DNA from: a virus
Strand: one strand, 5' to 3'
DNA: 58,303 nt
IMG/VR virus record: IMGVR_UViG_3300024346_000071
Location: 1 to 58,303 of that record
Part shown: piece after piece, positions 1 to 58,303 of the stretch
Layout: every line of letters begins with the position of its first letter
Position numbering within the stretch: the first letter of the stretch is position 1
Program-made: the position numbers and the translations under genes
Notes under the pieces: model-generated
Told to the model about the DNA's origin: nothing
The model's input: the letters and a program-made list of their open reading frames with translations, nothing else
Databases searched by the model: none

Positions 1-42
1 TTCCAAATTTATGTACGTTTATTATATTTGCATTAAGTCTAA

Positions 43-74
43 CAAAGATACAACAAATTTATGAGATTTCCAAA
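43..74 (-). promoter_or_regulatory. Host-type (Bacteroidetes sigma-A-like) promoter
   Basis: On the minus strand a TTTGG box (70-74) is followed after exactly 19 nt by TATCTTTG (43-50). This matches the known Bacteroidetes promoter TTTG / TAnnTTTG and seven other sites in this window with the same spacing. It lies inside the 3' end of the GIY-YIG gene and would drive genes beyond the left edge. Confidence 0.8.
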
Positions 75-463
75 TCTCTTTTGAAGAATTTTCCCATTAA
101 GTTCTCATTTAGGGATTTTTCATCTGCTAATACATTGTTTGCAAATTGTTCTTGTAATTCGTAATATGTGAGGGCTTTCTTTGATTGACAAAAGCGTAGG
201 ATTTCTTTCGTAATTGGTTCATTTGTCCATGTTTTAACAACATCATTTGATGAACAATAATCTTGCCATTTCATTTCTTTGACAACTTTACGATTTCGTT
301 TATACCCCTTTAATGGGGTTAGAGTTCTATGTGAGTATAAACTCTTTTTACCAATATAATATTGGCCGGTTATATTGTGGGTTATTTTATAAATAAAACC
401 AATTGTACCTTCTGGCATTTCAGATATTTCTGATATAACCTTTTCTTTATATATCCAATTCAT
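59..463 (-). CDS. GIY-YIG nuclease-fold protein
   Basis: A 134-residue protein with a GIY-like segment GFIY at residues 22-25 and YIG at 36-38. An Arg (R46) and a Glu in YYELQEQF (E102) are placed as in GIY-YIG endonucleases. Small single-domain members are widespread in T4-like marine and freshwater phages, often as free-standing genes of unknown role; some members are homing nucleases. The start overlaps the end of the upstream sulfotransferase-like gene by 17 nt, so the two are probably co-translated. A promoter for the next gene is embedded in its 3' end. Fold assignment is firm; activity is inferred. Confidence 0.75.
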   Translation of the reverse strand: MNWIYKEKVISEISEMPEGTIGFIYKITHNITGQYYIGKKSLYSHRTLTPLKGYKRNRKVVKEMKWQDYCSSNDVVKTWTNEPITKEILRFCQSKKALTYYELQEQFANNVLADEKSLNENLMGKFFKRDLEIS

Positions 464-1019
464 AATTAAAATTTTGAAAATCGTCTTTGTATTTAGTTCT
501 AACCCAATCCTTTATCCAATCTTCCTTATATAAAGATTTATAATATTTGTGTTGATTTAAAGCTGGGTGTCTTTCGTATATGGAGTTTCTATTAAGATGT
601 GGTATTTTGGGAGTAGGGTGTCCTAATTTTTGGAATAGGAAACTTACATCGTTTGAGTAATTTTCATACCTACCTATAAAACTAATATTTCGTTTTTCAG
701 TTTTATTATTATTTAGAAAAAATGTTTGAGGATAGTATAAGAAATTATGTTCAAAAATAGATTTAATAAAATTACCAAAAGTTTTATCACATCCCATTCT
801 TACCTCATGATGATACCACGATGCTAATCTTGTAAATGGGTTTCTTACAAATGTAAAAATAAAATAATCTTCAATATCTCCAAATGCTGATAAATCGTTA
901 TGGGTGGTTATAAACTCCGTTCCTTTAATTGTTAAAAGAATTTCACTAAGGGAGCAGCCGCCTGTTTTAGGTATGTGAAAAAACGCCCACTTTTCGGAAT
1001 GGTTTATTAATAACGCCAA
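447..1019 (-). CDS. Sulfotransferase-family protein
   Basis: A 190-residue protein. Near the N-terminus HIPKTGGCSLSE (residues 15-26) matches the PAPS 5'-phosphosulfate-binding loop (IPKTGGTS type) of carbohydrate sulfotransferases. FVRNPFTRLASWYHHE (about 57-72) matches the 3'-phosphate-binding motif with its Arg and Ser. The family moves sulfate from PAPS to sugars or other hydroxyl and amine acceptors. The length is short for the family but both cofactor motifs are present. It ends the structural block, so virion or cell-surface glycans are possible targets; this is inference. Confidence 0.7.
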   Translation of the reverse strand: MALLINHSEKWAFFHIPKTGGCSLSEILLTIKGTEFITTHNDLSAFGDIEDYFIFTFVRNPFTRLASWYHHEVRMGCDKTFGNFIKSIFEHNFLYYPQTFFLNNNKTEKRNISFIGRYENYSNDVSFLFQKLGHPTPKIPHLNRNSIYERHPALNQHKYYKSLYKEDWIKDWVRTKYKDDFQNFNYELDI

Positions 1020-1029
1020 ACGAATTTAT

Positions 1030-1212
1030 TTAAGGTTTAACAGTAGTAGAATACTTTGTATCTTTTAGTTTACCACCTCTAGATTTTGCAAGTTTTGCTT
1101 CGTCCGCATTTGCTTTAAAAGATTTATCTTCAGAATAAGGTGTCTTATCTTTAGATTTATCTGCTAATTTAGCAAAATCAGAATTTTTATATAAGTCTAA
1201 TATACTAGCCAT
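1030..1212 (-). CDS. Small basic hypothetical protein, end of virion block
   Basis: A 60-residue, highly charged, Lys-rich protein with no hydrophobic segment and no recognised domain. It opens with ASILDLYKNSDFAKLADKSK and has RGGKL near the C-terminus. It follows two tandem paralogous small genes and lies in the run of structural genes, so a minor virion or assembly role is possible but not shown. Composition suggests a mostly disordered polypeptide. Confidence 0.7.
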   Translation of the reverse strand: MASILDLYKNSDFAKLADKSKDKTPYSEDKSFKANADEAKLAKSRGGKLKDTKYSTTVKP

Positions 1213-1230
1213 AATTTTATTTCCTATTTA

Positions 1231-1428
1231 TTATTCAACTACTTCTCTTTTAAGAAATCTAATAAATTCGCCTTTTTCTTGTTTAAGGGTTTCTACTTGT
1301 TCAGTTTCCAAAGGGTAATAAAAATAAAAATATCCATCTTCATTGGTGTGTTCCATCAATACTGCTGCTGCTTCTTCTGATACATTTGTTTCTATAACCG
1401 CTTCAGTTGAATCTAATAAATTATACAT
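1231..1428 (-). CDS. Small acidic protein, tandem paralogue A
   Basis: A 65-residue acidic protein that resembles the next upstream gene product residue by residue: an N-terminal ILD/LLD-type strand, I-E-(S/T)-N-(I/V)-(T/S)-E-E, an aromatic YFYFYYP / YYYYP segment, and a C-terminal IRF(I/L)KR. The pair arose by tandem duplication. The function is unknown. Position downstream of virion genes suggests a small accessory structural protein. Confidence 0.7.
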   Translation of the reverse strand: MYNLLDSTEAVIETNVSEEAAAVLMEHTNEDGYFYFYYPLETEQVETLKQEKGEFIRFLKREVVE

Positions 1429-1443
1429 AGTTTTTTCCTTTTT

Positions 1444-1659
1444 TTATTCGTTTGTAGTTTCTACTCTTTTTATAAATCTAATACTTTCAGAATATTCTGC
1501 TGATTTCATTTCATTTAATTGAACCTCATCACCAGGATAATAATAATAAGCCAATCCATCGGGTGAAAGGTCTCTATTTACTAATTCTGCTAATTGTTCT
1601 TCAGTAATATTTGATTCAATGATATTATCATTTACATCAAGAATGTTAATTTGTGCCAT
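1444..1659 (-). CDS. Small acidic protein, tandem paralogue B
   Basis: A 71-residue paralogue of the downstream gene, with the same landmarks: NIIESNITEEQ, then YYYYPGDEVQ, then SIRFIKRVE. It is the first gene after a late-type promoter motif (1681-1689). No known domain was recognised. Confidence 0.7.
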   Translation of the reverse strand: MAQINILDVNDNIIESNITEEQLAELVNRDLSPDGLAYYYYPGDEVQLNEMKSAEYSESIRFIKRVETTNE

Positions 1660-1680
1660 AGGTTTTTTTTGTTATATGCT

Positions 1681-1689
1681 TATAAATAT
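1681..1689 (-). promoter_or_regulatory. Late-type promoter motif
   Basis: The coding strand reads ATATTTATA, 21 nt before the start of the 71-residue gene. The same 9-mer recurs in gaps before several structural genes. Its use by the phage late sigma factor is inferred. Confidence 0.5.
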
Positions 1690-1691
1690 CA

Positions 1692-2822
1692 TTAAGTGTC
1701 AAAACGGACTAAAAAATTAAGATTATAATCCGGTAAGTTTTTTATTGGCTTTGGTAATTTAGCAACAACTAATAGATTATCATCATCATCGTACAATCCA
1801 ATTGTAGTAATATAGGTGGTTAAATAAGAACCAGTCGGGTCAGATGAACCACTTGTATAGTAATCCTCCCATGAACCACTAATCGAACCAATAGACCCGC
1901 TAAAAAACTCTCTACGGGATATATCTGATACCTCTTTTATTTTTTTAGTTCCTGCAGGGAACGAATTGGCTACTCCTGTTATTTCAAAATCATACGAACC
2001 ACTAACTAATACCTTAACCGCGGTTGGATTTTGTGAATAATTAAATTCTCCACTATTAGCAGAAATTAAAATTTCGGTTTCATATATTGTGTGTGTTGAA
2101 CGATAATCCAATGAATAACTAGTAAAAAGAATATCATCAGTAATTACAATTAAACCATCATCATAAAATACATTACCATGTGTTTTTAATTTTATATTAC
2201 TATTTTCAAAATTTAATTCTGCTGTAAAATTAATTTTATTATTTTCAAAATCAATAGAAATTATAAAATATTCATCAGTATCTCCGTTATAAATTAAAGT
2301 AGATGACCCATCATTTAAATCCATTGATAGGACTTCAATATTAAAATTAACCGCTCCATCAGAAATAGTTAAATACCCAACCCCATTATTATCCAAATTA
2401 AGACTAACTAAGGTATATGCATTACCTACTTCTCTAATTGTACCATACCCATCATCAACCAAATCTAATCCAGCGGCGGATAATACAATACTTCGTTTTT
2501 TTATCTCTTCTCCAAATCGATTTCTATCAATTGGTATTATTTGAAATGTATTTGGGATTACTCTTTCAGATGCTAAATCTGCTAAATTTTTTGATGAACC
2601 AAATGTTGTAAATGAATTACCTTCTTTTGAATAGTATTTACTTTTTAATGAATTGTATAAGGTGTGAACAAAATAACCTTCACTTTTGTCTGAGTTTTCA
2701 TCAAATAAACCAGTTTCATTATATACCTTTATAATAGGATAATCACCCTGGTCCGCATTCCAAAGTTTATATACATTGAATGACCTTTTAGATATATTTG
2801 ATTTGGGTATTGATTTAAACAT
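1692..2822 (-). CDS. Virion structural protein, paralogue of the 2940-4157 product
   Basis: A 376-residue, Ser/Asn/Gly-rich, beta-type protein. Its last ~50 residues (TYITTIGLYDDDDNLLVVAK then PKPIKNLP) closely match the C-terminus of the next upstream gene product, so both share a conserved terminal domain behind diverged N-terminal regions. Proteins ending in this YITTIGLY...VAK segment recur in marine T4-like phage structural blocks; a virion role is therefore likely but the exact component is unknown. It has its own late-type motif (2838-2847), and a terminator (2857-2885) separates it from its paralogue. Confidence 0.7.
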   Translation of the reverse strand: MFKSIPKSNISKRSFNVYKLWNADQGDYPIIKVYNETGLFDENSDKSEGYFVHTLYNSLKSKYYSKEGNSFTTFGSSKNLADLASERVIPNTFQIIPIDRNRFGEEIKKRSIVLSAAGLDLVDDGYGTIREVGNAYTLVSLNLDNNGVGYLTISDGAVNFNIEVLSMDLNDGSSTLIYNGDTDEYFIISIDFENNKINFTAELNFENSNIKLKTHGNVFYDDGLIVITDDILFTSYSLDYRSTHTIYETEILISANSGEFNYSQNPTAVKVLVSGSYDFEITGVANSFPAGTKKIKEVSDISRREFFSGSIGSISGSWEDYYTSGSSDPTGSYLTTYITTIGLYDDDDNLLVVAKLPKPIKNLPDYNLNFLVRFDT

Positions 2823-2837
2823 AGTGAATTCCTTACC

Positions 2838-2847
2838 TATATAAGTA
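2838..2847 (-). promoter_or_regulatory. Late-type promoter motif, variant
   Basis: The coding strand reads TACTTATATA, 15 nt before the start codon. The identical 10-mer precedes the 1707-residue baseplate-type gene (9998-10007). It is a variant of the ATATTTATA series. Confidence 0.45.
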
Positions 2848-2856
2848 TTTTAATAA

Positions 2857-2885
2857 CTAAAAACCCAACTTTTTAGGGTTGGGTT
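2857..2885 (-). terminator. Rho-independent terminator
   Basis: On the minus strand an 8-bp stem AACCCAAC/GTTGGGTT is followed by TTTTT. It lies downstream of the 405-residue structural gene and before the motif driving its paralogue. Confidence 0.75.
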
Positions 2886-2939
2886 CTTTGAATATGTTAT
2901 TTGGTTTTTGTTCTACGATACTCCCAAATAATTTTTTAA

Positions 2940-4157
2940 TTAGAAATCTAATTTAACCGCTATTAAAACTTCTTTATCAAACGATTTTGCAATCGGTTGT
3001 GAAGTTTTAGCAACTGCTAACATTTCGTTAGCATCGTTGTATAGACCAATTGTTGTAATATATGTTTTTGGGTCTCTTTCAAATGTTGATTCAACAAACG
3101 ACCCATCAGATGAGCCACTTGTAAATGTTGGGTTATTTGAGAAGTTAAATTCTCTATTTGTTGCTCTTACAAAGTAATGAGAGGTTGAAACGTTTTCAGT
3201 TCTTCTTGCTTCAAAATCTGCTCCACCCTTAATTGCATTATACAATAAGAATTGATTTTTACCTTCGTAAGAAACACCACTATATATTGATTTTCCACCT
3301 ACTGAACCACTATCTTTTGATGAACCAATTTTTGAATGAATTGCTGTAGGGTTTAATACAATAAGCCCTTGGTCTGGATAAAATAATCCAAATCCACGTC
3401 CACTTGTATCATATCTACCACTAATAGTTGCTTCTGAATCTTGTCCTAAATTTGTAGAACCAGATACTACATAAAATATTCTACCTGCTTTACCAACGGT
3501 ATCAGAGAATTTTTTACCACTATCATCAATAAATGTAGTTACACCGTTTGAACCACTTAGGGATAATTGCCAATTACCAGCATCCATTGTTTCTTTATAT
3601 CTAGCCCTTGCTACGTTAATAACATAGATATCACTAGAATTGTGTAAACCTTCACCTGATGCTGAATCAAATGTGAAAAATTCGTCCGTTTGGTCTAATA
3701 AAATAGAACGATATTGTGCGTATGTTGCTTTTGTTGCTAGGGTTGAATCGTCATCATTACCTAATGAAATTGAACCACTTGCATATTTGTGTCCGTATGT
3801 TACAGCAAATTGAATATCAGACGAACCCGATTTATATACATCTAAATAATAATTTGAACTTGCTGCTACCGCTTGAGTTGAAGATGTTGAAAAATAATTT
3901 AAACTTCCCGTATCACCACTCCAAAGGCCAGTCGTTACAACTTCTACCTTACCTGTAATTTGGTCGAATTCGCCAAATCTTTTGTAGATACCAGTTGTAA
4001 TTGAACCTCCTTGTGCAGCAAGTTTATCACCACCTGTTAGATATTGATTTATAAGATTTGATAATTGCTCGGTAGTTACGTTTCCATTATTAGCTAGTAA
4101 ATAAGCTGATAGTTCGTTTGTTAAGTTTACTCCTGCCTGTCCTGTAATTTGTGCCAT
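2940..4157 (-). CDS. Virion structural protein
   Basis: A 405-residue protein beginning MAQITGQAGVNLTNELSAYL and ending with the conserved terminal segment TYITTIGLYNDANEMLAVAK plus SQPI. A duplicated relative follows downstream. The rich Ser/Gly/Thr and beta-strand pattern and the position between a tail-type gene and other structural genes argue for a virion protein. GGAG lies about 12 nt before the ATG, one of the clearer ribosome-binding sites in this AT-rich genome. The exact virion part is not identifiable from sequence alone. Confidence 0.7.
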   Translation of the reverse strand: MAQITGQAGVNLTNELSAYLLANNGNVTTEQLSNLINQYLTGGDKLAAQGGSITTGIYKRFGEFDQITGKVEVVTTGLWSGDTGSLNYFSTSSTQAVAASSNYYLDVYKSGSSDIQFAVTYGHKYASGSISLGNDDDSTLATKATYAQYRSILLDQTDEFFTFDSASGEGLHNSSDIYVINVARARYKETMDAGNWQLSLSGSNGVTTFIDDSGKKFSDTVGKAGRIFYVVSGSTNLGQDSEATISGRYDTSGRGFGLFYPDQGLIVLNPTAIHSKIGSSKDSGSVGGKSIYSGVSYEGKNQFLLYNAIKGGADFEARRTENVSTSHYFVRATNREFNFSNNPTFTSGSSDGSFVESTFERDPKTYITTIGLYNDANEMLAVAKTSQPIAKSFDKEVLIAVKLDF

Positions 4158-4174
4158 ATTATTTTATTCTCCGT

Positions 4175-4798
4175 TTAAGCTATATAAGATACGGTTACAG
4201 GAATAGTTTGAGAACCACCTGTTTCGTTACCATATACTGTTATAGTTGTCTTAATAGTTTGTGTTGTATTTGGGTTAGGAATAAATGAGAACGTTAATCC
4301 TCTTTCTACTGCTGCCGTTGTTGTGATTTCATCACCTAAGAATACAGGTATTGTACCCGTACCTGCTGCGATACCACTACCAACAATTGAACCTGCATTT
4401 TTATTTGCCAATACAATTGTATATCCTGACTGTCCGTTTCCACTTGGTGATGTTGTTGGAGTTAAAGATACTTGACCACTTCTTTGGTTTACTGAAATAG
4501 ATGGAACACCAAATTCTACTTTAGGAATTTTAGTTGTACCTTTTGGTAAAGTTACCAATTTATATTTTAGAACTTGAGTTTCATCAGGAGATGCTTCAGT
4601 TACAGGAATCGCTCTGATTGCTGCATCATAATAAGCAGAACCTTTTGGGTGTGCTGGTTCATAAAGTGTGTAATCAATCTCATCATCACCCAATGCGAAT
4701 TTAGTAATGTTAAGACCTTGCCCAGATGCTAATTTTTCTCTACCTTTCTTAGTAAGAATCGCATCAACTGTGATTTCGGAATTATCTAAGTATGCCAT
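4175..4798 (-). CDS. Virion/tail structural protein
   Basis: A 207-residue protein whose N-terminus (AYLDNSEITVDAILTKKGRE) and the segment FALGDDEIDYTLYEPAHPKG are typical of a structural protein conserved in T4-like marine phages, where the exact role is unassigned. The C-terminal half is Thr/Ser/Gly-rich with an Ig-like strand pattern (VTVSYIA end). It is preceded by the late-type motif at 4829-4837 and followed closely by the 405-residue structural gene. Confidence 0.7.
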   Translation of the reverse strand: MAYLDNSEITVDAILTKKGREKLASGQGLNITKFALGDDEIDYTLYEPAHPKGSAYYDAAIRAIPVTEASPDETQVLKYKLVTLPKGTTKIPKVEFGVPSISVNQRSGQVSLTPTTSPSGNGQSGYTIVLANKNAGSIVGSGIAAGTGTIPVFLGDEITTTAAVERGLTFSFIPNPNTTQTIKTTITVYGNETGGSQTIPVTVSYIA

Positions 4799-4828
4799 AA
4801 TTTTTGTATTTTCTTTTTTACTTTCGTA

Positions 4829-4837
4829 TATAAATAT
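4829..4837 (-). promoter_or_regulatory. Late-type promoter motif
   Basis: The coding strand reads ATATTTATA inside TACTTATATTTATATAC, 30 nt before the 207-residue structural gene. Confidence 0.5.
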
Positions 4838-4856
4838 AAGTATTTAATAATTTTCA

Positions 4857-7800
4857 TTAATCAACTACTAAAATTGGTTCTCCACTTCCCCTTCCTGTAT
4901 CTGAAACTTTTAATATATTAGGGTTAGTTGTGAATGTTTGAACCGGTGAACCACCTAAAATATTAGTTGTAGAGGTTTGTTTAGACCCATTAAAATAACT
5001 ATTTTGTAATCCGGTTGATAAATCACCGGTATTTCTATAATGGGTTGAGAAATAACCATTTAACGGAGTTACCTCTACAATATTACCACCAACTGTTGGA
5101 GTTACACCATCCCAATCTAATATAGTAACTTTTGTTCTATAAAAAGTAGTCGAAACTAATTGTGTTCCCATACTTTTATCTAACGCGTTTATATTTTCAG
5201 GTATATTTTTTGAATAACTTTCTTTTATTAAAAATACTTTATTTCTTTCTTTTATAAAATTACCCCAAACATCTCTATATGTTCTAATTACATTTCCATT
5301 AGAACCAAATAATCCAAATCCGGCAACCGATAAAGAATTTTTATCTAATCCAACTTGAGTAAACTCAGTTTGGTCGTATTCACCTCGTATCGAACCTGTT
5401 ATTTTAGCATCGATTGGTGCAAATATTCCACCCATTGTTTTGGTTGAATCAGTTGTAATTGTTCCAAACACATTTGTAGTACTAAATGTATCTACTTCTC
5501 CATTATAAGAATTATTTGTTGCAACTAAATTTAAATCCCCGTGTGTTTGAATTTCAACGGAATATTGTGGGTTTGTTACATTTAAATCAATTGCATTAGA
5601 TGTAGAAATAAAAGCATTTATATTTTGGTATGATGCAAATTGGTTCGTAGTTTCATTTGTATCAATAGTAACTTCATGTTGAGCATTTATTGCAGATGGT
5701 TTATTCCATTTAACTTTACTTCTTTCTAAAATATGTGGTTCAATTAATAAACCAGATGAAACTTTAGCCCTTGCAGGAACTAATGATTCCAATGTTTCAA
5801 AAAGTGATTTATCAATATATCTTACTAATTGAATATATTCGTGAGTATTTAAATTATATCTTTGGAAATAATAATTTCTTAAAGTAGCTAAATCTGAGTA
5901 TGAATCGTTGTATTCATCTGCAGGATTACCAATATAATCATCTATATTAAACTCACCCAAAGAACGTAGAATATCCATATTCACTTCCTTCATAGGTGAG
6001 AAGAATAATCCTAATCTATCCGTATCTATTGGTGCCTGGTCATATGATTTTTTAGTTGCTCTACTTTTATAATTTAAATCACCTGATAGGGTTTGTGTTT
6101 CAAATCGAAATTTATTTCCTACCGTCAATCCACTTGAAGGAACTTTTGCAGTTACTGTTCTTTCATATGGTATGTAATTATATGGATATGTCGTATTTGC
6201 AGTAAAATTAGAGGCAGTTGCAAAATTTGAGTACCCATTATTGATAGAAACGTTTTTAATAGAACCAGATGGTACTGATGTTGAACCGGTAGTACTGATT
6301 GGATATTCAAAATCTAAACGGAATAACAAATCAACCGTCGATGCAGAAATATGTGAACCATCAATTGCATCAGGCAATAAGGTATGGTTATCAATACGAG
6401 ATTCCGGTAAAGGAGTTCTCCATAAACGGAATTCATCTAATGAACCAGTTAATCCTTCACCGACATATAGTATAGAACCCGATTTCCAAGTAGTTGAACC
6501 AATTGGTAATGATAAAGTAGCATTTGCTTCATTTCTGATTCTTCCTTGAAATCCTTCTTTGAAATACAATTCAAACACTTCGGTAGTAGAACCAGTTCTT
6601 CTATTTAAAACAATATTTGTATATGCATCATTGTAGAATGGTATATAATCAGTAGATACCGATTGAGTTGAATTACTACCTGTAATTTTAAATTCTAATT
6701 TAGCAAGAGAACCAGTTCCCGGTACTAAATCTAATACCCATTTATCAGTTCTTAATAGGCTTTGAGTAACACTACTTTGTATAGTATTAATACTAAATTC
6801 AATTGCGTTAGGAAAATCAGTTCCATTGGAATCTGAATAATCTTTAAAAGGAACTTGTAAGAATGAACCCGTTTCAAAATGTAACGCACAGGTTCTATCA
6901 TCAAATGTAAATGTTGTAGTTGCATCAGTTGATGGGTCATTTGGTCCACCATATTCCATTATTGTTAACATGGAGGATGGAACACCATAACAAGCCATTG
7001 CTGCACTTAATGCCCTTTTTGTACCCTTATGTTTTAATAGATATGGTAAGTTATTTAGTATTCGTCTCCATACTTGATGTTGACGAGATTTTCCACTCAT
7101 TGAAGATGAAGATGACCCATCTGAATTCTTGCCAAATGCATATTCCCATAGGTATTGAGATTGAACTCCCATATCGGCGTTCCAACCCAATGATTCTAAC
7201 ATATGATATATTAAATCATTACCAATACCATCTTCGTATTTGTGTTCTAATTTTTTAGATTGTGCAATTCCTTTTGTATATGACCATAGGGTATCAAAGT
7301 GTTGACCCATCATATTTAAAAATAAAACAAACTCAGCATTTTCAGCATCATTTGTAATATGTGCAGGAATATTGTTTACTAATATATTTTTGTTATTATA
7401 ATCGTATTGTTGTGCATCATCTATAATTCCATTATACCAATCAGTAACTTGAGAACTACTTGGATTGTAATACGATGATGAATCAATAAATGGATACGTT
7501 AATCCATTTGATGATGATGTAAACAAATATTTTTCAAATCCATCAAATCCAGCTTGAACTTTATTTTTATTTTCAATATGTTTTTTGTATTCTAACGATG
7601 ATGATGGGGAATACGTTAAACTACTTGATACAAAATTTATTTTAGTATTATAAAATTCAATTAATTCAACTTTATATAAAAAGTTTTTTACTCTTTCTTC
7701 TGCTGATGAGTATTTTACAAAATTAGACCACGCATAAGTTGAACTACTTTCATATTGAATATTTAAATTCTCTAATGAAAATTCACTTGAACTCACATAT

Positions 7801-9980
7801 GAGTTAATTAAATCAGTAGATGTGTTAGAACCACTTGAAATTAAATCATCCAATATTTGATATCCAATTTCATCACCAATTGTTACATTAAAATTTGGTT
7901 TTAATGGAGTACACTCACTTTTTAATTCATCAATAATAGTAACTTGTTCTATTATAGGAATTGATTGAATTTTAGATATCCATAATTGTTGATTGGGTTG
8001 TATCTCTCTAGGAAGTGGTTCATACAATTTTAAAACTAAAGATTTTTGTTCTTTTGTTTTTGTACGAGTCCCCGTCTCTGAATTTGTTTTATATTCAGAA
8101 AAAGTTTCAGTATCAACTCCCCAAGTTGCAATTAATTTATTATCACCATCACCTAAGTGTAGATAGTGAGTTAAAAATTTAGAAATTTCTTCTTCTAATA
8201 TTTTTTGGTCTAAGTTAATTTCAAACGCACTTCTAATATCGGCAATTACACTACCTCTTCGTAATTTTAAATCTCCTTTATCAAATAAAATGGAAATTCT
8301 TTCAATCTTACCTTCGGTTAATTCATCACCTTCTGCATTAAACGGAACTAATAAAATTTCAAATTGAACTTTATCAGTATCTTCATTAAATTGATTTTGT
8401 GCTTTTCTTAAAACTTCTTCTACATTTAATGTAATTAAACCTGCAGGTGATAGTTTACCAATTGCATATTGTTTATCATACTTTGAGACATACATCTCAA
8501 TGTAGTTTGTATTAATTGATTGCCAACTAATATCAAAATCAACATTAAATCCTTTAAAATCCGCACCTTTAATATTCTGCGGATAATTAATATGTGTAAT
8601 ATCTGGTCCTGGTAGATAGTATTTATTAACTACATTGATTGTAATCTTTGTAGTTTGACCACTGCCTGCTCTATCCGAACGAGGTTGTAAATAAACCACA
8701 TAGTTACCAACACCATTATAAAAATCATTTTTAGATAAAACAATTGAACCATTTGGGGATAGTGTACGTTGGGTAGAACCTAATGAATAGATAATCTCCG
8801 ATGCATTAGCACTATTATATGGTATGTTTAAATTATCATTACCTGCTATATTAAATTCAAAAGAAATACCTTCGGTTCTTAATGTAGGGGCATCTGCAGC
8901 AGGTATATTATCATTTGATTTTTTAGATACCGAAACATTAACTACTACATTATCAATTCCTGGTTCTATTTTAAAATCTAACCTATCATATTTAATACTA
9001 TTTCCCTTTGTAATTACTTCGTATACAACTGCATGTGTTTGTGATGATAATCCGTTTGAAGTAAATTGAATATAATTACCACCACCTGAATTGGGTGAGA
9101 AATCAAATTCATTTCTGCCAGATGTAACATTTCCAGTTACACCATTTGATGCACGATATGATATTAAATCATTTTGATAAACATCACCATTTATTTGTAT
9201 CCTTGCAACCGCTTCAGGAAGTGGGTCAATTGGTACTGGAAATGTTTGTAAATCAAATTTTAATGTTGTACTTAATACAGCATCAGTTTCAGTACTTGAT
9301 TCTAATACGTTTTGTTGAACAAACTTACCATCGATTAATTTTTCAACTATCAATTGATAATAAGTAAAATATACTAAACTTTCATATACTTTTGGTCTTT
9401 CTACCTTTTTCCTAATTACTGAGTTTGGGTTTTGGGGGTCTTGTTCAAACGTATAACCAATTACATCATCAAATGGAATTTCTACCGGAATTTGTTTTCT
9501 ATTTTCTTTTTTTAAAGTATAAACCTTATAAACATCTGAAGATTCTACTCCTGATTTTTGAAGTGTTATCTGTTTAGGAGTAAGTAACTCTTTTTGATTA
9601 AAGGTTAATTCAGTAGGGGTTGATTTTACATTTTGTATTACACCATCTACCAATACTATTCCATCTTGTGGATTAGATTGTATTCCTATTTCAACTACTA
9701 AATTTTGTGTATTATATACATTAGTTGGGGCATATAAACAAGAACCATCATTATAGGATGCCGCAGCGTTATAATTACTAGCAGCAGGGTCAGTACATCC
9801 GTAAATGATAGTACCTCCACCACCTCCTCCACCGCCACCAATAGGAATAAATCCATATGTTGCACCACCATATCCACCAGTACCAGTTCCATCATTAAGT
9901 GCACCCAATGAAACACCATTTGGATTGGTATTCATTGTATTATCATTTTGAAATAGGTCGTTATTTGCTGCTGCTGACAT
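4857..9980 (-). CDS. Giant baseplate/tail-fibre-region structural protein with LamG-like domain
   Basis: A 1707-residue protein, the largest in the window. Residues ~45-57 are a poly-Gly hinge, followed by a GCTDPAASNYN...DGSC module (61-83) also found twice in the next upstream gene product. The middle has a helical segment (NNLPYLLKHKGTKRALSAAM, then CYGVP) resembling the KGT segment of tail-protein-I-type baseplate proteins. A concanavalin/LamG-like region follows (TFDDRTCALHFETGSFLQV). The C-terminal third is beta-rich. A role as a host-contacting baseplate wedge or fibre-attachment protein is inferred. Late-type motif at 9998-10007. Confidence 0.7.
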   Translation of the reverse strand: MSAAANNDLFQNDNTMNTNPNGVSLGALNDGTGTGGYGGATYGFIPIGGGGGGGGGTIIYGCTDPAASNYNAAASYNDGSCLYAPTNVYNTQNLVVEIGIQSNPQDGIVLVDGVIQNVKSTPTELTFNQKELLTPKQITLQKSGVESSDVYKVYTLKKENRKQIPVEIPFDDVIGYTFEQDPQNPNSVIRKKVERPKVYESLVYFTYYQLIVEKLIDGKFVQQNVLESSTETDAVLSTTLKFDLQTFPVPIDPLPEAVARIQINGDVYQNDLISYRASNGVTGNVTSGRNEFDFSPNSGGGNYIQFTSNGLSSQTHAVVYEVITKGNSIKYDRLDFKIEPGIDNVVVNVSVSKKSNDNIPAADAPTLRTEGISFEFNIAGNDNLNIPYNSANASEIIYSLGSTQRTLSPNGSIVLSKNDFYNGVGNYVVYLQPRSDRAGSGQTTKITINVVNKYYLPGPDITHINYPQNIKGADFKGFNVDFDISWQSINTNYIEMYVSKYDKQYAIGKLSPAGLITLNVEEVLRKAQNQFNEDTDKVQFEILLVPFNAEGDELTEGKIERISILFDKGDLKLRRGSVIADIRSAFEINLDQKILEEEISKFLTHYLHLGDGDNKLIATWGVDTETFSEYKTNSETGTRTKTKEQKSLVLKLYEPLPREIQPNQQLWISKIQSIPIIEQVTIIDELKSECTPLKPNFNVTIGDEIGYQILDDLISSGSNTSTDLINSYVSSSEFSLENLNIQYESSSTYAWSNFVKYSSAEERVKNFLYKVELIEFYNTKINFVSSSLTYSPSSSLEYKKHIENKNKVQAGFDGFEKYLFTSSSNGLTYPFIDSSSYYNPSSSQVTDWYNGIIDDAQQYDYNNKNILVNNIPAHITNDAENAEFVLFLNMMGQHFDTLWSYTKGIAQSKKLEHKYEDGIGNDLIYHMLESLGWNADMGVQSQYLWEYAFGKNSDGSSSSSMSGKSRQHQVWRRILNNLPYLLKHKGTKRALSAAMACYGVPSSMLTIMEYGGPNDPSTDATTTFTFDDRTCALHFETGSFLQVPFKDYSDSNGTDFPNAIEFSINTIQSSVTQSLLRTDKWVLDLVPGTGSLAKLEFKITGSNSTQSVSTDYIPFYNDAYTNIVLNRRTGSTTEVFELYFKEGFQGRIRNEANATLSLPIGSTTWKSGSILYVGEGLTGSLDEFRLWRTPLPESRIDNHTLLPDAIDGSHISASTVDLLFRLDFEYPISTTGSTSVPSGSIKNVSINNGYSNFATASNFTANTTYPYNYIPYERTVTAKVPSSGLTVGNKFRFETQTLSGDLNYKSRATKKSYDQAPIDTDRLGLFFSPMKEVNMDILRSLGEFNIDDYIGNPADEYNDSYSDLATLRNYYFQRYNLNTHEYIQLVRYIDKSLFETLESLVPARAKVSSGLLIEPHILERSKVKWNKPSAINAQHEVTIDTNETTNQFASYQNINAFISTSNAIDLNVTNPQYSVEIQTHGDLNLVATNNSYNGEVDTFSTTNVFGTITTDSTKTMGGIFAPIDAKITGSIRGEYDQTEFTQVGLDKNSLSVAGFGLFGSNGNVIRTYRDVWGNFIKERNKVFLIKESYSKNIPENINALDKSMGTQLVSTTFYRTKVTILDWDGVTPTVGGNIVEVTPLNGYFSTHYRNTGDLSTGLQNSYFNGSKQTSTTNILGGSPVQTFTTNPNILKVSDTGRGSGEPILVVD

Positions 9981-9997
9981 TTATTCTAATCCTTGTT

Positions 9998-10007
9998 TAT
10001 ATAAGTA
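9998..10007 (-). promoter_or_regulatory. Late-type promoter motif, variant
   Basis: The coding strand reads TACTTATATA, 17 nt before the 1707-residue gene. It is identical to the site at 2838-2847. Confidence 0.45.
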
Positions 10008-10023
10008 TGATTTTATCAATTAC

Positions 10024-11880
10024 TTATGAAAAATTTTGTAATGATTGGGTATCGAACTGTCCTCCACCTCCGCCACCACCACCAAAACTACCATCATATC
10101 CTGCTCCTCCACCGAATGTATTTCCTCCACCACCACCACCACCGCTAGGTGTTACGGGTATATATGTATTTGGTTCACCATTACAAGGACCAACTAAAAC
10201 AACTTGTATATATGGCCCACTACTAATACTATTCTCAACTGCACATATTTCAACTGATTGGCCTGGTTGTATTGAATCTAACGAAACGGGATATCCACTT
10301 GAGTTTTTATAAAATACTGGTGCAGATACTCCTCCATTTTGATTATATCCATTCCACCCATAATCATATCCATTATAACCCATTCCATTATATGAATCAT
10401 ATCCATTATATCCATTATATCCATTATACCCACTTCCATTCCAAGTATAATATGAATTATTATAAACTCTATATAATGCAGTTTTATATGTTTCTCTAAT
10501 TTTTGGCACTTCCCTTACATCACCACTAAACGAATCAATTACTTGATATGTAATTGTCAATGAATCATATTCTCTGCCGAAAACATTAGTTTGTTTATTA
10601 CCATCTGCATCAGTAAATAATATACCACCTTCCGATGACCAAACATAGAATGTTTTTGTAGTTGTTGGTGGTTTAACATCTCCATCTCTGGTTGCATATT
10701 TACAAGAACCATCATCGATAACTGCAAATTTATTATAATTCAAAGCAAATGAATCCATACATCCTTTAATTTTTTCAATTGGGGTTACATCTATTGGTGG
10801 ATTATATTGACATGAACCATCGGATTCCGTTGCTAATGGGTTATAGTTCTTAGCGTTTCTGTCAGTACATCCTCTGACTACTCCTTGTTTATTACCAATA
10901 CCACTAGCCTCATTTGTATTAGAACTAATTATTGATTTTAAAATCTCCTTAGTTGCATCTAATGTAATTTGCTCTTCTTTTGTTAATATATTATCTTCTT
11001 GTATATCTTGTTTAGGTAAATAAAAACTTATAATTTGAATAAGAGAACTAATTATAAATTCTTTTATTTTAACTATTGATAATTCTATTGGTTTTGGGGT
11101 AGAAAGTGGTTTACCATAATTAAGAGAGGTTATATTAGTATCTCTATTACCGACAAAATGTTTGGTAGTCTCAACTAATTTTTCTCTAATTGTATTTATA
11201 AAATTTTCCCAATTCTGAATTTTGAATTCGGTTTGGATTAACTTTCTATATTGTTCTCCTTCTGCAATTGTTCCCTTTTGCATTAAGAATGATTTTAGAA
11301 TATTTTCTACTTTTAATGATTGTACAAATGGTTCTATAAAATAAATTGTATCATCTTTAAATTGTCCATCTTTTAATAAAATATTTAATCTGATATCTAA
11401 ATCTTCAATTGTATTTTCATTAATATCTTTTAATGGTAAAACCCTAATTTCAGTACGAGATGGTGATATTTCATGTATCCATAATTTATCCTTATCCACC
11501 GTTTCAGAACCAACTCTTCTATTTAGTAGGGTTGTTTGAGTTTTAAATATTCCATTAGAATAGCCAGAATCTCTTACTAACTTTTCAGTATCAATAATAT
11601 ATTCTCTAGCACCATTTGTTTTTTTATTAGATTTGTTTTCACTAAAAATAAAATATTTTGTAATGTTTGCATCATCTAAAAAAATATATCTAACTAAATC
11701 TCCATTTTCACCTTGTGGTAATAAATTATCACTTGAATCATATAAAATAAATTCAATAGTATCGGCATCACCTAACCCAAAGTAAGATTTGGCAACTTCT
11801 TTTTCAAAAATTGCTCTATCTTTACTATCAACTTTGTAGCCTTTTTTATCTACTATTTCTTTGAATTGATTTATTGCCAT
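10024..11880 (-). CDS. Baseplate/tail structural protein with two GCTD/NYN/DGSC modules
   Basis: A 618-residue protein. Residues 1-300 are mixed alpha/beta with no recognised family. Two copies of a 23-residue cysteine module follow (337-359, GCTDRNAKNYN...DGSC; 373-395, GCMDSFALNYN...DGSC). Then comes a tyrosine/asparagine/glycine tract with NGY repeats, and a poly-Gly C-terminus. The two-Cys module is common in secreted and virion proteins of Bacteroidetes and marine phages and probably forms a small disulfide- or calcium-stabilised unit. The 5' end overlaps the upstream coiled-coil gene by 10 nt. Role inferred from context. Confidence 0.7.
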   Translation of the reverse strand: MAINQFKEIVDKKGYKVDSKDRAIFEKEVAKSYFGLGDADTIEFILYDSSDNLLPQGENGDLVRYIFLDDANITKYFIFSENKSNKKTNGAREYIIDTEKLVRDSGYSNGIFKTQTTLLNRRVGSETVDKDKLWIHEISPSRTEIRVLPLKDINENTIEDLDIRLNILLKDGQFKDDTIYFIEPFVQSLKVENILKSFLMQKGTIAEGEQYRKLIQTEFKIQNWENFINTIREKLVETTKHFVGNRDTNITSLNYGKPLSTPKPIELSIVKIKEFIISSLIQIISFYLPKQDIQEDNILTKEEQITLDATKEILKSIISSNTNEASGIGNKQGVVRGCTDRNAKNYNPLATESDGSCQYNPPIDVTPIEKIKGCMDSFALNYNKFAVIDDGSCKYATRDGDVKPPTTTKTFYVWSSEGGILFTDADGNKQTNVFGREYDSLTITYQVIDSFSGDVREVPKIRETYKTALYRVYNNSYYTWNGSGYNGYNGYNGYDSYNGMGYNGYDYGWNGYNQNGGVSAPVFYKNSSGYPVSLDSIQPGQSVEICAVENSISSGPYIQVVLVGPCNGEPNTYIPVTPSGGGGGGGNTFGGGAGYDGSFGGGGGGGGQFDTQSLQNFS

Positions 11881-12965
11881 GCTAGTATTTTTCTTTTACT
11901 CATTTGTTTATTATAAACATAATAACAATATTGTTTACCAAATTTATGAATTAGTTTTCCTATCCAATTATCATTAGGTAAAATTCCAACTTCGTAAGCC
12001 ATATGTTCTGTCCACGGCTTTACCATTTTATAAATCCACTTTGTATATTGTGGTTTTGCCTTCATAAAGTTAACCACATTTTTAGCCCACATCATATATC
12101 CTAAAACTAATGATGGGTCTTTCTTATACATCATTTCACCATATAACTCATCCGCATTCCAAATATGTTGTGGTAAGAATCCTTGTTTGTAAAGTTCATT
12201 ACAAATAATTTTCTTTTTCTTAGTATTAGCAAGTTGTGCTTGAGTGGCAGATGCATTTGCTGCTGCAGCAGATGCTTGTGCTTGTGATGCCGTAATTTGA
12301 GCAGATGCTAATAATTGTTGAGCGTTGGTAACTTGATTTTGTAATTCTATTCCTCTTGCATTAGCAGCATCTAATTGAGCCGTTAAATTCTTTTGTAATT
12401 CATCAAAGGTTTGCTTTTCAGCTTGTAATCCTCTAAGTTGTGCTTCTAATGAAACTCTCTCAATACCTTCTTTAATACCCTTTGAAAGTGCGTTTTGAAA
12501 ATCTTGTATTAGAGAAACATATTTTTCATTCGTAATTTGAGATTCATTTTCTGCAGATGCCCTTAATAATCTCTCTACATCTATTTGAGTAGCCAATGCA
12601 TCATTTGCAGTATTTAGGGTTTCTATCTCTGCTAAGGCATCACTTAATTGTTTACTTAAATCAGTATTTTTTCCTAATGATTGATTGTATATTGTTTCTA
12701 ATCTATCATATGTTTTTTGAGGAACAACTTTTGGTTGTGGTTTTGCAGGTGCTGCTATTAATTCATCAACAACAACATTAACCGCCTTTTTTAATTGTTC
12801 TTCATTATATTTAGGTCGTTCAACATATCCAGAAGTTTCACCATCAAAATCTTCGGCAGTGGGTTTGATATAAAAAGTATGATTACCTTGCTCGTTTTGA
12901 GAGGTAATCACAGCAGAACCACTTGATATTAATTCTGAAACTCTAAATTCGTTTTGTAATGACAT
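11871..12965 (-). CDS. Coiled-coil tail/baseplate protein
   Basis: A 364-residue protein. After a ~70-residue N-terminal part, residues ~90-255 form a long Ala/Gln-rich coiled coil (TLNTANDALATQIDVERLLR and onward). A compact aromatic C-terminal domain follows (residues ~256-364), containing KKKIICNELYKQGFLPQHIW. That type of C-terminal domain recurs in structural proteins of T4-like marine phages. A trimeric fibre or connector is plausible but not proven. It sits between the DNRLRE-like protein and the GCTD-module protein. Confidence 0.65.
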   Translation of the reverse strand: MSLQNEFRVSELISSGSAVITSQNEQGNHTFYIKPTAEDFDGETSGYVERPKYNEEQLKKAVNVVVDELIAAPAKPQPKVVPQKTYDRLETIYNQSLGKNTDLSKQLSDALAEIETLNTANDALATQIDVERLLRASAENESQITNEKYVSLIQDFQNALSKGIKEGIERVSLEAQLRGLQAEKQTFDELQKNLTAQLDAANARGIELQNQVTNAQQLLASAQITASQAQASAAAANASATQAQLANTKKKKIICNELYKQGFLPQHIWNADELYGEMMYKKDPSLVLGYMMWAKNVVNFMKAKPQYTKWIYKMVKPWTEHMAYEVGILPNDNWIGKLIHKFGKQYCYYVYNKQMSKRKILAWQ

Positions 12966-12968
12966 ATC

Positions 12969-14033
12969 TTATTTCTCTATTGTAAACGTTAAATCTTTAT
13001 CTGAAAAATATTCTATTACACCACTTCTATCTATTTTTATTTCAACATAATAACTTCTATTAGTTTCCCAATTCGTTAAATTTAATTTGAAATAATTTCC
13101 GTTACTATTACAACTTACTTTTGTATAATCACTAAATGGAATAATAACCTCATCAGTAATAACATCTTTAATTTGATAATAAGTTGTAGATGGTAAATAT
13201 TTTATATCGTTATATGCAAAGGTATTTGAGTAAGTTTTAAGTGGATATTTTTCTCTAGCAAAAACTCCAATTTCAATAATACTTCCTACCTTATATTTTG
13301 TTTTTAATTTTTTAAATGTTACATGAATATCATCAGAAGTCAGTTGAGTTAACGAACCCGTTACAAATGATTGGTCATTCCAACCAATTCTAACTTTTGG
13401 TTGATATATAGTATTTGTTTCTTTTGCAAAGAATTTTAATTGTCCGTAATCTTCCTCATCGTTTTCTAATACACTTGAATGTCTTAAAATTATACCCTCA
13501 TTTGGCAATGAACCCGATATCCATGAAGTAAACATAGTTTTTACATTCATATTAATATCTGCACTTTGATAACTAAATGATTGTGATGTTGCTGAACCCG
13601 TCCACCACACTCCACCCTTACCATTGTATGAGCCCGTTACACTACCCGTAATATATAATTCATTTGTAATCCAATCTACTCCTGTTCTTCGATGATTCCA
13701 AGTAACACCATCCGTTGAGATATCATCAAAACGAGTACCGATTCCCATATCCCAACTTTGTGTAATTGGATTTGCATAGATTACATAATCTATTGGTATT
13801 TCATTTGCTTCACATTCTCTAAGAATTAATTCTGCAGAACTCATAGTAACCGCACCACTAGCAAGAGATGCAGAAAGAGCAGTTGTTTCAAACTTTATTA
13901 AAGTATGGGCAACATCTTTTAAATTTCCATAATATACTTTAGAAATTTCTAATATCTCATCTAAACCAGTGTTTTGAGTTGGTTGTTGTAAATAGATTGT
14001 TGCATCTTTTGATGCTGTTAAAAAAGTATACAT
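12969..14033 (-). CDS. Beta-rich baseplate-region protein (DNRLRE-like)
   Basis: A 354-residue protein starting YTFLTASKDATIYLQQPTQN. The N-terminal ~170 residues resemble DNRLRE/carbohydrate-binding beta-sandwich domains (TIY...N.G.DEILE..K.Y...K.ALIKF pattern; SWDMGIGTRFDD). The C-terminal half is Ig-like. Its ATG overlaps the stop of gp6 by one base (TAATG), so it is translationally coupled to baseplate wedge genes. A glycan-contacting or fibre-docking function is inferred. Confidence 0.65.
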   Translation of the reverse strand: MYTFLTASKDATIYLQQPTQNTGLDEILEISKVYYGNLKDVAHTLIKFETTALSASLASGAVTMSSAELILRECEANEIPIDYVIYANPITQSWDMGIGTRFDDISTDGVTWNHRRTGVDWITNELYITGSVTGSYNGKGGVWWTGSATSQSFSYQSADINMNVKTMFTSWISGSLPNEGIILRHSSVLENDEEDYGQLKFFAKETNTIYQPKVRIGWNDQSFVTGSLTQLTSDDIHVTFKKLKTKYKVGSIIEIGVFAREKYPLKTYSNTFAYNDIKYLPSTTYYQIKDVITDEVIIPFSDYTKVSCNSNGNYFKLNLTNWETNRSYYVEIKIDRSGVIEYFSDKDLTFTIEK

Positions 14034-16051
14034 TAAACAACCCTCCCTTTAATATCTTTTGCCGGAAACTTAACTTCAAATATTGACGGGTCTAATGATG
14101 GGTACACCATTTTACCTTTTGTTGCTTCTGCAATGTTATATGAATTACTTGAATATTGACCTAAACATTTATTTACAATTTCACATTTTGGAACGGATTG
14201 AACTCCTTCTATTCCTGCAATTAATAATTCTAATTCACTTAGGTTAATTGCCATATTGAATGTCCAATCATCTATATTAAAGTAATTTGTAATTTCATCA
14301 ATACATCTTACTAATACTTCTCTTTTATTGTATCCACTATAAGTTCTAATTTCAAAATCAACACCAATGTTTATAATAAATCCATCCATTAAATTTACAC
14401 CATCTGTTAACAAACGATATTCATTTAAATAAGTTTTAAGATTTTCTTTTAGGGCTTGGTTTGTACCAATTTGTACTAAATTCTTATTAGAATCATACCC
14501 TAAAATATATAAGTTAATTGCAAATGGATTATTCTTTTCATTAGTATTATTTTTCTTTCCTACTAAAAATTTATTAACCGCATCTTTAATTTCCATTTCA
14601 CTCTTACCTTGTAAACTTGTTACAATACCTGTAAATTCACTTAGAGTATCTGGGTTTGCAAGGATAGATGATGGTGAGTTATTATCTAATTCTCCATCCG
14701 GTGCACAATATGCTTTAGCAACACCACCATACTTTGCAGGTAGTGATAGTGCTCTTACTTGATAATCTTTACGGGTTACTGCCCTATTTTGAGAACCAAA
14801 GGTTGCCAGTGCGTTTTCTCTAATTTCATCAATAGTTTCAGCACCTCTTGCCCCATTTGCTGCTGTTTCGTTTTCAACTGCAATTGAACCTTTAGCAACT
14901 TTATATGCTGCTAATTGGTCTCCACTAAGTGAAATTGTATCTTCATCAAACGAAACGTTTGTTATTCTATTTAATTCACCTTTTGGTGTATTTGCTGAAA
15001 TTCCACCACCTATTAAGTACGAAACTGTAATAGTGGTATTAGCAGGTGCTTGTCCATAACTTCTTGTCTTTAAAAAGTTTGCAGGGTCAAATGATGCACC
15101 TAAATTATCTATTGATGAATTTAATCCCAATCCTACATTTTTAAAGTTTGGTATAAGAGTTTCATCAGATGAGGTAGAATTACCACCACCAAACACAATT
15201 GTTGTAGTGTTGTCTGCATTTACTTTTGTTACGAATCTACGAGAAGTTTTTATTAATTTTAAAACGTTTGCAACTGAATCTTTAAATTGTACCAAATCCT
15301 TATCAGTTTGATGTGATACTGGATAATCAACAAATACCATTTCCTGTGCAAGATATGGAACTTCGTACCACTTATTTCCATTACTATCTCTTACATCATA
15401 TATTTGAATTATATTTGTTTCTGCTAAATCTATTTTTGAAAATTCTTGTGCACTTCCAAATGTAATATCCACCGTCTTTAATTCCGCAGATATTGCATTA
15501 ACGTATTTTTTAACTAAATAAAAAGTTGGTTCGTTATTTGTATCTTTTCTATATATTGTAATTTCTCTTTCATCCTCAACACTAAAATCCAATAATTCAG
15601 TTGTTCTAAATAATGTACCAGTTGTGTTTGCCTCTACTACCATTCCCTCTTTAATTCTAAGGAAATAATCAGAATCAGGTCTATTATTCACACCCAACCC
15701 AGTTGCTGGAACTAATTGATAAACTGATAATCTTACTAATGCAGGTGATGTTACTTTTGGTTTGTATCCTAAATATTGTGCAAGTGCGATAACATTTTCT
15801 TTATCCTCTGCATATAACATTAAGGATTCTTTAAGAGTATCATCTATATAATAACCCAAAACATCCCCAATATACGATGCCATTTCTATGAACATCATAC
15901 CTGGTGAGGTTTCATTAAAATCCGAATATGTTTGTGGAAAATAAGTTTTGGCATACTCAATTAAGTTTTGACGGAAACCGGCAAAATCTTTATTAAGATA
16001 TTTTATATCTCTACCTTGATTACTTTTTCTTGTTATACTATTTAATGCCAT
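14033..16051 (-). CDS. gp6: Baseplate wedge protein, gp6/J family
   Basis: A 672-residue protein of the T4 gp6 / phage baseplate J family, the wedge subunit that forms the ring around the hub. The N-terminal signature NETSPGMMFIEMASYIGDVL (about 45-65) and a central RAVTRKDYQVRALSL segment are typical. The length agrees with T4 gp6 (660 residues). It follows the gp25 homologue with a 5-nt gap, the conserved order in contractile-tail phages. High confidence in the family. Confidence 0.93.
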   Translation of the reverse strand: MALNSITRKSNQGRDIKYLNKDFAGFRQNLIEYAKTYFPQTYSDFNETSPGMMFIEMASYIGDVLGYYIDDTLKESLMLYAEDKENVIALAQYLGYKPKVTSPALVRLSVYQLVPATGLGVNNRPDSDYFLRIKEGMVVEANTTGTLFRTTELLDFSVEDEREITIYRKDTNNEPTFYLVKKYVNAISAELKTVDITFGSAQEFSKIDLAETNIIQIYDVRDSNGNKWYEVPYLAQEMVFVDYPVSHQTDKDLVQFKDSVANVLKLIKTSRRFVTKVNADNTTTIVFGGGNSTSSDETLIPNFKNVGLGLNSSIDNLGASFDPANFLKTRSYGQAPANTTITVSYLIGGGISANTPKGELNRITNVSFDEDTISLSGDQLAAYKVAKGSIAVENETAANGARGAETIDEIRENALATFGSQNRAVTRKDYQVRALSLPAKYGGVAKAYCAPDGELDNNSPSSILANPDTLSEFTGIVTSLQGKSEMEIKDAVNKFLVGKKNNTNEKNNPFAINLYILGYDSNKNLVQIGTNQALKENLKTYLNEYRLLTDGVNLMDGFIINIGVDFEIRTYSGYNKREVLVRCIDEITNYFNIDDWTFNMAINLSELELLIAGIEGVQSVPKCEIVNKCLGQYSSNSYNIAEATKGKMVYPSLDPSIFEVKFPAKDIKGRVV

Positions 16052-16056
16052 TATTA

Positions 16057-16488
16057 TTATCCCCTAACTGTAAAAGTTATTTCTTGTGTTTCAATTGTAT
16101 TTCCGACCGTAAACTGAATTGTCATATGTGCAGTATGTCTATCTTTCATAGCATCAGTCATTTCTACATCAATTTGTTCAATATTAATATATGGTAACCA
16201 ATAACTGACAGTTTGAGTAATTACATCTTGTAATCTCGATTCAAACGTATCATCCATCGGTTCAAACAAAAGTGATTGTAATCCCGTACCAAACTCTGGT
16301 TGCATTACTCTCTCACCTTTTGCCGTTAATAGTAAATTTTTTAAATTTGCTTTTGCTTGTTCGAAAGATGTAAAGGCTTGTTCAAAATAACCAGTATTAC
16401 CCTTTTTAATGGGTAAAGTTATTCCATACGCGTAAGAATCAAATTCTTGCGTATCCTTTACAATTTTACTACCAAGTACATAAGCCAT
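16057..16488 (-). CDS. gp25: Baseplate wedge protein, gp25 / GPW family
   Basis: A 143-residue lysozyme-like-fold sheath-initiator and wedge protein. The family signature ERVMQPEFGTGLQSLLFEP is complete near residues 65-85, and the length is that of T4 gp25 (132 residues). It lies immediately before gp6, the canonical pair of contractile injection systems. Confidence 0.95.
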   Translation of the reverse strand: MAYVLGSKIVKDTQEFDSYAYGITLPIKKGNTGYFEQAFTSFEQAKANLKNLLLTAKGERVMQPEFGTGLQSLLFEPMDDTFESRLQDVITQTVSYWLPYINIEQIDVEMTDAMKDRHTAHMTIQFTVGNTIETQEITFTVRG

Positions 16489-16489
16489 A

Positions 16490-17122
16490 TTATTTCTTAA
16501 ACCTCTTAACTAATTCCGAATTATCTCTATTTAAAATTCTGTCTAATCCTGCTAATCCAGTCGTAACACCTAATCCACCTTTTTTAGCACCACTTCCTCC
16601 CATATCACCATAACCCATTTTAGAAGCCATTTGACTTCTCATTGTTTCAATCCCACCTTGTGCTCCACCTCCGTATGATATTGTTTCATCTATATCAGGT
16701 TCAGCATCCATATAGTTTGGAATGTGTGAATTTGTGTAACCTTCATTTATTGGTTGTTCCATTTGGTAATTATCTAAAATAGATGAACCACCTCCCACTT
16801 GTCCTGCATTTCTTTGTGCAGCAGTAAATGGTTTGGTTTGATTTAGTATTTCATTTATAGTTGAATTTCTACTCAATTGTTTTGTTGGTTGAACTTGTCG
16901 TACTTCTTCTTTAATAGCAGTAGTTGTTGTTCTATCTTTTTCTAATAATAGAGTTGCCAACTCAAATGGGTCAACTTCTTCCAAAATATCCTTTTTAGGT
17001 TTTGGAGTTGTCGTTTCGTTTAATAACTTAGTAACTTCCTCTTTAATCATTTTAGGAAGCTGTTTCTTAATTTCTTGTTCTACAACCAATTTAATTAGTT
17101 GTGCTAATTTTTTAGAATCCAT
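16490..17122 (-). CDS. Hypothetical baseplate-region protein
   Basis: A 210-residue protein with a Lys/Glu-rich helical N-terminus (KKLAQLIKLVVEQEIKKQLP), a low-complexity linker, and a Gly-rich C-terminus ending LDRILNRDNSELVKRFKK. No known family recognised. It is the first gene after a late-type motif (17146-17154) and ends 1 nt before gp25, so it is probably a tail or baseplate assembly component. Confidence 0.65.
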   Translation of the reverse strand: MDSKKLAQLIKLVVEQEIKKQLPKMIKEEVTKLLNETTTPKPKKDILEEVDPFELATLLLEKDRTTTTAIKEEVRQVQPTKQLSRNSTINEILNQTKPFTAAQRNAGQVGGGSSILDNYQMEQPINEGYTNSHIPNYMDAEPDIDETISYGGGAQGGIETMRSQMASKMGYGDMGGSGAKKGGLGVTTGLAGLDRILNRDNSELVKRFKK

Positions 17123-17145
17123 TTTAAAAATATTTGTTAACTTAC

Positions 17146-17154
17146 TATAAATAT
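17146..17154 (-). promoter_or_regulatory. Late-type promoter motif
   Basis: The coding strand reads ATATTTATA, 23 nt before the 210-residue gene that leads into gp25 and gp6. Confidence 0.5.
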
Positions 17155-17203
17155 ATGTTTTGAGTATTTTGCATTTTTATAAAGGATTTTAACCTAAATT
17201 ATC

Positions 17204-18217
17204 TTATGCTTTTTTATTTTTCTGAGATTGGATTGCTGCTTTACCATTTTCATTTAACCTCCACATTGCAATAGTTGTATTATCAACATGGTTGGCTTGA
17301 ATTACATTTTGAGAAAAATCACTAACCCATTTCCATCCTGTCCAAACTTGAATATGGCCATATGGTTTATCATCTAAGTACCCCATAACAACTATATCAC
17401 CAACTTGCCATTGTGCAGGATTTTTAGTATATACTGAATTTACTTTGACCTTTTCGTTATAATAAACTTTACCACCAATATTTACTGCAAAAGATGAACG
17501 CCCTCCGCCAGTAGATGGGTCTTTGAATGAAAACCAATCGGCATTACCAGTTAACCTACCTAACCCACTTACACCTGTTAATGCAACTACGACCGATTGT
17601 GTACCTTGTGGACATAATCCATGTACACCTTTGATATAACCACTTCTTAAATTTCCATAATTAACTCTTGGATTCTTACCCAATTTAGGTGCCCATGCTC
17701 CGGCAATTTTTAATAACTCATCTAAATTTTTATACCCACTTTTTAAATCAGTATCAGTTTCAAGTGGTTTAAGAATTCCCTGGTCATAAAGTGCTTGGTC
17801 AATCTTTTCTGCTTTAGAGTTATCTAATTGAGAAACCCTTGCACTACCACCTTCCAAATCATCTTCTACATATGGGTCTTCAAAAATCTTTTTACTAATT
17901 TTTTTAACATCTGGATTTATTATATCTTGTACTTCGGGGTCGTTTTTATCTAAACCAACTTTAGACCAATCCAATTTATCATATGCTGTTTTGTTATCAG
18001 CAATTTGCTGATTAGCATCTATCGGTGGATTTGGTGGAGATGGACTTGCAGGTGGTATTGTATAACCTACAAATGGAACTGCACCCGGCCCAGGTGTTAA
18101 AAGGGGTGGATATAGAGATGTAGTTAAAAACATTCCTTGAATTGTAGGCAAGTGAGTTTGAATCGATGCAATCAATTGGTCTAAAAATACTGCCGAATCA
18201 TCTGTTGGTTTTGCCAT
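17204..18217 (-). CDS. Tail-associated NlpC/P60/CHAP-like cell-wall peptidase A
   Basis: A 337-residue protein. After a virion-type N-terminus and a Pro-rich hinge (residues ~54-66) there is a linker with KKIFEDPYVEDD. The C-terminal domain has the expected cysteine-peptidase layout: Cys202 in HGLCPQGTQS, GDIVV (273-277), and His288 in YGHIQVWTG, with Asp300 as possible third residue. It probably cuts peptidoglycan peptides during entry. The hinge and KK(I/V)FED linker recur in the next upstream gene product, whose catalytic domain is different. Catalytic assignment is from motif order only. Confidence 0.65.
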   Translation of the reverse strand: MAKPTDDSAVFLDQLIASIQTHLPTIQGMFLTTSLYPPLLTPGPGAVPFVGYTIPPASPSPPNPPIDANQQIADNKTAYDKLDWSKVGLDKNDPEVQDIINPDVKKISKKIFEDPYVEDDLEGGSARVSQLDNSKAEKIDQALYDQGILKPLETDTDLKSGYKNLDELLKIAGAWAPKLGKNPRVNYGNLRSGYIKGVHGLCPQGTQSVVVALTGVSGLGRLTGNADWFSFKDPSTGGGRSSFAVNIGGKVYYNEKVKVNSVYTKNPAQWQVGDIVVMGYLDDKPYGHIQVWTGWKWVSDFSQNVIQANHVDNTTIAMWRLNENGKAAIQSQKNKKA

Positions 18218-18239
18218 TTCGTTTAACTATACTATAATT

Positions 18240-19481
18240 TTATTTTTTATCCATACAATTGGGTGGAATCACAAAACCAGAAATGGTTGATACTCTTGGA
18301 GTTTTTACAAAACATCCGCATCCATTTCTATTAAATCCACCACCGCCTGTGTTTCCTTCTATTGTAGTTATCTTACCATCTTTAGATATTGCTGCTACAA
18401 CTCCAATATGATGTTCTTTACCCTCCGGTCCATATAACGCTGCAGCACCTATTTTCGGTGTTTTAGTATATGTACCATTTTTTTTACCCCAAATAGCCCA
18501 ATTCTTACACGAGGCAGAACCAGGAGGTGTTTTTAACCCCGCAGATTTCCACCAAGCAGTTACTGCAGATGCACACCAGTAATATCCCTCACCTGTTGCT
18601 CGGACCTGTCCCTGATTATCTAATCCCGTTAATTGAACCATTGTATCAATCCGGCCGGGTTTTCCCGGTGGAGTTTCTCCTCCTGCTTGGTTTCCTCCAT
18701 AATTCATTCCTGCACCATTATTTGCTTTAGTACCAGTTTCCAATATACCAACATCTTTTTTAGCAAACTCAACTACTTTTAATCCAATAGGACATGATGT
18801 ATCAGTATTACCATCAATTTTAACAGGAGTTGAATTTATAGGTTCGTTTGATTCTACCGAACTAGCTTGTTTTGTATCAATTTCTTTTTGTGTTTTTTCA
18901 ATATATTCTCTAGCACCATCACGTTGTTCTTCGGTAGCCTTTGGATGATTTAATGTAGTTGTTGCCTTTTTAACTTCTTCTTTTTTTACTGCAATATCTT
19001 CATCTGATAACGCATAACTATCTTCAAATACTTTTTTAGTAGGAGTAGTAGTATCCGATGCTTTTATTAAGATTGGTTCTAAACTTTGTATATCAGTTGG
19101 TTGCCACGTTCCTGGATTTGTAATCATACTACTAACTATCGCAATATTTATAACTGCACCAGGAGATGGTATAACGGGTGGTGGAACTGCCGACATAGTT
19201 GCACCCGTCCAATATGCGATAAACGCAGGACCCATATTAGTAATAATAGGATGTTCACCCGATGGTTGTTGTAATGCAGTTGCAAGAATCCCATTTAAGG
19301 TTGCTTCCATTAATTCAGTATTACCCTTACCAACTGTAATACTATTGACAGAATCAAATCCACGTTTAACTGCCATATCATATTCTGATGTAAGTTTTTT
19401 TGCAAAATCGCCATAGGAATCAATTCCTGGTTGGTTTTGCATATAACTTAACATATTTTGTTTGAATATTTCTAAAGACAT
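18240..19481 (-). CDS. Tail-associated CHAP-type cell-wall amidase/peptidase B
   Basis: A 413-residue protein. The N-terminal ~130 residues (virion-type, ending in PPPVIPSPGAV) and a KKVFEDSYALSD linker parallel its neighbour. The C-terminal ~185 residues are a CHAP domain: Cys303 in YYWCASAVTAWW, His357/358 in HHIGVV, then ITTIEGNTGG carrying Glu375 and Asn377. CHAP enzymes cleave peptidoglycan stem peptides or amides. Placed between the spike protein and gp25/gp6, it is likely the tail lysin that opens the wall at injection. Confidence 0.8.
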   Translation of the reverse strand: MSLEIFKQNMLSYMQNQPGIDSYGDFAKKLTSEYDMAVKRGFDSVNSITVGKGNTELMEATLNGILATALQQPSGEHPIITNMGPAFIAYWTGATMSAVPPPVIPSPGAVINIAIVSSMITNPGTWQPTDIQSLEPILIKASDTTTPTKKVFEDSYALSDEDIAVKKEEVKKATTTLNHPKATEEQRDGAREYIEKTQKEIDTKQASSVESNEPINSTPVKIDGNTDTSCPIGLKVVEFAKKDVGILETGTKANNGAGMNYGGNQAGGETPPGKPGRIDTMVQLTGLDNQGQVRATGEGYYWCASAVTAWWKSAGLKTPPGSASCKNWAIWGKKNGTYTKTPKIGAAALYGPEGKEHHIGVVAAISKDGKITTIEGNTGGGGFNRNGCGCFVKTPRVSTISGFVIPPNCMDKK

Positions 19482-19482
19482 T

Positions 19483-20754
19483 TTATTCAGTAAAATTTAA
19501 AGTTGATTTGAATTTTTCTAATCTACCTTTAATATCATTAAATGTACCTCTATTTTCAGGACCGGTTGCAGTAGGTCCAGATGGTGTTTTAAATATTTGT
19601 GCATTAATGGCATCAATGAGTTCTTCTAATAATCCTTGTAAAGTTTGGCCTCTTACCAATGGTTCTGCATCACTTTCAGTATTTAAATATATTTGGCCTT
19701 TACCACCTAAAATATATGTGTTATTATCATTTGTGGTAACTCTCACATCACCATTAAAATCCAAATCGGCACCTGCTTTACCATTATCAATTGACATTTT
19801 ACCATCTGATATGAATCCCCAATTTCCTTTTGAATAGAAAATCATTTCTTTGGATTTAGCAGATAATATAATTCTTTCAGAATTTAGTAATAATTGGTCA
19901 TTACCTTTTAATTCCGATGGATATGATTCAAAATGAGTTGGTTTAGTTTCAAAATTTGAAGAGCCACCATCATCTATAATACCCGGTTGGAAATTTAATT
20001 TATAATCACCTGATGTAATTGCGATAGTTGTACCATCTTTATTTACATCTTCTTCGGTTAAAGACCCTTTTTTTAGTTTATTAAGTGATTCGCTATTTTG
20101 TCTATTTCTTAAAATAATAGTTGGTGCAAATTTTCTATCTTCCCCATCTCCATTATTATATCCACTAAACCGAATTGATTGACCAAAACGTGATTGTATT
20201 ACTTTATCACCTTCATATAATTTTAGAGGATTAACTTGTTGTTCTTTAAAATATTTACCGATTTCAGTTTTTCTATCATCAGTACCCCCACCACCACTAG
20301 GTGTTCCCGTAGCATTTGCAGTACTTAATTCACTTGCACCACTTCCACCGGCAGGTTGAGTAATTGGGTAGGTTTTTACATCTATATCGGTTCTTGCATT
20401 ACCTATATTAATATTTCCTGAAATAGTTCTTTTATAATGCAATCTACCTGCTACATCTATAAGTTGAACTGTCTCACCCACTAATGGAATGCCTTCCTCT
20501 GGATTAAATGGTGGATATGCTTTATTTTGTTTAGTAGCTGATGTGGCATCCTTTACTGGTCTTATTGCTGCGAATCCAATATTAGATGTATTTTTTTGTT
20601 CTACTTCACTAAAATCATATTTAAGTAATAATTCACTTGTATCATCTAATATGATATCTACTACAATACCTACTGTGTTATTTGCAGTTCCTGCTGTAGA
20701 TGTTGAGTTGGGATTAAATCCACTATTTGATATACCTAATCTACTAGTTGCCAT
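19483..20754 (-). CDS. Baseplate central spike/hub protein (gp5-like OB-fold plus beta region)
   Basis: A 423-residue protein. The first ~130 residues suit the OB-fold of gp5/VgrG-type spike proteins (GIPLVGETVQLIDVAG). A central GDKVIQSRFGQSIRFSG segment and ILSAKSKEMIFYSKGNWGFI are typical of T4-like gp5 relatives without lysozyme. The C-terminal part carries repeating beta strands (FNGDVRVTTNDNNTYILGGK) compatible with a spike prism. The lysozyme function seems to be moved to the two separate peptidases that follow. Its ATG overlaps the upstream stop. Confidence 0.7.
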   Translation of the reverse strand: MATSRLGISNSGFNPNSTSTAGTANNTVGIVVDIILDDTSELLLKYDFSEVEQKNTSNIGFAAIRPVKDATSATKQNKAYPPFNPEEGIPLVGETVQLIDVAGRLHYKRTISGNINIGNARTDIDVKTYPITQPAGGSGASELSTANATGTPSGGGGTDDRKTEIGKYFKEQQVNPLKLYEGDKVIQSRFGQSIRFSGYNNGDGEDRKFAPTIILRNRQNSESLNKLKKGSLTEEDVNKDGTTIAITSGDYKLNFQPGIIDDGGSSNFETKPTHFESYPSELKGNDQLLLNSERIILSAKSKEMIFYSKGNWGFISDGKMSIDNGKAGADLDFNGDVRVTTNDNNTYILGGKGQIYLNTESDAEPLVRGQTLQGLLEELIDAINAQIFKTPSGPTATGPENRGTFNDIKGRLEKFKSTLNFTE

Positions 20755-21164
20755 TACTTTTTAATTTTTTGTTTTATTTCTTCTACTTCGTTTGTTAACT
20801 CATCGACCTTAGCATCTTGTTCATCTTTTACTTCTAAAACAGTTATTTCGATTTCTCTTAATAATTGTTCCTTTTCAGCATCAGATAAGAATCCAACATC
20901 TCCTTCGGATTTTGAATTTGCACTAATTATTCTTTGTGCAATTGCTGCAAGTTTTATTAGAGAATCATCATTCCTAACTGATACATCGACTAGGTCTTTT
21001 ATGATTGGTCCAATAACTGCCATATCACCCGCATGACGAATAATATTTTTCATTTCTGCGATTAATTCAGAAATTCTTTTTCTTTTGTTTTGTTGGTTAT
21101 CATAGATGTCTTTAAACAATCCACTTAAATCCTTGCCCGGAAATAACTCAAAATTTATACTCAT
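20754..21164 (-). CDS. Small helical baseplate-region protein
   Basis: A 136-residue, entirely helical, charged protein with a C-terminal coiled coil (KDEQDAKVDELTNEVEEIKQ). No family recognised. It is the first gene of the spike/peptidase/gp25/gp6 run, behind a late-type motif (21187-21195), and its stop overlaps the spike gene start. Likely a tail or baseplate assembly factor. Confidence 0.65.
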   Translation of the reverse strand: MSINFELFPGKDLSGLFKDIYDNQQNKRKRISELIAEMKNIIRHAGDMAVIGPIIKDLVDVSVRNDDSLIKLAAIAQRIISANSKSEGDVGFLSDAEKEQLLREIEITVLEVKDEQDAKVDELTNEVEEIKQKIKK

Positions 21165-21186
21165 ATTTTTTTAATTAAGTTCATTA

Positions 21187-21195
21187 TATAAATAT
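21187..21195 (-). promoter_or_regulatory. Late-type promoter motif
   Basis: The coding strand reads ATATTTATA, directly after a terminator hairpin and 22 nt before the 136-residue gene. The terminator followed by the motif marks a transcription-unit boundary. Confidence 0.55.
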
Positions 21196-21202
21196 AGGGA
21201 AT

Positions 21203-21230
21203 AAAAAAACCCCATTTTAGTGGGGTTTTT
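21203..21230 (-). terminator. Rho-independent terminator (bidirectional hairpin)
   Basis: A 10-bp stem AAAAACCCCA/TGGGGTTTTT with a 6-nt loop, followed on the minus strand by a T tract. It separates the 34-residue peptide gene from the baseplate operon. Confidence 0.85.
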
Positions 21231-21235
21231 CTTAA

Positions 21236-21340
21236 TTATGATTTCTTTTTATAATTTCCTTTTTTTTGCTGTTCTGATACTGTCTTTTTAGCAATTTTCT
21301 TTCGGTTCTTATCTTTTACTTCTTTTTTTGTAGTTGCCAT
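21236..21340 (-). CDS. 34-residue very basic peptide
   Basis: A short ORF (ATG to TAA) between the Ntn-hydrolase gene and a terminator. About half the residues are Lys or Arg (KKEVKDKNRKKIAKK), with no hydrophobic part. The tight placement (4 nt after the upstream stop, then a terminator) supports a real gene. It could bind nucleic acid. The function is unknown. Confidence 0.5.
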   Translation of the reverse strand: MATTKKEVKDKNRKKIAKKTVSEQQKKGNYKKKS

Positions 21341-21344
21341 TGCG

Positions 21345-22172
21345 TTATTCCTTTTCTAGTTTGTTTATAATAATTTTTATTTTAGGAGTATGTCCTTTAG
21401 GTAGTTTATTGATAATTCCATTAAAAGATTTAACTTTATGGTCGTAATAGTTTACCTCTAATATAGTTTCGGTTAAGTTCATTATAGTTTGAGATGACGT
21501 CCACATTTTAGGAGTATCCTTTCTCATATTCAATACACTATCTTTTTTAAAGAATTGTTTTCTTAATGCAACACCTACTTGTTTCCAATCGGTAATTTTA
21601 TCAATTATCTTTTCAGCACTTAATTTTCTCATTTTAGAACTTAAATACTTTTTACCATCAGAATAACCTGTACCAACATAAACATGCCCGTGATTTGTTC
21701 TAACAACTGGACTCTCAGTATTTTGTAATTCTAATTGAGGTTTAAGGTTTGGTATATTTTCAACACTTACCATTTGTTTAGGTGTAGAAATAAATGTATG
21801 ACCACTTAATCCTTTTTTCTTATTTCCCTTCCAAACTATTGTTGCTTTGATTGCTTCTTTAAGAGTTTTCTTTGAGAATATACTTCTCATCTTCGCACCG
21901 TCTGCACCATACCCTCTCATATTTTGAATCAACTTTCCTTCCGCCTCATCGTATCCAACTAAAAGGGCTGAATTAACTACGCCTAATCCGTATTCGTTCA
22001 TCCCCTCACTCCAATCAGTTACCTCATCGTGTAAATAGGCAACTTCAACTCCATCGATTAATTCGTGGATTACTTCTAATTTAGGATGATACCCTCTATC
22101 GCGATTTTTTGCTAAAATAAATTTATCATCTATTTCTTTAGAAACTATAATACATTCTTGTATGATATTCAT
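21345..22172 (-). CDS. Ntn-hydrolase, acyltransferase/amide hydrolase (C45/NAAA-like)
   Basis: A 275-residue protein related to the linear amide C-N hydrolases (choloylglycine hydrolase, acyl-CoA:6-APA acyltransferase, NAAA). Cys7 is followed by the ILAKNRDRG motif (about residues 18-26), and EVTDWSEGMNEYGLGVVNSA corresponds to the conserved substrate-side loop. In the family the Cys becomes the N-terminal nucleophile after self-processing; here six residues would have to be removed. The substrate is unknown; phage copies are documented but uncharacterised. Confidence 0.7.
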   Translation of the reverse strand: MNIIQECIIVSKEIDDKFILAKNRDRGYHPKLEVIHELIDGVEVAYLHDEVTDWSEGMNEYGLGVVNSALLVGYDEAEGKLIQNMRGYGADGAKMRSIFSKKTLKEAIKATIVWKGNKKKGLSGHTFISTPKQMVSVENIPNLKPQLELQNTESPVVRTNHGHVYVGTGYSDGKKYLSSKMRKLSAEKIIDKITDWKQVGVALRKQFFKKDSVLNMRKDTPKMWTSSQTIMNLTETILEVNYYDHKVKSFNGIINKLPKGHTPKIKIIINKLEKE

Positions 22173-22208
22173 TTTAGGTGTTCGTATGAGTTGGTTATAA
22201 ATCTCTAC

Positions 22209-22217
22209 AATAAATAT
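22209..22217 (-). promoter_or_regulatory. Late-type promoter motif, weak
   Basis: The coding strand reads ATATTTATT (8 of 9 matches to ATATTTATA), just after the terminator and 36 nt before the Ntn-hydrolase gene. Confidence 0.35.
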
Positions 22218-22225
22218 AGTTATAA

Positions 22226-22251
22226 ATAAAAAAAGGAGATAAACTCCTTTC
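22226..22251 (-). terminator. Rho-independent terminator
   Basis: On the minus strand a 7-bp stem AAAGGAG/CTCCTTT with a 5-nt loop is followed by a T-rich run. It lies 15 nt after the carbamoyltransferase stop. Confidence 0.8.
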
Positions 22252-22265
22252 TTATTAATTGTATT

Positions 22266-23981
22266 CTATTTTATTTTTTTCTTAACGATATAGTTGTTAA
22301 GAACTAACATATCCATATCACAATCTAAAAACGTATCTATTGCATCTTTAGGGGTGTTTACAATGGTCTTATCTTTAACGTTGAATGATGTATTCAAAAC
22401 AATTGGATATCCGTTATCCTCCTCTAATTGTCTAAGCAAGGAATATACTCTACGATGTTGTTTAAAATTTAAAGTTTGTATTCTAGCTGAACCATCTATA
22501 TGTGTAATAGCCGGTAGATTTTTTATATGTTCTTCTTTTACTTGAACTACCTGATTCATATAAGGAACTAATGCTTTGTAATCAAAGTATTTTAATCGGT
22601 CTTCCTCTTTTACAATCGGAGCGAATGGTCGAAATCCTTCTCTTTTTTTAATTACCTTATTTACCCTTGCTTTCATTTGAGGGTCTCGCGGATTAGCAAA
22701 TATAGACCGATTGCCAAGGGCTCTTGAACCAAATTCCATTCTACCTTCGTACCAACCGATAACGTTACCATTTGTAATTTCTCTAGAAATAGTTGTAATA
22801 ATTTCTGAATGATTTTTATATTCATACCATACTTCATTTTCATAGTTTTTTAATTCGGTTTCGATTTCATCATTAGTATTAAATGTACCTAAATACGGAT
22901 TTGTATTCGGAACTCTAACGGCGGATTCGTTATGTGTATAATAGTAATTTAATGCACACCCAATAGCAGAACCTGCATCAGATGGAGCAGGTGGAATCCA
23001 TAATTGTTTATAACCAGTATTTTTTAAAATCTTACCATTTGCAGTTCCATTATATGCACATCCACCACTTAGACATAAATTATTCGTTGCCCTAATAGCA
23101 AACATTTTATTTAATAATCTAAAAAATAGAAATTCGTATTGATGTTGAATTGTTGCTGCTAAATCTTTATGTTCTTGTGTTAACTCATCTTCTGGTAATC
23201 TATTTGGGAGTTCAAACAACTCCGCTAATTTTTCATTAAACATTGAATTGTTTGAATAATCATATGTAAAATAATTCATATTGATTTCAAACCCACCATC
23301 TTCCGTTAATTTATATAATTGTTTAAATTTATTTAAATACGTTTCTGACTTACCATATGGTGCTAAACCCATTACTTTATACTCACCTTCATTTGGTTTA
23401 AATCCTAAGAAAGCTGTCATTGTAGAATATAACATTCCTAATGAATGTGGGAATTTAATATTTTGTAATTTTGTAATATTCTTACCTTCTGCAAATGCTA
23501 AAACAGTAGTTTCCCATTCACCCACTCCATCTACTGATAATATGGTTGCTCTTTCAAATGGAGATGTATAATAAGAATATGCGATATGTGATAGGTGATG
23601 GTCACCATATGCTAAGATTATATTTGGATTTGTAATCTCATATATTTTAGATTCAATTTCTTTAGCCTGTTCTTTATTTGAATCAATAATAGATTTTCGT
23701 TTAAAGAAATTAACTAATCCACCTCTTTTAGTAGATTCTTCAATTCGTTCTAATTTTAATTTAGGGTTTTCGTAAAAGGTAACAACTGATATATCATTAC
23801 CTGTTATTTTATTATCCTTATACAACCAATTGATAGCATTAGTTGGAAATATGGCATCGTGTTTTACTCCTGTAAAACGTTCTTCCTCCATTGCACCGAT
23901 AACCAACCCATCTAATATCAATGCTGCTGAGGAATCGTGGTAACCACATGCTATACCTAAAATATATTTTTTATTCATCAT
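22266..23981 (-). CDS. NodU/CmcH-family O-carbamoyltransferase
   Basis: A 571-residue full-length member of the carbamoyltransferase family, which moves carbamoyl from carbamoyl phosphate through a carbamoyl-adenylate to hydroxyl groups of sugars, antibiotics or Nod factors. The N-terminal Kae1-like half has ILGIACGYHDSSAALIL, GDHHLSHIAYSYY and ILSVDGVGEW. The C-terminal half has GRMEFGSRALGNRSI and REGFRPFAPIV. The start overlaps the late sigma gene by 11 nt. The target may be a glycan, a virion component or a nucleotide; the sequence does not say. Confidence 0.93.
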   Translation of the reverse strand: MMNKKYILGIACGYHDSSAALILDGLVIGAMEEERFTGVKHDAIFPTNAINWLYKDNKITGNDISVVTFYENPKLKLERIEESTKRGGLVNFFKRKSIIDSNKEQAKEIESKIYEITNPNIILAYGDHHLSHIAYSYYTSPFERATILSVDGVGEWETTVLAFAEGKNITKLQNIKFPHSLGMLYSTMTAFLGFKPNEGEYKVMGLAPYGKSETYLNKFKQLYKLTEDGGFEINMNYFTYDYSNNSMFNEKLAELFELPNRLPEDELTQEHKDLAATIQHQYEFLFFRLLNKMFAIRATNNLCLSGGCAYNGTANGKILKNTGYKQLWIPPAPSDAGSAIGCALNYYYTHNESAVRVPNTNPYLGTFNTNDEIETELKNYENEVWYEYKNHSEIITTISREITNGNVIGWYEGRMEFGSRALGNRSIFANPRDPQMKARVNKVIKKREGFRPFAPIVKEEDRLKYFDYKALVPYMNQVVQVKEEHIKNLPAITHIDGSARIQTLNFKQHRRVYSLLRQLEEDNGYPIVLNTSFNVKDKTIVNTPKDAIDTFLDCDMDMLVLNNYIVKKKIK

Positions 23982-24732
23982 CTATATCGTCTTCGGTTAA
24001 ATCAATTTTTGAAATATCAACCCAAAATGGTTCACTTCTAACTGTGAAATCTCCGGTTTCTAAATAATCATTTAACATTTTTTTCTGATGTTGTTTCATC
24101 ACATTTACAACCTTTGTAATATAATGAGTCTTACAATCGGTCATTTCTCTTATAAGTAGATATAAATGTTTCTTATTAAAATTTTCTATAAACTCACTTC
24201 TACGGAATAATTCTAATACTGCATCTGCAATTTGTATATCTCTTTTTTTATTAAAAATAGTAGTAAGATGTTTATCCCAATACAATAACATTAGGTCTTT
24301 AAATTCTCTAAACTCACTACCTTCCTCTACTTCATAAAAATCATTCTCTGGATTCCAACTTTCTGGCATATCGGATATCAATGCATTTTGTTTCCAACGT
24401 TTGTAGTTACCATTATTTTTTAAAATCAAATGATTCTTTGCAATAATAGTAAAATATGAAAATGCTCTTCCTTTACCTTCTTGAAACATATGCATTTTCT
24501 CTACCAATGTAGATACAACTTCGGTTTGAATATCTTTTTTAGGAACATCAAAATATGAAAATTTAAAAGTGTTAATTACATTTTCTGCTAATTTCTCAAA
24601 AGGTGCTTTAATTTTTTCTTCGTAAAGTTTACTACGTTTTACTGGGTCTTTTAATTTATTATACTCTACAATTGCATCTTGTGCAGGTGTACCGAAATAT
24701 ATTTTTGATTTTGGTTTTCTTTGTTTTGCCAT
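23971..24732 (-). CDS. gp55-like late-transcription sigma factor
   Basis: A 253-residue protein. The segment VPKKDIQTEVVSTLVEKMHMF then GKGRAFSYFTIIAKNHLI (about 82-122) corresponds to the sigma region-2-like core of T4 gp55 relatives (KD-Q-V-L-E-K-F, KG-AF-YFT-IAKN). The rest is helical and charged, as expected for a small sigma lacking host regions 3 and 4. It would redirect host RNA polymerase to late promoters. The recurrent ATATTTATA sites before structural genes in this window are candidate targets, although T4 late promoters read TATAAATA. Confidence 0.68.
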   Translation of the reverse strand: MAKQRKPKSKIYFGTPAQDAIVEYNKLKDPVKRSKLYEEKIKAPFEKLAENVINTFKFSYFDVPKKDIQTEVVSTLVEKMHMFQEGKGRAFSYFTIIAKNHLILKNNGNYKRWKQNALISDMPESWNPENDFYEVEEGSEFREFKDLMLLYWDKHLTTIFNKKRDIQIADAVLELFRRSEFIENFNKKHLYLLIREMTDCKTHYITKVVNVMKQHQKKMLNDYLETGDFTVRSEPFWVDISKIDLTEDDIDDE

Positions 24733-24740
24733 TTTGGTAA

Positions 24741-25004
24741 TTATAATATTTCGTTTAGGTTTTCAACAATTGTTTTTAATTCGGTAAAAGTTGCACCTAC
24801 TTCATCATCGGATTCAAATGAACCACGAGTATCGATGTTCCTTAAATTCTCTAATGCGTTAGATACTTTAAATTTAACTTCTAATGTAGTTTCTACAAGA
24901 GTGTCTTCCAATTCTTCGTTTTGTCTCAGTAAATTGAATATACCGATAGTAAATGTTATATTTAACACTACTGAAATCAGTAAAATGATATAAATGTATG
25001 TCAT
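24741..25004 (-). CDS. Small membrane-anchored helical protein
   Basis: An 87-residue protein with one N-terminal membrane helix (YIYIILLISVVLNITFTIGI), then an acidic helical tail likely to form a coiled coil. Eight nt separate it from the sigma gene. No family recognised. The topology suggests an inner-membrane protein with a cytoplasmic or periplasmic coil. Confidence 0.6.
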   Translation of the reverse strand: MTYIYIILLISVVLNITFTIGIFNLLRQNEELEDTLVETTLEVKFKVSNALENLRNIDTRGSFESDDEVGATFTELKTIVENLNEIL

Positions 25005-25013
25005 AGGTTGTTT

Positions 25014-25268
25014 TTATGCTTCTCCCATCGGCCCGTAATAGATTCCTAATTTAGAATCATCATCGATTGTTTGAGTGTTTGCTTTTTTTATATTGTTTTC
25101 TAATTGTTTTACTTTTAATTGAACTTTTTCATACCATTCTTTTTCTAAAATTATACCCTTATCAATTAAAAGATTTACAAGGGTATCAATTACAATACTA
25201 TGATTTAAAGTGTGTTGTTCTATCTGTTGAAGAATCAATTTCTTCTGCTCCTTTTTGGTTAATTTCAT
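25014..25268 (-). CDS. Small helical hypothetical protein
   Basis: An 84-residue charged protein (KLTKKEQKKLILQQIEQHTL) with a helical core and an acidic tail ending YYGPMGEA. Its first 71 nt overlap the 3' end of the upstream 96-residue gene in another frame. Both reading frames look protein-like, so the overlap is probably real. The function is unknown. Confidence 0.6.
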   Translation of the reverse strand: MKLTKKEQKKLILQQIEQHTLNHSIVIDTLVNLLIDKGIILEKEWYEKVQLKVKQLENNIKKANTQTIDDDSKLGIYYGPMGEA

Positions 25269-25488
25269 TTATTAAATCTTTTATAGTAAAATTATTAGTT
25301 TCATCTAAATTACCAAATGCTTTTTTAATCGATTCTTCATGATAACCCAATGCAGATGCTAATCTTGCACATATAGTTTTAAATTCAAAAATATTCAATT
25401 CATCTGGTATTGTAAATTCTATTTCGGATGCTTCTCTTGCATGTTCAATGTAATCATCATCGGTGTACTTAAATATTAGTTTGGCCAT
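25198..25488 (-). CDS. Small acidic hypothetical protein
   Basis: A 96-residue protein (AKLIFKYTDDDYIEHAREAS) with no recognised domain. The 3' end overlaps the following gene by 71 nt. It is spaced 10 nt from the HAD-type gene upstream, within one run of genes from the deformylase to the sigma factor. Confidence 0.6.
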   Translation of the reverse strand: MAKLIFKYTDDDYIEHAREASEIEFTIPDELNIFEFKTICARLASALGYHEESIKKAFGNLDETNNFTIKDLINEINQKGAEEIDSSTDRTTHFKS

Positions 25489-25498
25489 TTTATTGTTT

Positions 25499-26452
25499 TT
25501 AGTTTCTATTTATTTTTTTTGTAATATCTCTTGTATATTTGTTGTCGTGGAAAAAACTATCAAATAACGATTCGTTTTTTATATATCCATCCGTACACAT
25601 TAAATCAAACATATAATCAGCGTTTGCTTTAGATACGATTTCAGTTGAATTAAACATATCTAATATAAATTTTTTAATTCCATTTATTATTTCATTTTTT
25701 TTATCAAAATGAGTTTGATTCTCACCCGATTCTTCATTTGTGAATTCACCATTTATAATATCAATATAAGTGCCAACTTTATCAGTTAATACTGATTCTA
25801 AAAATATTATATTATCTTTTAATTTATGGGTTTCAAAATCATAAAAACCCTTTACATCATCTAATAGGGGATTTCCTTTATAAGTAATGTATCTACCTTT
25901 AAATTTTAATCCATATGTTTTTTCTATATTATATTGAGTAGTTCCTTGATAACCACTATCAACCATCAATAGGTTTTTAGAATTTCCTATAACCTCTAAT
26001 ATATATTTTTTATACTCATCTCGTGTTACTTTAGATTTTTCTATTATTTCTGTTAAATACAAATCTAAATTTGGTAAATTTTCATTACTATCTACCATTG
26101 TATCATTTTCAATAGGTGGAGTTATACCAAATCTATCTTTTAACAAATTAGATAATTTTCCATTATATCTATGTAAATCAAATGTTCTAAATACATCGGC
26201 CGTATTAAAAATTGAAACTATTGTTGATAATGTGCGAGATGTTTTAAAATATACTGATGGTGGTAGGTTATATTTCTCTCTAAATAATTCGTAGATTTCT
26301 TGTAAAAATAATCCTTCTCTTGAATTAAAAAGGATTTTATCGCAATCTCCAATCTCAGTTTTTAACCAATCAAAGTAATTGAATAATAATGGGCCAAAAT
26401 AATTATAGCCTAATTCTTTTAATGATTTTGTATGATTGTCTATTTGTGTCAT
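25499..26452 (-). CDS. HAD-superfamily protein of the glycan-locus (COG5610-like) type
   Basis: A 317-residue protein. LGYNYFGPLLFNYFDWLKTE then ILFNSREGLFLQEIYELF (about residues 14-58) resembles the predicted HAD hydrolases found with glycosyltransferases in polysaccharide loci (G-P-L-L...W...R-(D/E)-G...L...Y), and VDSGYQGTTQYN fits a second motif. Its start overlaps the stop of the second HAD gene (TAATG). A role in processing sugar phosphates or surface glycans is inferred only from family context. Confidence 0.55.
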   Translation of the reverse strand: MTQIDNHTKSLKELGYNYFGPLLFNYFDWLKTEIGDCDKILFNSREGLFLQEIYELFREKYNLPPSVYFKTSRTLSTIVSIFNTADVFRTFDLHRYNGKLSNLLKDRFGITPPIENDTMVDSNENLPNLDLYLTEIIEKSKVTRDEYKKYILEVIGNSKNLLMVDSGYQGTTQYNIEKTYGLKFKGRYITYKGNPLLDDVKGFYDFETHKLKDNIIFLESVLTDKVGTYIDIINGEFTNEESGENQTHFDKKNEIINGIKKFILDMFNSTEIVSKANADYMFDLMCTDGYIKNESLFDSFFHDNKYTRDITKKINRN

Positions 26453-26889
26453 TATATTACAAAAACTTTAAAAGAGGTTATTCCTAAATCAACCCATACA
26501 TCTATCACTCGTTGGTCATCATCGTATGCACAAAATACATTTTCTTTTATTTCGGTTTCATATATTTTTTTCTTAAAGATGGGTGCTTTTAAAAAGTTAT
26601 CTTCCCAACTTCTCATATACAAATTATCGTATGGTATGTTATATTTTTGTAACCACTCTTTTGTAACCTTTCTTGTTGATTCCGGTCTGCCTGTTAATAT
26701 AATAACTTCAAACCCATTTTCTTTATAATTCTTGGCCAATTCAATCATTGGTAAATTTGGTTTGTCCTGTATAAGATTTTCAGGCGAATGTACAACATCC
26801 CAATCCAATTTTCCGTTTTCTTTCTTTGCTAATTTAAATCTATCATTAGCTATTGATAATGTGTTATCTATATCAATTATTATTTTCAT
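26452..26889 (-). CDS. HAD phosphatase, polynucleotide 3'-phosphatase-domain type
   Basis: A 145-residue HAD phosphatase: catalytic IDIDNTL (Asp6-x-Asp8 region), ILTGRPE as motif II, and YDDDQRVID as the acidic motif. The size and order match the free-standing C-terminal phosphatase domain of T4 polynucleotide kinase. A separate 5'-kinase-like gene lies at 53059-53472, so the phage may carry a split Pnkp. Other nucleotide or sugar-phosphate substrates cannot be excluded. The ATG overlaps the stop of the radical SAM gene. Confidence 0.75.
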   Translation of the reverse strand: MKIIIDIDNTLSIANDRFKLAKKENGKLDWDVVHSPENLIQDKPNLPMIELAKNYKENGFEVIILTGRPESTRKVTKEWLQKYNIPYDNLYMRSWEDNFLKAPIFKKKIYETEIKENVFCAYDDDQRVIDVWVDLGITSFKVFVI

Positions 26890-28085
26890 AATTCTCTTAT
26901 ACCTTGTTTTTCATAACTTACTGGCACTTTAATTCCTGTGTTACATCCATTACAATTATCACAAAATGTAATATATCCTAAATCAGTATAACCCAAATCA
27001 AATTTAATTAAATCTTCATTTGATATATTATTTAAACTAACATAATCATTATCACTTAAAGGAAATAGGTTTGTTCTAACTGCTGAAGTATTAAGATGAC
27101 AATAATAAAACTTACCATCATTCAATCCTCTAAATGGTGCTGTGCAACTATCAAAGTGTTTAATTAACTTATCTATTTCTAAATTCTTTTTAACTCTTAA
27201 ATCTCCAAAATCATACCACTCTATTTCATTTCTAACATAATGTTTAATCTCATAGTTTTTATATTCCTCAATAGTACGCATAACTTTATTTTTAAGTTTA
27301 GGTAATTTATCCGAATAATCACTTATACTTAAAATAACATCACTATCTTTTAATAATTGAAGAATACTTTCTTTTGGAGTAACTGTACCATTAGTAGTGA
27401 TTATAAGTTTATCTAATTTATCTATATGGTTTAATAAAATATGTTGGATTATATTTTCAATATCTGGGTGTAGGAAGGGTTCTCCACCAACTAAATGAAA
27501 CACACTTACAAAGTCTACAACTTTAAAATATGAATCTATATCGGTTATAATAGTTGATAAATTTCTATGATTTGGGTTATCGTAATGTGGTATAAACATA
27601 TTACAATGTGAACACGCTAAATTACACCTTTCAGTTACTAATACATCCGTTTGAAATATATGAACTAAATTCTTATACATCAACGGCCAGATTCCTGCTA
27701 TGTGTTTATATGTGGTGTGGGTTACATTACGTTCATCCAAATACTTTATATAACGTTGTCTATATTCATCCGTTGTAATAATAACTTTCTCATTACCATT
27801 AAACTCATCTATATGAATTAATTTTATATTCTTTCTATCACTCTTATATTGCTTGGATTCACGATAATAAGAACTAATTTCATTCAAATTATTTATAATC
27901 GTACTACTTTTTACATCGTGGTCAACAATATATTTTATTTTTAATCTACCACTTCCAAGCAAAAAATCCATACTCCTAATAAATTGGACACATTCTTTAC
28001 TTGCACCAAATAAAACATATTCAGTTTCAATATCCCAATTAGATATAAATTGTTTAAAATTATGTAATTCTGAATTATAAATCAT
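26886..28085 (-). CDS. Radical SAM protein with Rossmann-like N-terminal domain
   Basis: A 399-residue protein. An N-terminal nucleotide-binding-like domain (YVLFGASKECVQFIRSM) precedes a radical SAM core with CNLACSHC (Cys154, 158, 161) binding the 4Fe-4S cluster, then VFHLVGGEPFLHPDI. The C-terminal TFCDNCNGC resembles a SPASM/auxiliary cluster site. Family members modify peptides or sugars. ATGA overlap with the HAD gene and a 7-nt gap to peptide deformylase place it in one operon with both HAD genes. Confidence 0.85.
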   Translation of the reverse strand: MIYNSELHNFKQFISNWDIETEYVLFGASKECVQFIRSMDFLLGSGRLKIKYIVDHDVKSSTIINNLNEISSYYRESKQYKSDRKNIKLIHIDEFNGNEKVIITTDEYRQRYIKYLDERNVTHTTYKHIAGIWPLMYKNLVHIFQTDVLVTERCNLACSHCNMFIPHYDNPNHRNLSTIITDIDSYFKVVDFVSVFHLVGGEPFLHPDIENIIQHILLNHIDKLDKLIITTNGTVTPKESILQLLKDSDVILSISDYSDKLPKLKNKVMRTIEEYKNYEIKHYVRNEIEWYDFGDLRVKKNLEIDKLIKHFDSCTAPFRGLNDGKFYYCHLNTSAVRTNLFPLSDNDYVSLNNISNEDLIKFDLGYTDLGYITFCDNCNGCNTGIKVPVSYEKQGIREL

Positions 28086-28092
28086 AATTTAC

Positions 28093-28710
28093 TTATAGGA
28101 TTTTTCCTCCTTGTTCAATTAAACTTTGTGCTTTTTTATATTTCACAAATTCAGTAGTACCATCTTTTAATTGAACCATTACCATCTCATTTCTACCATA
28201 GGTTTTTGGTGCAATATAAGTTGTTGAATATCTACGATTTGGATTTGTAATTAGAATTCCATTTAAGTGGTCGATTTCATGTTGTGCAACAACACATTCC
28301 ATCAATCCTAAATCATTAAAAAACTCTTCAGAATCTTTCCAATCACCCAACTCATTATCAGGTGAAAATACAACCGTCCCTAAGTTATCACATTCGACCG
28401 TAATCTTCTTTGCACGGATAGTTTTAACTGGACTCTTCATTGTTTTATCAATTGATAAACATTGTTCTACATATGCAACTGAATCGTGTGAGTATTCTAC
28501 AATCTTTGGATTGATTAATACTAATGGGTCTTTTACATTAATTATACATGCTCTAACATCTAATCCTAATTGATTAGCAGATAAACCAATACCACCGAAT
28601 TTAACTAATCCACTTGCTAATATTGTAGAAATAGATTCTATATCAGCAGGTGTGAATTTTGTTTCACTAATTGTTTTTGATAATTTTAATTTGTCTTTTA
28701 CTATGTTCAT
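28093..28710 (-). CDS. def: Peptide deformylase
   Basis: A 205-residue enzyme that removes the N-terminal formyl group from new proteins. All three motifs are present: GGIGLSANQ (39-47), EQCLS with metal-binding Cys84, and QHEIDHLNG with His144, Glu145 and His148. Phage deformylases are documented in marine T4-like phages. Here it is about 30-40 residues longer than the minimal phage forms, with an extended C-terminus. It belongs to the operon headed by the promoter at 28958-28989. Confidence 0.95.
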   Translation of the reverse strand: MNIVKDKLKLSKTISETKFTPADIESISTILASGLVKFGGIGLSANQLGLDVRACIINVKDPLVLINPKIVEYSHDSVAYVEQCLSIDKTMKSPVKTIRAKKITVECDNLGTVVFSPDNELGDWKDSEEFFNDLGLMECVVAQHEIDHLNGILITNPNRRYSTTYIAPKTYGRNEMVMVQLKDGTTEFVKYKKAQSLIEQGGKIL

Positions 28711-28715
28711 TTTAA

Positions 28716-28931
28716 TTATTTTCTTAATGGGTGATATGGATTTATATAATTTGGTTTAAAATATTCATCAGTATATTCTAACTCCTCTGGAAATATGGAT
28801 AATTGTTTACCATATTCATTTTTAGGTTCTACTAATTTGTTTGCTATCTTTCTAACCTTCTCACCCAATTCATAATTGTTTGGTGTTTCGTTTATTAAAG
28901 AAAGTGGAATTTCAATTATTAATTTATTCAT
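28716..28931 (-). CDS. Small hypothetical protein
   Basis: A 71-residue protein (NKLIIEIPLSLINETPNNYE) with no known domain. It is the first gene after the host-type promoter at 28958-28989 and lies 5 nt before the deformylase gene. Confidence 0.6.
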   Translation of the reverse strand: MNKLIIEIPLSLINETPNNYELGEKVRKIANKLVEPKNEYGKQLSIFPEELEYTDEYFKPNYINPYHPLRK

Positions 28932-28957
28932 ACTATTTATTTTAAAATATTATCTTA

Positions 28958-28989
28958 CAAAGATACAACATTTTTTTGATAAAACCAAA
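28958..28989 (-). promoter_or_regulatory. Host-type (Bacteroidetes sigma-A-like) promoter
   Basis: TTTGG (28985-28989), 19-nt spacer, TATCTTTG (28958-28965) on the minus strand, a perfect TAnnTTTG box. It would drive the 71-residue gene, the deformylase and the following radical SAM/HAD genes. Confidence 0.85.
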
Positions 28990-28998
28990 TGTTTTTCA

Positions 28999-29244
28999 TT
29001 ATTTGAATTTAGATAATGTTTTTTCATTACTTTTTGTTTTTGCTTTCTTTGCCTCTTTGGTTTGAGTTTCTATTAATTTCATTCGTTGTGTCCAAGCAGG
29101 TTTGTATTTAAATTCAACTGATATCGGCCCATTAGCAAATTTAGTTTTATCATATTTCCAAATAGAAATACAGTCATCATCTTCATAGATGTGTTCAAAT
29201 TTTAATGGTTTATCTTTTACGGATGGTTCTGGTTTCTTTGCCAT
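28999..29244 (-). CDS. Small lysine-rich hypothetical protein
   Basis: An 81-residue basic protein with FEHIYEDDDCISIWKYD in the middle and a Lys/Thr/Ala-rich tail. No domain recognised. It is the last gene of the thymidylate synthase group, ending 10 nt before the next promoter's -33 box. Confidence 0.6.
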   Translation of the reverse strand: MAKKPEPSVKDKPLKFEHIYEDDDCISIWKYDKTKFANGPISVEFKYKPAWTQRMKLIETQTKEAKKAKTKSNEKTLSKFK

Positions 29245-29253
29245 ATAGTAAAT

Positions 29254-29586
29254 TTAAAATATAAAAAATTTATTTATCAATCCCAATAGTATATACGATA
29301 GTTTATAACCAACAAACGCACCTATTGCTGATGGGAATGGAAATATTATTAATTTTCCAAAATCAGTTACATATTTAGGTCTATTTACAATTCTACCCAT
29401 AAAGGTATAATACGTTATGTACCCTATTAGTACTGCAATATCTGCTCGAGTTGCAATGAATACAACTAACATTGCACCTAAAAATCCAAAAATGAAATTA
29501 TCTCTTACACCTTCCCATATTTCTTGTGTGGTGCAATCTTTCCATTCTTTAATTATCTTATCTATTTTAGCCCTTTGTTTCCCCAT
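29254..29586 (-). CDS. Small integral membrane protein
   Basis: A 110-residue protein with a charged N-terminus followed by two or three membrane helices (FIFGFLGAMLVVFIATRADI; IFPFPSAIGAFVGYKLSYIL). No family recognised. It starts 5 nt after the thymidylate synthase stop. An inner-membrane location is inferred. Confidence 0.6.
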   Translation of the reverse strand: MGKQRAKIDKIIKEWKDCTTQEIWEGVRDNFIFGFLGAMLVVFIATRADIAVLIGYITYYTFMGRIVNRPKYVTDFGKLIIFPFPSAIGAFVGYKLSYILLGLINKFFIF

Positions 29587-29591
29587 ACTAT

Positions 29592-30806
29592 CTAATTACT
29601 TAGGGGTGCTTTAATTTTTGGATGAAATTCATATCCTATTAATTCGAAACAATCCGGTCTATAACTTTTAAGTTTTTCATCTAAAGTTTTTTCACCCAAT
29701 CTTTCTTTAACCAACTGATGTTGATACCAATTCCTTTCCGTTATTTGAATTTTTGGTAAATTATATGGGGTTCTACTAATTTGTTCTTTTGCTTGTTTGA
29801 TGTGGTTTTTATACAAATGAACATCTCCTAAATTACCAATCAGTTCGTCTGGCACCATATTAACTTCCTTTGCAATAATCTCCAACAACAATCCATAAGA
29901 AGCAATATTAAACGGTAATCCTAAAAATATATCCACACTTCTTTGATTCCACATTAAAGATATAGACCTCTTTGGGGTTGGTGTATAATATGAATTATCA
30001 AAATCAGGTAGTTTATTCGGGTCAAAGAATCTTTCCATACCTGTTTCGTAATTATTATTGAACCAAATATTATATCGTCTCTCATCACTTAGCTCTTGTG
30101 TATAAAGTTGAAACCCATAATGACAAGGAGGTAATACCATTTTGTCTAATTCACCAACATTCCAAGCACTTACCATTAATCGTCTACTATCAGGATTTGT
30201 TTTTAGTTCTTCAATCAGATTTTGAATTTGGTCTATTGATTTTGATTCTTCTTCATAGTGATTCTTTCCATCATACCATTCATTCTTTTGGTATTTCCAA
30301 CTTCTCCATTGTTTACCATAGATAGGTCCTAACTCACCCCATACATTTGCCCAAACTTTATCCGTTTTAATTAAATTGATGAATTCTTCTTTTGTGTGTG
30401 GTCTATAACCATATTGAAATGATGGATTTGTGAAATGTTCATAATCACTATCGTGTTCTACTAAACAATTATCTAAATGTCCTTCTATTCTATCAAAACC
30501 ATTATTCACACCCATAATAGTATATTCAAGATATCTCTTATAAGCATCACCATCCCAAATATGACAATCATAATCCAATAGAAATTTGATATTAGTATCA
30601 CCTCTTAAAAACCATAAGAGTTCTGTTACAATAGAATTCCAATGCATTTTCTTAGTAGTAAGTAAAGGAAATCCTTCACTCATATTATGACGTATTTGAT
30701 GACCAAATTCTGATATAGTACCAGTTCCGGTTCTATCTTTTTTCTCTACACCAAACGCAATGATATCACTAAGTAATTGTTGATACTTTTTATCTAATCT
30801 ATTCAT
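29592..30806 (-). CDS. thyA: Thymidylate synthase
   Basis: A 404-residue ThyA, converting dUMP to dTMP with methylene-tetrahydrofolate. It carries RTGTGTISEFGHQIRHNMSE, LLWFLRGDTNI, the active-site Cys in LPPCHYGFQLY, and RSVDIFLGLPFNIASYGLL. It is much longer than the E. coli enzyme (264). About 40 extra residues sit between the active-site Cys and the RSVD motif (YETGMERFFDP...YYTPTPKRS), and another insertion follows the RGDTNI region. The one-base TAATG overlap couples it to the upstream DUF2693-like gene. Confidence 0.95.
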   Translation of the reverse strand: MNRLDKKYQQLLSDIIAFGVEKKDRTGTGTISEFGHQIRHNMSEGFPLLTTKKMHWNSIVTELLWFLRGDTNIKFLLDYDCHIWDGDAYKRYLEYTIMGVNNGFDRIEGHLDNCLVEHDSDYEHFTNPSFQYGYRPHTKEEFINLIKTDKVWANVWGELGPIYGKQWRSWKYQKNEWYDGKNHYEEESKSIDQIQNLIEELKTNPDSRRLMVSAWNVGELDKMVLPPCHYGFQLYTQELSDERRYNIWFNNNYETGMERFFDPNKLPDFDNSYYTPTPKRSISLMWNQRSVDIFLGLPFNIASYGLLLEIIAKEVNMVPDELIGNLGDVHLYKNHIKQAKEQISRTPYNLPKIQITERNWYQHQLVKERLGEKTLDEKLKSYRPDCFELIGYEFHPKIKAPLSN

Positions 30807-31078
30807 TAAACAATTGCTTTTACTTTTGTAAAATTAAAACTTCTCCAACCTGTTTTTTCTACATCAAATACGGTAATCAAGTCTGATTCAACTACATTTC
30901 CACTTTCATCTAATCTAACAACTTTATCAGTTTTGGGATGAAACTCTTGTGGGATTTTACTAATTAGTTTTGTACATAACATTGTTCTATCAGTACCATC
31001 TGCTTTTGTAAATGTTACTGATACGACTTCAGTTTGTAATTTCTCTACTAATTCTTGTTTTGTGATAATTAATTCCAT
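30806..31078 (-). CDS. SH3-barrel-like protein (DUF2693 type)
   Basis: A 90-residue protein with VSVTFTKADGTDRTMLCTKL and GWRSFNFTKVKAI, the pattern of the DUF2693 SH3-like barrel proteins found in Bacteroidetes phages and plasmids. The function is unknown. Its stop overlaps the thyA start. Confidence 0.65.
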   Translation of the reverse strand: MELIITKQELVEKLQTEVVSVTFTKADGTDRTMLCTKLISKIPQEFHPKTDKVVRLDESGNVVESDLITVFDVEKTGWRSFNFTKVKAIV

Positions 31079-31104
31079 TTTTCGTTTATTTTATTTATTT
31101 TGTT

Positions 31105-31335
31105 TTATTCATTTACTTTAATTTTAACTTTACCTGATGTAACTAATTCTATTACCTTCATACATTCATTCCAATTTTTACAACCACTCAAATCTATTTG
31201 AATTATATTTTGTTTTTCAAGATTCCATTTTTTTTCCAACATATCATAATAACGTTGGGTCTTGTTTCCATTGTATAGGAAATACACTAAATGGATATCA
31301 ATCCATAATTCGATTTTTTTCAGTAACTTTTTCAT
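31105..31335 (-). CDS. Small hypothetical protein
   Basis: A 76-residue basic protein (KKLLKKIELWIDIHLVYFLY) with a possibly amphipathic or membrane-facing N-terminal helix. It is located between a membrane-anchored protein and the DUF2693-like gene. No domain recognised. Confidence 0.55.
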   Translation of the reverse strand: MKKLLKKIELWIDIHLVYFLYNGNKTQRYYDMLEKKWNLEKQNIIQIDLSGCKNWNECMKVIELVTSGKVKIKVNE

Positions 31336-31344
31336 TTGTTTTAT

Positions 31345-31704
31345 TTATTTTGTTTTTAAATTGTTTCTTTCTCTAAATTCTCTTTCAGTATTTCTATCAT
31401 AGCGTTCTTTAAATTGTGAAATTCTAACAAACTCTTCATATGCTTCTCTATGATAATGTTTGATATGTTCGATTCCTAATTCATATCTGAATATAGTTTC
31501 TTCGTATCTTAATTCTTTATAATCGAACCCATCTCCTTGAACTTTTATTTCAAGTTGTAATGAATCAATTGTACGTTGTAATGAATCTACGTTATTATAA
31601 CTAATTGTAGTAATTTGCTTTTCCGAAGAATTTCTACTCAATCCAAATGCAATTATTATAATTGTTATTACTAATATTATAGCTAATATATTTGTAGTTC
31701 TCAT
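31345..31704 (-). CDS. Membrane-anchored coiled-coil protein
   Basis: A 119-residue protein with one N-terminal membrane helix (NILAIILVITIIIIAFGL), then a long charged helical region. The shape (N-in anchor plus periplasmic coil) is that of an inner-membrane spanin, and the neighbouring 94-residue gene encodes an exported protein. No lysis genes lie nearby, so this remains only a possibility. Confidence 0.6.
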   Translation of the reverse strand: MRTTNILAIILVITIIIIAFGLSRNSSEKQITTISYNNVDSLQRTIDSLQLEIKVQGDGFDYKELRYEETIFRYELGIEHIKHYHREAYEEFVRISQFKERYDRNTEREFRERNNLKTK

Positions 31705-31705
31705 A

Positions 31706-31990
31706 TTAATTAACTTTTATATATTCTGAACGTCTATACTCTTTTTTCATTTCGTAATCCGATTTCCAATTTTCAATAATTTGTTCTGCTGCTTCCTTAC
31801 GTGGAAATGGATAATCGCCTGATACCCATACTTTAAATGGTAGTGTACCCATACTTGTTCTGAACCAAACTTTTTGTTGTGGTTGGTACATTCGGGTTCC
31901 GTTGATAACAAAAGTTTCGATTCGATACTTTGGTTTTGCTTCTAACGTTATTACTCCCAATAACATTAGTACTATTAATAGTTTTTTCAT
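31706..31990 (-). CDS. Exported small protein
   Basis: A 94-residue protein with a clear signal peptide (KKLLIVLMLLGVITLEAKPK, cleavage likely after the Ala) and no lipobox Cys. The mature part, about 75 residues, is rich in Trp and Tyr (RMYQPQQKVWFRTSMG). Periplasmic in a diderm host. It starts only 8 nt after the promoter -7 box, so its mRNA is nearly leaderless. Confidence 0.65.
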   Translation of the reverse strand: MKKLLIVLMLLGVITLEAKPKYRIETFVINGTRMYQPQQKVWFRTSMGTLPFKVWVSGDYPFPRKEAAEQIIENWKSDYEMKKEYRRSEYIKVN

Positions 31991-31998
31991 ATTAAAAG

Positions 31999-32030
31999 CT
32001 AAGATACGAAAAAAATCTTAGAATACCAAA
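31999..32030 (-). promoter_or_regulatory. Host-type (Bacteroidetes sigma-A-like) promoter
   Basis: TTTGG (32026-32030), 19-nt spacer, TATCTTAG (31999-32006) on the minus strand. The -33 box adjoins the helicase stop codon. It drives the exported protein, the membrane protein and thyA. Confidence 0.75.
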
Positions 32031-33416
32031 TTATTTCCTAAGATTTTCTAAACGAAGAATTTCATCTTTAATTTTTTGATTATATGGATTCCATTTTATG
32101 TTATCCAATAACCATTTACGATAGTAGGGTGGAATGGATGCTACTGGTTTGTTTGCATACTTACCAAACGTCATATAAATCTTTTGTATCTCCCCCTCTT
32201 CGTTTCGTTGTTCTGATAAATTGATACCACCCTCTAAATGGATTCCAATTTCATGCATTGGGATACCTGTAAGTTTCTTTTTATTTTCACCATACAATTC
32301 CCATATACCATCCTCATCTTCTTTATAGTAAAGAGATTCTACTTTACCGAACTTATCAACTGCTCCAACAAAATCCACAACTAAACAATTTTGTTTATTA
32401 TCGTGAATACGAGTTCCTCTACCCACAAACTGATACCACCACGAAATTGATGCAGTAGGTCGACCTGTGATTAAACAATCTAATTCTGGATAATCAAATC
32501 CAACTGTCAATACATTCACCTGAACAATTACTCTAATTTTTTGATTACGAAATTCTTCGATGATTCGGTTACGTTCTCCGGTTGGGGTTTCTCCATGTAC
32601 TACTGCTGCAGATGGAATCTTTCCTGCTAATTGCGTTGCCTGTTCAATTGTTGGTACTGCAATTAATATTGATTTTCTATCTTGTAGTTCTCTAACTTTC
32701 TTTACAATTTTATCTTGTAGGTTTTGATTCTCATATGCACGTGCAATAGAATCGTTTGTATATTCAGCACCAGATGAATTATATACTAATGCTCCGGTAT
32801 TAAAATCATAAGATTGATATTCTAATGGAGCCCAAAATCCCATCTTCACAATTTCTTCAATTTGGGAAACGTGAATAATATGTTTAAAAAATGTTCCATG
32901 TTTAGAACGATTGGTTAACATTACTAATTTAGAATATGGGCCAGTCTCACTCATATTAGTTTGTAGTTTAAGTGGAGTTGCAGTTAAACCCAATACATGA
33001 CTTGCCTTCATACCATCTATAAACTTTCTTAGTTGTCCGTTCTTATCTCTTGGATATCTATCACACTCATCTATGATAACTTTAGTAATTCCTAATTCTC
33101 TGAACTTCCAAGCAATGTTTATAATAGAACCAATTGTTGCATAGGTAATATCACCAATCTCCTTCTCACCCATTGATGCAGAATAGATTGATGCCTTACC
33201 ACCTAAGTTAATAAGTTTATTGTAATTTTGTTCTAATAATTCTTTTGAAGGTTGGATTACCAATACCTTTTCATTAATACCCTTTGCGATATAGGCAATA
33301 ACAATTGACTTACCGAATGCAGTAGGTGCAACGATAATCGATGGTGCCATTTTTGGTGTGTTAAAAAATTCAATACCAATAGCAACCGGTTCTAATTGAT
33401 AATCTCTTAATTTCAT
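32031..33416 (-). CDS. uvsW: UvsW-like SF2 DNA/RNA helicase
   Basis: A 461-residue superfamily-2 helicase. It has APTAFGKS (Walker A, 30-37), IIDECDR (DEAH-type motif II), LGLTATPLK (motif III), and GRPTASISWWYQFVGRGTR (motifs V-VI) in the second RecA domain. T4 UvsW remodels stalled forks and removes R-loops, switching off origin replication late in infection. The length (T4: 503) and motif set support this identification. The last ~70 residues form a small basic tail. Confidence 0.87.
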   Translation of the reverse strand: MKLRDYQLEPVAIGIEFFNTPKMAPSIIVAPTAFGKSIVIAYIAKGINEKVLVIQPSKELLEQNYNKLINLGGKASIYSASMGEKEIGDITYATIGSIINIAWKFRELGITKVIIDECDRYPRDKNGQLRKFIDGMKASHVLGLTATPLKLQTNMSETGPYSKLVMLTNRSKHGTFFKHIIHVSQIEEIVKMGFWAPLEYQSYDFNTGALVYNSSGAEYTNDSIARAYENQNLQDKIVKKVRELQDRKSILIAVPTIEQATQLAGKIPSAAVVHGETPTGERNRIIEEFRNQKIRVIVQVNVLTVGFDYPELDCLITGRPTASISWWYQFVGRGTRIHDNKQNCLVVDFVGAVDKFGKVESLYYKEDEDGIWELYGENKKKLTGIPMHEIGIHLEGGINLSEQRNEEGEIQKIYMTFGKYANKPVASIPPYYRKWLLDNIKWNPYNQKIKDEILRLENLRK

Positions 33417-33536
33417 TTAAAAAAATAATTCAACTAAAATTATACCCAATAGTGTAACGATTCCTCCGACTATCGCTATTGATGTGAAATTTTCTGAATC
33501 TTCAACTTGTTGTTTTGTTTTTCCTTGATTTTCCAT
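33417..33536 (-). CDS. 39-residue single-span membrane peptide
   Basis: A short ORF that exactly fills the gap between the UV endonuclease and the helicase (its stop abuts the helicase ATG). A charged N-terminus (MENQGKTKQQVEDSENF) is followed by one membrane helix (TSIAIVGGIVTLLGIILVEL). The tight fit and the clear membrane segment support it. The function is unknown. Confidence 0.6.
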   Translation of the reverse strand: MENQGKTKQQVEDSENFTSIAIVGGIVTLLGIILVELFF

Positions 33537-33537
33537 A

Positions 33538-34431
33538 TTATTTTATAAAAGGTAATATTGCTAATTCTTTTGCTTTGGCCTCCACCATAATATCTACATT
33601 GTTACCATATGTGTTAGGTAATGAATTGATATAAAGGGAATGGGCTTGTGGTTTTTCTTTTGGGTTATTTTCGTGTAATGCTTTTGATTCTGAGTAATGT
33701 ACTATCGGTGTAATATCCTTTGGCCAAGTTGTAATTGCTAACTCTAACGCTTGTTGTTCTGATAAATCACCTGTACAAAATTGATGGTGATGGTAATCAA
33801 ATACAATAGGTATGCCAATAGCATTGTGGACATACATAAGGTCTTTAACTGAATACATAGATGCCTTATCATCATTCTCTATTGTTAACCGCTTACGAAC
33901 CGATGGGGAGAGTCTTTTGAAGTTAGTGATAAATCTATCTAATGCGGATTTTTTATCTCCGTAAACACCATTACAATGGATATTAATCTTATTGTAAGGA
34001 GTTTTAGATAATCCCATCATATCGAATATCTTACCATGCAATTCTAAATCAGCAAGTGTTTTTAATACAACTGATTCGTTGGGTGAAACTAATACATTGA
34101 ATGGGCCAGGGTGGCATGTAATACGAATATTCCAAAACTTAGCAAAATCACCAGCCTTTTTAAGTTCCCGTTTGATTTCCTTATAATCTTTGAGTTGTGT
34201 AATATTGATGTGGTCACCCCACGGGATAAGAGCAGATGATAAACGAAATAATTTAATTCCGTTCATTCTATTCCATTCTAAAATCTTAATAATATCTTTG
34301 GAGTTAAGTAGGGCTAGTTCGGAAACATAATCCATACCTTTGGCTTGGAATGTCCGGTTAACCATACTTCGGTTAGTGGTTACTTTCTTACCCATACTCA
34401 TATTAATACAAGCATATCCTAAATTCATCAT
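33538..34431 (-). CDS. uvsE: UV DNA damage endonuclease (UvdE/UVSE)
   Basis: A 297-residue TIM-barrel endonuclease that nicks 5' of cyclobutane dimers and other lesions. Metal-binding residues occur in FRLSSALIPWGDH, ITCHPGPFNVL, INIHCNGVYGDK, LTIENDDK, IVFDYHHHQF and IVHYSESK, the full set of the family. The length matches bacterial UvdE. An ATGATG start gives two possible first codons. It is the first gene behind the promoter at 34454-34485, in one operon with the helicase. Confidence 0.93.
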   Translation of the reverse strand: MMNLGYACINMSMGKKVTTNRSMVNRTFQAKGMDYVSELALLNSKDIIKILEWNRMNGIKLFRLSSALIPWGDHINITQLKDYKEIKRELKKAGDFAKFWNIRITCHPGPFNVLVSPNESVVLKTLADLELHGKIFDMMGLSKTPYNKINIHCNGVYGDKKSALDRFITNFKRLSPSVRKRLTIENDDKASMYSVKDLMYVHNAIGIPIVFDYHHHQFCTGDLSEQQALELAITTWPKDITPIVHYSESKALHENNPKEKPQAHSLYINSLPNTYGNNVDIMVEAKAKELAILPFIK

Positions 34432-34453
34432 TCTAATACAATTTGTTGTTATA

Positions 34454-34485
34454 CAAATATACGAAATATATCTGATAATACCAAA
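34454..34485 (-). promoter_or_regulatory. Host-type (Bacteroidetes sigma-A-like) promoter
   Basis: TTTGG (34481-34485), 19-nt spacer, TATATTTG (34454-34461) on the minus strand, 22 nt before the UV endonuclease start. Drives uvsE, the 39-residue peptide and the helicase. Confidence 0.85.
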
Positions 34486-34884
34486 TTATTTATCATATAA
34501 TTTATTTATTATATGGGTTGAACTGAAGCCTTCCATCTTAGGGAAATATACGATTTTACCTACATATTCACTCCCTACAATTCGTTTACCCCTATATTCC
34601 TCACCAATGACCATAATGGCCGGTCTCATTGTTTTAAGGTGGGTTTCCAATTGTTCATCGGAATCAAATATTACAACTCTATCAACATATTTAATAGCTT
34701 CTAATACGGTAATTCTACTTACAATGTTATTTATAGGTCGTTCTTCTCCTTTTAACTCCGTAACCCTCTTATCACCATCGACACCAACAATTAGAAAATC
34801 ACCTAAATCTGCTGCCCTCTTTAATAATTGAATGTGCCCTAAATGAACAATATCAAATGTACCATTTACCCAAACTTTTATCAT
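34486..34884 (-). CDS. Cytidylyltransferase-like nucleotidyltransferase
   Basis: A 132-residue enzyme of the glycerol-3-phosphate cytidylyltransferase / RfaE C-domain type. VNGTFDIVHLGHIQLL (HxGH, residues 6-21) and EGFSSTHIIN near the end (ISSTxI motif) form the NTP site. It activates a sugar or alditol phosphate with CTP or ATP. The start overlaps the cupin stop (ATGA), so both probably act on one sugar precursor. Confidence 0.85.
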   Translation of the reverse strand: MIKVWVNGTFDIVHLGHIQLLKRAADLGDFLIVGVDGDKRVTELKGEERPINNIVSRITVLEAIKYVDRVVIFDSDEQLETHLKTMRPAIMVIGEEYRGKRIVGSEYVGKIVYFPKMEGFSSTHIINKLYDK

Positions 34885-35255
34885 AACAAATCATTTGGTG
34901 TTTTTCTATAAATTCTATATGAATCCGAATCAAAATGTTCCGTACTTACCTCATACACCACTCCTTTCTCTTGTAAGGAAGTAAGTTGATGCGGTGTTCC
35001 TTTTTCAATATAAACTGAATCGCCTTCGTTTAAGATTTCTTTTTTTAATATACCAATTTTTGTATCAATCCATTTGAATTCAAACTGACCATCTTGAATA
35101 TACCAAGTTTCATTTTTAAGCATATGATAATGCATTGAAAACTTATCACCCTTTTCTGCGAATACTAAAAGTTTACCGCAATATTGTGCATCGTTATGAA
35201 CCCATAGTTCATATCCCCACGACTTCTGTACTTTTGTTGGTCTTGTTATTATCAT
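34881..35255 (-). CDS. Cupin, phosphomannose-isomerase type II-like
   Basis: A 124-residue cupin barrel. I place the start at the ATG that overlaps the Fe-S carrier stop (ATGA, 35252-35255), which gives MIITRPTKVQKSWGYELW, the usual beginning of mannose-6-phosphate isomerase C-domain cupins; nine further upstream codons are possible. Metal ligands lie in MHYHMLKNETWYI and the final His in GTPHQLTS. It may isomerise a sugar phosphate that the next enzyme activates. Confidence 0.8.
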   Translation of the reverse strand: MIITRPTKVQKSWGYELWVHNDAQYCGKLLVFAEKGDKFSMHYHMLKNETWYIQDGQFEFKWIDTKIGILKKEILNEGDSVYIEKGTPHQLTSLQEKGVVYEVSTEHFDSDSYRIYRKTPNDLL

Positions 35256-35575
35256 ACTGCGAACGATTCTCCACATCCACATGTACGGGATGCATTTGGG
35301 TTTATAAATTCAAATCCCTTACCATTCAATCCATCTGAGAAATTTAATTCTGTTCCGTAAAGATATAATAATGATTTGTTGTCTACTAAAATTTTTACTC
35401 CTTTATCTTCTGCAAGATTATCTCCTACTTGTTGGTCGGTATCAAATGAAAGGTCATATGACAATCCGCTACATCCGCCACCTTTAATGGAAACTCTAAC
35501 AAAGGGAGTTTTAAATCCACTTTCTTCAATGAGTGAACTTAGTTTCTTAGCTGCTGTTTCTGATACTGTTACCAT
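35252..35575 (-). CDS. A-type iron-sulfur carrier (IscA/HesB/ErpA)
   Basis: A 107-residue carrier with the three family cysteines: one in GGGCSGLSY and two in the C-terminal CGCGES. A-type carriers hand [4Fe-4S] clusters to target enzymes. The phage encodes two radical SAM enzymes that need such clusters, a plausible client set. ATGA overlap with the cupin and a 2-nt gap to the membrane protein show tight co-translation. Confidence 0.93.
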   Translation of the reverse strand: MVTVSETAAKKLSSLIEESGFKTPFVRVSIKGGGCSGLSYDLSFDTDQQVGDNLAEDKGVKILVDNKSLLYLYGTELNFSDGLNGKGFEFINPNASRTCGCGESFAV

Positions 35576-35577
35576 TA

Positions 35578-36780
35578 TTAATAAGTTTTACTTGAAAAAT
35601 CGGTTGGGTATTGAGATGGTTTTATGTATCGAATCCAATAATTAACTGCGTTCTGGTCATTTATCCATTTTGTCTTATCACTCCAATCAAATCCTTCAAA
35701 TGCGTAATAGGGTTTATAATCTCTAATTATCTGAGCCCTATTTGGATGTGCGGTTACTTCATCTATTAATCCATCACCATCAGTATCGTATCCATCAATA
35801 GAACCATCCCTATCATAATCAATTGGTCTGACTGTATAATCTGGTTGGAGGTTTAATAACTCTTCATCAGGAGTATCTACTAATGGGTTATCAAATGGTG
35901 GTTCGTATAATCCCACTTGTTGATTATTTTCCACCATATCACCTAAAATATCGTCTTTTGTAGAATTTTTTCCACTATCTTTATATATTTGATAATTTTT
36001 TTCCACTAATGGGCCATTCTCACCATACATATTTTTCTTACCAATCAATCCATTAAATGCAATGATAAGTGCTATAGCAAGTGGGTCAAATACAAATACT
36101 ATAATAAATATAAAAAACTTAACAACTGTATTAAGTGATGTGTTAAATGCTTCTGCTACAAAACGAAACCCACCAACTTCTTTTTCTAATTCAATATTAT
36201 TATTTTTAATAACATTTATAGAATCTAATGCTGCGTTATTTTTTATAGTTAATTCATCTATTCGTTTTGATATGGAAGTAATTTCTTTATCTGCAGAACG
36301 AATCATCTGAGATACTCTTGATGTTGATTTATCCTTGTCTATTTGTTTAGATAGATTACTCTCTTGTGAATTACGAATATTTTGTTGGTTAGTTAATTGA
36401 GTAGTGTATCGTACTATCTCCCCATCATTCTTAGTGATTTGAGTTTGATAAACTGCAATATCTCTATCTATCTTTTGTAATCCTAAATTTTGTTGTTGAA
36501 ATGCATTAGAAAGATATCCAAAAATACCGGCAGAGGTAATCAACATAAGAATACCTACGGCGGCCGTTAGATACCATTTGTTAAACCCACCGATATCATC
36601 CCACTTTTGTTTTAGATAAGTAGCAGCAACTAATTTAGCAAATTCTAATGAACCTGCCATTACCATTACTGCCGTTGATGCTCCGGCAAATAAAACACCC
36701 AATCCCGTTACTGAAAAGTACGCAGCACATCCGGCAACGATTACCGCTGATAATCCGACTAAATACTTTAACCAATTCAT
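35578..36780 (-). CDS. Multi-span membrane protein with coiled coil and Ca-binding-like loops
   Basis: A 400-residue protein. Three or more membrane helices occupy the first ~95 residues (YLVGLSAVIVAGCAAYFSVT; YLTAAVGILMLITSAGIFGY). A periplasmic or cytoplasmic coiled coil follows (~100-210), then another membrane helix (FFIFIIVFVFDPLAIALIIA). The C-terminal soluble part has two DxDxDG loops (DYDRDGSIDGYDTDGDGLID), like type-III thrombospondin or EF-hand calcium loops. The function is unknown; remodelling of the host membrane is one option. Confidence 0.6.
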   Translation of the reverse strand: MNWLKYLVGLSAVIVAGCAAYFSVTGLGVLFAGASTAVMVMAGSLEFAKLVAATYLKQKWDDIGGFNKWYLTAAVGILMLITSAGIFGYLSNAFQQQNLGLQKIDRDIAVYQTQITKNDGEIVRYTTQLTNQQNIRNSQESNLSKQIDKDKSTSRVSQMIRSADKEITSISKRIDELTIKNNAALDSINVIKNNNIELEKEVGGFRFVAEAFNTSLNTVVKFFIFIIVFVFDPLAIALIIAFNGLIGKKNMYGENGPLVEKNYQIYKDSGKNSTKDDILGDMVENNQQVGLYEPPFDNPLVDTPDEELLNLQPDYTVRPIDYDRDGSIDGYDTDGDGLIDEVTAHPNRAQIIRDYKPYYAFEGFDWSDKTKWINDQNAVNYWIRYIKPSQYPTDFSSKTY

Positions 36781-36781
36781 T

Positions 36782-36961
36782 TTATGATAAATCTACGATG
36801 TTTGTTGTTAGTTCTACTAATTTTTCAATTTCATTTGATAACTTAACTGCCTCTGCTTGATTAGCAGGGCGTTCACCCTTTAACATTTCTGCGATAACTT
36901 TAGCTCTTTTAGTAATTGCTTCTAAATTTTCCTGAGCTCTCATTTTGTATTCTGGTTTCAT
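36782..36961 (-). CDS. 59-residue helical protein
   Basis: A short ORF starting KPEYKMRAQENLEAITKRAK, entirely helical and charged. It ends 1 nt before the membrane-protein ATG and follows a late-type motif (36984-36992) by 22 nt. Gene-like composition and spacing support it. The function is unknown. Confidence 0.6.
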   Translation of the reverse strand: MKPEYKMRAQENLEAITKRAKVIAEMLKGERPANQAEAVKLSNEIEKLVELTTNIVDLS

Positions 36962-36983
36962 AATTTGTATTTAAATGTACACC

Positions 36984-36992
36984 TATAAATAT
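36984..36992 (-). promoter_or_regulatory. Late-type promoter motif
   Basis: The coding strand reads ATATTTATA in a 77-nt gap, upstream of the 59-residue gene, the membrane protein and the Fe-S carrier. Confidence 0.5.
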
Positions 36993-37039
36993 GTCCGATA
37001 TAAAAAAGAGGTAATTTTATATATTTATATATAAATTTT

Positions 37040-37816
37040 TTAATGTTCTATTAATTCCACTATATTTGGAAATTTAATTGAAATATGATTAAATAAACTA
37101 TTACCATAATGATTATTATGTTTAGGCCCTGGATGTGAACCATCTACCCCAAAATCTATAAACGGGTCGTATTTGGTTAGAAGTCGATTGGCATCAATGT
37201 AATCATTTGCTAGACTATTCCATATAAATGGAATTTTTTTATTTTCTAAATAATTTGTTATTAATAAATGATTTTTATACCAATTTATATAATCATCATT
37301 ATCATTTTGTAATTCATCTTTTAGTTTTTGTATAGTCTTTCCTTCTTCAGTTTCTTCTAAGTATCCCCAACTTTGACCAGTAATATATGGTTCTATTTGG
37401 TCAGATTGTGTATATATTTCTCTTCGATGGTTAAACGTATATAAAATTAAAACTAAATCTGGTTGGATTTCATCACAATGAGAAATTAAACATCTACTAA
37501 TATAATCATTACTTCTCCCACTTACTCCAAAATTTAAATTAATACTATTTGGTATATGTGAACAAACTTGTGCTGACCACGTTTCATTATCGTTTACACC
37601 AACTCCCTCTGTTAAAGAACATCCAATGGACATGATTTTAAATCCTTTTTTATGAATTGAATCCCCTCTAAATCCTAATTCATTATAACTATAAGTACAT
37701 AACCCCGTATTATCACTTCCACATGTTTTATATGTTTGATTTATTCTTCCTTTTAATGAATATTTGTAAGATGCAATCTCAAATGTATCTGATTTCCAAA
37801 ATTCTAAAGCTTTCAT
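37040..37816 (-). CDS. SGNH/GDSL-type hydrolase
   Basis: A 258-residue esterase/acetylhydrolase-like protein. Block I nucleophile Ser67 is in SIGCSLTEG. Block II Gly and block III Asn are in FGVSGRSNDYI. The catalytic Asp/His dyad is in DGSHPGPKHN near the C-terminus. SGNH proteins remove or transfer acyl groups on glycans and lipids. The start overlaps the upstream oxygenase stop (ATATGA), and it is the last gene of the oxygenase block. Confidence 0.8.
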   Translation of the reverse strand: MKALEFWKSDTFEIASYKYSLKGRINQTYKTCGSDNTGLCTYSYNELGFRGDSIHKKGFKIMSIGCSLTEGVGVNDNETWSAQVCSHIPNSINLNFGVSGRSNDYISRCLISHCDEIQPDLVLILYTFNHRREIYTQSDQIEPYITGQSWGYLEETEEGKTIQKLKDELQNDNDDYINWYKNHLLITNYLENKKIPFIWNSLANDYIDANRLLTKYDPFIDFGVDGSHPGPKHNNHYGNSLFNHISIKFPNIVELIEH

Positions 37817-38466
37817 ATTAAGTTATTTGTTTCTGTTTGTATATCGACTATTGAAATATTGCCTGAAACTGATATTCTTTCAATTCCTTTAGTGTAAAAT
37901 GGTGAAACGTAGTGCATTAAATACGATGGAAATATGAACATTTCACCTGTTACAGGTAGGTGTAATATACTATCTTTTTGTGACAATATTTTTTTAATAA
38001 AAGTATTGTTATTATAATCTGTATCAATATCATTGGATAAACCATAAAAAAATTGTATCGAACCTGGAAGTAATTCGTGATATAATGGTTTTTCCATTTG
38101 TATTTCTTTAGGAAAATCTAAATATATTATAAATGATATTTGACCATCACGGTGGTGATGTGGTGGGTTATGTTCGGATTCAATTTGCCTATTAATCCAT
38201 AATGAATTCAAAATAGATTTATATTTTGATTTTATTAAATTTTTCTCATTACAAGCACGTTGAATATAATCATCAATATACTCCATAATTTTTGGTTCAA
38301 ATTTTTTTCTTAATTCTATTGAATAGTGTTTTTCATTTTCAATATGACCAACAAGATGTTTTCTCGCGTTTATTGTTTGAATTATTCCTGTTTCTAACAA
38401 TTCCAAACGTAGTTCTTCGTTTATAATACTTTTTCCTAATAATGGGCCAAATCGATAAAATTCCAT
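37813..38466 (-). CDS. Fe(II)/2-oxoglutarate oxygenase 1 (TIGR02466-like)
   Basis: A 217-residue member of the putative 2OG-Fe(II) oxygenases of marine phages. The metal triad is His105-x-Asp107 in HHHRDGQISF and His185 in PSYLMHYVSPF. Arg197 in GIERISVSGN binds 2-oxoglutarate. It would hydroxylate a protein, peptide or sugar. It overlaps the SGNH gene and lies 5 nt after the next oxygenase. Confidence 0.85.
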   Translation of the reverse strand: MEFYRFGPLLGKSIINEELRLELLETGIIQTINARKHLVGHIENEKHYSIELRKKFEPKIMEYIDDYIQRACNEKNLIKSKYKSILNSLWINRQIESEHNPPHHHRDGQISFIIYLDFPKEIQMEKPLYHELLPGSIQFFYGLSNDIDTDYNNNTFIKKILSQKDSILHLPVTGEMFIFPSYLMHYVSPFYTKGIERISVSGNISIVDIQTETNNLI

Positions 38467-38471
38467 AGTGT

Positions 38472-38972
38472 TTAAATTAATTTATTTGTTTCTATTTTTA
38501 TATGTTCGTTTTCTAAAAACCACAATAAAGAATACCTTTCACCTTTTAAAATTGGTGTTATTTCGTGGTCTATTCTTACATCAAATATATATGTATTCCC
38601 CATAACTTTATTTAATACGATTTCAGTTGGGTTGTATAATTTAAAATCTCCACCACTAAAATCATCGTTTAATAAAACTCCAATACTATATAATCTTTTA
38701 TCTCTAATATCATTATGTTTTCCGAACCAATCACCTTTCGTAAATTTATGAAAATGAATAACTTCTTTATTTTTTTTTATTTGGGTGTTTAATTCTTCTT
38801 CAAAAAATGTTTTAAGTTTATCAAACAACCATTTGGTTTCTAACGAATGTGTAATTGATTGTGAATTATATTTTCTATCATCCATTATCCAATTTGTAAT
38901 GTGAGTGTCGTTATATGATATTATAGATTCACACTCCTCTTTACTAAATAATATTTTTTGTTTTAATATCAT
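38472..38972 (-). CDS. Fe(II)/2-oxoglutarate oxygenase 2 (prolyl-4-hydroxylase-like)
   Basis: A 166-residue double-stranded beta-helix oxygenase. The triad is His86-x-Asp88 (GKHNDIRDKR) and His136 (RIDHEITP), with Arg146 (GERYSLLWFL) for 2-oxoglutarate. LNDDFSGGDFKL is the typical strand of the P4H/PKHD family. Second of five such enzymes in this block. Confidence 0.88.
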   Translation of the reverse strand: MILKQKILFSKEECESIISYNDTHITNWIMDDRKYNSQSITHSLETKWLFDKLKTFFEEELNTQIKKNKEVIHFHKFTKGDWFGKHNDIRDKRLYSIGVLLNDDFSGGDFKLYNPTEIVLNKVMGNTYIFDVRIDHEITPILKGERYSLLWFLENEHIKIETNKLI

Positions 38973-38994
38973 AGTTAAATAATATTATTTTCAA

Positions 38995-40038
38995 TTAAAT
39001 TAAAGTTTTATTTGTAGTATCAATGAACTCATATAGATTATGAAATAGATTTTTATTTTTCCATACTTTATTAAATTCTTTTTTAAACAAATGGTGTTCC
39101 GGATGTTCCGTATCCCACACCTGTTTTAATTTGAATTCACCCTCAGAAAATGTTCCCCAATTAGTTATTTTACCAAAAAATACGTTTACTTTTTTACCAA
39201 AAATAGAATACATTAGGTTATAAAATGTTTCCATTTCGGTATAGTTAGTATCTTGTACAACAAATGATGTTTTTACATTCATACGTGGTAACGTACTAAT
39301 AAATTTTAAATTATTCATTAAATTTTCCCAATTACCACCCAATCTTGTTTTGGTTTCGTAAGTATCCCTTGTACCAGCATCTATTGATATTTCACAAGTA
39401 TGTACAAACTTATGAATGTTTGGCATACTGTCCCACATCTCTTTATTCCACATTGATGCGTTAGTATGAAGATGTATGGATTTTAAATTAGGATATTTTT
39501 TAGGATTAAAATTTTTTAAATAATTTCTAAACCCAACAGATACAAATGGGTCACCGGAGCCGGTAATGTATAATGTTTTTACATGCTGTGAATAATAGTT
39601 ATCAATATCCTCAATTGTTTTTTCAACTCGTTTTATACCTTGACTATTTTCTACAATCAAGTCTACTCTACATGAAGGACATTTATAGTTACAAGTTCTA
39701 TCAAAATTCATCACCAAATAATTGGGTGTATTATTTTTTACAATCGTACTTGTAATGTTTGAATCTGATTTTAAAGTAACAGGTCCTGATGTTACTCCGT
39801 AGTTTACTAATTTACTTAAATAGGGACAAAGTTCTTTACTACAATACTTAAATGAACCATCTAATATTGAATTTCTAATATCAATAATTGGTTCACTATT
39901 ATAAATATCTTTTAATGGTATTTCACTAAGTTCTACTTTATTGGGTAACCAAGATGGACAACAAACAAAACAAACATTGTGGTGTATTTCCAATGAATTA
40001 AATGGAACACTACATGTATAATTTTTTAAATCTACCAT
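38995..40038 (-). CDS. Radical SAM enzyme
   Basis: A 347-residue radical SAM protein with CNYKCPSC (Cys116, 120, 123) binding the catalytic 4Fe-4S cluster, and TLYITGSGDPFVS as the SAM-binding strand. An additional CFVCCP motif (Cys23-27) and CSKELCP (Cys66, 71) lie N-terminal and could bind an extra cluster. The size and shape suit peptide- or protein-modifying radical SAM enzymes. It sits in the middle of the oxygenase block. Confidence 0.88.
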   Translation of the reverse strand: MVDLKNYTCSVPFNSLEIHHNVCFVCCPSWLPNKVELSEIPLKDIYNSEPIIDIRNSILDGSFKYCSKELCPYLSKLVNYGVTSGPVTLKSDSNITSTIVKNNTPNYLVMNFDRTCNYKCPSCRVDLIVENSQGIKRVEKTIEDIDNYYSQHVKTLYITGSGDPFVSVGFRNYLKNFNPKKYPNLKSIHLHTNASMWNKEMWDSMPNIHKFVHTCEISIDAGTRDTYETKTRLGGNWENLMNNLKFISTLPRMNVKTSFVVQDTNYTEMETFYNLMYSIFGKKVNVFFGKITNWGTFSEGEFKLKQVWDTEHPEHHLFKKEFNKVWKNKNLFHNLYEFIDTTNKTLI

Positions 40039-40047
40039 ATTCTATTA

Positions 40048-40365
40048 TTAATGAAACCAAAAATTTAAAGCGTATCGTATCCCTTCCGTTACCGGTTTTA
40101 TTTCGTGATATTGATGACCACCATCAAATACAACACCATCGCCTTTTTCTAAATTTACAACTCTATCATTTATATATGTATCTCCACCTACAAATTCATT
40201 AGATAACAAAATTATTGATGTTTTATTTTTTACACTATCTACATGTCGTCTTAACCACCTACCATCTTTATATTCTGTCATTTGTAACCACATTACTTTA
40301 TATTTAGGAAAATTACGTTTACTTAATTCATCCATTACCATATTATAAATTTTCTCATTCCACAT
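40048..40365 (-). CDS. Fe(II)/2-oxoglutarate oxygenase 3, N-terminus without a canonical start
   Basis: From the first ATG it has 105 residues: His41-x-Asp43 (LRRHVDSVKN), His87 (HQYHEIKP), Arg97 (GIRYALNFWF), a complete active site. The frame stays open for a further 52 codons upstream (40366-40521) and encodes a convincing N-terminus (YIEIYKNILTNDFCDTLIEK), but no ATG, GTG or TTG follows the in-frame TAG of the preceding gene (40522-40524). Either an unusual start, a mutated start, or the short form is used. Confidence 0.7.
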   Translation of the reverse strand: MWNEKIYNMVMDELSKRNFPKYKVMWLQMTEYKDGRWLRRHVDSVKNKTSIILLSNEFVGGDTYINDRVVNLEKGDGVVFDGGHQYHEIKPVTEGIRYALNFWFH

Positions 40366-40521
40366 TTTTCTATTTAGTGGTTGACTTGCTATTTGTCCCC
40401 ATATTAACCAAACATACCAATCTGTTTTATGTGATTCACTTAATACACATTCATTCTTAATTTTTTCAATTAAAGTATCACAAAAATCATTTGTTAATAT
40501 GTTTTTATAAATTTCGATATA

Positions 40522-41202
40522 CTATATTAATTGATTTTTTTTTTCAAATCTCTTTTCAAAATTTTCCCAAATCCATTGTTTTAATTTATCATCAATAACA
40601 ATTTTATTTGCTCTTTTTGTGGATTGGTTGGTGTTTTCTATAATTAATTTTTCACCATACCTTTCTTCTATAAAATCTGTAAATTTATCTATTTCATTAA
40701 TATCAAACTCATATGTACATTTTTTATTTGATAAAAAATATTTTTGTGAAATTAGTGTAATCATTACACCTGGTATTTTTTTTGATGGGTCATGGTTTTC
40801 TTTTACTAATTTTAAAAAAGAACTTTTAGCTCCAACATCTTCACTATCAACTAAGTGTAAATTATTTAAAAAATCGGTATCAAATGTTTTATATATAAAC
40901 TCATTATCAATATCTTCCCATTTACGAATAGGGGTGTACTTACTTTCAAATTCTATTTTATCCCAAATAAAATTTAAAGAACTTAACCATCTATATACCC
41001 AATCTCTGGTTATACAAACGGTTTCTTTATTTCCCCATGCTAATAAACACTCATTTAATGGGACGTGATAGTGGTTTGTAATGGTATTTGGGTCATACAT
41101 TTCTAATTTTAGTTTTGAGTTTCTTAATGCTCGTTCAATAGAAAGACTTGCACATTTTGGAATAGAAACCCAAATAAGTTCATTATTGATTAGGTGAGAC
41201 AC
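40522..41202 (-). CDS. Sulfotransferase-like protein
   Basis: A 226-residue protein with a GTG start. WVSIPKCASLSIERAL (about 11-26) resembles the PAPS 5'-phosphosulfate loop (PKxASTS type), and VCITRDWVYRWLSSL the 3'-phosphate-binding Arg/Ser motif. It could sulfate a hydroxylated product of the neighbouring oxygenases. Its TAG stop is in frame with the following oxygenase ORF. Distant from classical families, so the exact acceptor and even activity are open. Confidence 0.6.
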   Translation of the reverse strand: MSHLINNELIWVSIPKCASLSIERALRNSKLKLEMYDPNTITNHYHVPLNECLLAWGNKETVCITRDWVYRWLSSLNFIWDKIEFESKYTPIRKWEDIDNEFIYKTFDTDFLNNLHLVDSEDVGAKSSFLKLVKENHDPSKKIPGVMITLISQKYFLSNKKCTYEFDINEIDKFTDFIEERYGEKLIIENTNQSTKRANKIVIDDKLKQWIWENFEKRFEKKNQLI

Positions 41203-41203
41203 T

Positions 41204-41503
41204 TTATATAATGGTTTTAGATGTTTTAAAATCTTTCAAATATTCATCTTCCACTTCTTTCCATTTTGCTAAAGGACATGAACCATTTGGGTGAAAATGC
41301 GTATTCGGAGTATAAACCTTTCCTTTTAATGGGCATCCACATTCATTACATTTTAGAGACCATTCTTTCCCTTCAAATATTTCTTTTTTGTGTTCACAAC
41401 TTAAACAAATTTTTAACCTTTCATCTGCTAATTTTTTTAATTTATCTGAATGGATTATCGAATTAAACCATGCTGTGGATATTTCTTTAAAATCTAGTTT
41501 CAT
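41204..41503 (-). CDS. Zinc-ribbon protein
   Basis: A 99-residue protein with two paired-cysteine knuckles (CLSCEHKK and CNECGCPL) and a final Cys in NGSCPLAKW, giving a likely structural zinc site. Similar small Cys-rich proteins accompany oxygenase genes in marine phages. It may be an adaptor that binds the substrate or an enzyme of the block. One nt separates it from the sulfotransferase-like GTG. Confidence 0.65.
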   Translation of the reverse strand: MKLDFKEISTAWFNSIIHSDKLKKLADERLKICLSCEHKKEIFEGKEWSLKCNECGCPLKGKVYTPNTHFHPNGSCPLAKWKEVEDEYLKDFKTSKTII

Positions 41504-41504
41504 A

Positions 41505-42077
41505 TTATAATAAAGTTTTTTTATAATTATTGATTTCTTTTATACCAACCCAATTAACTAAGGTGTATCTGTTACCGCTTTTTACGCCGGTTACTCTATG
41601 TTTAATATCAGATAAAAAAACAATGATATTACCTATTCCCTTTTCTACTTTCATTATCGAATCATCAGATAATTTTAATTCTAAATCACCCCCGTCGTAT
41701 TCATCATTTAATTGTATAACTAAAGAACAATATCTTTTGTGTTGTGTAATTTCGTTTCCTGTAATATCTTTATGCCAAGCAAAAAAATCGCCATCTTTAT
41801 ATTCTGTGAATTGGAATTCACTATTTTTGTAATCTAAATCAAATCCCTTTATAGTAATATTTTCATCTAATAATTTAGATATTTTTTCTAATATAAATGG
41901 AAATTTTTTATAATATGGATAAAACACCACATTTGATTTTCTGGTATCATGATTTGGGGAATCATACCCCACAATTGTAGCGGGGTTTAATATTAAATTT
42001 TCTAATGAGAATTTTAATATTAAATCGCACTCTTCTTTTGTTAATAAATTAGATACTGATTTATATGTAAATGACAT
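41505..42077 (-). CDS. Fe(II)/2-oxoglutarate oxygenase 4 (PKHD-type)
   Basis: A 190-residue hydroxylase. The triad is His102-x-Asp104 (FFAWHKDITG) and His160 (SDIKHRVTGV), with Arg170 (GNRYTLVNWVG) for the cosubstrate. LNDEYDGGDLEL and FQFTEYKDGDFF fit the prolyl-hydroxylase-like PKHD family. It is preceded by oxygenase 5 with a 7-nt gap and followed 1 nt later by the zinc-ribbon gene. Confidence 0.9.
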   Translation of the reverse strand: MSFTYKSVSNLLTKEECDLILKFSLENLILNPATIVGYDSPNHDTRKSNVVFYPYYKKFPFILEKISKLLDENITIKGFDLDYKNSEFQFTEYKDGDFFAWHKDITGNEITQHKRYCSLVIQLNDEYDGGDLELKLSDDSIMKVEKGIGNIIVFLSDIKHRVTGVKSGNRYTLVNWVGIKEINNYKKTLL

Positions 42078-42084
42078 AACTTAT

Positions 42085-42615
42085 TTATATTAGGGATTTT
42101 GTTTTTTTATTAATATATTTAACTGGCATCCAATGTAAAAAAAATTGTAATACCTTTTCGTTTTCTTTACATATTAATGTATTTCTCCAGTGTATATTTT
42201 TATCTGCACCAAATAATAATATACCATCTCCTACATTTGTATTAAACGAATATTCTTTTCCGTCTATCTCAACAAAAAACGGCCATTCTTTATCTATTGT
42301 TGATTCTAAACATATAGACATTGTTACACTTATATCTTTTCTATCTATGTGTTTTACTAAAAACGCCTCATTATAATATTCTCTAACATATGTATTAACA
42401 TTGGTTAGCGTATCTATTTTGGGTTCAAATTCTAAAATTTTTGGTTTTAGAATTTCTAAATATTTGTTAAAATTATAGGAAGGTCTAAAACCAAACGATT
42501 CATTGGTATCTGCCTTAATATCTGTGGAAAAAATATTTTCTTTTTCAATATCAAATCGTTTAGACAAGAATTCACACTCCTCGTTAGAAAGTATATTCGG
42601 AATGAAATAAACCAT
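42085..42615 (-). CDS. Fe(II)/2-oxoglutarate oxygenase 5
   Basis: A 176-residue enzyme. His89-x-Asp91 (LVKHIDRKDI) and His142 (KNIHWRNTL) form the metal site; VGDGILLFGADKNIHW is the usual strand before the distal His. The cosubstrate Arg is less clear (possibly Arg144), so it is more divergent than the others. It directly follows the 29-residue peptide gene. Confidence 0.82.
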   Translation of the reverse strand: MVYFIPNILSNEECEFLSKRFDIEKENIFSTDIKADTNESFGFRPSYNFNKYLEILKPKILEFEPKIDTLTNVNTYVREYYNEAFLVKHIDRKDISVTMSICLESTIDKEWPFFVEIDGKEYSFNTNVGDGILLFGADKNIHWRNTLICKENEKVLQFFLHWMPVKYINKKTKSLI

Positions 42616-42633
42616 AACCTGTTATTTTTATAA

Positions 42634-42723
42634 TTAACTATTTGCTGCCACTATTAAATTACCAATAGTTGTTAAGGTAGTATTTAATGTGTTAATTTCG
42701 GTATTTGTTATTATATTTGCCAT
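42634..42723 (-). CDS. 29-residue Thr/Asn-rich peptide, candidate substrate peptide
   Basis: An ATG-to-TAA ORF between the Hint-protein gene and the first oxygenase. It is rich in Thr (7) and Asn (6), with a TLNTTLTTIGNLIVAANS end and no charge except one Glu. It lies in a 134-nt gap in an otherwise packed operon. A substrate for the oxygenases, radical SAM enzyme and sulfotransferase-like protein is an attractive guess. No family recognised; it could also be a chance ORF or a small structural peptide. Confidence 0.45.
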   Translation of the reverse strand: MANIITNTEINTLNTTLTTIGNLIVAANS

Positions 42724-42749
42724 TTTATATTATATTATTTTTATTTTAA

Positions 42750-44243
42750 TTATGGACAGTACGATTGGTTGGAGCTGCATGTGGTGGGGTTACTACCACA
42801 ATATGGTTCAGACTTAGGACACGAAGCACATGTACCAGGACAAGGACATGCATAAGGTGGACAGGATGGACCATTGTGTTCAATTGAAACAAATGATTCA
42901 TTATTTGTTGAAGAGGTTTTAGTTAAAAACAAATGTGCGTTTTCTACCGAAATAAACCATCCAGAAAATACCTTTTTAATTTGAGTGTTAGATGTCACTG
43001 TTTTTCTAACAAAATCAATCACTCCTTCTGTTGAATTTAATAATAAAACAACATCTCCATTTCGAATATCGAATAAATTATCAAATTGTATAACATTATC
43101 TCTTTCAATTAAATAAGAAGAAACTCCAGTATCTTCCCATGTACTATTATCGTCAAAAGTTAACTCGTGTATATATGTTAATAAATTTACTCTTTTTAAA
43201 TTAGTAATTTTATTTGTCGAATAAGTTGTACCACTTACTAATGTTTCATATGTTATATCAAAATTTGCAATATAAGATGAATTATCAGTACCATTTGGAT
43301 TTGGTATATCGATTGTTTTAATTACATCACCAATCTGTAATTCTAATGTGGTTTTAAATGAACCATCAGCCATTTCAACTAAATCGGTATCAAGTAATTT
43401 TGGTAACCATCTATTGTTTATAAGGGTCACATAACTATCCCTATATTCGGAAGTTACTTCATAAGTTTCACTATTATAGGTTACTCCGGTAAAAAATATA
43501 TTTTGATTCAATTTGGTGTATTGTCCAATTTGGATTGATTCCAATGTTGGTGGATACAATATATTTAAACTTCTTATTACTTTTATATGTCCTTCAAAAT
43601 TATTAGTAGTATTACAATAATTCTCCATTAAGAAATAGTCTGATGTGACATTTTGTAAAATTGTATCTAATTCTGATTGAGTTGATACTTTATAAAACTT
43701 AGGGTATACTTCCTTATCATACGCAGGATATCTTGCTTTTAAAATAAAATTAGGATGTTCACCATTATCTGGTATTATTGTGATGTTTGATACTAATTGA
43801 TTTGTGTCATCTAAATATGCAAATTGAGAACCAAATGATTGGGATTGAATCAGTTTCATAAATTCCACCTTATCTCTACAATAGGTGTCGTCTACTAATG
43901 CAGTTGTATCATATGCACTTCTGATAATTAGTGTTTCATCATTATCTTCTATAAATGGTACTGTGATAGCCATTGCACCAACACTATGAAACTCATATGT
44001 AACCGAACTTCCAGAGTAATGTGTTTCTAATGTTTTATGTACATATCCCATATCTCCCACATAATGTACAGATGTGAATCCTTTAGTTTCAACAAATTCA
44101 TATAAACTTGTTAAATCTAAACAATCTATATCTGCTTCTACTTTTTCAGGACCATCCCAACCAACTGCGGTGTTTATTTCGATTGGTTTTAAATTACCAT
44201 CTTTATCGTACATAAAGTCCGAACCTATCAATACTGTTCTCAT
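42750..44243 (-). CDS. ATP-grasp-like / Hint-domain protein with eight-cysteine C-terminal tail
   Basis: A 497-residue protein. Residues 1-~275 look ATP-grasp-like (KPIEINTAVGWD with E-x-N at 22-24; LIIRSAYDTTALVDD; FILKARYPAYD; FLMENYC), with the E-x-N motif unusually at the N-terminus. Residues ~281-457 form a Hint (intein/hedgehog-like) domain: LVEMADGSFKTTLELQIGD, a block-F-like FSGWFISVENAHLFL, and terminal His456-Asn457. The intein first-residue Cys/Ser is not evident. After His-Asn follow 40 residues with eight Cys (461, 466, 468, 472, 475, 482, 489, 496), the last four spaced every seven. First gene behind a late-type motif. Confidence 0.65.
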   Translation of the reverse strand: MRTVLIGSDFMYDKDGNLKPIEINTAVGWDGPEKVEADIDCLDLTSLYEFVETKGFTSVHYVGDMGYVHKTLETHYSGSSVTYEFHSVGAMAITVPFIEDNDETLIIRSAYDTTALVDDTYCRDKVEFMKLIQSQSFGSQFAYLDDTNQLVSNITIIPDNGEHPNFILKARYPAYDKEVYPKFYKVSTQSELDTILQNVTSDYFLMENYCNTTNNFEGHIKVIRSLNILYPPTLESIQIGQYTKLNQNIFFTGVTYNSETYEVTSEYRDSYVTLINNRWLPKLLDTDLVEMADGSFKTTLELQIGDVIKTIDIPNPNGTDNSSYIANFDITYETLVSGTTYSTNKITNLKRVNLLTYIHELTFDDNSTWEDTGVSSYLIERDNVIQFDNLFDIRNGDVVLLLNSTEGVIDFVRKTVTSNTQIKKVFSGWFISVENAHLFLTKTSSTNNESFVSIEHNGPSCPPYACPCPGTCASCPKSEPYCGSNPTTCSSNQSYCP

Positions 44244-44268
44244 AATTATCTCATTTGTTTTCGTTGTC

Positions 44269-44277
44269 TATAAATAT
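44269..44277 (-). promoter_or_regulatory. Late-type promoter motif
   Basis: The coding strand reads ATATTTATA, just after the Hsp20 terminator and 25 nt before the Hint-protein gene. It would start the whole oxygenase block. Confidence 0.55.
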
Positions 44278-44284
44278 ATAGATA

Positions 44285-44321
44285 ATAAAAAAAAGGGTCA
44301 ATAATGATAATGACCCTTTTT
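44285..44321 (-). terminator. Rho-independent terminator
   Basis: On the minus strand a 10-bp stem AAAAGGGTCA/TGACCCTTTT with a 10-nt loop runs into a T tract. It ends the Hsp20 transcript. Confidence 0.88.
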
Positions 44322-44339
44322 AATTTGTTGGTAAATTAA

Positions 44340-44720
44340 TTATCCGATTTTGATTTGAACTTTTTTTGGTTTCGCCTCATCTTTTTTATCGGTTGTAATG
44401 ATTAATAACCCATTATCAAATTTAGCATCTGATTTAGTTCCATCATAATCTTTACCCAGTGCAAAAGTTAAATCAATATCCGAAACCAATGAAGAACTCC
44501 CCTCCTCTTTTTTTGATTTAATTAGAATTTGAGTTTCAGTAACTTCTAATTTAATATTCTTTGGATTGTGACCTAATACATTTAGAGTTAATTGATACTT
44601 ACCATCTTCTAATACCTTACCCTCATATCTACTGAAAGTAGAATAGGTTGATGTTGATTTCCAAGTTGGTAATTCGGATTCAAATAAATCCAATAAGTTT
44701 GTAATGTTTGCTGTGTACAT
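44340..44720 (-). CDS. Small heat-shock protein (Hsp20/alpha-crystallin)
   Basis: A 126-residue holdase chaperone. The alpha-crystallin domain spans about 35-115 (YQLTLNVLGHNPKNIKLEVT; AKFDNGLLIITT), and the C-terminal VQIKIG is the I-x-I motif used for oligomerisation. Hsp20 genes are frequent in T4-like phages of aquatic bacteria. It is monocistronic: two TGACA-N3-TGTCA palindromes upstream, a terminator downstream. Confidence 0.93.
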   Translation of the reverse strand: MYTANITNLLDLFESELPTWKSTSTYSTFSRYEGKVLEDGKYQLTLNVLGHNPKNIKLEVTETQILIKSKKEEGSSSLVSDIDLTFALGKDYDGTKSDAKFDNGLLIITTDKKDEAKPKKVQIKIG

Positions 44721-44784
44721 AATTTTTTTATTTTAGTTAAACAATACCTCTAATATTACAATTGTTATACCAAAGGGTACTTTA

Positions 44785-44828
44785 TGACATATTGTCAGTA
44801 TTTTAAAATCTTATTTGACAACTTGTCA
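44785..44828. promoter_or_regulatory. Pair of TGACA-N3-TGTCA palindromes upstream of hsp20
   Basis: Two perfect 5-3-5 palindromes (44785-44797 and 44816-44828), with centres 31 bp apart, about three helical turns. Both read ACTGACA at the start in the gene direction. They lie in the 109-nt gap before hsp20, where no TTTGG-N19-TAnnTTTG promoter is visible. Likely operator or alternative promoter elements. Confidence 0.55.
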
Positions 44829-44829
44829 G

Positions 44830-45489
44830 TTAGAAAGGTTTAGTATCTTCCCATTGTTTATTCTCCTGTCTGCAACTCATATGGTCAGCCCAATGTAGAA
44901 TGTATGGTAGGTCGGTTTTTAACCTCATCTCGGGACGGAAACTAATAAAGTAAGGTTTAGTACCTTCGTTGTATAATCCGTCTGCTAACATAATCCCAAT
45001 CATCTCCTTTTCGGAATAGGTAATACCATATTGGTTAAGTAACCACAATGCCCTATGCGTTACATCCATATAATGGTTCTCACCATTAATCTTAAACATA
45101 GCCCCTTGATTCTTCTTATGCCAATCAGAACCCTCCTCTACATAATGAGGTTGACCCTTCACTCCTAACTTACCCAAATCATGATGAAATGCTGCGAAGA
45201 ATAATTCCTCATCAGTAAAATCTACTTTCAATCCACCCTCCTCATAAATCTTTTTCATCTTATACGCGTTTCGTGCAACGTTCATCACGTGGTCTAAATA
45301 TCCACCAATGTATGCAGAGTGATAATGTTCTTTACTACTCGCAGGGGCAAGAACCAATTCAGTTCCCAATTCCTCTTGTGAATACATAAACTTTAATTTC
45401 TCTAAACGTTCACCGCTAAATACTTTACCCAATGCCTCAATGAATTTATCATAATTTTTTTGTAGGTCTTCTGCTGAATAATTTTTCAT
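44830..45489 (-). CDS. HD-domain phosphohydrolase
   Basis: A 219-residue HD-superfamily metal hydrolase. Metal ligands are H in SKEHYHSAYIGGYLDHVM, the HD pair in AAFHHDLGKLG, and a downstream Asp in GIMLADGLYN. This arrangement matches nucleotide- or RNA-acting HD proteins of phages. The substrate is unknown (dNTP or cyclic nucleotide hydrolysis are family options). Confidence 0.82.
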   Translation of the reverse strand: MKNYSAEDLQKNYDKFIEALGKVFSGERLEKLKFMYSQEELGTELVLAPASSKEHYHSAYIGGYLDHVMNVARNAYKMKKIYEEGGLKVDFTDEELFFAAFHHDLGKLGVKGQPHYVEEGSDWHKKNQGAMFKINGENHYMDVTHRALWLLNQYGITYSEKEMIGIMLADGLYNEGTKPYFISFRPEMRLKTDLPYILHWADHMSCRQENKQWEDTKPF

Positions 45490-45499
45490 AATTTATATT

Positions 45500-45847
45500 T
45501 TAATCTTCAATTTCTTGTCCTGTCAATGCCCTATATAGAATTTCTAATTGTTCTTCACTCTCACAATATCCCAACCCAACCGCATCACCAATCTCAACTA
45601 TATAACTTCCCTTTGGTAATTCCATATTCTTCCATTCATCGTTTATAGATGATATTAAACAAGGTGCATCTTCAGATGGATTATCCTTTGGTAGTGGTAA
45701 TACATAATAGTACATTCCACTTGGAGCAGATTCCTCGTCATCACCCTCTTCTGCCATTTCATCTACCTTTTCCCATCCCTGTCTTTCAAATGTATCTTCG
45801 GTTATAGGTGTTTCTGGAAATTCTATTGGGGTTTCTTCTATACTCAT
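45500..45847 (-). CDS. Acidic hypothetical protein
   Basis: A 115-residue, strongly acidic protein (EETPIEFPETPITEDTFERQ; KVDEMAEEGDDEESAPSGMY) with a mixed C-terminal half. Its first 4 nt overlap the lipoprotein gene stop. No domain recognised; the charge could suggest DNA mimicry, but nothing specific supports it. Confidence 0.6.
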   Translation of the reverse strand: MSIEETPIEFPETPITEDTFERQGWEKVDEMAEEGDDEESAPSGMYYYVLPLPKDNPSEDAPCLISSINDEWKNMELPKGSYIVEIGDAVGLGYCESEEQLEILYRALTGQEIED

Positions 45848-46413
45848 TCTAAAACTATATTGATTTGTTTAGTAATTTTTGCTTCAATCATTGTACATTT
45901 TAAACGTAGGGTATCCCCTCTCATTTTATTAACCGGTGCAATCATTGTATTTATCTCACCACCAGTTCCACTATATGATGCTGGATTGCAAGTAGGTATT
46001 AGTACATCTCTCCAATTCGTAAGTGGTGGTAAGTTTACATAAGTAAGTTGACCGGTAAATTCATTGATGTAAGTTTTAGTAATCTTTGCTACAACATCAT
46101 CTTTCCATAACCACCAATATAAATTACTTTCCCATTCAACTTTAATTGGTTCTTTAGTATTTTTAAGAGTACCTGTAACCCTATGTGTTGTTTGGTTTGT
46201 ATTTGGATTCAATTGTAAATGATAATACCCATTCGCATCTCGTGGTAATCTACCATCTAATGCAAAATCATTCGGATTATAAGTAACCTTTGTTGGTGTG
46301 GTATTTGTTTTTGTTTGAACATCCGGTCCCCATTTTGAAATAGGAGTGGGTATATCATCTTTACTGCAAGCAGTAAATAGTAAAGAACTTAATACTAACC
46401 ATTTGATTCTCAT
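45844..46413 (-). CDS. Surface-type lipoprotein
   Basis: A 189-residue lipoprotein. I place the start at the ATG overlapping the 5'-nucleotidase stop (ATGA, 46410-46413), giving MRIKWLVLSSLLFTACSKDD: a short basic start, hydrophobic core and lipobox TAC. The residues after Cys (SKDD) resemble the Bacteroidetes lipoprotein export signal, which sends lipoproteins to the outer face of the outer membrane. The mature part is beta-type. A possible role is blocking receptors during infection. Confidence 0.72.
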   Translation of the reverse strand: MRIKWLVLSSLLFTACSKDDIPTPISKWGPDVQTKTNTTPTKVTYNPNDFALDGRLPRDANGYYHLQLNPNTNQTTHRVTGTLKNTKEPIKVEWESNLYWWLWKDDVVAKITKTYINEFTGQLTYVNLPPLTNWRDVLIPTCNPASYSGTGGEINTMIAPVNKMRGDTLRLKCTMIEAKITKQINIVLE

Positions 46414-46895
46414 AACAATTTGTTTAAGATTGATTCCCAAGTCGGATATTCATTCCATTCTTTTGTTTCATATGCCCAACCAAATTTAAGTAACTCACCT
46501 TTGAACTCTCCGGCCCCGTTCTTAATTCGGTCATCAATTAGATAATCACCTACCAAAAGGTCTTTTCGGTGAGTAACAACCATTTTTTTATGGAAAAGAT
46601 TTCCAAAGTGATTTTCAATCCAATATCGTTTGTCAGTTGATGCATCAGGGTTTCCCCACGGTGCCGCAGTTGCGATAAACATTTCATACTTTCCACTCTC
46701 AGCCAATTTCTTAACTGCCTCAATAGCTCCTTCATATGGAGGTGGATTTCGGAATATACCGGGAATGTGGTCAGGACATTTTTTGTATTTATCAACTAAG
46801 TGTGGGTGGAGTTCAAACCACTTATCAAACTCGGCTTTTAAATCTACTAAAACGCCATCCATGTCAATGTAAAGTATCTTTTTATTTTCAGTCAT
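46410..46895 (-). CDS. 5'(3')-deoxyribonucleotidase (NT5C, HAD family)
   Basis: A 161-residue HAD phosphatase. ILYIDMDGVLVDLKAEF holds the nucleophile and acid Asp pair; IATAAPW is motif II; LVGDYLIDDRIKNG is the terminal acidic motif. The family dephosphorylates deoxynucleoside monophosphates and phages use it to tune nucleotide pools. First gene after the promoter at 46934-46965. Confidence 0.88.
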   Translation of the reverse strand: MTENKKILYIDMDGVLVDLKAEFDKWFELHPHLVDKYKKCPDHIPGIFRNPPPYEGAIEAVKKLAESGKYEMFIATAAPWGNPDASTDKRYWIENHFGNLFHKKMVVTHRKDLLVGDYLIDDRIKNGAGEFKGELLKFGWAYETKEWNEYPTWESILNKLL

Positions 46896-46933
46896 AATGT
46901 TAATTGTTGTTATTATCTCTCTTTCTTATACAA

Positions 46934-46965
46934 TAAAGATACGAAGAATAATTGAATTTTCCAAA
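46934..46965 (-). promoter_or_regulatory. Host-type (Bacteroidetes sigma-A-like) promoter
   Basis: TTTGG (46961-46965), 19-nt spacer, TATCTTTA (46934-46941) on the minus strand, 38 nt before the 5'-nucleotidase start. Confidence 0.8.
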
Positions 46966-47015
46966 TCTTTTATTCACTATTTATAAATTATTTTTAATAT
47001 GTAACTCATTGATTA

Positions 47016-48251
47016 TCAATTGAAGGAGAATTTAACCCAATTTCCCCCTACTTTTTTATACCCATTTGGTTGGGAGTCGTGGAAATTCTCAGCCACAATA
47101 TCCAATATCTTATCCCCATCCACATCATCGACTTTAAAGGTACTCCATCCGTATTTATCATATTGACCATATACACTCCCACCATCCAACGAATCGTTGA
47201 AATAAGCGGGGTCTAATGAGTAACCATCACCGGTCTTTATATATGCAAAGAGTTTGGTTTGTATTTGGTCTTTATCAGCCCTAAGTTCTACGATATCCAA
47301 ATCTCCATCCGAGTCTAAATCTATAAATTCAAAATCAATACAAAATAGGAATTCAGTTTGTTTTTTAAATTGTATAGTTTTAGAATTTATAAATGTTCCA
47401 TTATTAAAAATAATGGTTGTATTGCCATATACATCATTACCGCCAATTATAATATCATCTTTACCATCTTTATCTATATCTAATATTTCATATACCAAAA
47501 TAGCCGATGTATACTTATTTAATTCAATATTTGATTTTGTAAAATTACCGCTACCATCACCATACCAAACAAATGTTCCTGCAACAACATCTACATTTCC
47601 ATCACCATTTAAATCTCCTGTTGCACCATTATGAAACCAATATTTATTTGGATTTGGAATTGTAATATATTGAAATTTATTTGTAGTGGTTGATAATAGA
47701 ACATTAAAATTACCATTGTAGTTTCCAACAACTCGTTCATCCACTCCTAATATTACGAAATCTGCTTTACCATCTTTATTAATATCAGTTTTTAAAACTT
47801 TATGTGCTGTACTTCCAAACGTATTACCATTAATATAAGTTGTATCTGAATAGAAGTTTTTATTATCTCCTTTATTGATATACCATCGTATTCCTTTATA
47901 ACCAATAGCATCGTTACTATATGACGTAAGAATATCTACAAACCCATCACCATTAACATCACTATAAGATTGTCCGGCACCATAATCACCTTTCTCATCA
48001 TTGTTTAATATTTTTCTAGCAGAAGTTAATTGAATATTATAATGCCATATAAAAAATATTCCAGATTTTTGATTGAGATATGATTGTGAGTATAGGGTAT
48101 CTGATTTTTTTATAACAACAACCGGTGGTTCTATTGGTTTTGGTTGTGGTAATGGAATATCCTCTTTACTACAACTAGCTAAAAGTAGGAGGGGTAGTAG
48201 TAAAATAGGTAAGTAGTGCTTCAGATTTTTCTTTTTCAAATTGTTTTTCAT
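47016..48251 (-). CDS. Surface-type lipoprotein with FG-GAP/VCBS-like calcium-loop repeats
   Basis: A 411-residue lipoprotein. The signal segment (KHYLPILLLPLLLLASCSKE) ends in lipobox ASC, followed by SKED, again like the Bacteroidetes surface export signal and near-identical to the lipoprotein at 45844. The mature protein has at least six DxNGDG-type loops (DVNGDGFVD, DINKDGKAD, DLNGDGNVD, DIDKDGKDD, DLDSDGDLD, DVDGDKILD), the pattern of a beta-propeller. Its first 77 nt overlap the upstream metallopeptidase-like gene in another frame. Confidence 0.78.
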   Translation of the reverse strand: MKNNLKKKNLKHYLPILLLPLLLLASCSKEDIPLPQPKPIEPPVVVIKKSDTLYSQSYLNQKSGIFFIWHYNIQLTSARKILNNDEKGDYGAGQSYSDVNGDGFVDILTSYSNDAIGYKGIRWYINKGDNKNFYSDTTYINGNTFGSTAHKVLKTDINKDGKADFVILGVDERVVGNYNGNFNVLLSTTTNKFQYITIPNPNKYWFHNGATGDLNGDGNVDVVAGTFVWYGDGSGNFTKSNIELNKYTSAILVYEILDIDKDGKDDIIIGGNDVYGNTTIIFNNGTFINSKTIQFKKQTEFLFCIDFEFIDLDSDGDLDIVELRADKDQIQTKLFAYIKTGDGYSLDPAYFNDSLDGGSVYGQYDKYGWSTFKVDDVDGDKILDIVAENFHDSQPNGYKKVGGNWVKFSFN

Positions 48252-48609
48252 TTATTTTAAGGTTTAATTTTTTAGCGATTTCCATCCCGCGATTCCATGC
48301 ATCTAATTCATTTAAGAACTGACCCATCATAAATTCTTTTGGGTGGTCGGTATCATCAATATTTTTATAAGAGTTAGAACCAATATTAGTTGCCGGTTGT
48401 AGGACGTGGCCACATTCATGCAATAGGGCATATAACCCGTTATTATTTAAATCATAATTATGATGTATCGTTATACGACGTGTAAAGTGTCCCATAAACA
48501 AAGTAGAATCACTCAATATAACATCAACTCCTTTTGTATCAGAAATCCAATCAACTACTTTTTGAAATTGTATTGGAAACTTACGATTTTTAAATTTATA
48601 TTTACCCAT
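48175..48609 (-). CDS. HExxH protein 1 (metallopeptidase-like)
   Basis: A 144-residue protein with HECGH at residues 64-68 in LYALLHECGHVLQP, the helix of zinc metallopeptidases. A third ligand could lie in FLNELDAWNRGMEIA (Glu). The last 25 codons overlap the lipoprotein gene. It is one of three adjacent HExxH genes; they share no obvious sequence beyond the motif. Activity not established. Confidence 0.65.
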   Translation of the reverse strand: MGKYKFKNRKFPIQFQKVVDWISDTKGVDVILSDSTLFMGHFTRRITIHHNYDLNNNGLYALLHECGHVLQPATNIGSNSYKNIDDTDHPKEFMMGQFLNELDAWNRGMEIAKKLNLKINEKQFEKEKSEALLTYFTTTPPTFS

Positions 48610-48617
48610 AGTATATT

Positions 48618-48995
48618 TTAATATTTTATTCCGTGTCTTTCTTCAAACTTATCTTTAACCATTTGTGCAGATTTGGTATACCCCTTACCATCTAACATTT
48701 GGTATGCTAATCTATCTGCCTCAATCTCTTCTTCTGCCGAATTATTCTTTGTTAATCCGTGTCCCAATATGAAGTGTGCAACTTCGTGTGCTTCAATCCA
48801 TTTTAGAATATGTTTATTTAATTTTTGTTCACCATCAATTAACATCAATTTTTCAGATATGTTAGCGGGTATCATAAACCCAAATCCATATGATTCAAAT
48901 AATGGTTTAACAACTGAATAACGAAAATCATTATTGTCAATTATATTAACAATAACATCATTATCAAATTCACTTCTAAATTCTTTCGTTTTCAT
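48618..48995 (-). CDS. HExxH protein 2 (ImmA/IrrE-like metallopeptidase)
   Basis: A 125-residue protein from the ATG at 48995 (MKTKEFRSEF), which I prefer to the ORF start 66 nt further upstream because the extra residues look non-coding. WIEAHEVAHFILGHG (His70-Glu71, His74) and EEIEADRLAYQML (third ligand Glu) match the ImmA/IrrE gluzincins that cleave phage repressors and stress regulators. The start overlaps the preceding gene by 20 nt. Confidence 0.72.
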   Translation of the reverse strand: MKTKEFRSEFDNDVIVNIIDNNDFRYSVVKPLFESYGFGFMIPANISEKLMLIDGEQKLNKHILKWIEAHEVAHFILGHGLTKNNSAEEEIEADRLAYQMLDGKGYTKSAQMVKDKFEERHGIKY

Positions 48996-49353
48996 AAAAT
49001 AGTTTGTATTCGTTTTCCTTTGCATACGCAATAACTTCATATGGGTGAGTATGATAATCACAACCCATATTATAGTATCGTGTCATCCAAGCAGGAGATT
49101 GCAAATAATGTTGATATTCGTGAATAAGAGTGCGAATTAAATCCTCAACTGATTTAATATTTTTCCAATATACAATCAATTCATTTTCATCAGAACAATA
49201 CTCACCGATTAAATTCGGTTCGTCTGCATCTGAGTATGGGGAATCCTCAATTGATAAGTACGGAAATGATTCTTGATATTTAGAATACCCATAGTGTTTA
49301 CATATCTTATCATAGTAAACATTAACTATATTTGTAATATCTTTCTTAGTCAT
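48976..49353 (-). CDS. HExxH protein 3 (SprT/M-like zinc protein)
   Basis: A 125-residue protein with HEYQH (residues 78-82) in LIRTLIHEYQHYLQSP and a possible third ligand Glu in HPYEVIAYAKE, reminiscent of small phage zinc metallopeptidases. The ATG is only 6 nt after the promoter -7 box at 49360, so the message is probably leaderless. Acidic N-terminal half. Confidence 0.65.
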   Translation of the reverse strand: MTKKDITNIVNVYYDKICKHYGYSKYQESFPYLSIEDSPYSDADEPNLIGEYCSDENELIVYWKNIKSVEDLIRTLIHEYQHYLQSPAWMTRYYNMGCDYHTHPYEVIAYAKENEYKLFYENERI

Positions 49354-49359
49354 ATAAAG

Positions 49360-49391
49360 CTAATATACGAACTATTATTGGTATTACCAAA
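49360..49391 (-). promoter_or_regulatory. Host-type (Bacteroidetes sigma-A-like) promoter
   Basis: TTTGG (49387-49391), 19-nt spacer, TATATTAG (49360-49367) on the minus strand. Drives the three HExxH genes and the lipoprotein. Confidence 0.78.
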
Positions 49392-49432
49392 TATTTTTTG
49401 ATGTTTTTTCGAACCAATTGATAATCAATTAG

Positions 49433-50155
49433 TTAGCGAGTAGGGTTACTTTTTTCCTTAAATTCTTCGTATGCATCTAATAGGGCATCAACAACTGGAT
49501 GACGGTGGTTTGTAAGTAGGGTCTGAGAATCCATATCCTTAATTTTCTTTGCTGCGGTTACTAAGAATTTAAATCCACTATCTCCTCTATATTTTAAATC
49601 CACTTGTTGTGAATCGCCACATACTACCATCTTGCTCCTCAATCCCAAACGAGATGTAATCATTTCCATTTGGTCATTAGTGCAGTTTTGTGCTTCATCT
49701 ACTATAATGAATGCATCTAAGAAAGTTCTACCTCTCATAAACGCAAGGGGTACGATTTCAACTTCACCACTTTCTAATATCTTATCAATCTTTTCTTTGT
49801 TATACAATTGATAAAAGTTAGAATAGATTGGTTGCATCCACGGCTCCATCTTTTCTCTAAGGTCACCGGGTAAGAACCCAATTTCCTCTTTACTGACTGT
49901 CGGGCGAGTAATGATTATTTTAGTTACGGATTTTTTGAAAAGTAAATCTAAAGCTACCTGACATGCCAAAAGGGTTTTACCACTACCGGCTTTACCACTT
50001 AAAATGGTAATAGCATTATTTAGAATTTTATCTTTAGCTTCTTTTTGTTCTTCGTTAAGAGTTAGTTGAAATTTTACTGGACTCTTAGGTCTTTGTTTTA
50101 GGTCTTTAATATTTTCTGTAATCTCTTTATGTTTTGATGATAAATTATCGGCCAT
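49433..50155 (-). CDS. phoH: PhoH-family ATPase
   Basis: A 240-residue P-loop ATPase of the PhoH type, very common in aquatic phages. Walker A is SGKAGSGKT (53-61), Walker B is AFIIVDEAQN, and MRGRTFLDAF plus SRLGLRSKMVVCGD are family hallmarks. Cellular PhoH proteins are linked to RNA handling and phosphate stress; the phage role is unsettled. Confidence 0.95.
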   Translation of the reverse strand: MADNLSSKHKEITENIKDLKQRPKSPVKFQLTLNEEQKEAKDKILNNAITILSGKAGSGKTLLACQVALDLLFKKSVTKIIITRPTVSKEEIGFLPGDLREKMEPWMQPIYSNFYQLYNKEKIDKILESGEVEIVPLAFMRGRTFLDAFIIVDEAQNCTNDQMEMITSRLGLRSKMVVCGDSQQVDLKYRGDSGFKFLVTAAKKIKDMDSQTLLTNHRHPVVDALLDAYEEFKEKSNPTR

Positions 50156-50174
50156 AAGTTTTTTGTTATAAAAG

Positions 50175-50534
50175 TTAAATTAATTTTCTTACCTCTTTTT
50201 TTTTCTGAATTGGTTTTCTGAAATTTAAAATGTCTTGTTTATATTTGACTATCTTTGCACACATTTCATACTCTTCCTTTTCTTGAAACCAATTTTTACA
50301 ATGGTCTAATGCTTCAATGAAATCGCTCTTAGGTACAATTGAAATTGCACTAGCATTTGGATGAACTAATATGGCAACCTCATTTAATCCCCTTCGTGCT
50401 GCCTTATGAATATTTTGAGAAACCTGATTCATCACTTCAAACCCACGTTTTTCTAAAAAACGGGCAACCCTTATATTGTTATTAGGGTCTAAATATTTTT
50501 TCCAATCAAGTGTAGTAAACGTTCTGCTTTTCAT
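50175..50534 (-). CDS. Hypothetical basic protein
   Basis: A 119-residue basic protein (KSRTFTTLDWKKYLDPNNNI; KAARRGLNEVAILVHPNASA). It is mixed alpha/beta with no known family recognised. It lies 19 nt before phoH and may belong to the same transcript. Confidence 0.6.
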   Translation of the reverse strand: MKSRTFTTLDWKKYLDPNNNIRVARFLEKRGFEVMNQVSQNIHKAARRGLNEVAILVHPNASAISIVPKSDFIEALDHCKNWFQEKEEYEMCAKIVKYKQDILNFRKPIQKKKEVRKLI

Positions 50535-50583
50535 GATAAAATTATTAGATTACTATTAAATATCAGTTACTAAAAGTTTTCGA

Positions 50584-51510
50584 TTATCGTATGTTATAGG
50601 AATCGTTTCGAAATTGTATTTGTGAGTTATAACCATCGTTATAATATCCCGGACCATAATAATCAGTTGGGTAATATATTCCACCATTTCTATATCCACC
50701 TGATGAATAATCGGGTGTATAGTTAGAAGGGGTATATGGGGGCGATGGTGGCTCTGGTGGCGATGGTTCTGATTGTGGTTGTTTTACAATATTTGAACTA
50801 TTACTTGATTTGTTTGTTATCTTTACTTCTTTTGGTTTAAGAGTATCAGATGTTATTGCAATTGCAAATTCTTTATCATTAAGTGTTTGTTTTAGGTAAT
50901 CACTCCAACCTATTCCAAATGTTCCTTGTGGGTCATGAGTAGTTATCCAAGTACCAATACCATCAATTGGATATATTGGGTCATTAATTATTTTACCAGA
51001 TTGAGTATTTCTAAATTCGTCAGTAAAGACTACTAACCATTGAATATGTAATAACATTTCTTCAATCGTAGAAATAGTTTTGATAACTTTTGTTTCTGAA
51101 TAAAGTTCTCCTATTGATAATTTATTTATTCTATGATGATTTTTTAATTCACCATAATCCATTGGTATTATTGGAACTGTAAATTTATTAAAATATGGAT
51201 TACCATCTTCTTGTGCTTTTAATAATAATTTTTTGAAAGGTGCTGATGTCCATTCTTCCATAAACCCAGCCTCTTCATCATAAAATTGAACAATAAATTT
51301 AAAATCAACATATGGATATATGGTGGGGTCTAATACATTTATTTTATTAATTGGATATGTTTTAAAATCAAGATATGTATTTGTTCTATCTTTTCCATAT
51401 TTACGCACAAACCCTTCCTCCTTTGAATAAAATGATTTTACATTATTCAAATCGTTAGTTGTTTGTGCCGGATAAGTGTTTCGTAAATTTTGTAATTGTA
51501 TATAATCCAT
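50584..51510 (-). CDS. Hypothetical structural-type protein with Pro/Gly/Tyr-rich tail
   Basis: A 308-residue protein. Residues 1-~220 are globular (NVLDPTIYPYVDFKFIVQFY). The tail is Ser/Pro then Gly/Tyr-rich (SEPSPPEPPSPPYTPSNYTP), like the ends of the virion proteins at 4857-11880. A late-type motif lies only 3 nt before its ATG. A virion component away from the main block is likely. Confidence 0.6.
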   Translation of the reverse strand: MDYIQLQNLRNTYPAQTTNDLNNVKSFYSKEEGFVRKYGKDRTNTYLDFKTYPINKINVLDPTIYPYVDFKFIVQFYDEEAGFMEEWTSAPFKKLLLKAQEDGNPYFNKFTVPIIPMDYGELKNHHRINKLSIGELYSETKVIKTISTIEEMLLHIQWLVVFTDEFRNTQSGKIINDPIYPIDGIGTWITTHDPQGTFGIGWSDYLKQTLNDKEFAIAITSDTLKPKEVKITNKSSNSSNIVKQPQSEPSPPEPPSPPYTPSNYTPDYSSGGYRNGGIYYPTDYYGPGYYNDGYNSQIQFRNDSYNIR

Positions 51511-51513
51511 GCC

Positions 51514-51522
51514 TATAAATAT
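51514..51522 (-). promoter_or_regulatory. Late-type promoter motif
   Basis: The coding strand reads ATATTTATA, then GGC and the ATG of the 308-residue gene. If it is a -10-type element, the transcript would start at or inside the start codon. Confidence 0.4.
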
Positions 51523-51538
51523 GGATATATCAAAAATA

Positions 51539-51748
51539 TTATTGTGGAGGGTCTTCTACTATTTCTGCTTCTTCGATTGTTCTGCAGAAAATATAGGTAG
51601 CATTTTTTGTTCTAAACGCAGAATCACAATTTAACCATTCCTTTATTGGGGCAACATCAGGTATTCGCTCGGTTGGGTATTCTGCTACAACTTGATATAG
51701 ATTATCATTTATTTTTTGTATGGGAAAGGGTATTCCTGAGTTACGCAT
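51539..51748 (-). CDS. Small hypothetical protein
   Basis: A 69-residue protein (RNSGIPFPIQKINDNLYQVV) with a compact mixed fold and an acidic end. Its ATG overlaps the upstream stop by one base (TAATG), so it is co-translated with the two-span membrane peptide. No family recognised. Confidence 0.55.
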   Translation of the reverse strand: MRNSGIPFPIQKINDNLYQVVAEYPTERIPDVAPIKEWLNCDSAFRTKNATYIFCRTIEEAEIVEDPPQ

Positions 51749-51927
51749 TATTTATTGTATTCTTTGAATCCAACGATAACAACCATTACCAACATCAATG
51801 CACCAAATATTTCTAGTAGAGATGATTGATTAGTTGGGTGGAGATGTCCATCATATACATATACTGCTAGGGTTATCAATAGTATCGTAAGGATTCCTTT
51901 TAAGTAATTTGAAAATGATTCGTTCAT
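51748..51927 (-). CDS. 59-residue two-span membrane protein
   Basis: A short ORF with two membrane helices (GILTILLITLAVYVYD; FGALMLVMVVIVGF) joined by a polar loop. It starts 11 nt after the RNA ligase stop and overlaps the next gene by one base. The function is unknown. Confidence 0.6.
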   Translation of the reverse strand: MNESFSNYLKGILTILLITLAVYVYDGHLHPTNQSSLLEIFGALMLVMVVIVGFKEYNK

Positions 51928-51938
51928 AATTTATAATT

Positions 51939-53054
51939 TTAATGTGAATCTTCTACATTATGTTTTTCTGCAAAGATTAAATAATCTGGATTAATAACTT
52001 TTGCAATCTTTTGTCTTTCGCCGGTTTGGTGTTTGATTACAATTCCTTCCTCTGGTACTTTTGTGTTTGGAATAAAATTATTAAATGTGTATTTATCTTG
52101 TACCTCTTGTGACCAACTTCCGTAGTGTAAAATTTCTACATAAGGTAATTCTAAAATATCTTTAATCAGTAACCTAGCATTAATAACACTTAAATACTCA
52201 CTATTCTCTTTTACATCGAATCCTACGAACTTAATATCCGTTAACCCATAATCATATCCCTTTTGGATTCCCGCTCCGTAAATCTCACCATATAAGGTAA
52301 TACCATCACCAATCTCCGGCTCCATTGTATTACTCTTAACATACTCCCACAATTTATTTTTGATATCATATTTCTTTTCAATATCATACCAAACATTTGT
52401 ATCATAGAATCCTTGAGAATCTGAGCCCTTCTCTACATTATGTGAACCAACTACGAATTCATATTCAATCCATTTGTTACCAAAGAATTTTTTGATTCTA
52501 TCTAATATGGATAATTTATTTTTCTTAACAATACCATATCTTGCATTTGTTCCGTGAATCTTACGAGTGATTTCCACCATGTCATCTTCGGTAAACATTC
52601 CAGGTACGTTTTTCAAATTGGGAAACTTATAGTAAACATGAAAGTGTGGGTTATCTTGATAACGAATCTTTTTACCACTTGCTAATTGAACCATTTTAAC
52701 AGGTGGTTCGTATTTGTAAATACCTAAATAATCCATCATATCATCACCTTCACTAACGATTAGGGGTAATGCATATTGGATAATTAAAGACTCACTATAA
52801 ACTCCTCTTAATTTAACAGTTCTAACCCTACCACCATTACGAAGATAATTGGTTACTCCTAATTTTTCAGATAACTCAAATGGAATAACTGCATCGGTTG
52901 TAGCACAGATTACCAACTCACCAACACTATGAGCATCTTTTTTTACTATACAATTCCAACCACCAACTACTGCTAATTCAATATTATCAGCTCCTTCGAT
53001 TGGTTTGATTTCATTTATTGTTGCAACGTAGCAAACTGAATTATTATTTTCCAT
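51939..53054 (-). CDS. RNA ligase with N-terminal OB domain (Rnl5-like)
   Basis: A 371-residue ATP-dependent RNA ligase. The first ~110 residues form an OB-type module (YVATINEIKPIEGADNIELA; VGELVICATTDAVIPFE), as in the Deinococcus Rnl family. Motif I is Lys165-I-H-G in EITRKIHGTNARYGIV; YGEIYGAG is motif IIIa-like; EGIVIKHQTG is motif IV; KIAKVINPDYL is motif V. It seals nicked RNA. Four nt separate it from the 5'-kinase gene, implying joint RNA repair. Confidence 0.87.
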   Translation of the reverse strand: MENNNSVCYVATINEIKPIEGADNIELAVVGGWNCIVKKDAHSVGELVICATTDAVIPFELSEKLGVTNYLRNGGRVRTVKLRGVYSESLIIQYALPLIVSEGDDMMDYLGIYKYEPPVKMVQLASGKKIRYQDNPHFHVYYKFPNLKNVPGMFTEDDMVEITRKIHGTNARYGIVKKNKLSILDRIKKFFGNKWIEYEFVVGSHNVEKGSDSQGFYDTNVWYDIEKKYDIKNKLWEYVKSNTMEPEIGDGITLYGEIYGAGIQKGYDYGLTDIKFVGFDVKENSEYLSVINARLLIKDILELPYVEILHYGSWSQEVQDKYTFNNFIPNTKVPEEGIVIKHQTGERQKIAKVINPDYLIFAEKHNVEDSH

Positions 53055-53058
53055 CTTC

Positions 53059-53472
53059 TTATAATTTTACTTCAAATCTATTTTTCATTTGTTCTAACTT
53101 TTCAGCAGGAACTCCATGCTGATTTACTCCACCATGCCTATTCTCTACAATAATAGTAAATACCATATAACCATACTTTTCAGCTAACTTATAGTAAGCT
53201 TCCATCTCCCACTCTTGTGTAAAAGTATTTGATACTACAATTTCTGGATAGAATTGTGGATTTACTCCGTTATCTTTCATACGAATTTCCACTTGCTCTC
53301 TACACCATTCATGTGCTTCTCTTAATTTAGTAGCATCAAAGTTATAGTTACCTTCCTTATCATAGAAGAACTTATCAGCTTCACAAATTGAGTAATCGTT
53401 CCAAATAAAATTGGCGAATGTACTCTTACCACTTCCTGGCAATCCTCTTACTAATGTTAATATCTTATTCAT
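53059..53472 (-). CDS. Polynucleotide 5'-kinase-like P-loop protein
   Basis: A 137-residue AAA_33-type kinase: VRGLPGSGKSTFANF (P-loop, 8-22), CEADKFFYDKEGNYNFDATK, REAHEWCREQVE and VVSNTFTQEWEMEAYYKLA correspond to the T4 polynucleotide kinase 5'-domain. The 3'-phosphatase domain of T4 Pnkp is missing here but a matching free-standing domain is at 26452-26889. It is adjacent to the RNA ligase. Confidence 0.85.
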   Translation of the reverse strand: MNKILTLVRGLPGSGKSTFANFIWNDYSICEADKFFYDKEGNYNFDATKLREAHEWCREQVEIRMKDNGVNPQFYPEIVVSNTFTQEWEMEAYYKLAEKYGYMVFTIIVENRHGGVNQHGVPAEKLEQMKNRFEVKL

Positions 53473-53490
53473 ATCATATATTTTATTTTT

Positions 53491-53898
53491 TTATAAATAA
53501 CCTCCTAATAATGCTTCACTCATTCTATTAGCATCATATTCTTTTACTAATTTATTTATTTTTTCTTCTATACCATTTGAAATTATAGTTTCTAATGAGT
53601 TAGGCATATCAGTATCAAAATAAAATCTAGACATATTAAATTTCAATTTTATTTGAGAATATTTAAAACCAGGAATAGTTACCAATCCTTTATCAAATAT
53701 ACTATCTAAGTATTCTATTACTGATGGGATATTTATATCCAATCCGTAATGTCCTTCTTCTAAATAATCTTTATACTTTTTGTTGAATTCGTGTGTTGTC
53801 ATATATTTTATTTCTTGTTTATCAATAAACTCTTTTATAGCTTGTCGTTTTTCATCATTGAATACATCTTCCAATTTAATTTCTTGTTTAGTTTCCAT
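53491..53898 (-). CDS. Hypothetical protein
   Basis: A 135-residue charged protein (ETKQEIKLEDVFNDEKRQAI; EFNKKYKDYLEEGHYGLDIN). It is helical with no domain recognised. It lies 6 nt after the phosphoesterase stop and 18 nt before the kinase gene, in the RNA-repair operon. Confidence 0.6.
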   Translation of the reverse strand: METKQEIKLEDVFNDEKRQAIKEFIDKQEIKYMTTHEFNKKYKDYLEEGHYGLDINIPSVIEYLDSIFDKGLVTIPGFKYSQIKLKFNMSRFYFDTDMPNSLETIISNGIEEKINKLVKEYDANRMSEALLGGYL

Positions 53899-53904
53899 AC
53901 CATT

Positions 53905-54558
53905 TTATCTATAATTTTCGACTATTTCGTGATGGTCTTTACTGAATAAACTCTTAACTGGTCTATCTCTCATAATGGATAATATCTCACTCATATCAAT
54001 TGGATATAAGTTATTACCCTCACATCCCACATCCATCATCTTACCTTCTTGTAATCTCATTGATGGATTAAAGTGAACGTGTCCATGTAAGTGAATTGCT
54101 CCCCTCGCCATATTATCCCAACTTGCGATTGGAAAGTGCATTAGAGCAAAACGTGCTTCATCTTGTAACGGAGTTCCCACATTCCACTTTACAATCAAAT
54201 CCAAATATTTGTTTACCGAACTGAAAAGGGATTGAACCTCTTCTTTGTTATTTCCAATGTGATGGTCGTGATTGCCCAATATTAAATGGATATTCTTACA
54301 TACGATTTGGTCTCTGAACTTTTGTATTTGTTCAAACCCACCAAAACTCCAATCACCTAAATGAAATAGGATATCATCTTGTCCGACCAATTCGTTGATG
54401 TTACCAACAAGGTGGGCGTTCATATGTTCCAATGATTTAAACTCCCTTATTGTTACGGGGTCTGACCATTGGGTTGTAGATGAACATATATTAGCATGGT
54501 TGTAGTGGGTATCACTTGTGAACCATAACCTTTGTCCTTTGTTTAGATTTAATTTCAT
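53905..54558 (-). CDS. Calcineurin-like metallophosphoesterase
   Basis: A 217-residue phosphoesterase with the full metal-ligand set: WFTSDTHYNHANIC (D-x-H), LFHLGDWSFGG (GD), LILGNHDHHIG (GNHD), and AIHLHGHVHFN (GHxH). This subfamily is common in phages. RNA 2',3'-cyclic phosphate or nucleotide substrates are possible. First gene of the kinase/ligase operon, behind the promoter at 54575-54606. Confidence 0.9.
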   Translation of the reverse strand: MKLNLNKGQRLWFTSDTHYNHANICSSTTQWSDPVTIREFKSLEHMNAHLVGNINELVGQDDILFHLGDWSFGGFEQIQKFRDQIVCKNIHLILGNHDHHIGNNKEEVQSLFSSVNKYLDLIVKWNVGTPLQDEARFALMHFPIASWDNMARGAIHLHGHVHFNPSMRLQEGKMMDVGCEGNNLYPIDMSEILSIMRDRPVKSLFSKDHHEIVENYR

Positions 54559-54574
54559 AACCTTTTCTTATAAC

Positions 54575-54606
54575 CAAATATACAAAAAAAATCCCATATT
54601 ACCAAA
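54575..54606 (-). promoter_or_regulatory. Host-type (Bacteroidetes sigma-A-like) promoter
   Basis: TTTGG (54602-54606), 19-nt spacer, TATATTTG (54575-54582) on the minus strand, 16 nt before the phosphoesterase start. Drives the RNA-repair operon. Confidence 0.87.
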
Positions 54607-54624
54607 TAAAATATGAGATTTTTA

Positions 54625-54701
54625 TGGTGGACCAGATAGGAATCGAACCTATTACCTACTGATTATGAGTCAGTTGCTCTAACCGAATGAGCTACAAGTC
54701 C
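54625..54701 (-). tRNA. tRNA with CAT anticodon (Met or Ile2)
   Basis: 77 nt including an encoded CCA. Anticodon loop CTCATAA on a 5-bp stem, TTCGATT T loop. Pair 1-72 is G-C, so it is not an initiator. It could be elongator Met, or Ile2 (lysidine) reading AUA. Confidence 0.93.
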
Positions 54702-54750
54702 ATTATCGTTTAATCTAACGATAAAATCTGATATCGTTTCTTCCAACGAT

Positions 54751-54951
54751 AAAAAATAAGCAGGTGTGGAATCACCTACTTATATAGTGAATGAGAAACA
54801 TATGAATCTCTTGCGGCTATATCACCAAAGCCCATAAGGTGCCGGAGGAAGGGTTGGTTACCTACACGAGGTCCTTTCGGAGTACTCATCTTCTAGAATA
54901 GACACGTCTCAATGTAACTCGTCAGTACATTGTTTATTCCGCCACTCCGGC
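54751..54951 (-). ncRNA. Structured non-coding RNA with intrinsic terminator, tRNA-Leu-like 5' end
   Basis: About 200 nt with no ORF. The 5' end (GCCGGAGTGGCGGAAT) matches the tRNA-Leu(TAA) of this array at 14 of 16 positions. GCCGGAG pairs with CTCCGGC (54841-54847), enclosing hairpins CAATGTA/TACATTG, TCC-GAAA-GGA (GNRA loop) and ACCT/AGGT. No T arm is present. A second domain has GATATAG/CTATAT and GAGA/TCTC. The 3' end is a 9-bp hairpin (54758-54781, loop ATTCCA) followed by a T tract: an intrinsic terminator on this strand. No known RNA family recognised. Confidence 0.6.
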
Positions 54952-54959
54952 ATATTTCT

Positions 54960-55133
54960 TTAATCTTTTAATTCATTAATAAGACTATCTATCATATCAT
55001 CACCTAAAGAAATTTGGTGCAGTTCTTTTAATTTTAGATAGTTTTCTAAATACATTGATGTACTTACTACCTTGTCACCTTTTTGTATCTTTATTTTAAT
55101 GATACCACTTTCATTTGTTAATTCATTTTCCAT
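54960..55133 (-). CDS. 57-residue hypothetical protein within the tRNA array
   Basis: An ATG-to-TAA ORF (ENELTNESGIIKIKIQKGDK; then YLENYLKLKELHQISLGDDM) of mixed strand/helix type. It lies between tRNA-Ala and the structured RNA, ending 8 nt before the latter. Protein-like composition supports it. The function is unknown. Confidence 0.55.
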   Translation of the reverse strand: MENELTNESGIIKIKIQKGDKVVSTSMYLENYLKLKELHQISLGDDMIDSLINELKD

Positions 55134-55150
55134 AACTATTTGTTTTTTTT

Positions 55151-55227
55151 TGGTGGAGGTGGCAGGAATCGAACCTGTGACCCTCTGCGTGCAAGGCAGA
55201 TGCTCTAGCCAACTGAGCTACACCCCC
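55151..55227 (-). tRNA. tRNA-Ala(TGC)
   Basis: 77 nt with encoded CCA. Anticodon loop CTTGCAC on stem TCTGC/GCAGA, TTCGATT T loop, 7-bp acceptor with one G-T pair. Confidence 0.95.
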
Positions 55228-55238
55228 AAAAAAAATAA

Positions 55239-55342
55239 TGTAACGGCTGTGCGGTTTGTATCTCATCCACTCCTTTATACGAGTTTCAAAAGTTTCCATT
55301 TCATACTTAGCGTCCGTTCCGCCATTCTTTCGAATCGTTACA
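55239..55342 (-). ncRNA. Possible structured RNA between tRNA-Ala and tRNA-Leu
   Basis: A 104-nt element closed by a perfect 7-bp TGTAACG/CGTTACA helix, with a GCGG/CCGC inner helix, an ATTC-GAAA-GAAT hairpin (GNRA loop) and an ACTC/GAGT hairpin. It is not a tRNA (no anticodon or T arm). An ORF frame runs through it but extends into the flanking tRNAs and lacks a good start. It would be cut out by tRNA end processing. Confidence 0.35.
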
Positions 55343-55344
55343 CG

Positions 55345-55427
55345 TACCAGAGATGGGAGTCGAACCCATACGAGCGTCTGCTCACGACATTTTAAGTGTC
55401 GCATGTCTACCATTCCATCACTCCGGC
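55345..55427 (-). tRNA. tRNA-Leu(TAA)
   Basis: 83 nt, no encoded CCA. Anticodon loop CTTAAAA on CGACA/TGTCG, long variable arm as in class II tRNAs, TTCGACT T loop. Confidence 0.94.
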
Positions 55428-55434
55428 ATCTATA

Positions 55435-55851
55435 CTATTTTATAACTGCGTAAAGTTTTGCTTTCTTAAAAGATGTTTGTTTATCACCTTCACCAATTAA
55501 GATATCAACTTTATTTTTATATCTCCTATTCATCACATCCCTTATAGTATAAGTACCACTAAGTTTACCAATGCCTGTAATTCTTACTTTCTTGCCAAAC
55601 TTATACTTTCTTTTCAAATCTCTACTCACTGCTATTATCCTTTGCCTCTTTGGATTTGCAGGATTGATTTTATACCCACTTGCAGTAATCAAAGGTGTAC
55701 TATCAGTTTGTTCAATAGTAGGTGAATAGGTTGTTACTGAAACAATATCAGGTTCAATCCCTTTAATCTCCATTTCAATTTCTCTCTCCATCATATTAAT
55801 TTCTATTGGTAGAATGAATAATATGAAAGATAAAATTACATTTGTATACAT
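55435..55851 (-). CDS. Exported 3D-domain (double-psi barrel) protein
   Basis: A 138-residue protein. A hydrophobic N-terminal segment (NVILSFILFILPIEI) acts as a signal or anchor. The C-terminal ~90 residues match the 3D/RlpA-like barrel (TASGYKINPANPKRQRIIAV; TIRDVMNRRYKNKVDILIGE, with the typical Asp residues), found in cell-wall-acting enzymes such as MltA-type transglycosylases. It is encoded inside the tRNA array. A lysis or wall-remodelling role is inferred. Confidence 0.7.
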   Translation of the reverse strand: MYTNVILSFILFILPIEINMMEREIEMEIKGIEPDIVSVTTYSPTIEQTDSTPLITASGYKINPANPKRQRIIAVSRDLKRKYKFGKKVRITGIGKLSGTYTIRDVMNRRYKNKVDILIGEGDKQTSFKKAKLYAVIK

Positions 55852-55875
55852 AACATTTTATTTTAAAGTTTAACG

Positions 55876-55949
55876 TGATTCGGAAAGGATTCGAACCTTT
55901 GGCCTATTCATTAGAAGTGAATTGCTCTATCCAACTGAGCTACCGAACC
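55876..55949 (-). tRNA. tRNA-Arg(TCT)
   Basis: 74 nt, no encoded CCA. Loop CTTCTAA on ATTCA/TGAAT, TTCGAAT T loop. It reads AGA, a favoured Arg codon in AT-rich genomes. Confidence 0.95.
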
Positions 55950-55953
55950 GTTG

Positions 55954-56027
55954 CGGATTGGACGGGACTCGAACCCGTGACCTCCGCCGTGACAGGGCGG
56001 CATTCTAACCAACTGAACTACCAATCC
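55954..56027 (-). tRNA. tRNA-Asp(GTC)
   Basis: 74 nt, no encoded CCA. Loop CTGTCAC on CCGCC/GGCGG, perfect GGATTGG/CCAATCC acceptor, discriminator G as expected for Asp. Confidence 0.96.
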
Positions 56028-56032
56028 TTTTG

Positions 56033-56106
56033 AGCCTCCTGTCGGATTCGAACCAACGACCACCTGATTACAAATCAGGAGCTCTGGCCAACTGAGCTAA
56101 GGAGGC
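56033..56106 (-). tRNA. tRNA-Thr(TGT)
   Basis: 74 nt, no encoded CCA. Loop TTTGTAA on CCTGA/TCAGG, perfect GCCTCCT/AGGAGGC acceptor, TTCGAAT T loop. Confidence 0.95.
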
Positions 56107-56110
56107 AATT

Positions 56111-56176
56111 AATAGGTGAGGCTTAATTATTTAACTTTTTACCATCATTAAGTCTTTAATGCTTTAGACACCTATT
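56111..56176 (-). ncRNA. tRNA-sized three-helix element (not a tRNA)
   Basis: A 66-nt element closed by a perfect 8-bp AATAGGTG/CACCTATT helix, enclosing a CATTAA-AGAC-TTAATG hairpin and a TTAA/TTAA hairpin. It sits between tRNA-Thr and tRNA-Glu, spaced like a tRNA, but lacks a T arm, a D arm and a plausible anticodon arm. Confidence 0.35.
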
Positions 56177-56177
56177 G

Positions 56178-56249
56178 TACTCAGTACGGGATTCGAACCC
56201 GTATTACATCCGTGAAAGGGATGTGACCTAACCCTTAGTCGAACTGAGC
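56178..56249 (-). tRNA. tRNA-Glu(TTC)
   Basis: 72 nt, no encoded CCA. Loop CTTTCAC on ACATCC/GGATGT, GCTCAGT/ACTGAGT acceptor, TTCGAAT T loop. First tRNA after the promoter at 56269. Confidence 0.93.
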
Positions 56250-56268
56250 GTTAATTCTTATAACAATG

Positions 56269-56300
56269 TAAAGATACGAAGAATATTCCACATATCCAAA
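56269..56300 (-). promoter_or_regulatory. Host-type promoter inside the tRNA array
   Basis: TTTGG (56296-56300), 19-nt spacer, TATCTTTA (56269-56276) on the minus strand, directly after the RNase H-like gene. Drives tRNA-Glu, Thr, Asp, Arg and the genes beyond. Confidence 0.82.
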
Positions 56301-56301
56301 T

Positions 56302-56763
56302 TTAATTATGTATTTTTACTAAATGGTCAGCAGCATAAGTTGCTATTGGTCCTAAAGATTTATACCTTACTGAATACCCCATACCTTCAACCATACCCAC
56401 AGCCTGACGAAATACTTCGTTAGATTTGAAACGAGGGTCTGGGTTCAAGTCAATATCAATCCACTTAGGTTTTGGGATACCCGCCTCACGTAATTCTTCG
56501 GCAGTTTCAATTGCAAACCAAACTTCTTGTAATAATCTAACTGAACGGATTCTTTCCCTTTCACTATTCCATCTTCTATACAATACATGTGCACCCTTTC
56601 CTTTTCTATATAAGGCAACTACGATTGCGTAGATAGTTTTGTTACCTGAATTTTGTGAATCGCATCCAATTAGGATTTCGGCATCAGTATTCGTAATCAT
56701 ATATTCTTTGATATATGAAATCAATTCCACTTCTTCTGCTGTATACAATTTTCTATAAACCAT
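56302..56763 (-). CDS. RNase H-like fold protein (DUF458/YkuK type)
   Basis: A 153-residue protein. AEILIGCDSQNSGNKTIYAI then VALYRKGKGAHVLYRRW (about 28-66) and PKWIDIDLNPDPRFKSNEV (about 99-117) carry the spaced acidic residues of the predicted RNase H-like nucleases of the DUF458 family. A role in RNA or DNA processing is inferred from the fold. It lies between two tRNA groups, so tRNA-related processing is possible. Confidence 0.75.
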   Translation of the reverse strand: MVYRKLYTAEEVELISYIKEYMITNTDAEILIGCDSQNSGNKTIYAIVVALYRKGKGAHVLYRRWNSERERIRSVRLLQEVWFAIETAEELREAGIPKPKWIDIDLNPDPRFKSNEVFRQAVGMVEGMGYSVRYKSLGPIATYAADHLVKIHN

Positions 56764-56783
56764 AATTTTACCTTTTTAGTTTG

Positions 56784-56858
56784 TACCCATAGTAGGACTC
56801 GAACCTACAATTGTGTGGTGTCTAAAGCCACTGCGTATTCCAATTCCGCCATACGGGT
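56784..56858 (-). tRNA. tRNA-Leu(TAG), atypical short variable region
   Basis: 75 nt. The D-arm is of the Leu type (TGGCGGAATTGG), and loop TTTAGAC gives anticodon TAG with one C-A mismatch at the stem top. The variable region is only ~6 nt, unusually short for Leu. The acceptor ACCCGTA/TATGGGT is good. Confidence 0.8.
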
Positions 56859-56867
56859 ATTTTTCAG

Positions 56868-56953
56868 TAGAGAGTAAGGGGTTCGAACCCTTGCGACTTT
56901 AACATCCTACCTGTTTAGCAAACAGGCCCCTTCACCAACTTGGGTAACTCTCT
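56868..56953 (-). tRNA. tRNA-Ser(GCT)
   Basis: 86 nt with the long variable arm of Ser tRNAs. Loop TTGCTAA on CCTGT/ACAGG, acceptor AGAGAGT/ACTCTCT, no encoded CCA. Confidence 0.95.
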
Positions 56954-56955
56954 AT

Positions 56956-57032
56956 TGGGGTGTCTAATGAGGTTCGAACTCATACTATCAGTACCACAAA
57001 CTGACGTGCTAACCATTAACACTATAAACACC
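56956..57032 (-). tRNA. tRNA-His(GTG)
   Basis: 77 nt including the extra 5' G (-1) opposite C73, the His identity feature, and an encoded CCA. Loop TTGTGGT on TCAGT/ACTGA. Confidence 0.95.
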
Positions 57033-57037
57033 ATATG

Positions 57038-57107
57038 TTGCGTGTTTGAGGTTTGAACTCAATTGGTCATCCTTATGAGAGATAACTCTTTTCCACTAAG
57101 CCACGCA
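57038..57107 (-). tRNA. Second tRNA with CAT anticodon (Met or Ile2)
   Basis: 70 nt, short D arm (CTT/AAG), loop CTCATAA, TTCAAAC T loop, no encoded CCA. The acceptor TGCGTGG/ACACGCA has one mismatch. It differs strongly from the CAT tRNA at 54625-54701, so one of the two may be tRNA-Ile2 and the other Met. Confidence 0.85.
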
Positions 57108-57109
57108 AT

Positions 57110-57168
57110 GTGAGGAATTGAACCTCCTTCCCAGCTCGATGCCAGGCGATACACCCAGTATCCTTCAC
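57110..57168 (-). pseudogene. tRNA-like element without a normal acceptor or anticodon loop
   Basis: It has a D-arm-like GATAC-TGGGT-GTATC, an arm CCTGG-CATCGAG-CTGGG whose loop has A instead of the invariant T at position 33, and a T arm GGAGG-TTCAATT-CCTCA. The 7-bp acceptor cannot form without invading the adjacent tRNA. It is probably a decayed tRNA, or a tRNA mimic. Confidence 0.45.
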
Positions 57169-57174
57169 CGGTTG

Positions 57175-57246
57175 AGGCGGGTATTGGATTCGAACCAATG
57201 TTAAAGGTTTTGCAGACCTCCTCCTAACCACTCGAGACAACTCGCC
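57175..57246 (-). tRNA. tRNA-Cys(GCA)
   Basis: 72 nt. Loop CTGCAAA on GAGGT/ACCTT, discriminator T as expected for Cys, TTCGAAT T loop, no encoded CCA. Confidence 0.93.
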
Positions 57247-57255
57247 ATTATTTGT

Positions 57256-57308
57256 TGTTCACTTTTTTTGATTGTTCACGAATAGTGAACACTCTAAATT
57301 TGTGAACA
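57256..57308. repeat. Four TGTTCAC heptamers in nested two-fold symmetry
   Basis: TGTTCAC at 57256-57262 and 57273-57279; its complement GTGAACA at 57285-57291 and 57302-57308. Inner and outer pairs share the same centre (57282), and copies are 17 bp apart on each side. It fills the widest gap (65 nt) in this tRNA run. Operator-like, or an RNA hairpin. Confidence 0.6.
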
Positions 57309-57311
57309 TTG

Positions 57312-57384
57312 TAGTTCCATAGGGATTCGAACCCCAACTTTTTCATCCGTAGTGAAAGGTGCTAATCCGTTACACCATAGAACT
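57312..57384 (-). tRNA. tRNA-Arg(ACG)
   Basis: 73 nt. Loop CTACGGA on TTTCA/TGAAA, TTCGAAT T loop, no encoded CCA. A34 would need deamination to inosine by the host TadA to read CGU, CGC and CGA. Confidence 0.92.
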
Positions 57385-57389
57385 ATTTG

Positions 57390-57460
57390 CACCCCCTGAA
57401 AGATTCGAACTTTCATCTGCGGTTTTGGAGACCGATATGCTACCATTGCACCAAAGAGAT
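57390..57460 (-). tRNA. tRNA-Trp(CCA)
   Basis: 71 nt. Loop CTCCAAA on TCGGT/ACCGC, discriminator G as in Trp tRNAs. The acceptor ATCTCTT/AGGGGGT relies on several G-T pairs. Confidence 0.9.
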
Positions 57461-57465
57461 GTGTG

Positions 57466-57538
57466 TTGGAATGATAAGACTCGAACTTATAACCTTCCGC
57501 GTATCAGGCGGATGCTCTCACCATTGAGCTACATTCCA
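57466..57538 (-). tRNA. tRNA-Ile(GAT)
   Basis: 73 nt. Loop CTGATAC on TCCGC/GCGGA, perfect TGGAATG/CATTCCA acceptor, TTCGAGT T loop, no encoded CCA. Confidence 0.95.
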
Positions 57539-57544
57539 ATGTTG

Positions 57545-57620
57545 TAGGGTAAGCAGGATTCGAACCTGCGTGCTCTTCGTCCCAAACGAAGCGAGATAGA
57601 CCGGACTCCTCTATTACCCT
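57545..57620 (-). tRNA. tRNA-Pro(TGG)
   Basis: 76 nt. Loop TTTGGGA on CTTCG/CGAAG, perfect AGGGTAA/TTACCCT acceptor, TTCGAAT T loop, no encoded CCA. Confidence 0.94.
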
Positions 57621-57626
57621 ATATTG

Positions 57627-57700
57627 TGAACCCGAATGGACTCGAACCATTGACTCCCTCATTAAAAGTGAGGTGCTCTAACCAACTGAGCTACGGATTC
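57627..57700 (-). tRNA. tRNA-Lys(TTT)
   Basis: 74 nt. Loop CTTTTAA on CCTCA/TGAGG, acceptor GAATCCG/CGGGTTC, TTCGAGT T loop, no encoded CCA. Confidence 0.95.
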
Positions 57701-57705
57701 AATTG

Positions 57706-57778
57706 TGGAAATAAACGGATTCGAACCGCTGACACCTGCATCTTCAGTGCAGTGCTCTACCTACTGAGCTACATTTCC
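57706..57778 (-). tRNA. tRNA-Phe(GAA)
   Basis: 73 nt. Loop CTGAAGA on CTGCA/TGCAG, acceptor GGAAATG/TATTTCC, TTCGAAT T loop, no encoded CCA. Confidence 0.95.
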
Positions 57779-57783
57779 AATTG

Positions 57784-57865
57784 TGAGAGTAGAAGGACTC
57801 GAACCTCCGAACTCTAATGAGAACTGATTTACAGTCAGTTGCAATTGCCACTATGCGATACTCCC
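57784..57865 (-). tRNA. tRNA-Tyr(GTA)
   Basis: 82 nt with the long variable arm of bacterial Tyr tRNAs. Loop CTGTAAA on ACTGA/TCAGT, acceptor GGGAGTA/TACTCTC. Confidence 0.95.
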
Positions 57866-57870
57866 AATTG

Positions 57871-57944
57871 TAGAAGATATAGGATTCGAACCTATGACCC
57901 TTTGGATGTAAACCAAATGCTCTAACCAACTGAGCTAATCTTCT
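57871..57944 (-). tRNA. tRNA-Val(TAC)
   Basis: 74 nt. Loop TTTACAT on TTTGG/CCAAA, perfect AGAAGAT/ATCTTCT acceptor, TTCGAAT T loop. Confidence 0.95.
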
Positions 57945-57949
57945 ATATG

Positions 57950-58020
57950 TTACCCGAGCTGGATTTGAACCAACCCTAACTCCATCAAAGGGAGTTGTGC
58001 TACCGATACACCATCGGGCA
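57950..58020 (-). tRNA. tRNA-Gln(TTG)
   Basis: 71 nt. Loop CTTTGAT on ACTCC/GGAGT, acceptor TGCCCGA/TCGGGTA, TTCAAAT T loop, no encoded CCA. Confidence 0.93.
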
Positions 58021-58025
58021 AAATT

Positions 58026-58096
58026 CTCAAGCATTCTGGCTCTCGCAACAGAGCTTCCATCTTATTTAACCCTACTGTGCGATACGGGTACTTGAG
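58026..58096 (-). ncRNA. tRNA-sized structured element between tRNA-Gln and tRNA-Gly (not a tRNA)
   Basis: A 71-nt element closed by CTCAAG/CTTGAG, with hairpins ACCC/GGGT (13-nt loop) and GCTCT-GTTGCG-AGAGC. The hairpin at the T-arm position lacks the TTCGA signature, and there is no credible anticodon arm. Spacing to both neighbours is that of the tRNAs. Confidence 0.35.
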
Positions 58097-58099
58097 TTG

Positions 58100-58171
58100 A
58101 GCGGATGATAGGAATCGAACCTACGTCTCCTACTTGGAAGGAAGGAGTAATAACCATTATACGACATCCGC
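58100..58171 (-). tRNA. tRNA-Gly(TCC)
   Basis: 72 nt. Loop CTTCCAA on CCTTC/GTAGG (one T-T mismatch), perfect GCGGATG/CATCCGC acceptor, TTCGATT T loop. Confidence 0.93.
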
Positions 58172-58189
58172 ATGTTAAAGAACCAATTG

Positions 58190-58261
58190 AGGGAAGGGAG
58201 AATTTCGAAATCTCGACCTGATGATTAACAGTCATCTGCTCTGCCTCTGAGCTACCATCCC
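58190..58261 (-). tRNA. tRNA-Asn(GTT)
   Basis: 72 nt. Loop CTGTTAA on GATGA/TCATC, acceptor GGGATGG/CCTTCCC with one T-T mismatch, TTTCGAAA T loop. First tRNA of the array within the window. Confidence 0.93.
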
Positions 58262-58268
58262 ATAAACG

Positions 58269-58302
58269 AAAAAACCCTTAACTTTTTTATCAGTTAAGGG
58301 TT
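58269..58302 (-). terminator. Rho-independent terminator upstream of the tRNA array
   Basis: On the minus strand a 10-bp stem AACCCTTAAC/GTTAAGGGTT with a 10-nt loop is followed by a T tract. It ends a transcript entering from beyond the right edge. Only 7 nt separate it from tRNA-Asn. Confidence 0.85.
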
Positions 58303-58303
58303 C

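Follow-up and report, generated by a model that had tools for sequence, protein, structure and literature searches.

The window analysed here is a 58,303-base virus record from IMG/VR, and its gene content is that of a myovirus-like phage with T4-type baseplate genes. Judged by the baseplate wedge, its closest cultured relatives are Microcystis phage Mel-JY01 and Flavobacterium phage immuto, at about 40% identity. The gene considered here, gene A, occupies 42750..44243 on the minus strand and is a genuine open reading frame of 497 aa; translation of 42750-44243 on the plus strand was ruled out, as stops occur throughout. Residues 1-275 (43419..44243, minus) form a glutathione-synthase-like permuted ATP-grasp domain and residues 276-457 (42873..43418, minus) a Hint domain that ends in His456-Asn457 (42873..42878, minus), a putative C-terminal cleavage signature. 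The remaining residues, 458-497 (42753..42872, minus), make up a hypervariable tail with eight Cys, presumably a disulfide-bonded mini-protein, in which a conserved core, C475-x-K477-x4-C482, lies at 42798..42821 (minus). The whole gene would thus encode a permuted ATP-grasp, a Hint domain capable of C-terminal cleavage only, and a Cys-rich tail. Directly downstream is gene B (42634..42723, minus), which encodes a 29-aa partner peptide, MANIITNTEINTLNTTLTTIGNLIVAANS.

Relatives and genomic setting

Compared with the sequence libraries of Pfam, NCBIfam, PADLOC and the PDB, the A protein gave no significant match, and its PHROG scores were all insignificant. A first search with the window protein alone nevertheless returned 50 loci from viral contigs, and further scans gave two branches, with about 106 distinct relatives in IMG/VR, from aquatic phage contigs. 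We refer to the close, window-like branch as type I (53 distinct full-length proteins, or 54 in another count) and to the distant branch as type II (52 distinct proteins). Profile comparison of the two with hhalign gave E 1e-20 for the ATP-grasp part and E 3.6e-10 for the Hint part. No A relative was found in cultured phages, searched with the window protein and with type II ATP-grasp parts, in plasmids, searched as DNA only, or in prokaryotic genomes, scanned by a few short peptide patterns; the sole matches were to Hint domains. Mel-JY01, immuto and the uncultured LR756508 contain neither A nor B. One locus, L078, is present in the peptide comparison and is not a family member. The A family is widespread among aquatic phage contigs and absent from the annotation libraries searched.

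Beyond gene B, all on the minus strand, lie genes for a distant 2OG-oxygenase-like protein (42085-42615, PHROG hits only), which is next downstream of B, a 2OG-Fe(II) oxygenase (41505-42077, PF13640), a Cys-motif protein (41204-41503), a sulfotransferase-like protein (40522-41202), further 2OG oxygenases (40048-40365, 38472-38972 and 37813-38466), a radical SAM protein (38995-40038) and an SGNH-like protein (37040-37816). The radical SAM and carbamoyltransferase genes of these flanks are supported by Pfam, while the sulfotransferase, SGNH, APS-kinase and SET labels come from reading the sequence only. A 2OG-Fe(II) oxygenase is present in the flanks of 33 of 37 type I loci and 45 of 52 type II loci. 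Across 12 whole records there are 38 PF13640 matches, and about half of them fall within 10 kb of A. The stretch at 37040-42615 (minus), like the flanks of most relatives, is a dense cassette of 2OG oxygenase, radical SAM and sulfotransferase-like genes that looks as if it were mobile. The flanking genes vary between phages, and one gene block that is upstream of A in the window is downstream in L001; this change of side, together with the differing neighbors, suggests movement of the cassette as a whole. Considered as a candidate RiPP system, in which enzymes encoded nearby modify a precursor peptide, the setting has 2OG oxygenase and radical SAM genes as neighbors. We also considered A as part of a defence system and rejected this, there being no meaningful PADLOC match.

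Two other features of the window deserve mention. Large structural proteins encoded at 4857-9980 and 10024-11880 (minus) carry repeats of the type GCTDPxAxNYNxxAxxxDGSC, and the thymidylate synthase at 29592-30806 (minus) is 404 aa long and is spanned by a PHROG match to a shorter profile, suggesting an insertion.

The ATP-grasp and Hint domains

A first-pass annotation, made from the letters of the window, had read an ATP-grasp-like region and a Hint-type region in A. Neither one has a Pfam or NCBIfam match, and both assignments come from fold, where the search recovered the two of them. A model of residues 1-275, built on a 55-sequence alignment (pLDDT 94.6), matches yeast glutathione synthase (1m0t, E 5.3e-6), a GSS-like effector (5oev) and Escherichia coli Gsp synthetase (2io7, E 7.7e-4), with ArgX-LysW and RimK among the weaker matches. 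The resemblance to glutathione synthase is one of fold only, with no homology detected by profile, and A cannot be placed in that family, as it has no Pfam or NCBIfam match to it and lacks its terminal parts.

Ten residues of this domain (D9, E22, N24, R108, Y111, D118, Y121, P164, K169 and K182) are invariant over 55 sequences from both branches, down to 16% identity, and in the close relatives D9, E22, N24, R108, K125, K169, K182 and R224 are each conserved in 53 of 53. The invariant set includes the E-x-N metal ligands (E22, N24) and the ATP-binding Lys (K169). Because the catalytic residues are invariant across both branches, we predict an active enzyme, and the N-terminal domain of A is probably an ATP-grasp ligase of the permuted, glutathione-synthase-like kind. 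When the alignment was read by eye, no glycine-rich ATP loop like that of glutathione synthase was evident after K169, so the ligase could be altered. The E-x-N motif at residues 22-24, far from its usual C-terminal place, had been taken as a sign of circular permutation; the N-terminal position and the permutation both stand, but they do not set A apart, as the nearest folds are permuted too. Both the eukaryotic synthase and Gsp synthetase are established examples of the permuted ATP-grasp, and PMC2213659 has Polekhina et al. among its references.

The Hint assignment holds as well. A model of full-length A (pLDDT 78.5) matches BIL2 of Tetrahymena BUBL1 (E 7.5e-7), many inteins and Hedgehog (1at0); Foldseek gave 43 PDB matches at E <= 0.001, nearly all of them Hint, and the model has the horseshoe Hint fold. 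The homology to the first Hint domain of type II (above) bears out the same assignment. Pretoxin HINT (PF07591) gave no match above the Pfam cut-off in the window protein.

We then inspected the positions at which inteins carry out their chemistry, taking the type I register from the branch profile alignment. The Cys1 position is Lys282 in 53 of 53 close relatives, so that the residue-1 nucleophile of inteins (Cys or Ser, or Ala in class 2) is lost, as had been proposed; the preceding P281 is equally constant, and the block-B His position is Ser375 in 51 of 53. Cys1 and the block-B TxxH of A-type BIL domains are accordingly absent from A, while their C-terminal His-Asn is present, H456 and N457 each being found in 53 of 53 close relatives. 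The residue after Asn457 is Gly in the window, as first noted, and among the 53 relatives this position is filled by 13 different residues, with Val and Gly the commonest; the Cys, Ser or Thr of inteins at +1 is thus not conserved. The first Hint of type II also lacks Cys1, with Gly there in the aligned members, and the terminal Asn is kept throughout type II. Over both branches together, the end of the first Hint has Asn in 106 of 106 and His in 103 of 106; L215, L218 and L239, of type II, have YN, AN or SN where HN is expected.

Cyclisation of Asn uncoupled from the first intein steps, freeing the C-terminal extein, is established, and A-type BIL domains cut their own C-terminus through Asn (PMC7765530, PMC4031507). 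In several inteins, C-terminal cleavage requires the earlier steps or block-B and block-F residues (PMC4031507), and since such residues are missing in A, this counts against cleavage. The C-terminal step is conserved, while residues of the N-terminal steps were replaced and the replacements then fixed, a pattern that points to one-sided cleavage rather than decay. The retained His-Asn would thus favor C-terminal cleavage only over splicing, in keeping with what had been suggested for the window protein.

The Cys-rich tail, the type II payloads and peptide B

The window tail was correctly described as 40 residues with eight Cys. In type I generally the sequence after the His-Asn is 31-62 aa long and consists of 18.2% Cys, compared with 0.56% in the body of the protein, and it evolves faster (pN/pS 0.51 versus 0.22). 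His-Asn and Cys tail are kept together throughout the type I homologues. The number of tail Cys is 6, 8 or 10, and hence even, in every distinct type I protein, although parity is partly shared by descent and these are not 53 independent observations; on the body tree, the number changes at least six times, always between 6, 8 and 10 and never to an odd value. C461, C475 and C482 are conserved in 53 of 53 and K477 in 51 of 53. Taken together, the constancy of H456 and N457, that of the three Cys and the even Cys number exclude chance. An even number at shifting positions is a mark of disulfide pairing and points to such bonds in the tail. A second regularity, the seven-residue spacing of Cys475, 482, 489 and 496, is real in the window sequence, but Cys489 aligns with a Cys in only 4 of 53 relatives; the spacing is thus incidental, and we rejected it as a structural feature. 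The tails match no known family in Pfam or among PDB sequences. No signal peptide is evident in A, and disulfides would therefore need lysis or another route.

The type II proteins carry different material behind the first Hint, namely one to three Hint domains, of which the intact ones have Cys1, TxxH and HN and mostly end in HNK at the stop. The second Hint of L050 has Pretoxin HINT as its best Pfam match (E 3e-15, 57 bits against a cut-off of 27.7). Tandem arrays of two or three Hints, with few residues between them, follow the ATP-grasp and first Hint in L206, L210, L211, L214-L216, L218, L224-L226 and others. In L234, L238, L241, L244, L248, L250 and L256, a variable peptide of 8-12 aa, rich in aromatic residues, Gly and Arg, runs from the HN of the first Hint to the Cys1 of the second, and the order of parts in these members is that of SICLOPPS cyclisation constructs. 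In six members, L254, L257 and L261-L264, only 5-9 residues follow the HN. Release of a payload therefore accounts well for type I but cannot be what every member does, and the parts that stay constant are the ATP-grasp, the first Hint and peptide B.

Gene B lies directly downstream of A in all loci but L187. It encodes 24-55 aa overall, 24-30 in type I and 43-55 in type II, with 98 distinct sequences, and is under purifying selection (pN/pS 0.30 for the 29-mers). In whole records of 78-336 kb, B has one match at E <= 1e-10 per A copy, and G014 has two of each; the only further match is a weak one of 20 residues in G001 (E 0.046). This pairing of B with A, one per copy, is close to obligatory. 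The partner gene, the hypervariable Cys payload with its constantly even number and the branch with intact Hints in place of the Cys tail all go beyond the first-pass annotation. Most type I peptides end in NS and most type II peptides in KHS, KHL or KHT, and the conservation suggests that the C-terminal end of B is recognised or modified. His is missing from the C-terminus in six marine type II members that have the 8-12-aa linker between the first and second Hint. A search for the N-terminal YK motif of B in the virion proteins of one large record and of the window gave nothing convincing.

Proposed mechanism and comparison with known systems

The computations establish the folds, which residues are kept or lost, that tail Cys come in even numbers and that A is paired with B; from these we infer a two-gene phage system built on a putatively self-cleaving ligase fusion. 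The ATP-grasp half would be a permuted, glutathione-synthase-like ligase, probably active; the Hint half, in which the absence of Cys1 and the block-B His has done away with the N-terminal part of the intein reaction, would keep the C-terminal part. Asn457 would cyclise and the chain be cut before residue 458. The freed 40-residue mini-protein would fold through disulfides on leaving the reducing cytoplasm, either upon lysis or as part of the virion, while peptide B would be the partner or substrate of the ligase, its C-terminal end being recognised or modified. With moderate confidence, we take as the best reading that Asn457 cyclisation frees a disulfide mini-protein and that the ligase works with the partner peptide.

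It is conceivable, if fairly unlikely, that the tail stays attached and that A serves in the virion or in adhesion, with the Hint near its C-terminus and the Cys tail as a variable surface tip, the HN being structural or serving slow maturation. The tail is hypervariable, as surface tips often are, and fibre-like proteins of the same phages, L287 and L288, end in Hint; BFVD, too, contains phage fibre-type proteins with Hint folds. But A sits among modifying enzymes rather than structural genes, a structural role has no need of invariant ATP-grasp catalytic residues, and the HN is invariant even though nearby Hint positions have changed. In the fibre-like proteins themselves (L287:533-2305 and L288:2111-5824, minus), the Hint has Cys1 and HN and is followed by a short Gly-rich tail.

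A bolder version of the release proposal is that one protein might cut and re-ligate without intein nucleophiles, an ATP-driven transfer by which a hypervariable mini-protein is joined to B as a constant tag; this strikes us as unlikely. In its specific form, the Hint would free the payload amine and the ATP-grasp half would join the C-terminus of B to it, and here we are only slightly more doubtful. There are established cases of ATP-grasp ligases acting on a small protein's C-terminus (LysX/ArgX on LysW, RimK on S6), and ArgX-LysW and RimK are among the fold hits, if weakly. In nearly all members, a domain that forms bonds occurs together with a site at which one is cut and a tiny peptide whose C-terminus is conserved, and the six marine type II members with the linker have a different B C-terminus. 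A transfer of this kind does not fit simply with the very short tails after the HN, nor with L244, which has a long linker and a B that ends in KHT. B might just as well serve as a subunit or as a leader peptide acting in trans.

Disulfide peptides of such variability often turn out to be toxins, and Hint might release the payload as a toxin or an antibacterial peptide, in the manner of the pretoxin-HINT proteins of bacteria; the intact Hint of the distant branch has its best Pfam match in Pretoxin HINT. We regard this as improbable: neither a gene for immunity nor a signal for secretion is apparent in the cassette, no known family is matched by the tails, and such a reading leaves both the ATP-grasp half and the constant presence of B beside A unexplained. 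Least probable is that the Hint is an inactive intein relic, for despite the loss of Cys1 and the block-B His, a relic would decay, while here the replacements (P281, K282, S375) are conserved and the HN is invariant.

The A family makes it possible to ask whether evolution has split the intein reaction, with Asn cyclisation alone retained to release a peptide, and whether disulfide mini-proteins are among the products of phages. As a protein tool, a natural Hint that cleaves at its C-terminal side and leaves the +1 residue free to choose would also be useful.

Among known systems, A-type BIL domains, with BIL2 of Tetrahymena BUBL1 (6y75, 6tmm), share with A the Hint fold, the C-terminal His-Asn, the lack of a +1 nucleophile and variable flanks, but A has Lys for Cys1 and Ser for the block-B His, which leaves the C-terminal step as the only one that can follow the classical course. 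Pretoxin HINT polymorphic toxins likewise place a Hint before a C-terminal payload, and the Pfam match occurs in a second Hint of the distant branch; A itself has no such match, its payload is of the disulfide mini-protein type, and the ATP-grasp and peptide B are added. Eukaryotic-type glutathione synthase and Gsp synthetase have the same fold, element order and N-terminal-side E-x-N as A, whereas A lacks the N- and C-terminal parts of glutathione synthase, is fused to Hint and does not match at the sequence level. LysW with LysX/ArgX, and RimK, offer an analogy in that an ATP-grasp ligase acts on the C-terminus of a small protein, although B is only 24-55 aa and unrelated, and the ligase of A is permuted and fused to Hint. 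SICLOPPS constructs, which are engineered split inteins, have the same order as some marine type II proteins (HN, 8-12-aa peptide, Hint with Cys1), but type II is natural, its first Hint lacks Cys1 and it has no conserved +1 nucleophile, and the window protein has no second Hint. Among the open-access papers searched we found none on ATP-grasp or glutathione synthetase joined to Hint or intein-like domains in phages, although such a fusion may be described elsewhere. Each domain belongs to a known superfamily, but we found no known system that brings together an ATP-grasp ligase, a presumably one-sided Hint, a payload of hypervariable sequence and even Cys number, and a micropeptide that is nearly always present.

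Follow-up and report, generated by a model that had tools for sequence, protein, structure and literature searches.

The window, by which we mean the whole stretch of viral DNA that was analysed (58,303 nucleotides), carries a tRNA array at positions 54625-58261. The array lies entirely on the minus strand, as does every other feature located below. ARAGORN finds 22 tRNA genes in it, and the Rfam model RF00005 (gathering score 29 bits) recovers the same 22 at 44.9-75.5 bits, far beyond chance. Directly before the array, at the end of the contig (58270-58303), a terminator-like hairpin with a T-run can be read in the sequence (AACCCTTAACT..AGTTAAGGGTTTTTTC).

Read along the minus strand, the tRNA genes called by both programs are Asn(GTT) at 58189-58261 (56.0 bits in Rfam), Gly(TCC) at 58099-58171, Gln(TTG) at 57949-58020, Val(TAC) at 57870-57944, Tyr(GTA) at 57783-57865, Phe(GAA) at 57705-57778, Lys(TTT) at 57626-57700, Pro(TGG) at 57544-57620, Ile(GAT) at 57465-57538, Trp(CCA) at 57389-57460, Arg(ACG) at 57311-57384 and Cys(GCA) at 57174-57246. 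They continue with His(GTG) at 56956-57031, Ser(GCT) at 56867-56953, Leu(TAG) at 56783-56858, Glu(TTC) at 56177-56249, Thr(TGT) at 56032-56106, Asp(GTC) at 55953-56027, Arg(TCT) at 55875-55949, Leu(TAA) at 55344-55427, Ala(TGC) at 55151-55227 and a gene with the anticodon CAT at 54625-54701. A second CAT gene, at 57038-57107, falls below the Rfam threshold. These anticodons agree with those listed in an earlier note on this DNA. The tRNA genes occupy 1,740 of the array's 3,637 bases, and the remainder includes two ORFs of more than 100 amino acids and conserved non-coding elements.

Only the 54625 CAT, Ala and His genes encode their CCA end, exactly as the note had stated. The tRNA-His gene fits as G-1:C73 followed by CCA. 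All array tRNAs except the one at 57038 have GG in the D-loop and a standard T-loop.

ARAGORN does not call the 57038 gene, and Rfam gives it 22.9 bits. However, it is conserved in place among relatives, and on this ground we rejected an artefact: the copies in L009/L090 (76/76) and L098 (71/71) are identical to it, and those at the corresponding position in L010, L011, L013 and L094 share 87-97% identity with it. A further relative, L014, has a better-formed CAT tRNA at this position. Judged by this conservation, the gene is probably a real tRNA and, by position and exclusion, probably the elongator Met. The CAT gene at 54625 is closer to tRNA-Ile2(CAU) (56/74) than to elongator Met (47/74). 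This comparison with MAG tRNAs, together with positional logic, speaks against a Met tRNA, and the gene is most likely tRNA-Ile2, which would serve AUA through lysidine. Hence, Met service rests on the weak 57038 gene. With this dependence, the earlier count of 23 tRNA genes serving all 20 amino acids holds: 22 genes lie above threshold and one, conserved in relatives, below it.

The array does not read every sense codon. Ser UCN, with 801 codons or 4.88% of usage, has no decoder in it, CGG (6 codons) is unread, and AUA (3.04%) is unread too unless C34 of the 54625 tRNA is converted to lysidine. Neither class I (I/L/M/V) nor class IIb aminoacyl-tRNA synthetases were found in the window or in eight relatives (238-311 kb), and we therefore dropped phage-encoded enzymes of these classes as candidates. 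A CCA-adding-enzyme domain occurs in only four of the eight relatives. The note had suggested near independence from host tRNAs. This is overstated because the searched synthetases were not found, Ser UCN is undecoded and most of the tRNAs lack CCA.

The note had also exempted the initiator tRNA from the set. This exception is probably an edge effect. In relatives (L010, L011, L017 and L097, among others) tRNA-Asn is preceded, about 1.5-2 kb upstream, by an initiator-type tRNA. The window has only 42 bases upstream of tRNA-Asn and stops just short of the place where relatives carry the initiator tRNA, tRNA-Ser(UGA) and tmRNA. Each of the 12 related large records searched has 23-34 tRNA matches, and 10 of the 12 have a tmRNA above cut-off. 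Related loci with 18 or more tRNAs number 49, and in 15 of them all 20 isotypes fit into about 20 kb even though the loci are truncated. Of the parts of a jumbo-phage translation island, the RNA repair genes are present in the window, and the tmRNA and initiator tRNA are seen only in relatives, the window being a fragment.

Three genes that resemble an RNA-repair kit, as judged from sequence matches and predicted folds, lie directly downstream of the array and recur together in relatives. The first (53905-54558) encodes a calcineurin-like metallophosphoesterase (phrog_547). The second (53059-53472) encodes a polynucleotide-kinase-like P-loop protein (AAA_33) and the third (51939-53054) an RNA ligase of the Rnl5/DraRnl type. 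The ligase combines an N-terminal OB module (PF21189) with an RNA-ligase catalytic domain (PF09414), as this type requires. It matches Naegleria Rnl5 (E 8e-14) and TIGR02306 (E 9.5e-25), the latter with 87 bits, which is under the model's curated cut-off of 151. The kinase-like protein has a conserved P-loop, and its model (pLDDT 86) shows the fold of Pnk-group P-loop kinases; the top Foldseek match is the Clostridium thermocellum polynucleotide kinase (E 1.7e-6), followed by T4 Pnk. We regard it as a putative Pnkp-type 5' polynucleotide kinase. The metallophosphoesterase model lacks the Pnkp phosphatase fold, and its sole match is 1xm7, a protein of unknown function. A Pnkp phosphatase is thus without structural support, and a role in end-healing is a guess.

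Kinase and ligase also occur together in T4 (Pnkp and Rnl1) and in bacterial Pnkp/Hen1, which can in principle repair anticodon-nuclease damage. The window differs from T4 and bacterial Pnkp in that its kinase-like protein is short and separate, its ligase is of the Rnl5/DraRnl type and its metallophosphoesterase stands alone. The note had linked large phage tRNA sets to the loss of host tRNAs or to defence nucleases. Such a link is plausible and gains support from the three adjoining genes and their joint recurrence. The same purpose, resistance to anticodon nucleases, has been proposed for phage tRNAs elsewhere (PMC10264068).

To explain the locus, we propose an island that maintains translation, repairs tRNAs and is also a source of small RNAs acting in trans. 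We consider this reading moderately probable. The minus strand would be transcribed into long precursors, and RNase P and 3'-end enzymes of the host would cut the 23 tRNAs out of them. CCA would be added later to the 20 tRNAs that do not encode it, and host synthetases would charge them. Together with the initiator tRNA, tRNA-Ser(UGA) and tmRNA present in relatives, these tRNAs could sustain phage translation if host tRNAs are cut or scarce. Going by homology and predicted fold, the kinase-like protein and the ligase may heal the ends of cut tRNAs and seal them, perhaps with the metallophosphoesterase as a helper. The phage itself is large and contractile-tailed, and its host probably belongs to the Bacteroidota.

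Alternatively, the tRNAs may be kept only to supply codons that an AT-rich phage needs more often than its host does. The phage is indeed AT-rich, with about 30% GC across most of the window, and the tRNAs of the Xanthomonas jumbo phage XacN1 reportedly correspond to codons that are more frequent in the phage than in its host (PMC5852040). However, every isotype is present, including Trp and Met with their single codons. These two, like the tRNAs with GNN anticodons, which read both codons of a pair, gain nothing from bias compensation, and the heavily used Ser UCN codons go unserved in the array. Codon compensation alone is therefore an unlikely explanation, and we prefer the maintenance and repair island.

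Structured RNAs lie between the tRNA genes. Element E1 (58024-58099, about 76 nt) has a closing stem P1 and two hairpins, P2 and P3, linked by a loop-loop (kissing) pseudoknot. E4 (55236-55343, about 108 nt) folds into an 8-bp closing stem, a hairpin and a long-range helix. E5 (54836-54955, about 115 nt) has tRNA-Leu-like ends (GCCGGAG..CTCCGGC followed by ACC) and a rebuilt interior. The families comprise at least 119 viral contigs for E1, where it lies in or beside tRNA arrays, at least 61 for E4 and at least 48 for E5. In E1, 97.3% of pair cells are standard across 53 distinct sequences, with P2 and part of the kissing helix fixed by construction in the search pattern.

Strong compensatory changes back the conserved secondary structure of all three elements. 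Changes on both sides occur at 12 of 19 pairs in E1 (174 cells vs 57 in shuffles), at 14 of 16 pairs in E4 (121 vs 29) and at 10 of 23 pairs in E5 (97 vs 31), each with 0/500 in the shuffles, statistics that are inflated by phylogenetic relatedness and that draw on alignments of which A10 and A11, unlike A8, had been fitted to their own structures. The unpaired cores are near-invariant.

Could the elements be decaying tRNA pseudogenes or random spacers? They sit among tRNAs, and E5 has its acceptor and part of its D-arm in common with tRNA-Leu. Yet E1 and E4 have no tRNA match, and neither ARAGORN nor Rfam calls a tRNA in E5. The elements, with their near-invariant cores, recur in dozens to more than 100 contigs, and double changes maintain the helices across many of them, which would not be expected of pseudogenes. 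On covariation and recurrence we rejected tRNA pseudogenes, and the explanation as a whole is very improbable.

None of the three matches a family in Rfam 15 above the gathering score, and we rejected known Rfam RNAs. The GOLLD, ROOL and OLE models do not match them either, and the elements are far shorter than these RNAs. A search of 50,697 GenBank phage records returned none of them, and the part of the literature that we covered contains nothing that matches. The gaps between the tRNAs hold three or more families of small RNAs, among them E1, E4 and E5, that are strongly conserved and had not been described before.

The strand of E1 is that of the nearest tRNA in 124/124 instances, and E1 lies within 50 nt of a tRNA in 90 of 136. 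The strand of E4 agrees with that of the tRNA in 51/51 instances, 44 of them within 50 nt. A location inside the array, often a few bases from a tRNA, would also suit cis-acting elements, such as self-cleaving ribozymes, processing signals or attenuators of the tRNA precursor. The compact pseudoknotted fold and conserved core of E1 resemble small ribozymes. Against this, the elements adjoin many different tRNAs and are absent from some otherwise similar arrays. No ribozyme family in Rfam 15 matches, and each element is closed by its own stem of 6-8 bp, as in a free-standing RNA. We consider a cis-acting role doubtful.

We tentatively suggest that E1, E4 and E5 are phage-specific small RNAs that act in trans, a reading that falls just short of being probable. 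They would be freed from the same tRNA-array transcripts by tRNA-processing enzymes, much as the tRNAs would be, with E1 compacted by its covarying kissing-loop pseudoknot. During infection their role could be to protect translation or to take it over, for instance as decoys for tRNA nucleases or as ligands of repair enzymes or ribosomes. We would guess first that they bind proteins acting on tRNA or serve as decoys for them, with E5 as a remodelled tRNA-Leu mimic.

One specific partner could be a Ro/TROVE protein, with the conserved RNAs as its Y-RNA-like ligands, as in some RNA-repair systems. E5 is tRNA-like, a review of jumbo phages has TROVE proteins working with tRNA-like RNA (PMC7824862), and tRNA genes give weak, sub-threshold YrlA matches. 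However, TROVE (PF05731) turned up in just one of the 13 records searched and not in the window, which weakens the idea for most of the group. We therefore rejected E5 as a TROVE partner and think this reading scarcely credible. Strand bias, placement and covariation make the three RNAs concrete experimental targets.

Complete phage tRNA sets are already known from jumbo phages. XacN1 carries 26 canonical tRNAs for all 20 amino acids together with tRNA-processing genes (PMC5852040), and its annotated RNA ligase is among the matches of the window's ligase. In contrast to the window, XacN1 infects a different host group and has its tRNAs in terminal repeats, and GenBank phages gave no match to E1, E4 or E5. 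Huge phages can carry many tRNAs, tmRNA, peptide deformylase and tRNA-ligation genes (PMC7162821), and the bS21 phages of freshwater Bacteroidetes are large and AT-rich with 5-25 tRNAs (PMC9723584). In the passages of these two papers that we consulted, structured RNAs between tRNAs are unmentioned.

Small RNAs at a phage tRNA operon have a precedent in T4, where two stable RNAs are annotated next to the tRNAs at an end of the operon. They are RNA C and RNA D, also called species 1 and 2 RNAs, with lengths of 139 and 119 nt. We rejected kinship with E1, E4 and E5, since the T4 locus (L143) gave no model match. GOLLD and ROOL, structured RNAs of unknown function, are often found near phage tRNA islands (PMC12286853). 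They are much larger and form nanocages, whereas E1, E4 and E5 measure 75-130 nt and are interleaved between tRNAs. It has long been asked why large phages carry tRNAs and why the tRNA operon of T4 also gives rise to two stable RNAs that are not tRNAs. The uncultured phages considered here, a widespread group, combine near-complete tRNA sets, an RNA-repair cluster and at least three conserved RNAs outside the catalogues searched.

The earlier note does not mention conserved non-tRNA RNAs within the array, and there are further non-coding elements. E6 (57247-57310) consists of nested TGTTCAC/GTGAACA inverted repeats that form a strong hairpin (z -5.4). Its copies in relatives (L009/L090, L100, L050/L051 and L079) each directly follow tRNA-Arg(ACG). 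E2 (57108-57173), conserved and usually found directly after tRNA-Cys, contains a GGATACTGG.TGTATCGCC hairpin and a T-arm-like hairpin. E3 (56107-56176), a conserved element with the closing stem AATAGGTG..CACCTATT, also occurs in L013 and L017. E7 (54703-54752), a tandem of TATCGTT..AACGATA hairpins, is conserved in several relatives, where it immediately precedes the last CAT tRNA. The two ORFs likewise have counterparts elsewhere. The 138-aa ORF (55435-55851) has no Pfam match and has related ORFs in the arrays of relatives. The other encodes an RNase H-like protein of 153 aa (56302-56763; PF04308), and in 71 of 80 related loci this gene is found no more than 1 kb from a tRNA.

The minus-strand array at 54625-58261 holds 22 tRNA genes according to ARAGORN, and the same 22 exceed the gathering score of the Rfam tRNA model (29 bits). 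The earlier note had counted 23, serving all 20 amino acids. The additional gene, a CAT tRNA at 57038-57107, scores 22.9 bits and thus falls under the gathering score. We retain it because it is conserved in relatives at the same place in the array: the related loci L009/L090 and L098 carry an identical sequence, and those of L010, L011, L013 and L094 share 87-97% identity with it, the matching array position being occupied in every case. CCA is encoded only in the 54625, Ala and His genes, just as the earlier note had read it. In total, tRNA makes up 1,740 of the 3,637 array bases, less than half.

CAT tRNAs come in three kinds in the relatives. The initiator type has C1xA72 and lies about 1.5-2 kb upstream of tRNA-Asn; in L010 and L011 it carries the GGG/CCC anticodon stem, with weaker forms in other relatives. 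For the last CAT gene of our array, at 54625, the nearest match is a MAG-encoded CAT tRNA of the GGTCC type (56/74 identities vs 47/74 to elongator Met), which we take to be a tRNA-Ile2. Judged by this similarity, the 54625 gene is most likely tRNA-Ile2 too. Methionine then falls to the weak 57038 gene.

Even with generous wobble, some codons find no decoder in the array: among 16,412 codons, these are Ser UCN (801 codons, 4.88%) and CGG (6 codons). AUA (499 codons) is decoded only if lysidine is made. The gaps, including the initiator, are probably an edge effect, because only 42 bases separate tRNA-Asn from the upstream end of the window, which comes from a linear virus contig, and it is on this side that L010 and L011 carry tRNA-Ser(TGA), tmRNA and the initiator tRNA. 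A terminator-like hairpin (58270-58303) stops only about 8 bases ahead of tRNA-Asn and therefore leaves no space for a promoter between them. Compensation for codon usage could be proposed as the sole explanation for the tRNA set. It is the weaker account, because tRNAs for Trp, Met and the two-codon GNN boxes cannot respond to codon bias. We favor replacement, in which phage tRNAs would stand in for damaged host tRNAs.

Baseplate wedge genes in the window mark a contractile-tailed phage. By baseplate protein, the closest cultured phages are Microcystis phage Mel-JY01 (42.3%) and Flavobacterium phage immuto (38.6%); the host is likely a member of the Bacteroidota. Relatives are as large as 311 kb. 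Each of the 12 related records searched contains 23-34 tRNA matches, and 10 of the 12 have a tmRNA above cut-off. Among 49 related loci that carry 18 or more tRNAs, 15 have all 20 isotypes. The published precedents are XacN1, whose 26 canonical tRNAs serve all 20 amino acids (PMC5852040), and huge phages, which have up to 67 tRNAs, some genomes also carrying tmRNA and tRNA-ligation genes (PMC7162821). Hence, a complete tRNA set is a group trait and in principle nothing new. The interest of the array comes instead from its unreported RNA families.

Several array spacers are conserved in relatives at corresponding places. E1 (58024-58099, minus strand) is an RNA of 76-80 nt, or about 90 nt with an extra inserted hairpin. 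Its core pattern matches at least 119 viral contigs and, among 84,980 prokaryote genomes, a single 4.5-kb MAG contig. This contig (L144, Umea3p4_bin-1352), in which no tRNAs were detected, may be phage DNA that was binned with the MAG. When 53 distinct E1 sequences were aligned with MAFFT (A8), 97.3% of cells paired in a structure made up of the closing stem P1, two hairpins (P2 and P3) and a loop-loop helix, and 12 of 19 pairs had both-sided changes. Double-change cells number 174 compared to a shuffle mean of 57 (0 of 500 shuffles as high), and sliding the structure reduces pairing to 39-51%. The kissing helix is 99-100% paired, in the forms CG, AU, UA and GU; since the search pattern fixed P2 and two kissing positions, the invariance of these is not evidence and the varying positions count. 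A tRNA is present in the locus for 124 of 136 E1 instances, always on the same strand (124/124), and 90 of the 136 lie within 50 nt of a tRNA.

E4 (55236-55343, minus strand) is present in 61 viral contigs. Wherever the locus also has a tRNA (51 instances), E4 is on the tRNA strand; in 44 cases it lies within 50 nt, and most often it follows tRNA-Leu(TAA). E5 (54836-54955, minus strand; 48 contigs) has ends that match tRNA-Leu (GCCGGAG..CTCCGGC plus ACC), and its model weakly matches tRNA-Leu genes (26-36 bits). Its interior is rebuilt: a hairpin has been inserted and the loops differ from those of tRNA-Leu. ARAGORN and Rfam both give no tRNA call for E5. In the alignments A10 and A11, which are biased towards the two structures because they were fitted to them, E4 shows double changes at 14 of 16 pairs (46 distinct sequences, 99.3% of cells paired, 121 double-change cells vs 29 in shuffles) and E5 at 10 of 23 (97 cells vs 31). 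E1, E4 and E5 are thus structured RNA families linked to tRNA arrays by position, and E1 and E4 also by strand.

For E1, E4 and E5 alike, searches against Rfam 15 (window and typical relatives) and of 50,697 GenBank phages gave no match. The nearest precedents, in kind and not in sequence, are T4 RNA C and D, and GOLLD and ROOL, which occur near phage tRNA islands (PMC12286853). The array would be co-transcribed and processed in a tRNA-like manner. The three RNAs could be cis-acting, as ribozymes or processing signals, which we consider rather unlikely; we favor products that would act in trans.

A repair gene cluster accompanies the tRNA set. The genes 3' of the last tRNA encode first a metallophosphoesterase, then a short P-loop protein and then an RNA ligase; the three are found together in relatives. 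The ligase has the Rnl5 domain pair, matches Naegleria Rnl5 and matches TIGR02306 under that model's cut-off. For the P-loop protein, a predicted model (32 homologues, pLDDT 86) best matches Clostridium thermocellum polynucleotide kinase in the PDB, followed by T4 Pnk. The metallophosphoesterase matches only 1xm7, a protein of unknown function. A kinase and a ligase adjoining the array fit a system that mends cut tRNAs, of the sort that a review describes for jumbo phages (PMC7824862), and the two enzymes may repair tRNAs here. Searches of nine records (the window and eight relatives) found neither class I (I/L/M/V) nor class IIb synthetases, so within this scope the phage relies on its host to charge the tRNAs.

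Further observations concern the array and its relatives. A PF04308 RNase H-like gene (56302-56763) lies within the array; it is at most 1 kb from a tRNA in 71 of 80 related viral loci, with the nearest tRNA on the same strand in 77, and is possibly an array-linked nuclease. A peptide deformylase gene (28093-28710) adds another translation-related function to the fragment. tRNA-Ala is the sole missing isotype in many related arrays (L023, L024, L035, L039, L049, L050, L051), and ARAGORN places amber-type tRNAs (CTA anticodon) near two (L045 15023-15094, L049 12054-12128). tmRNA tags in L010, L040, L053, L097, L100 and L116 are conserved and unusually long (23-24 aa, e.g. AEELSSFTFEDAMAFVGADYAVAA, DELSTMTFDDLMAFVGADYALAA); that of L011 is short, GVNNYALAA. 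Finally, conserved palindromic elements among the tRNAs, at 54703-54752 (TATCGTT/AACGATA tandem hairpins) and 57247-57310 (nested TGTTCAC/GTGAACA), are possibly regulatory.
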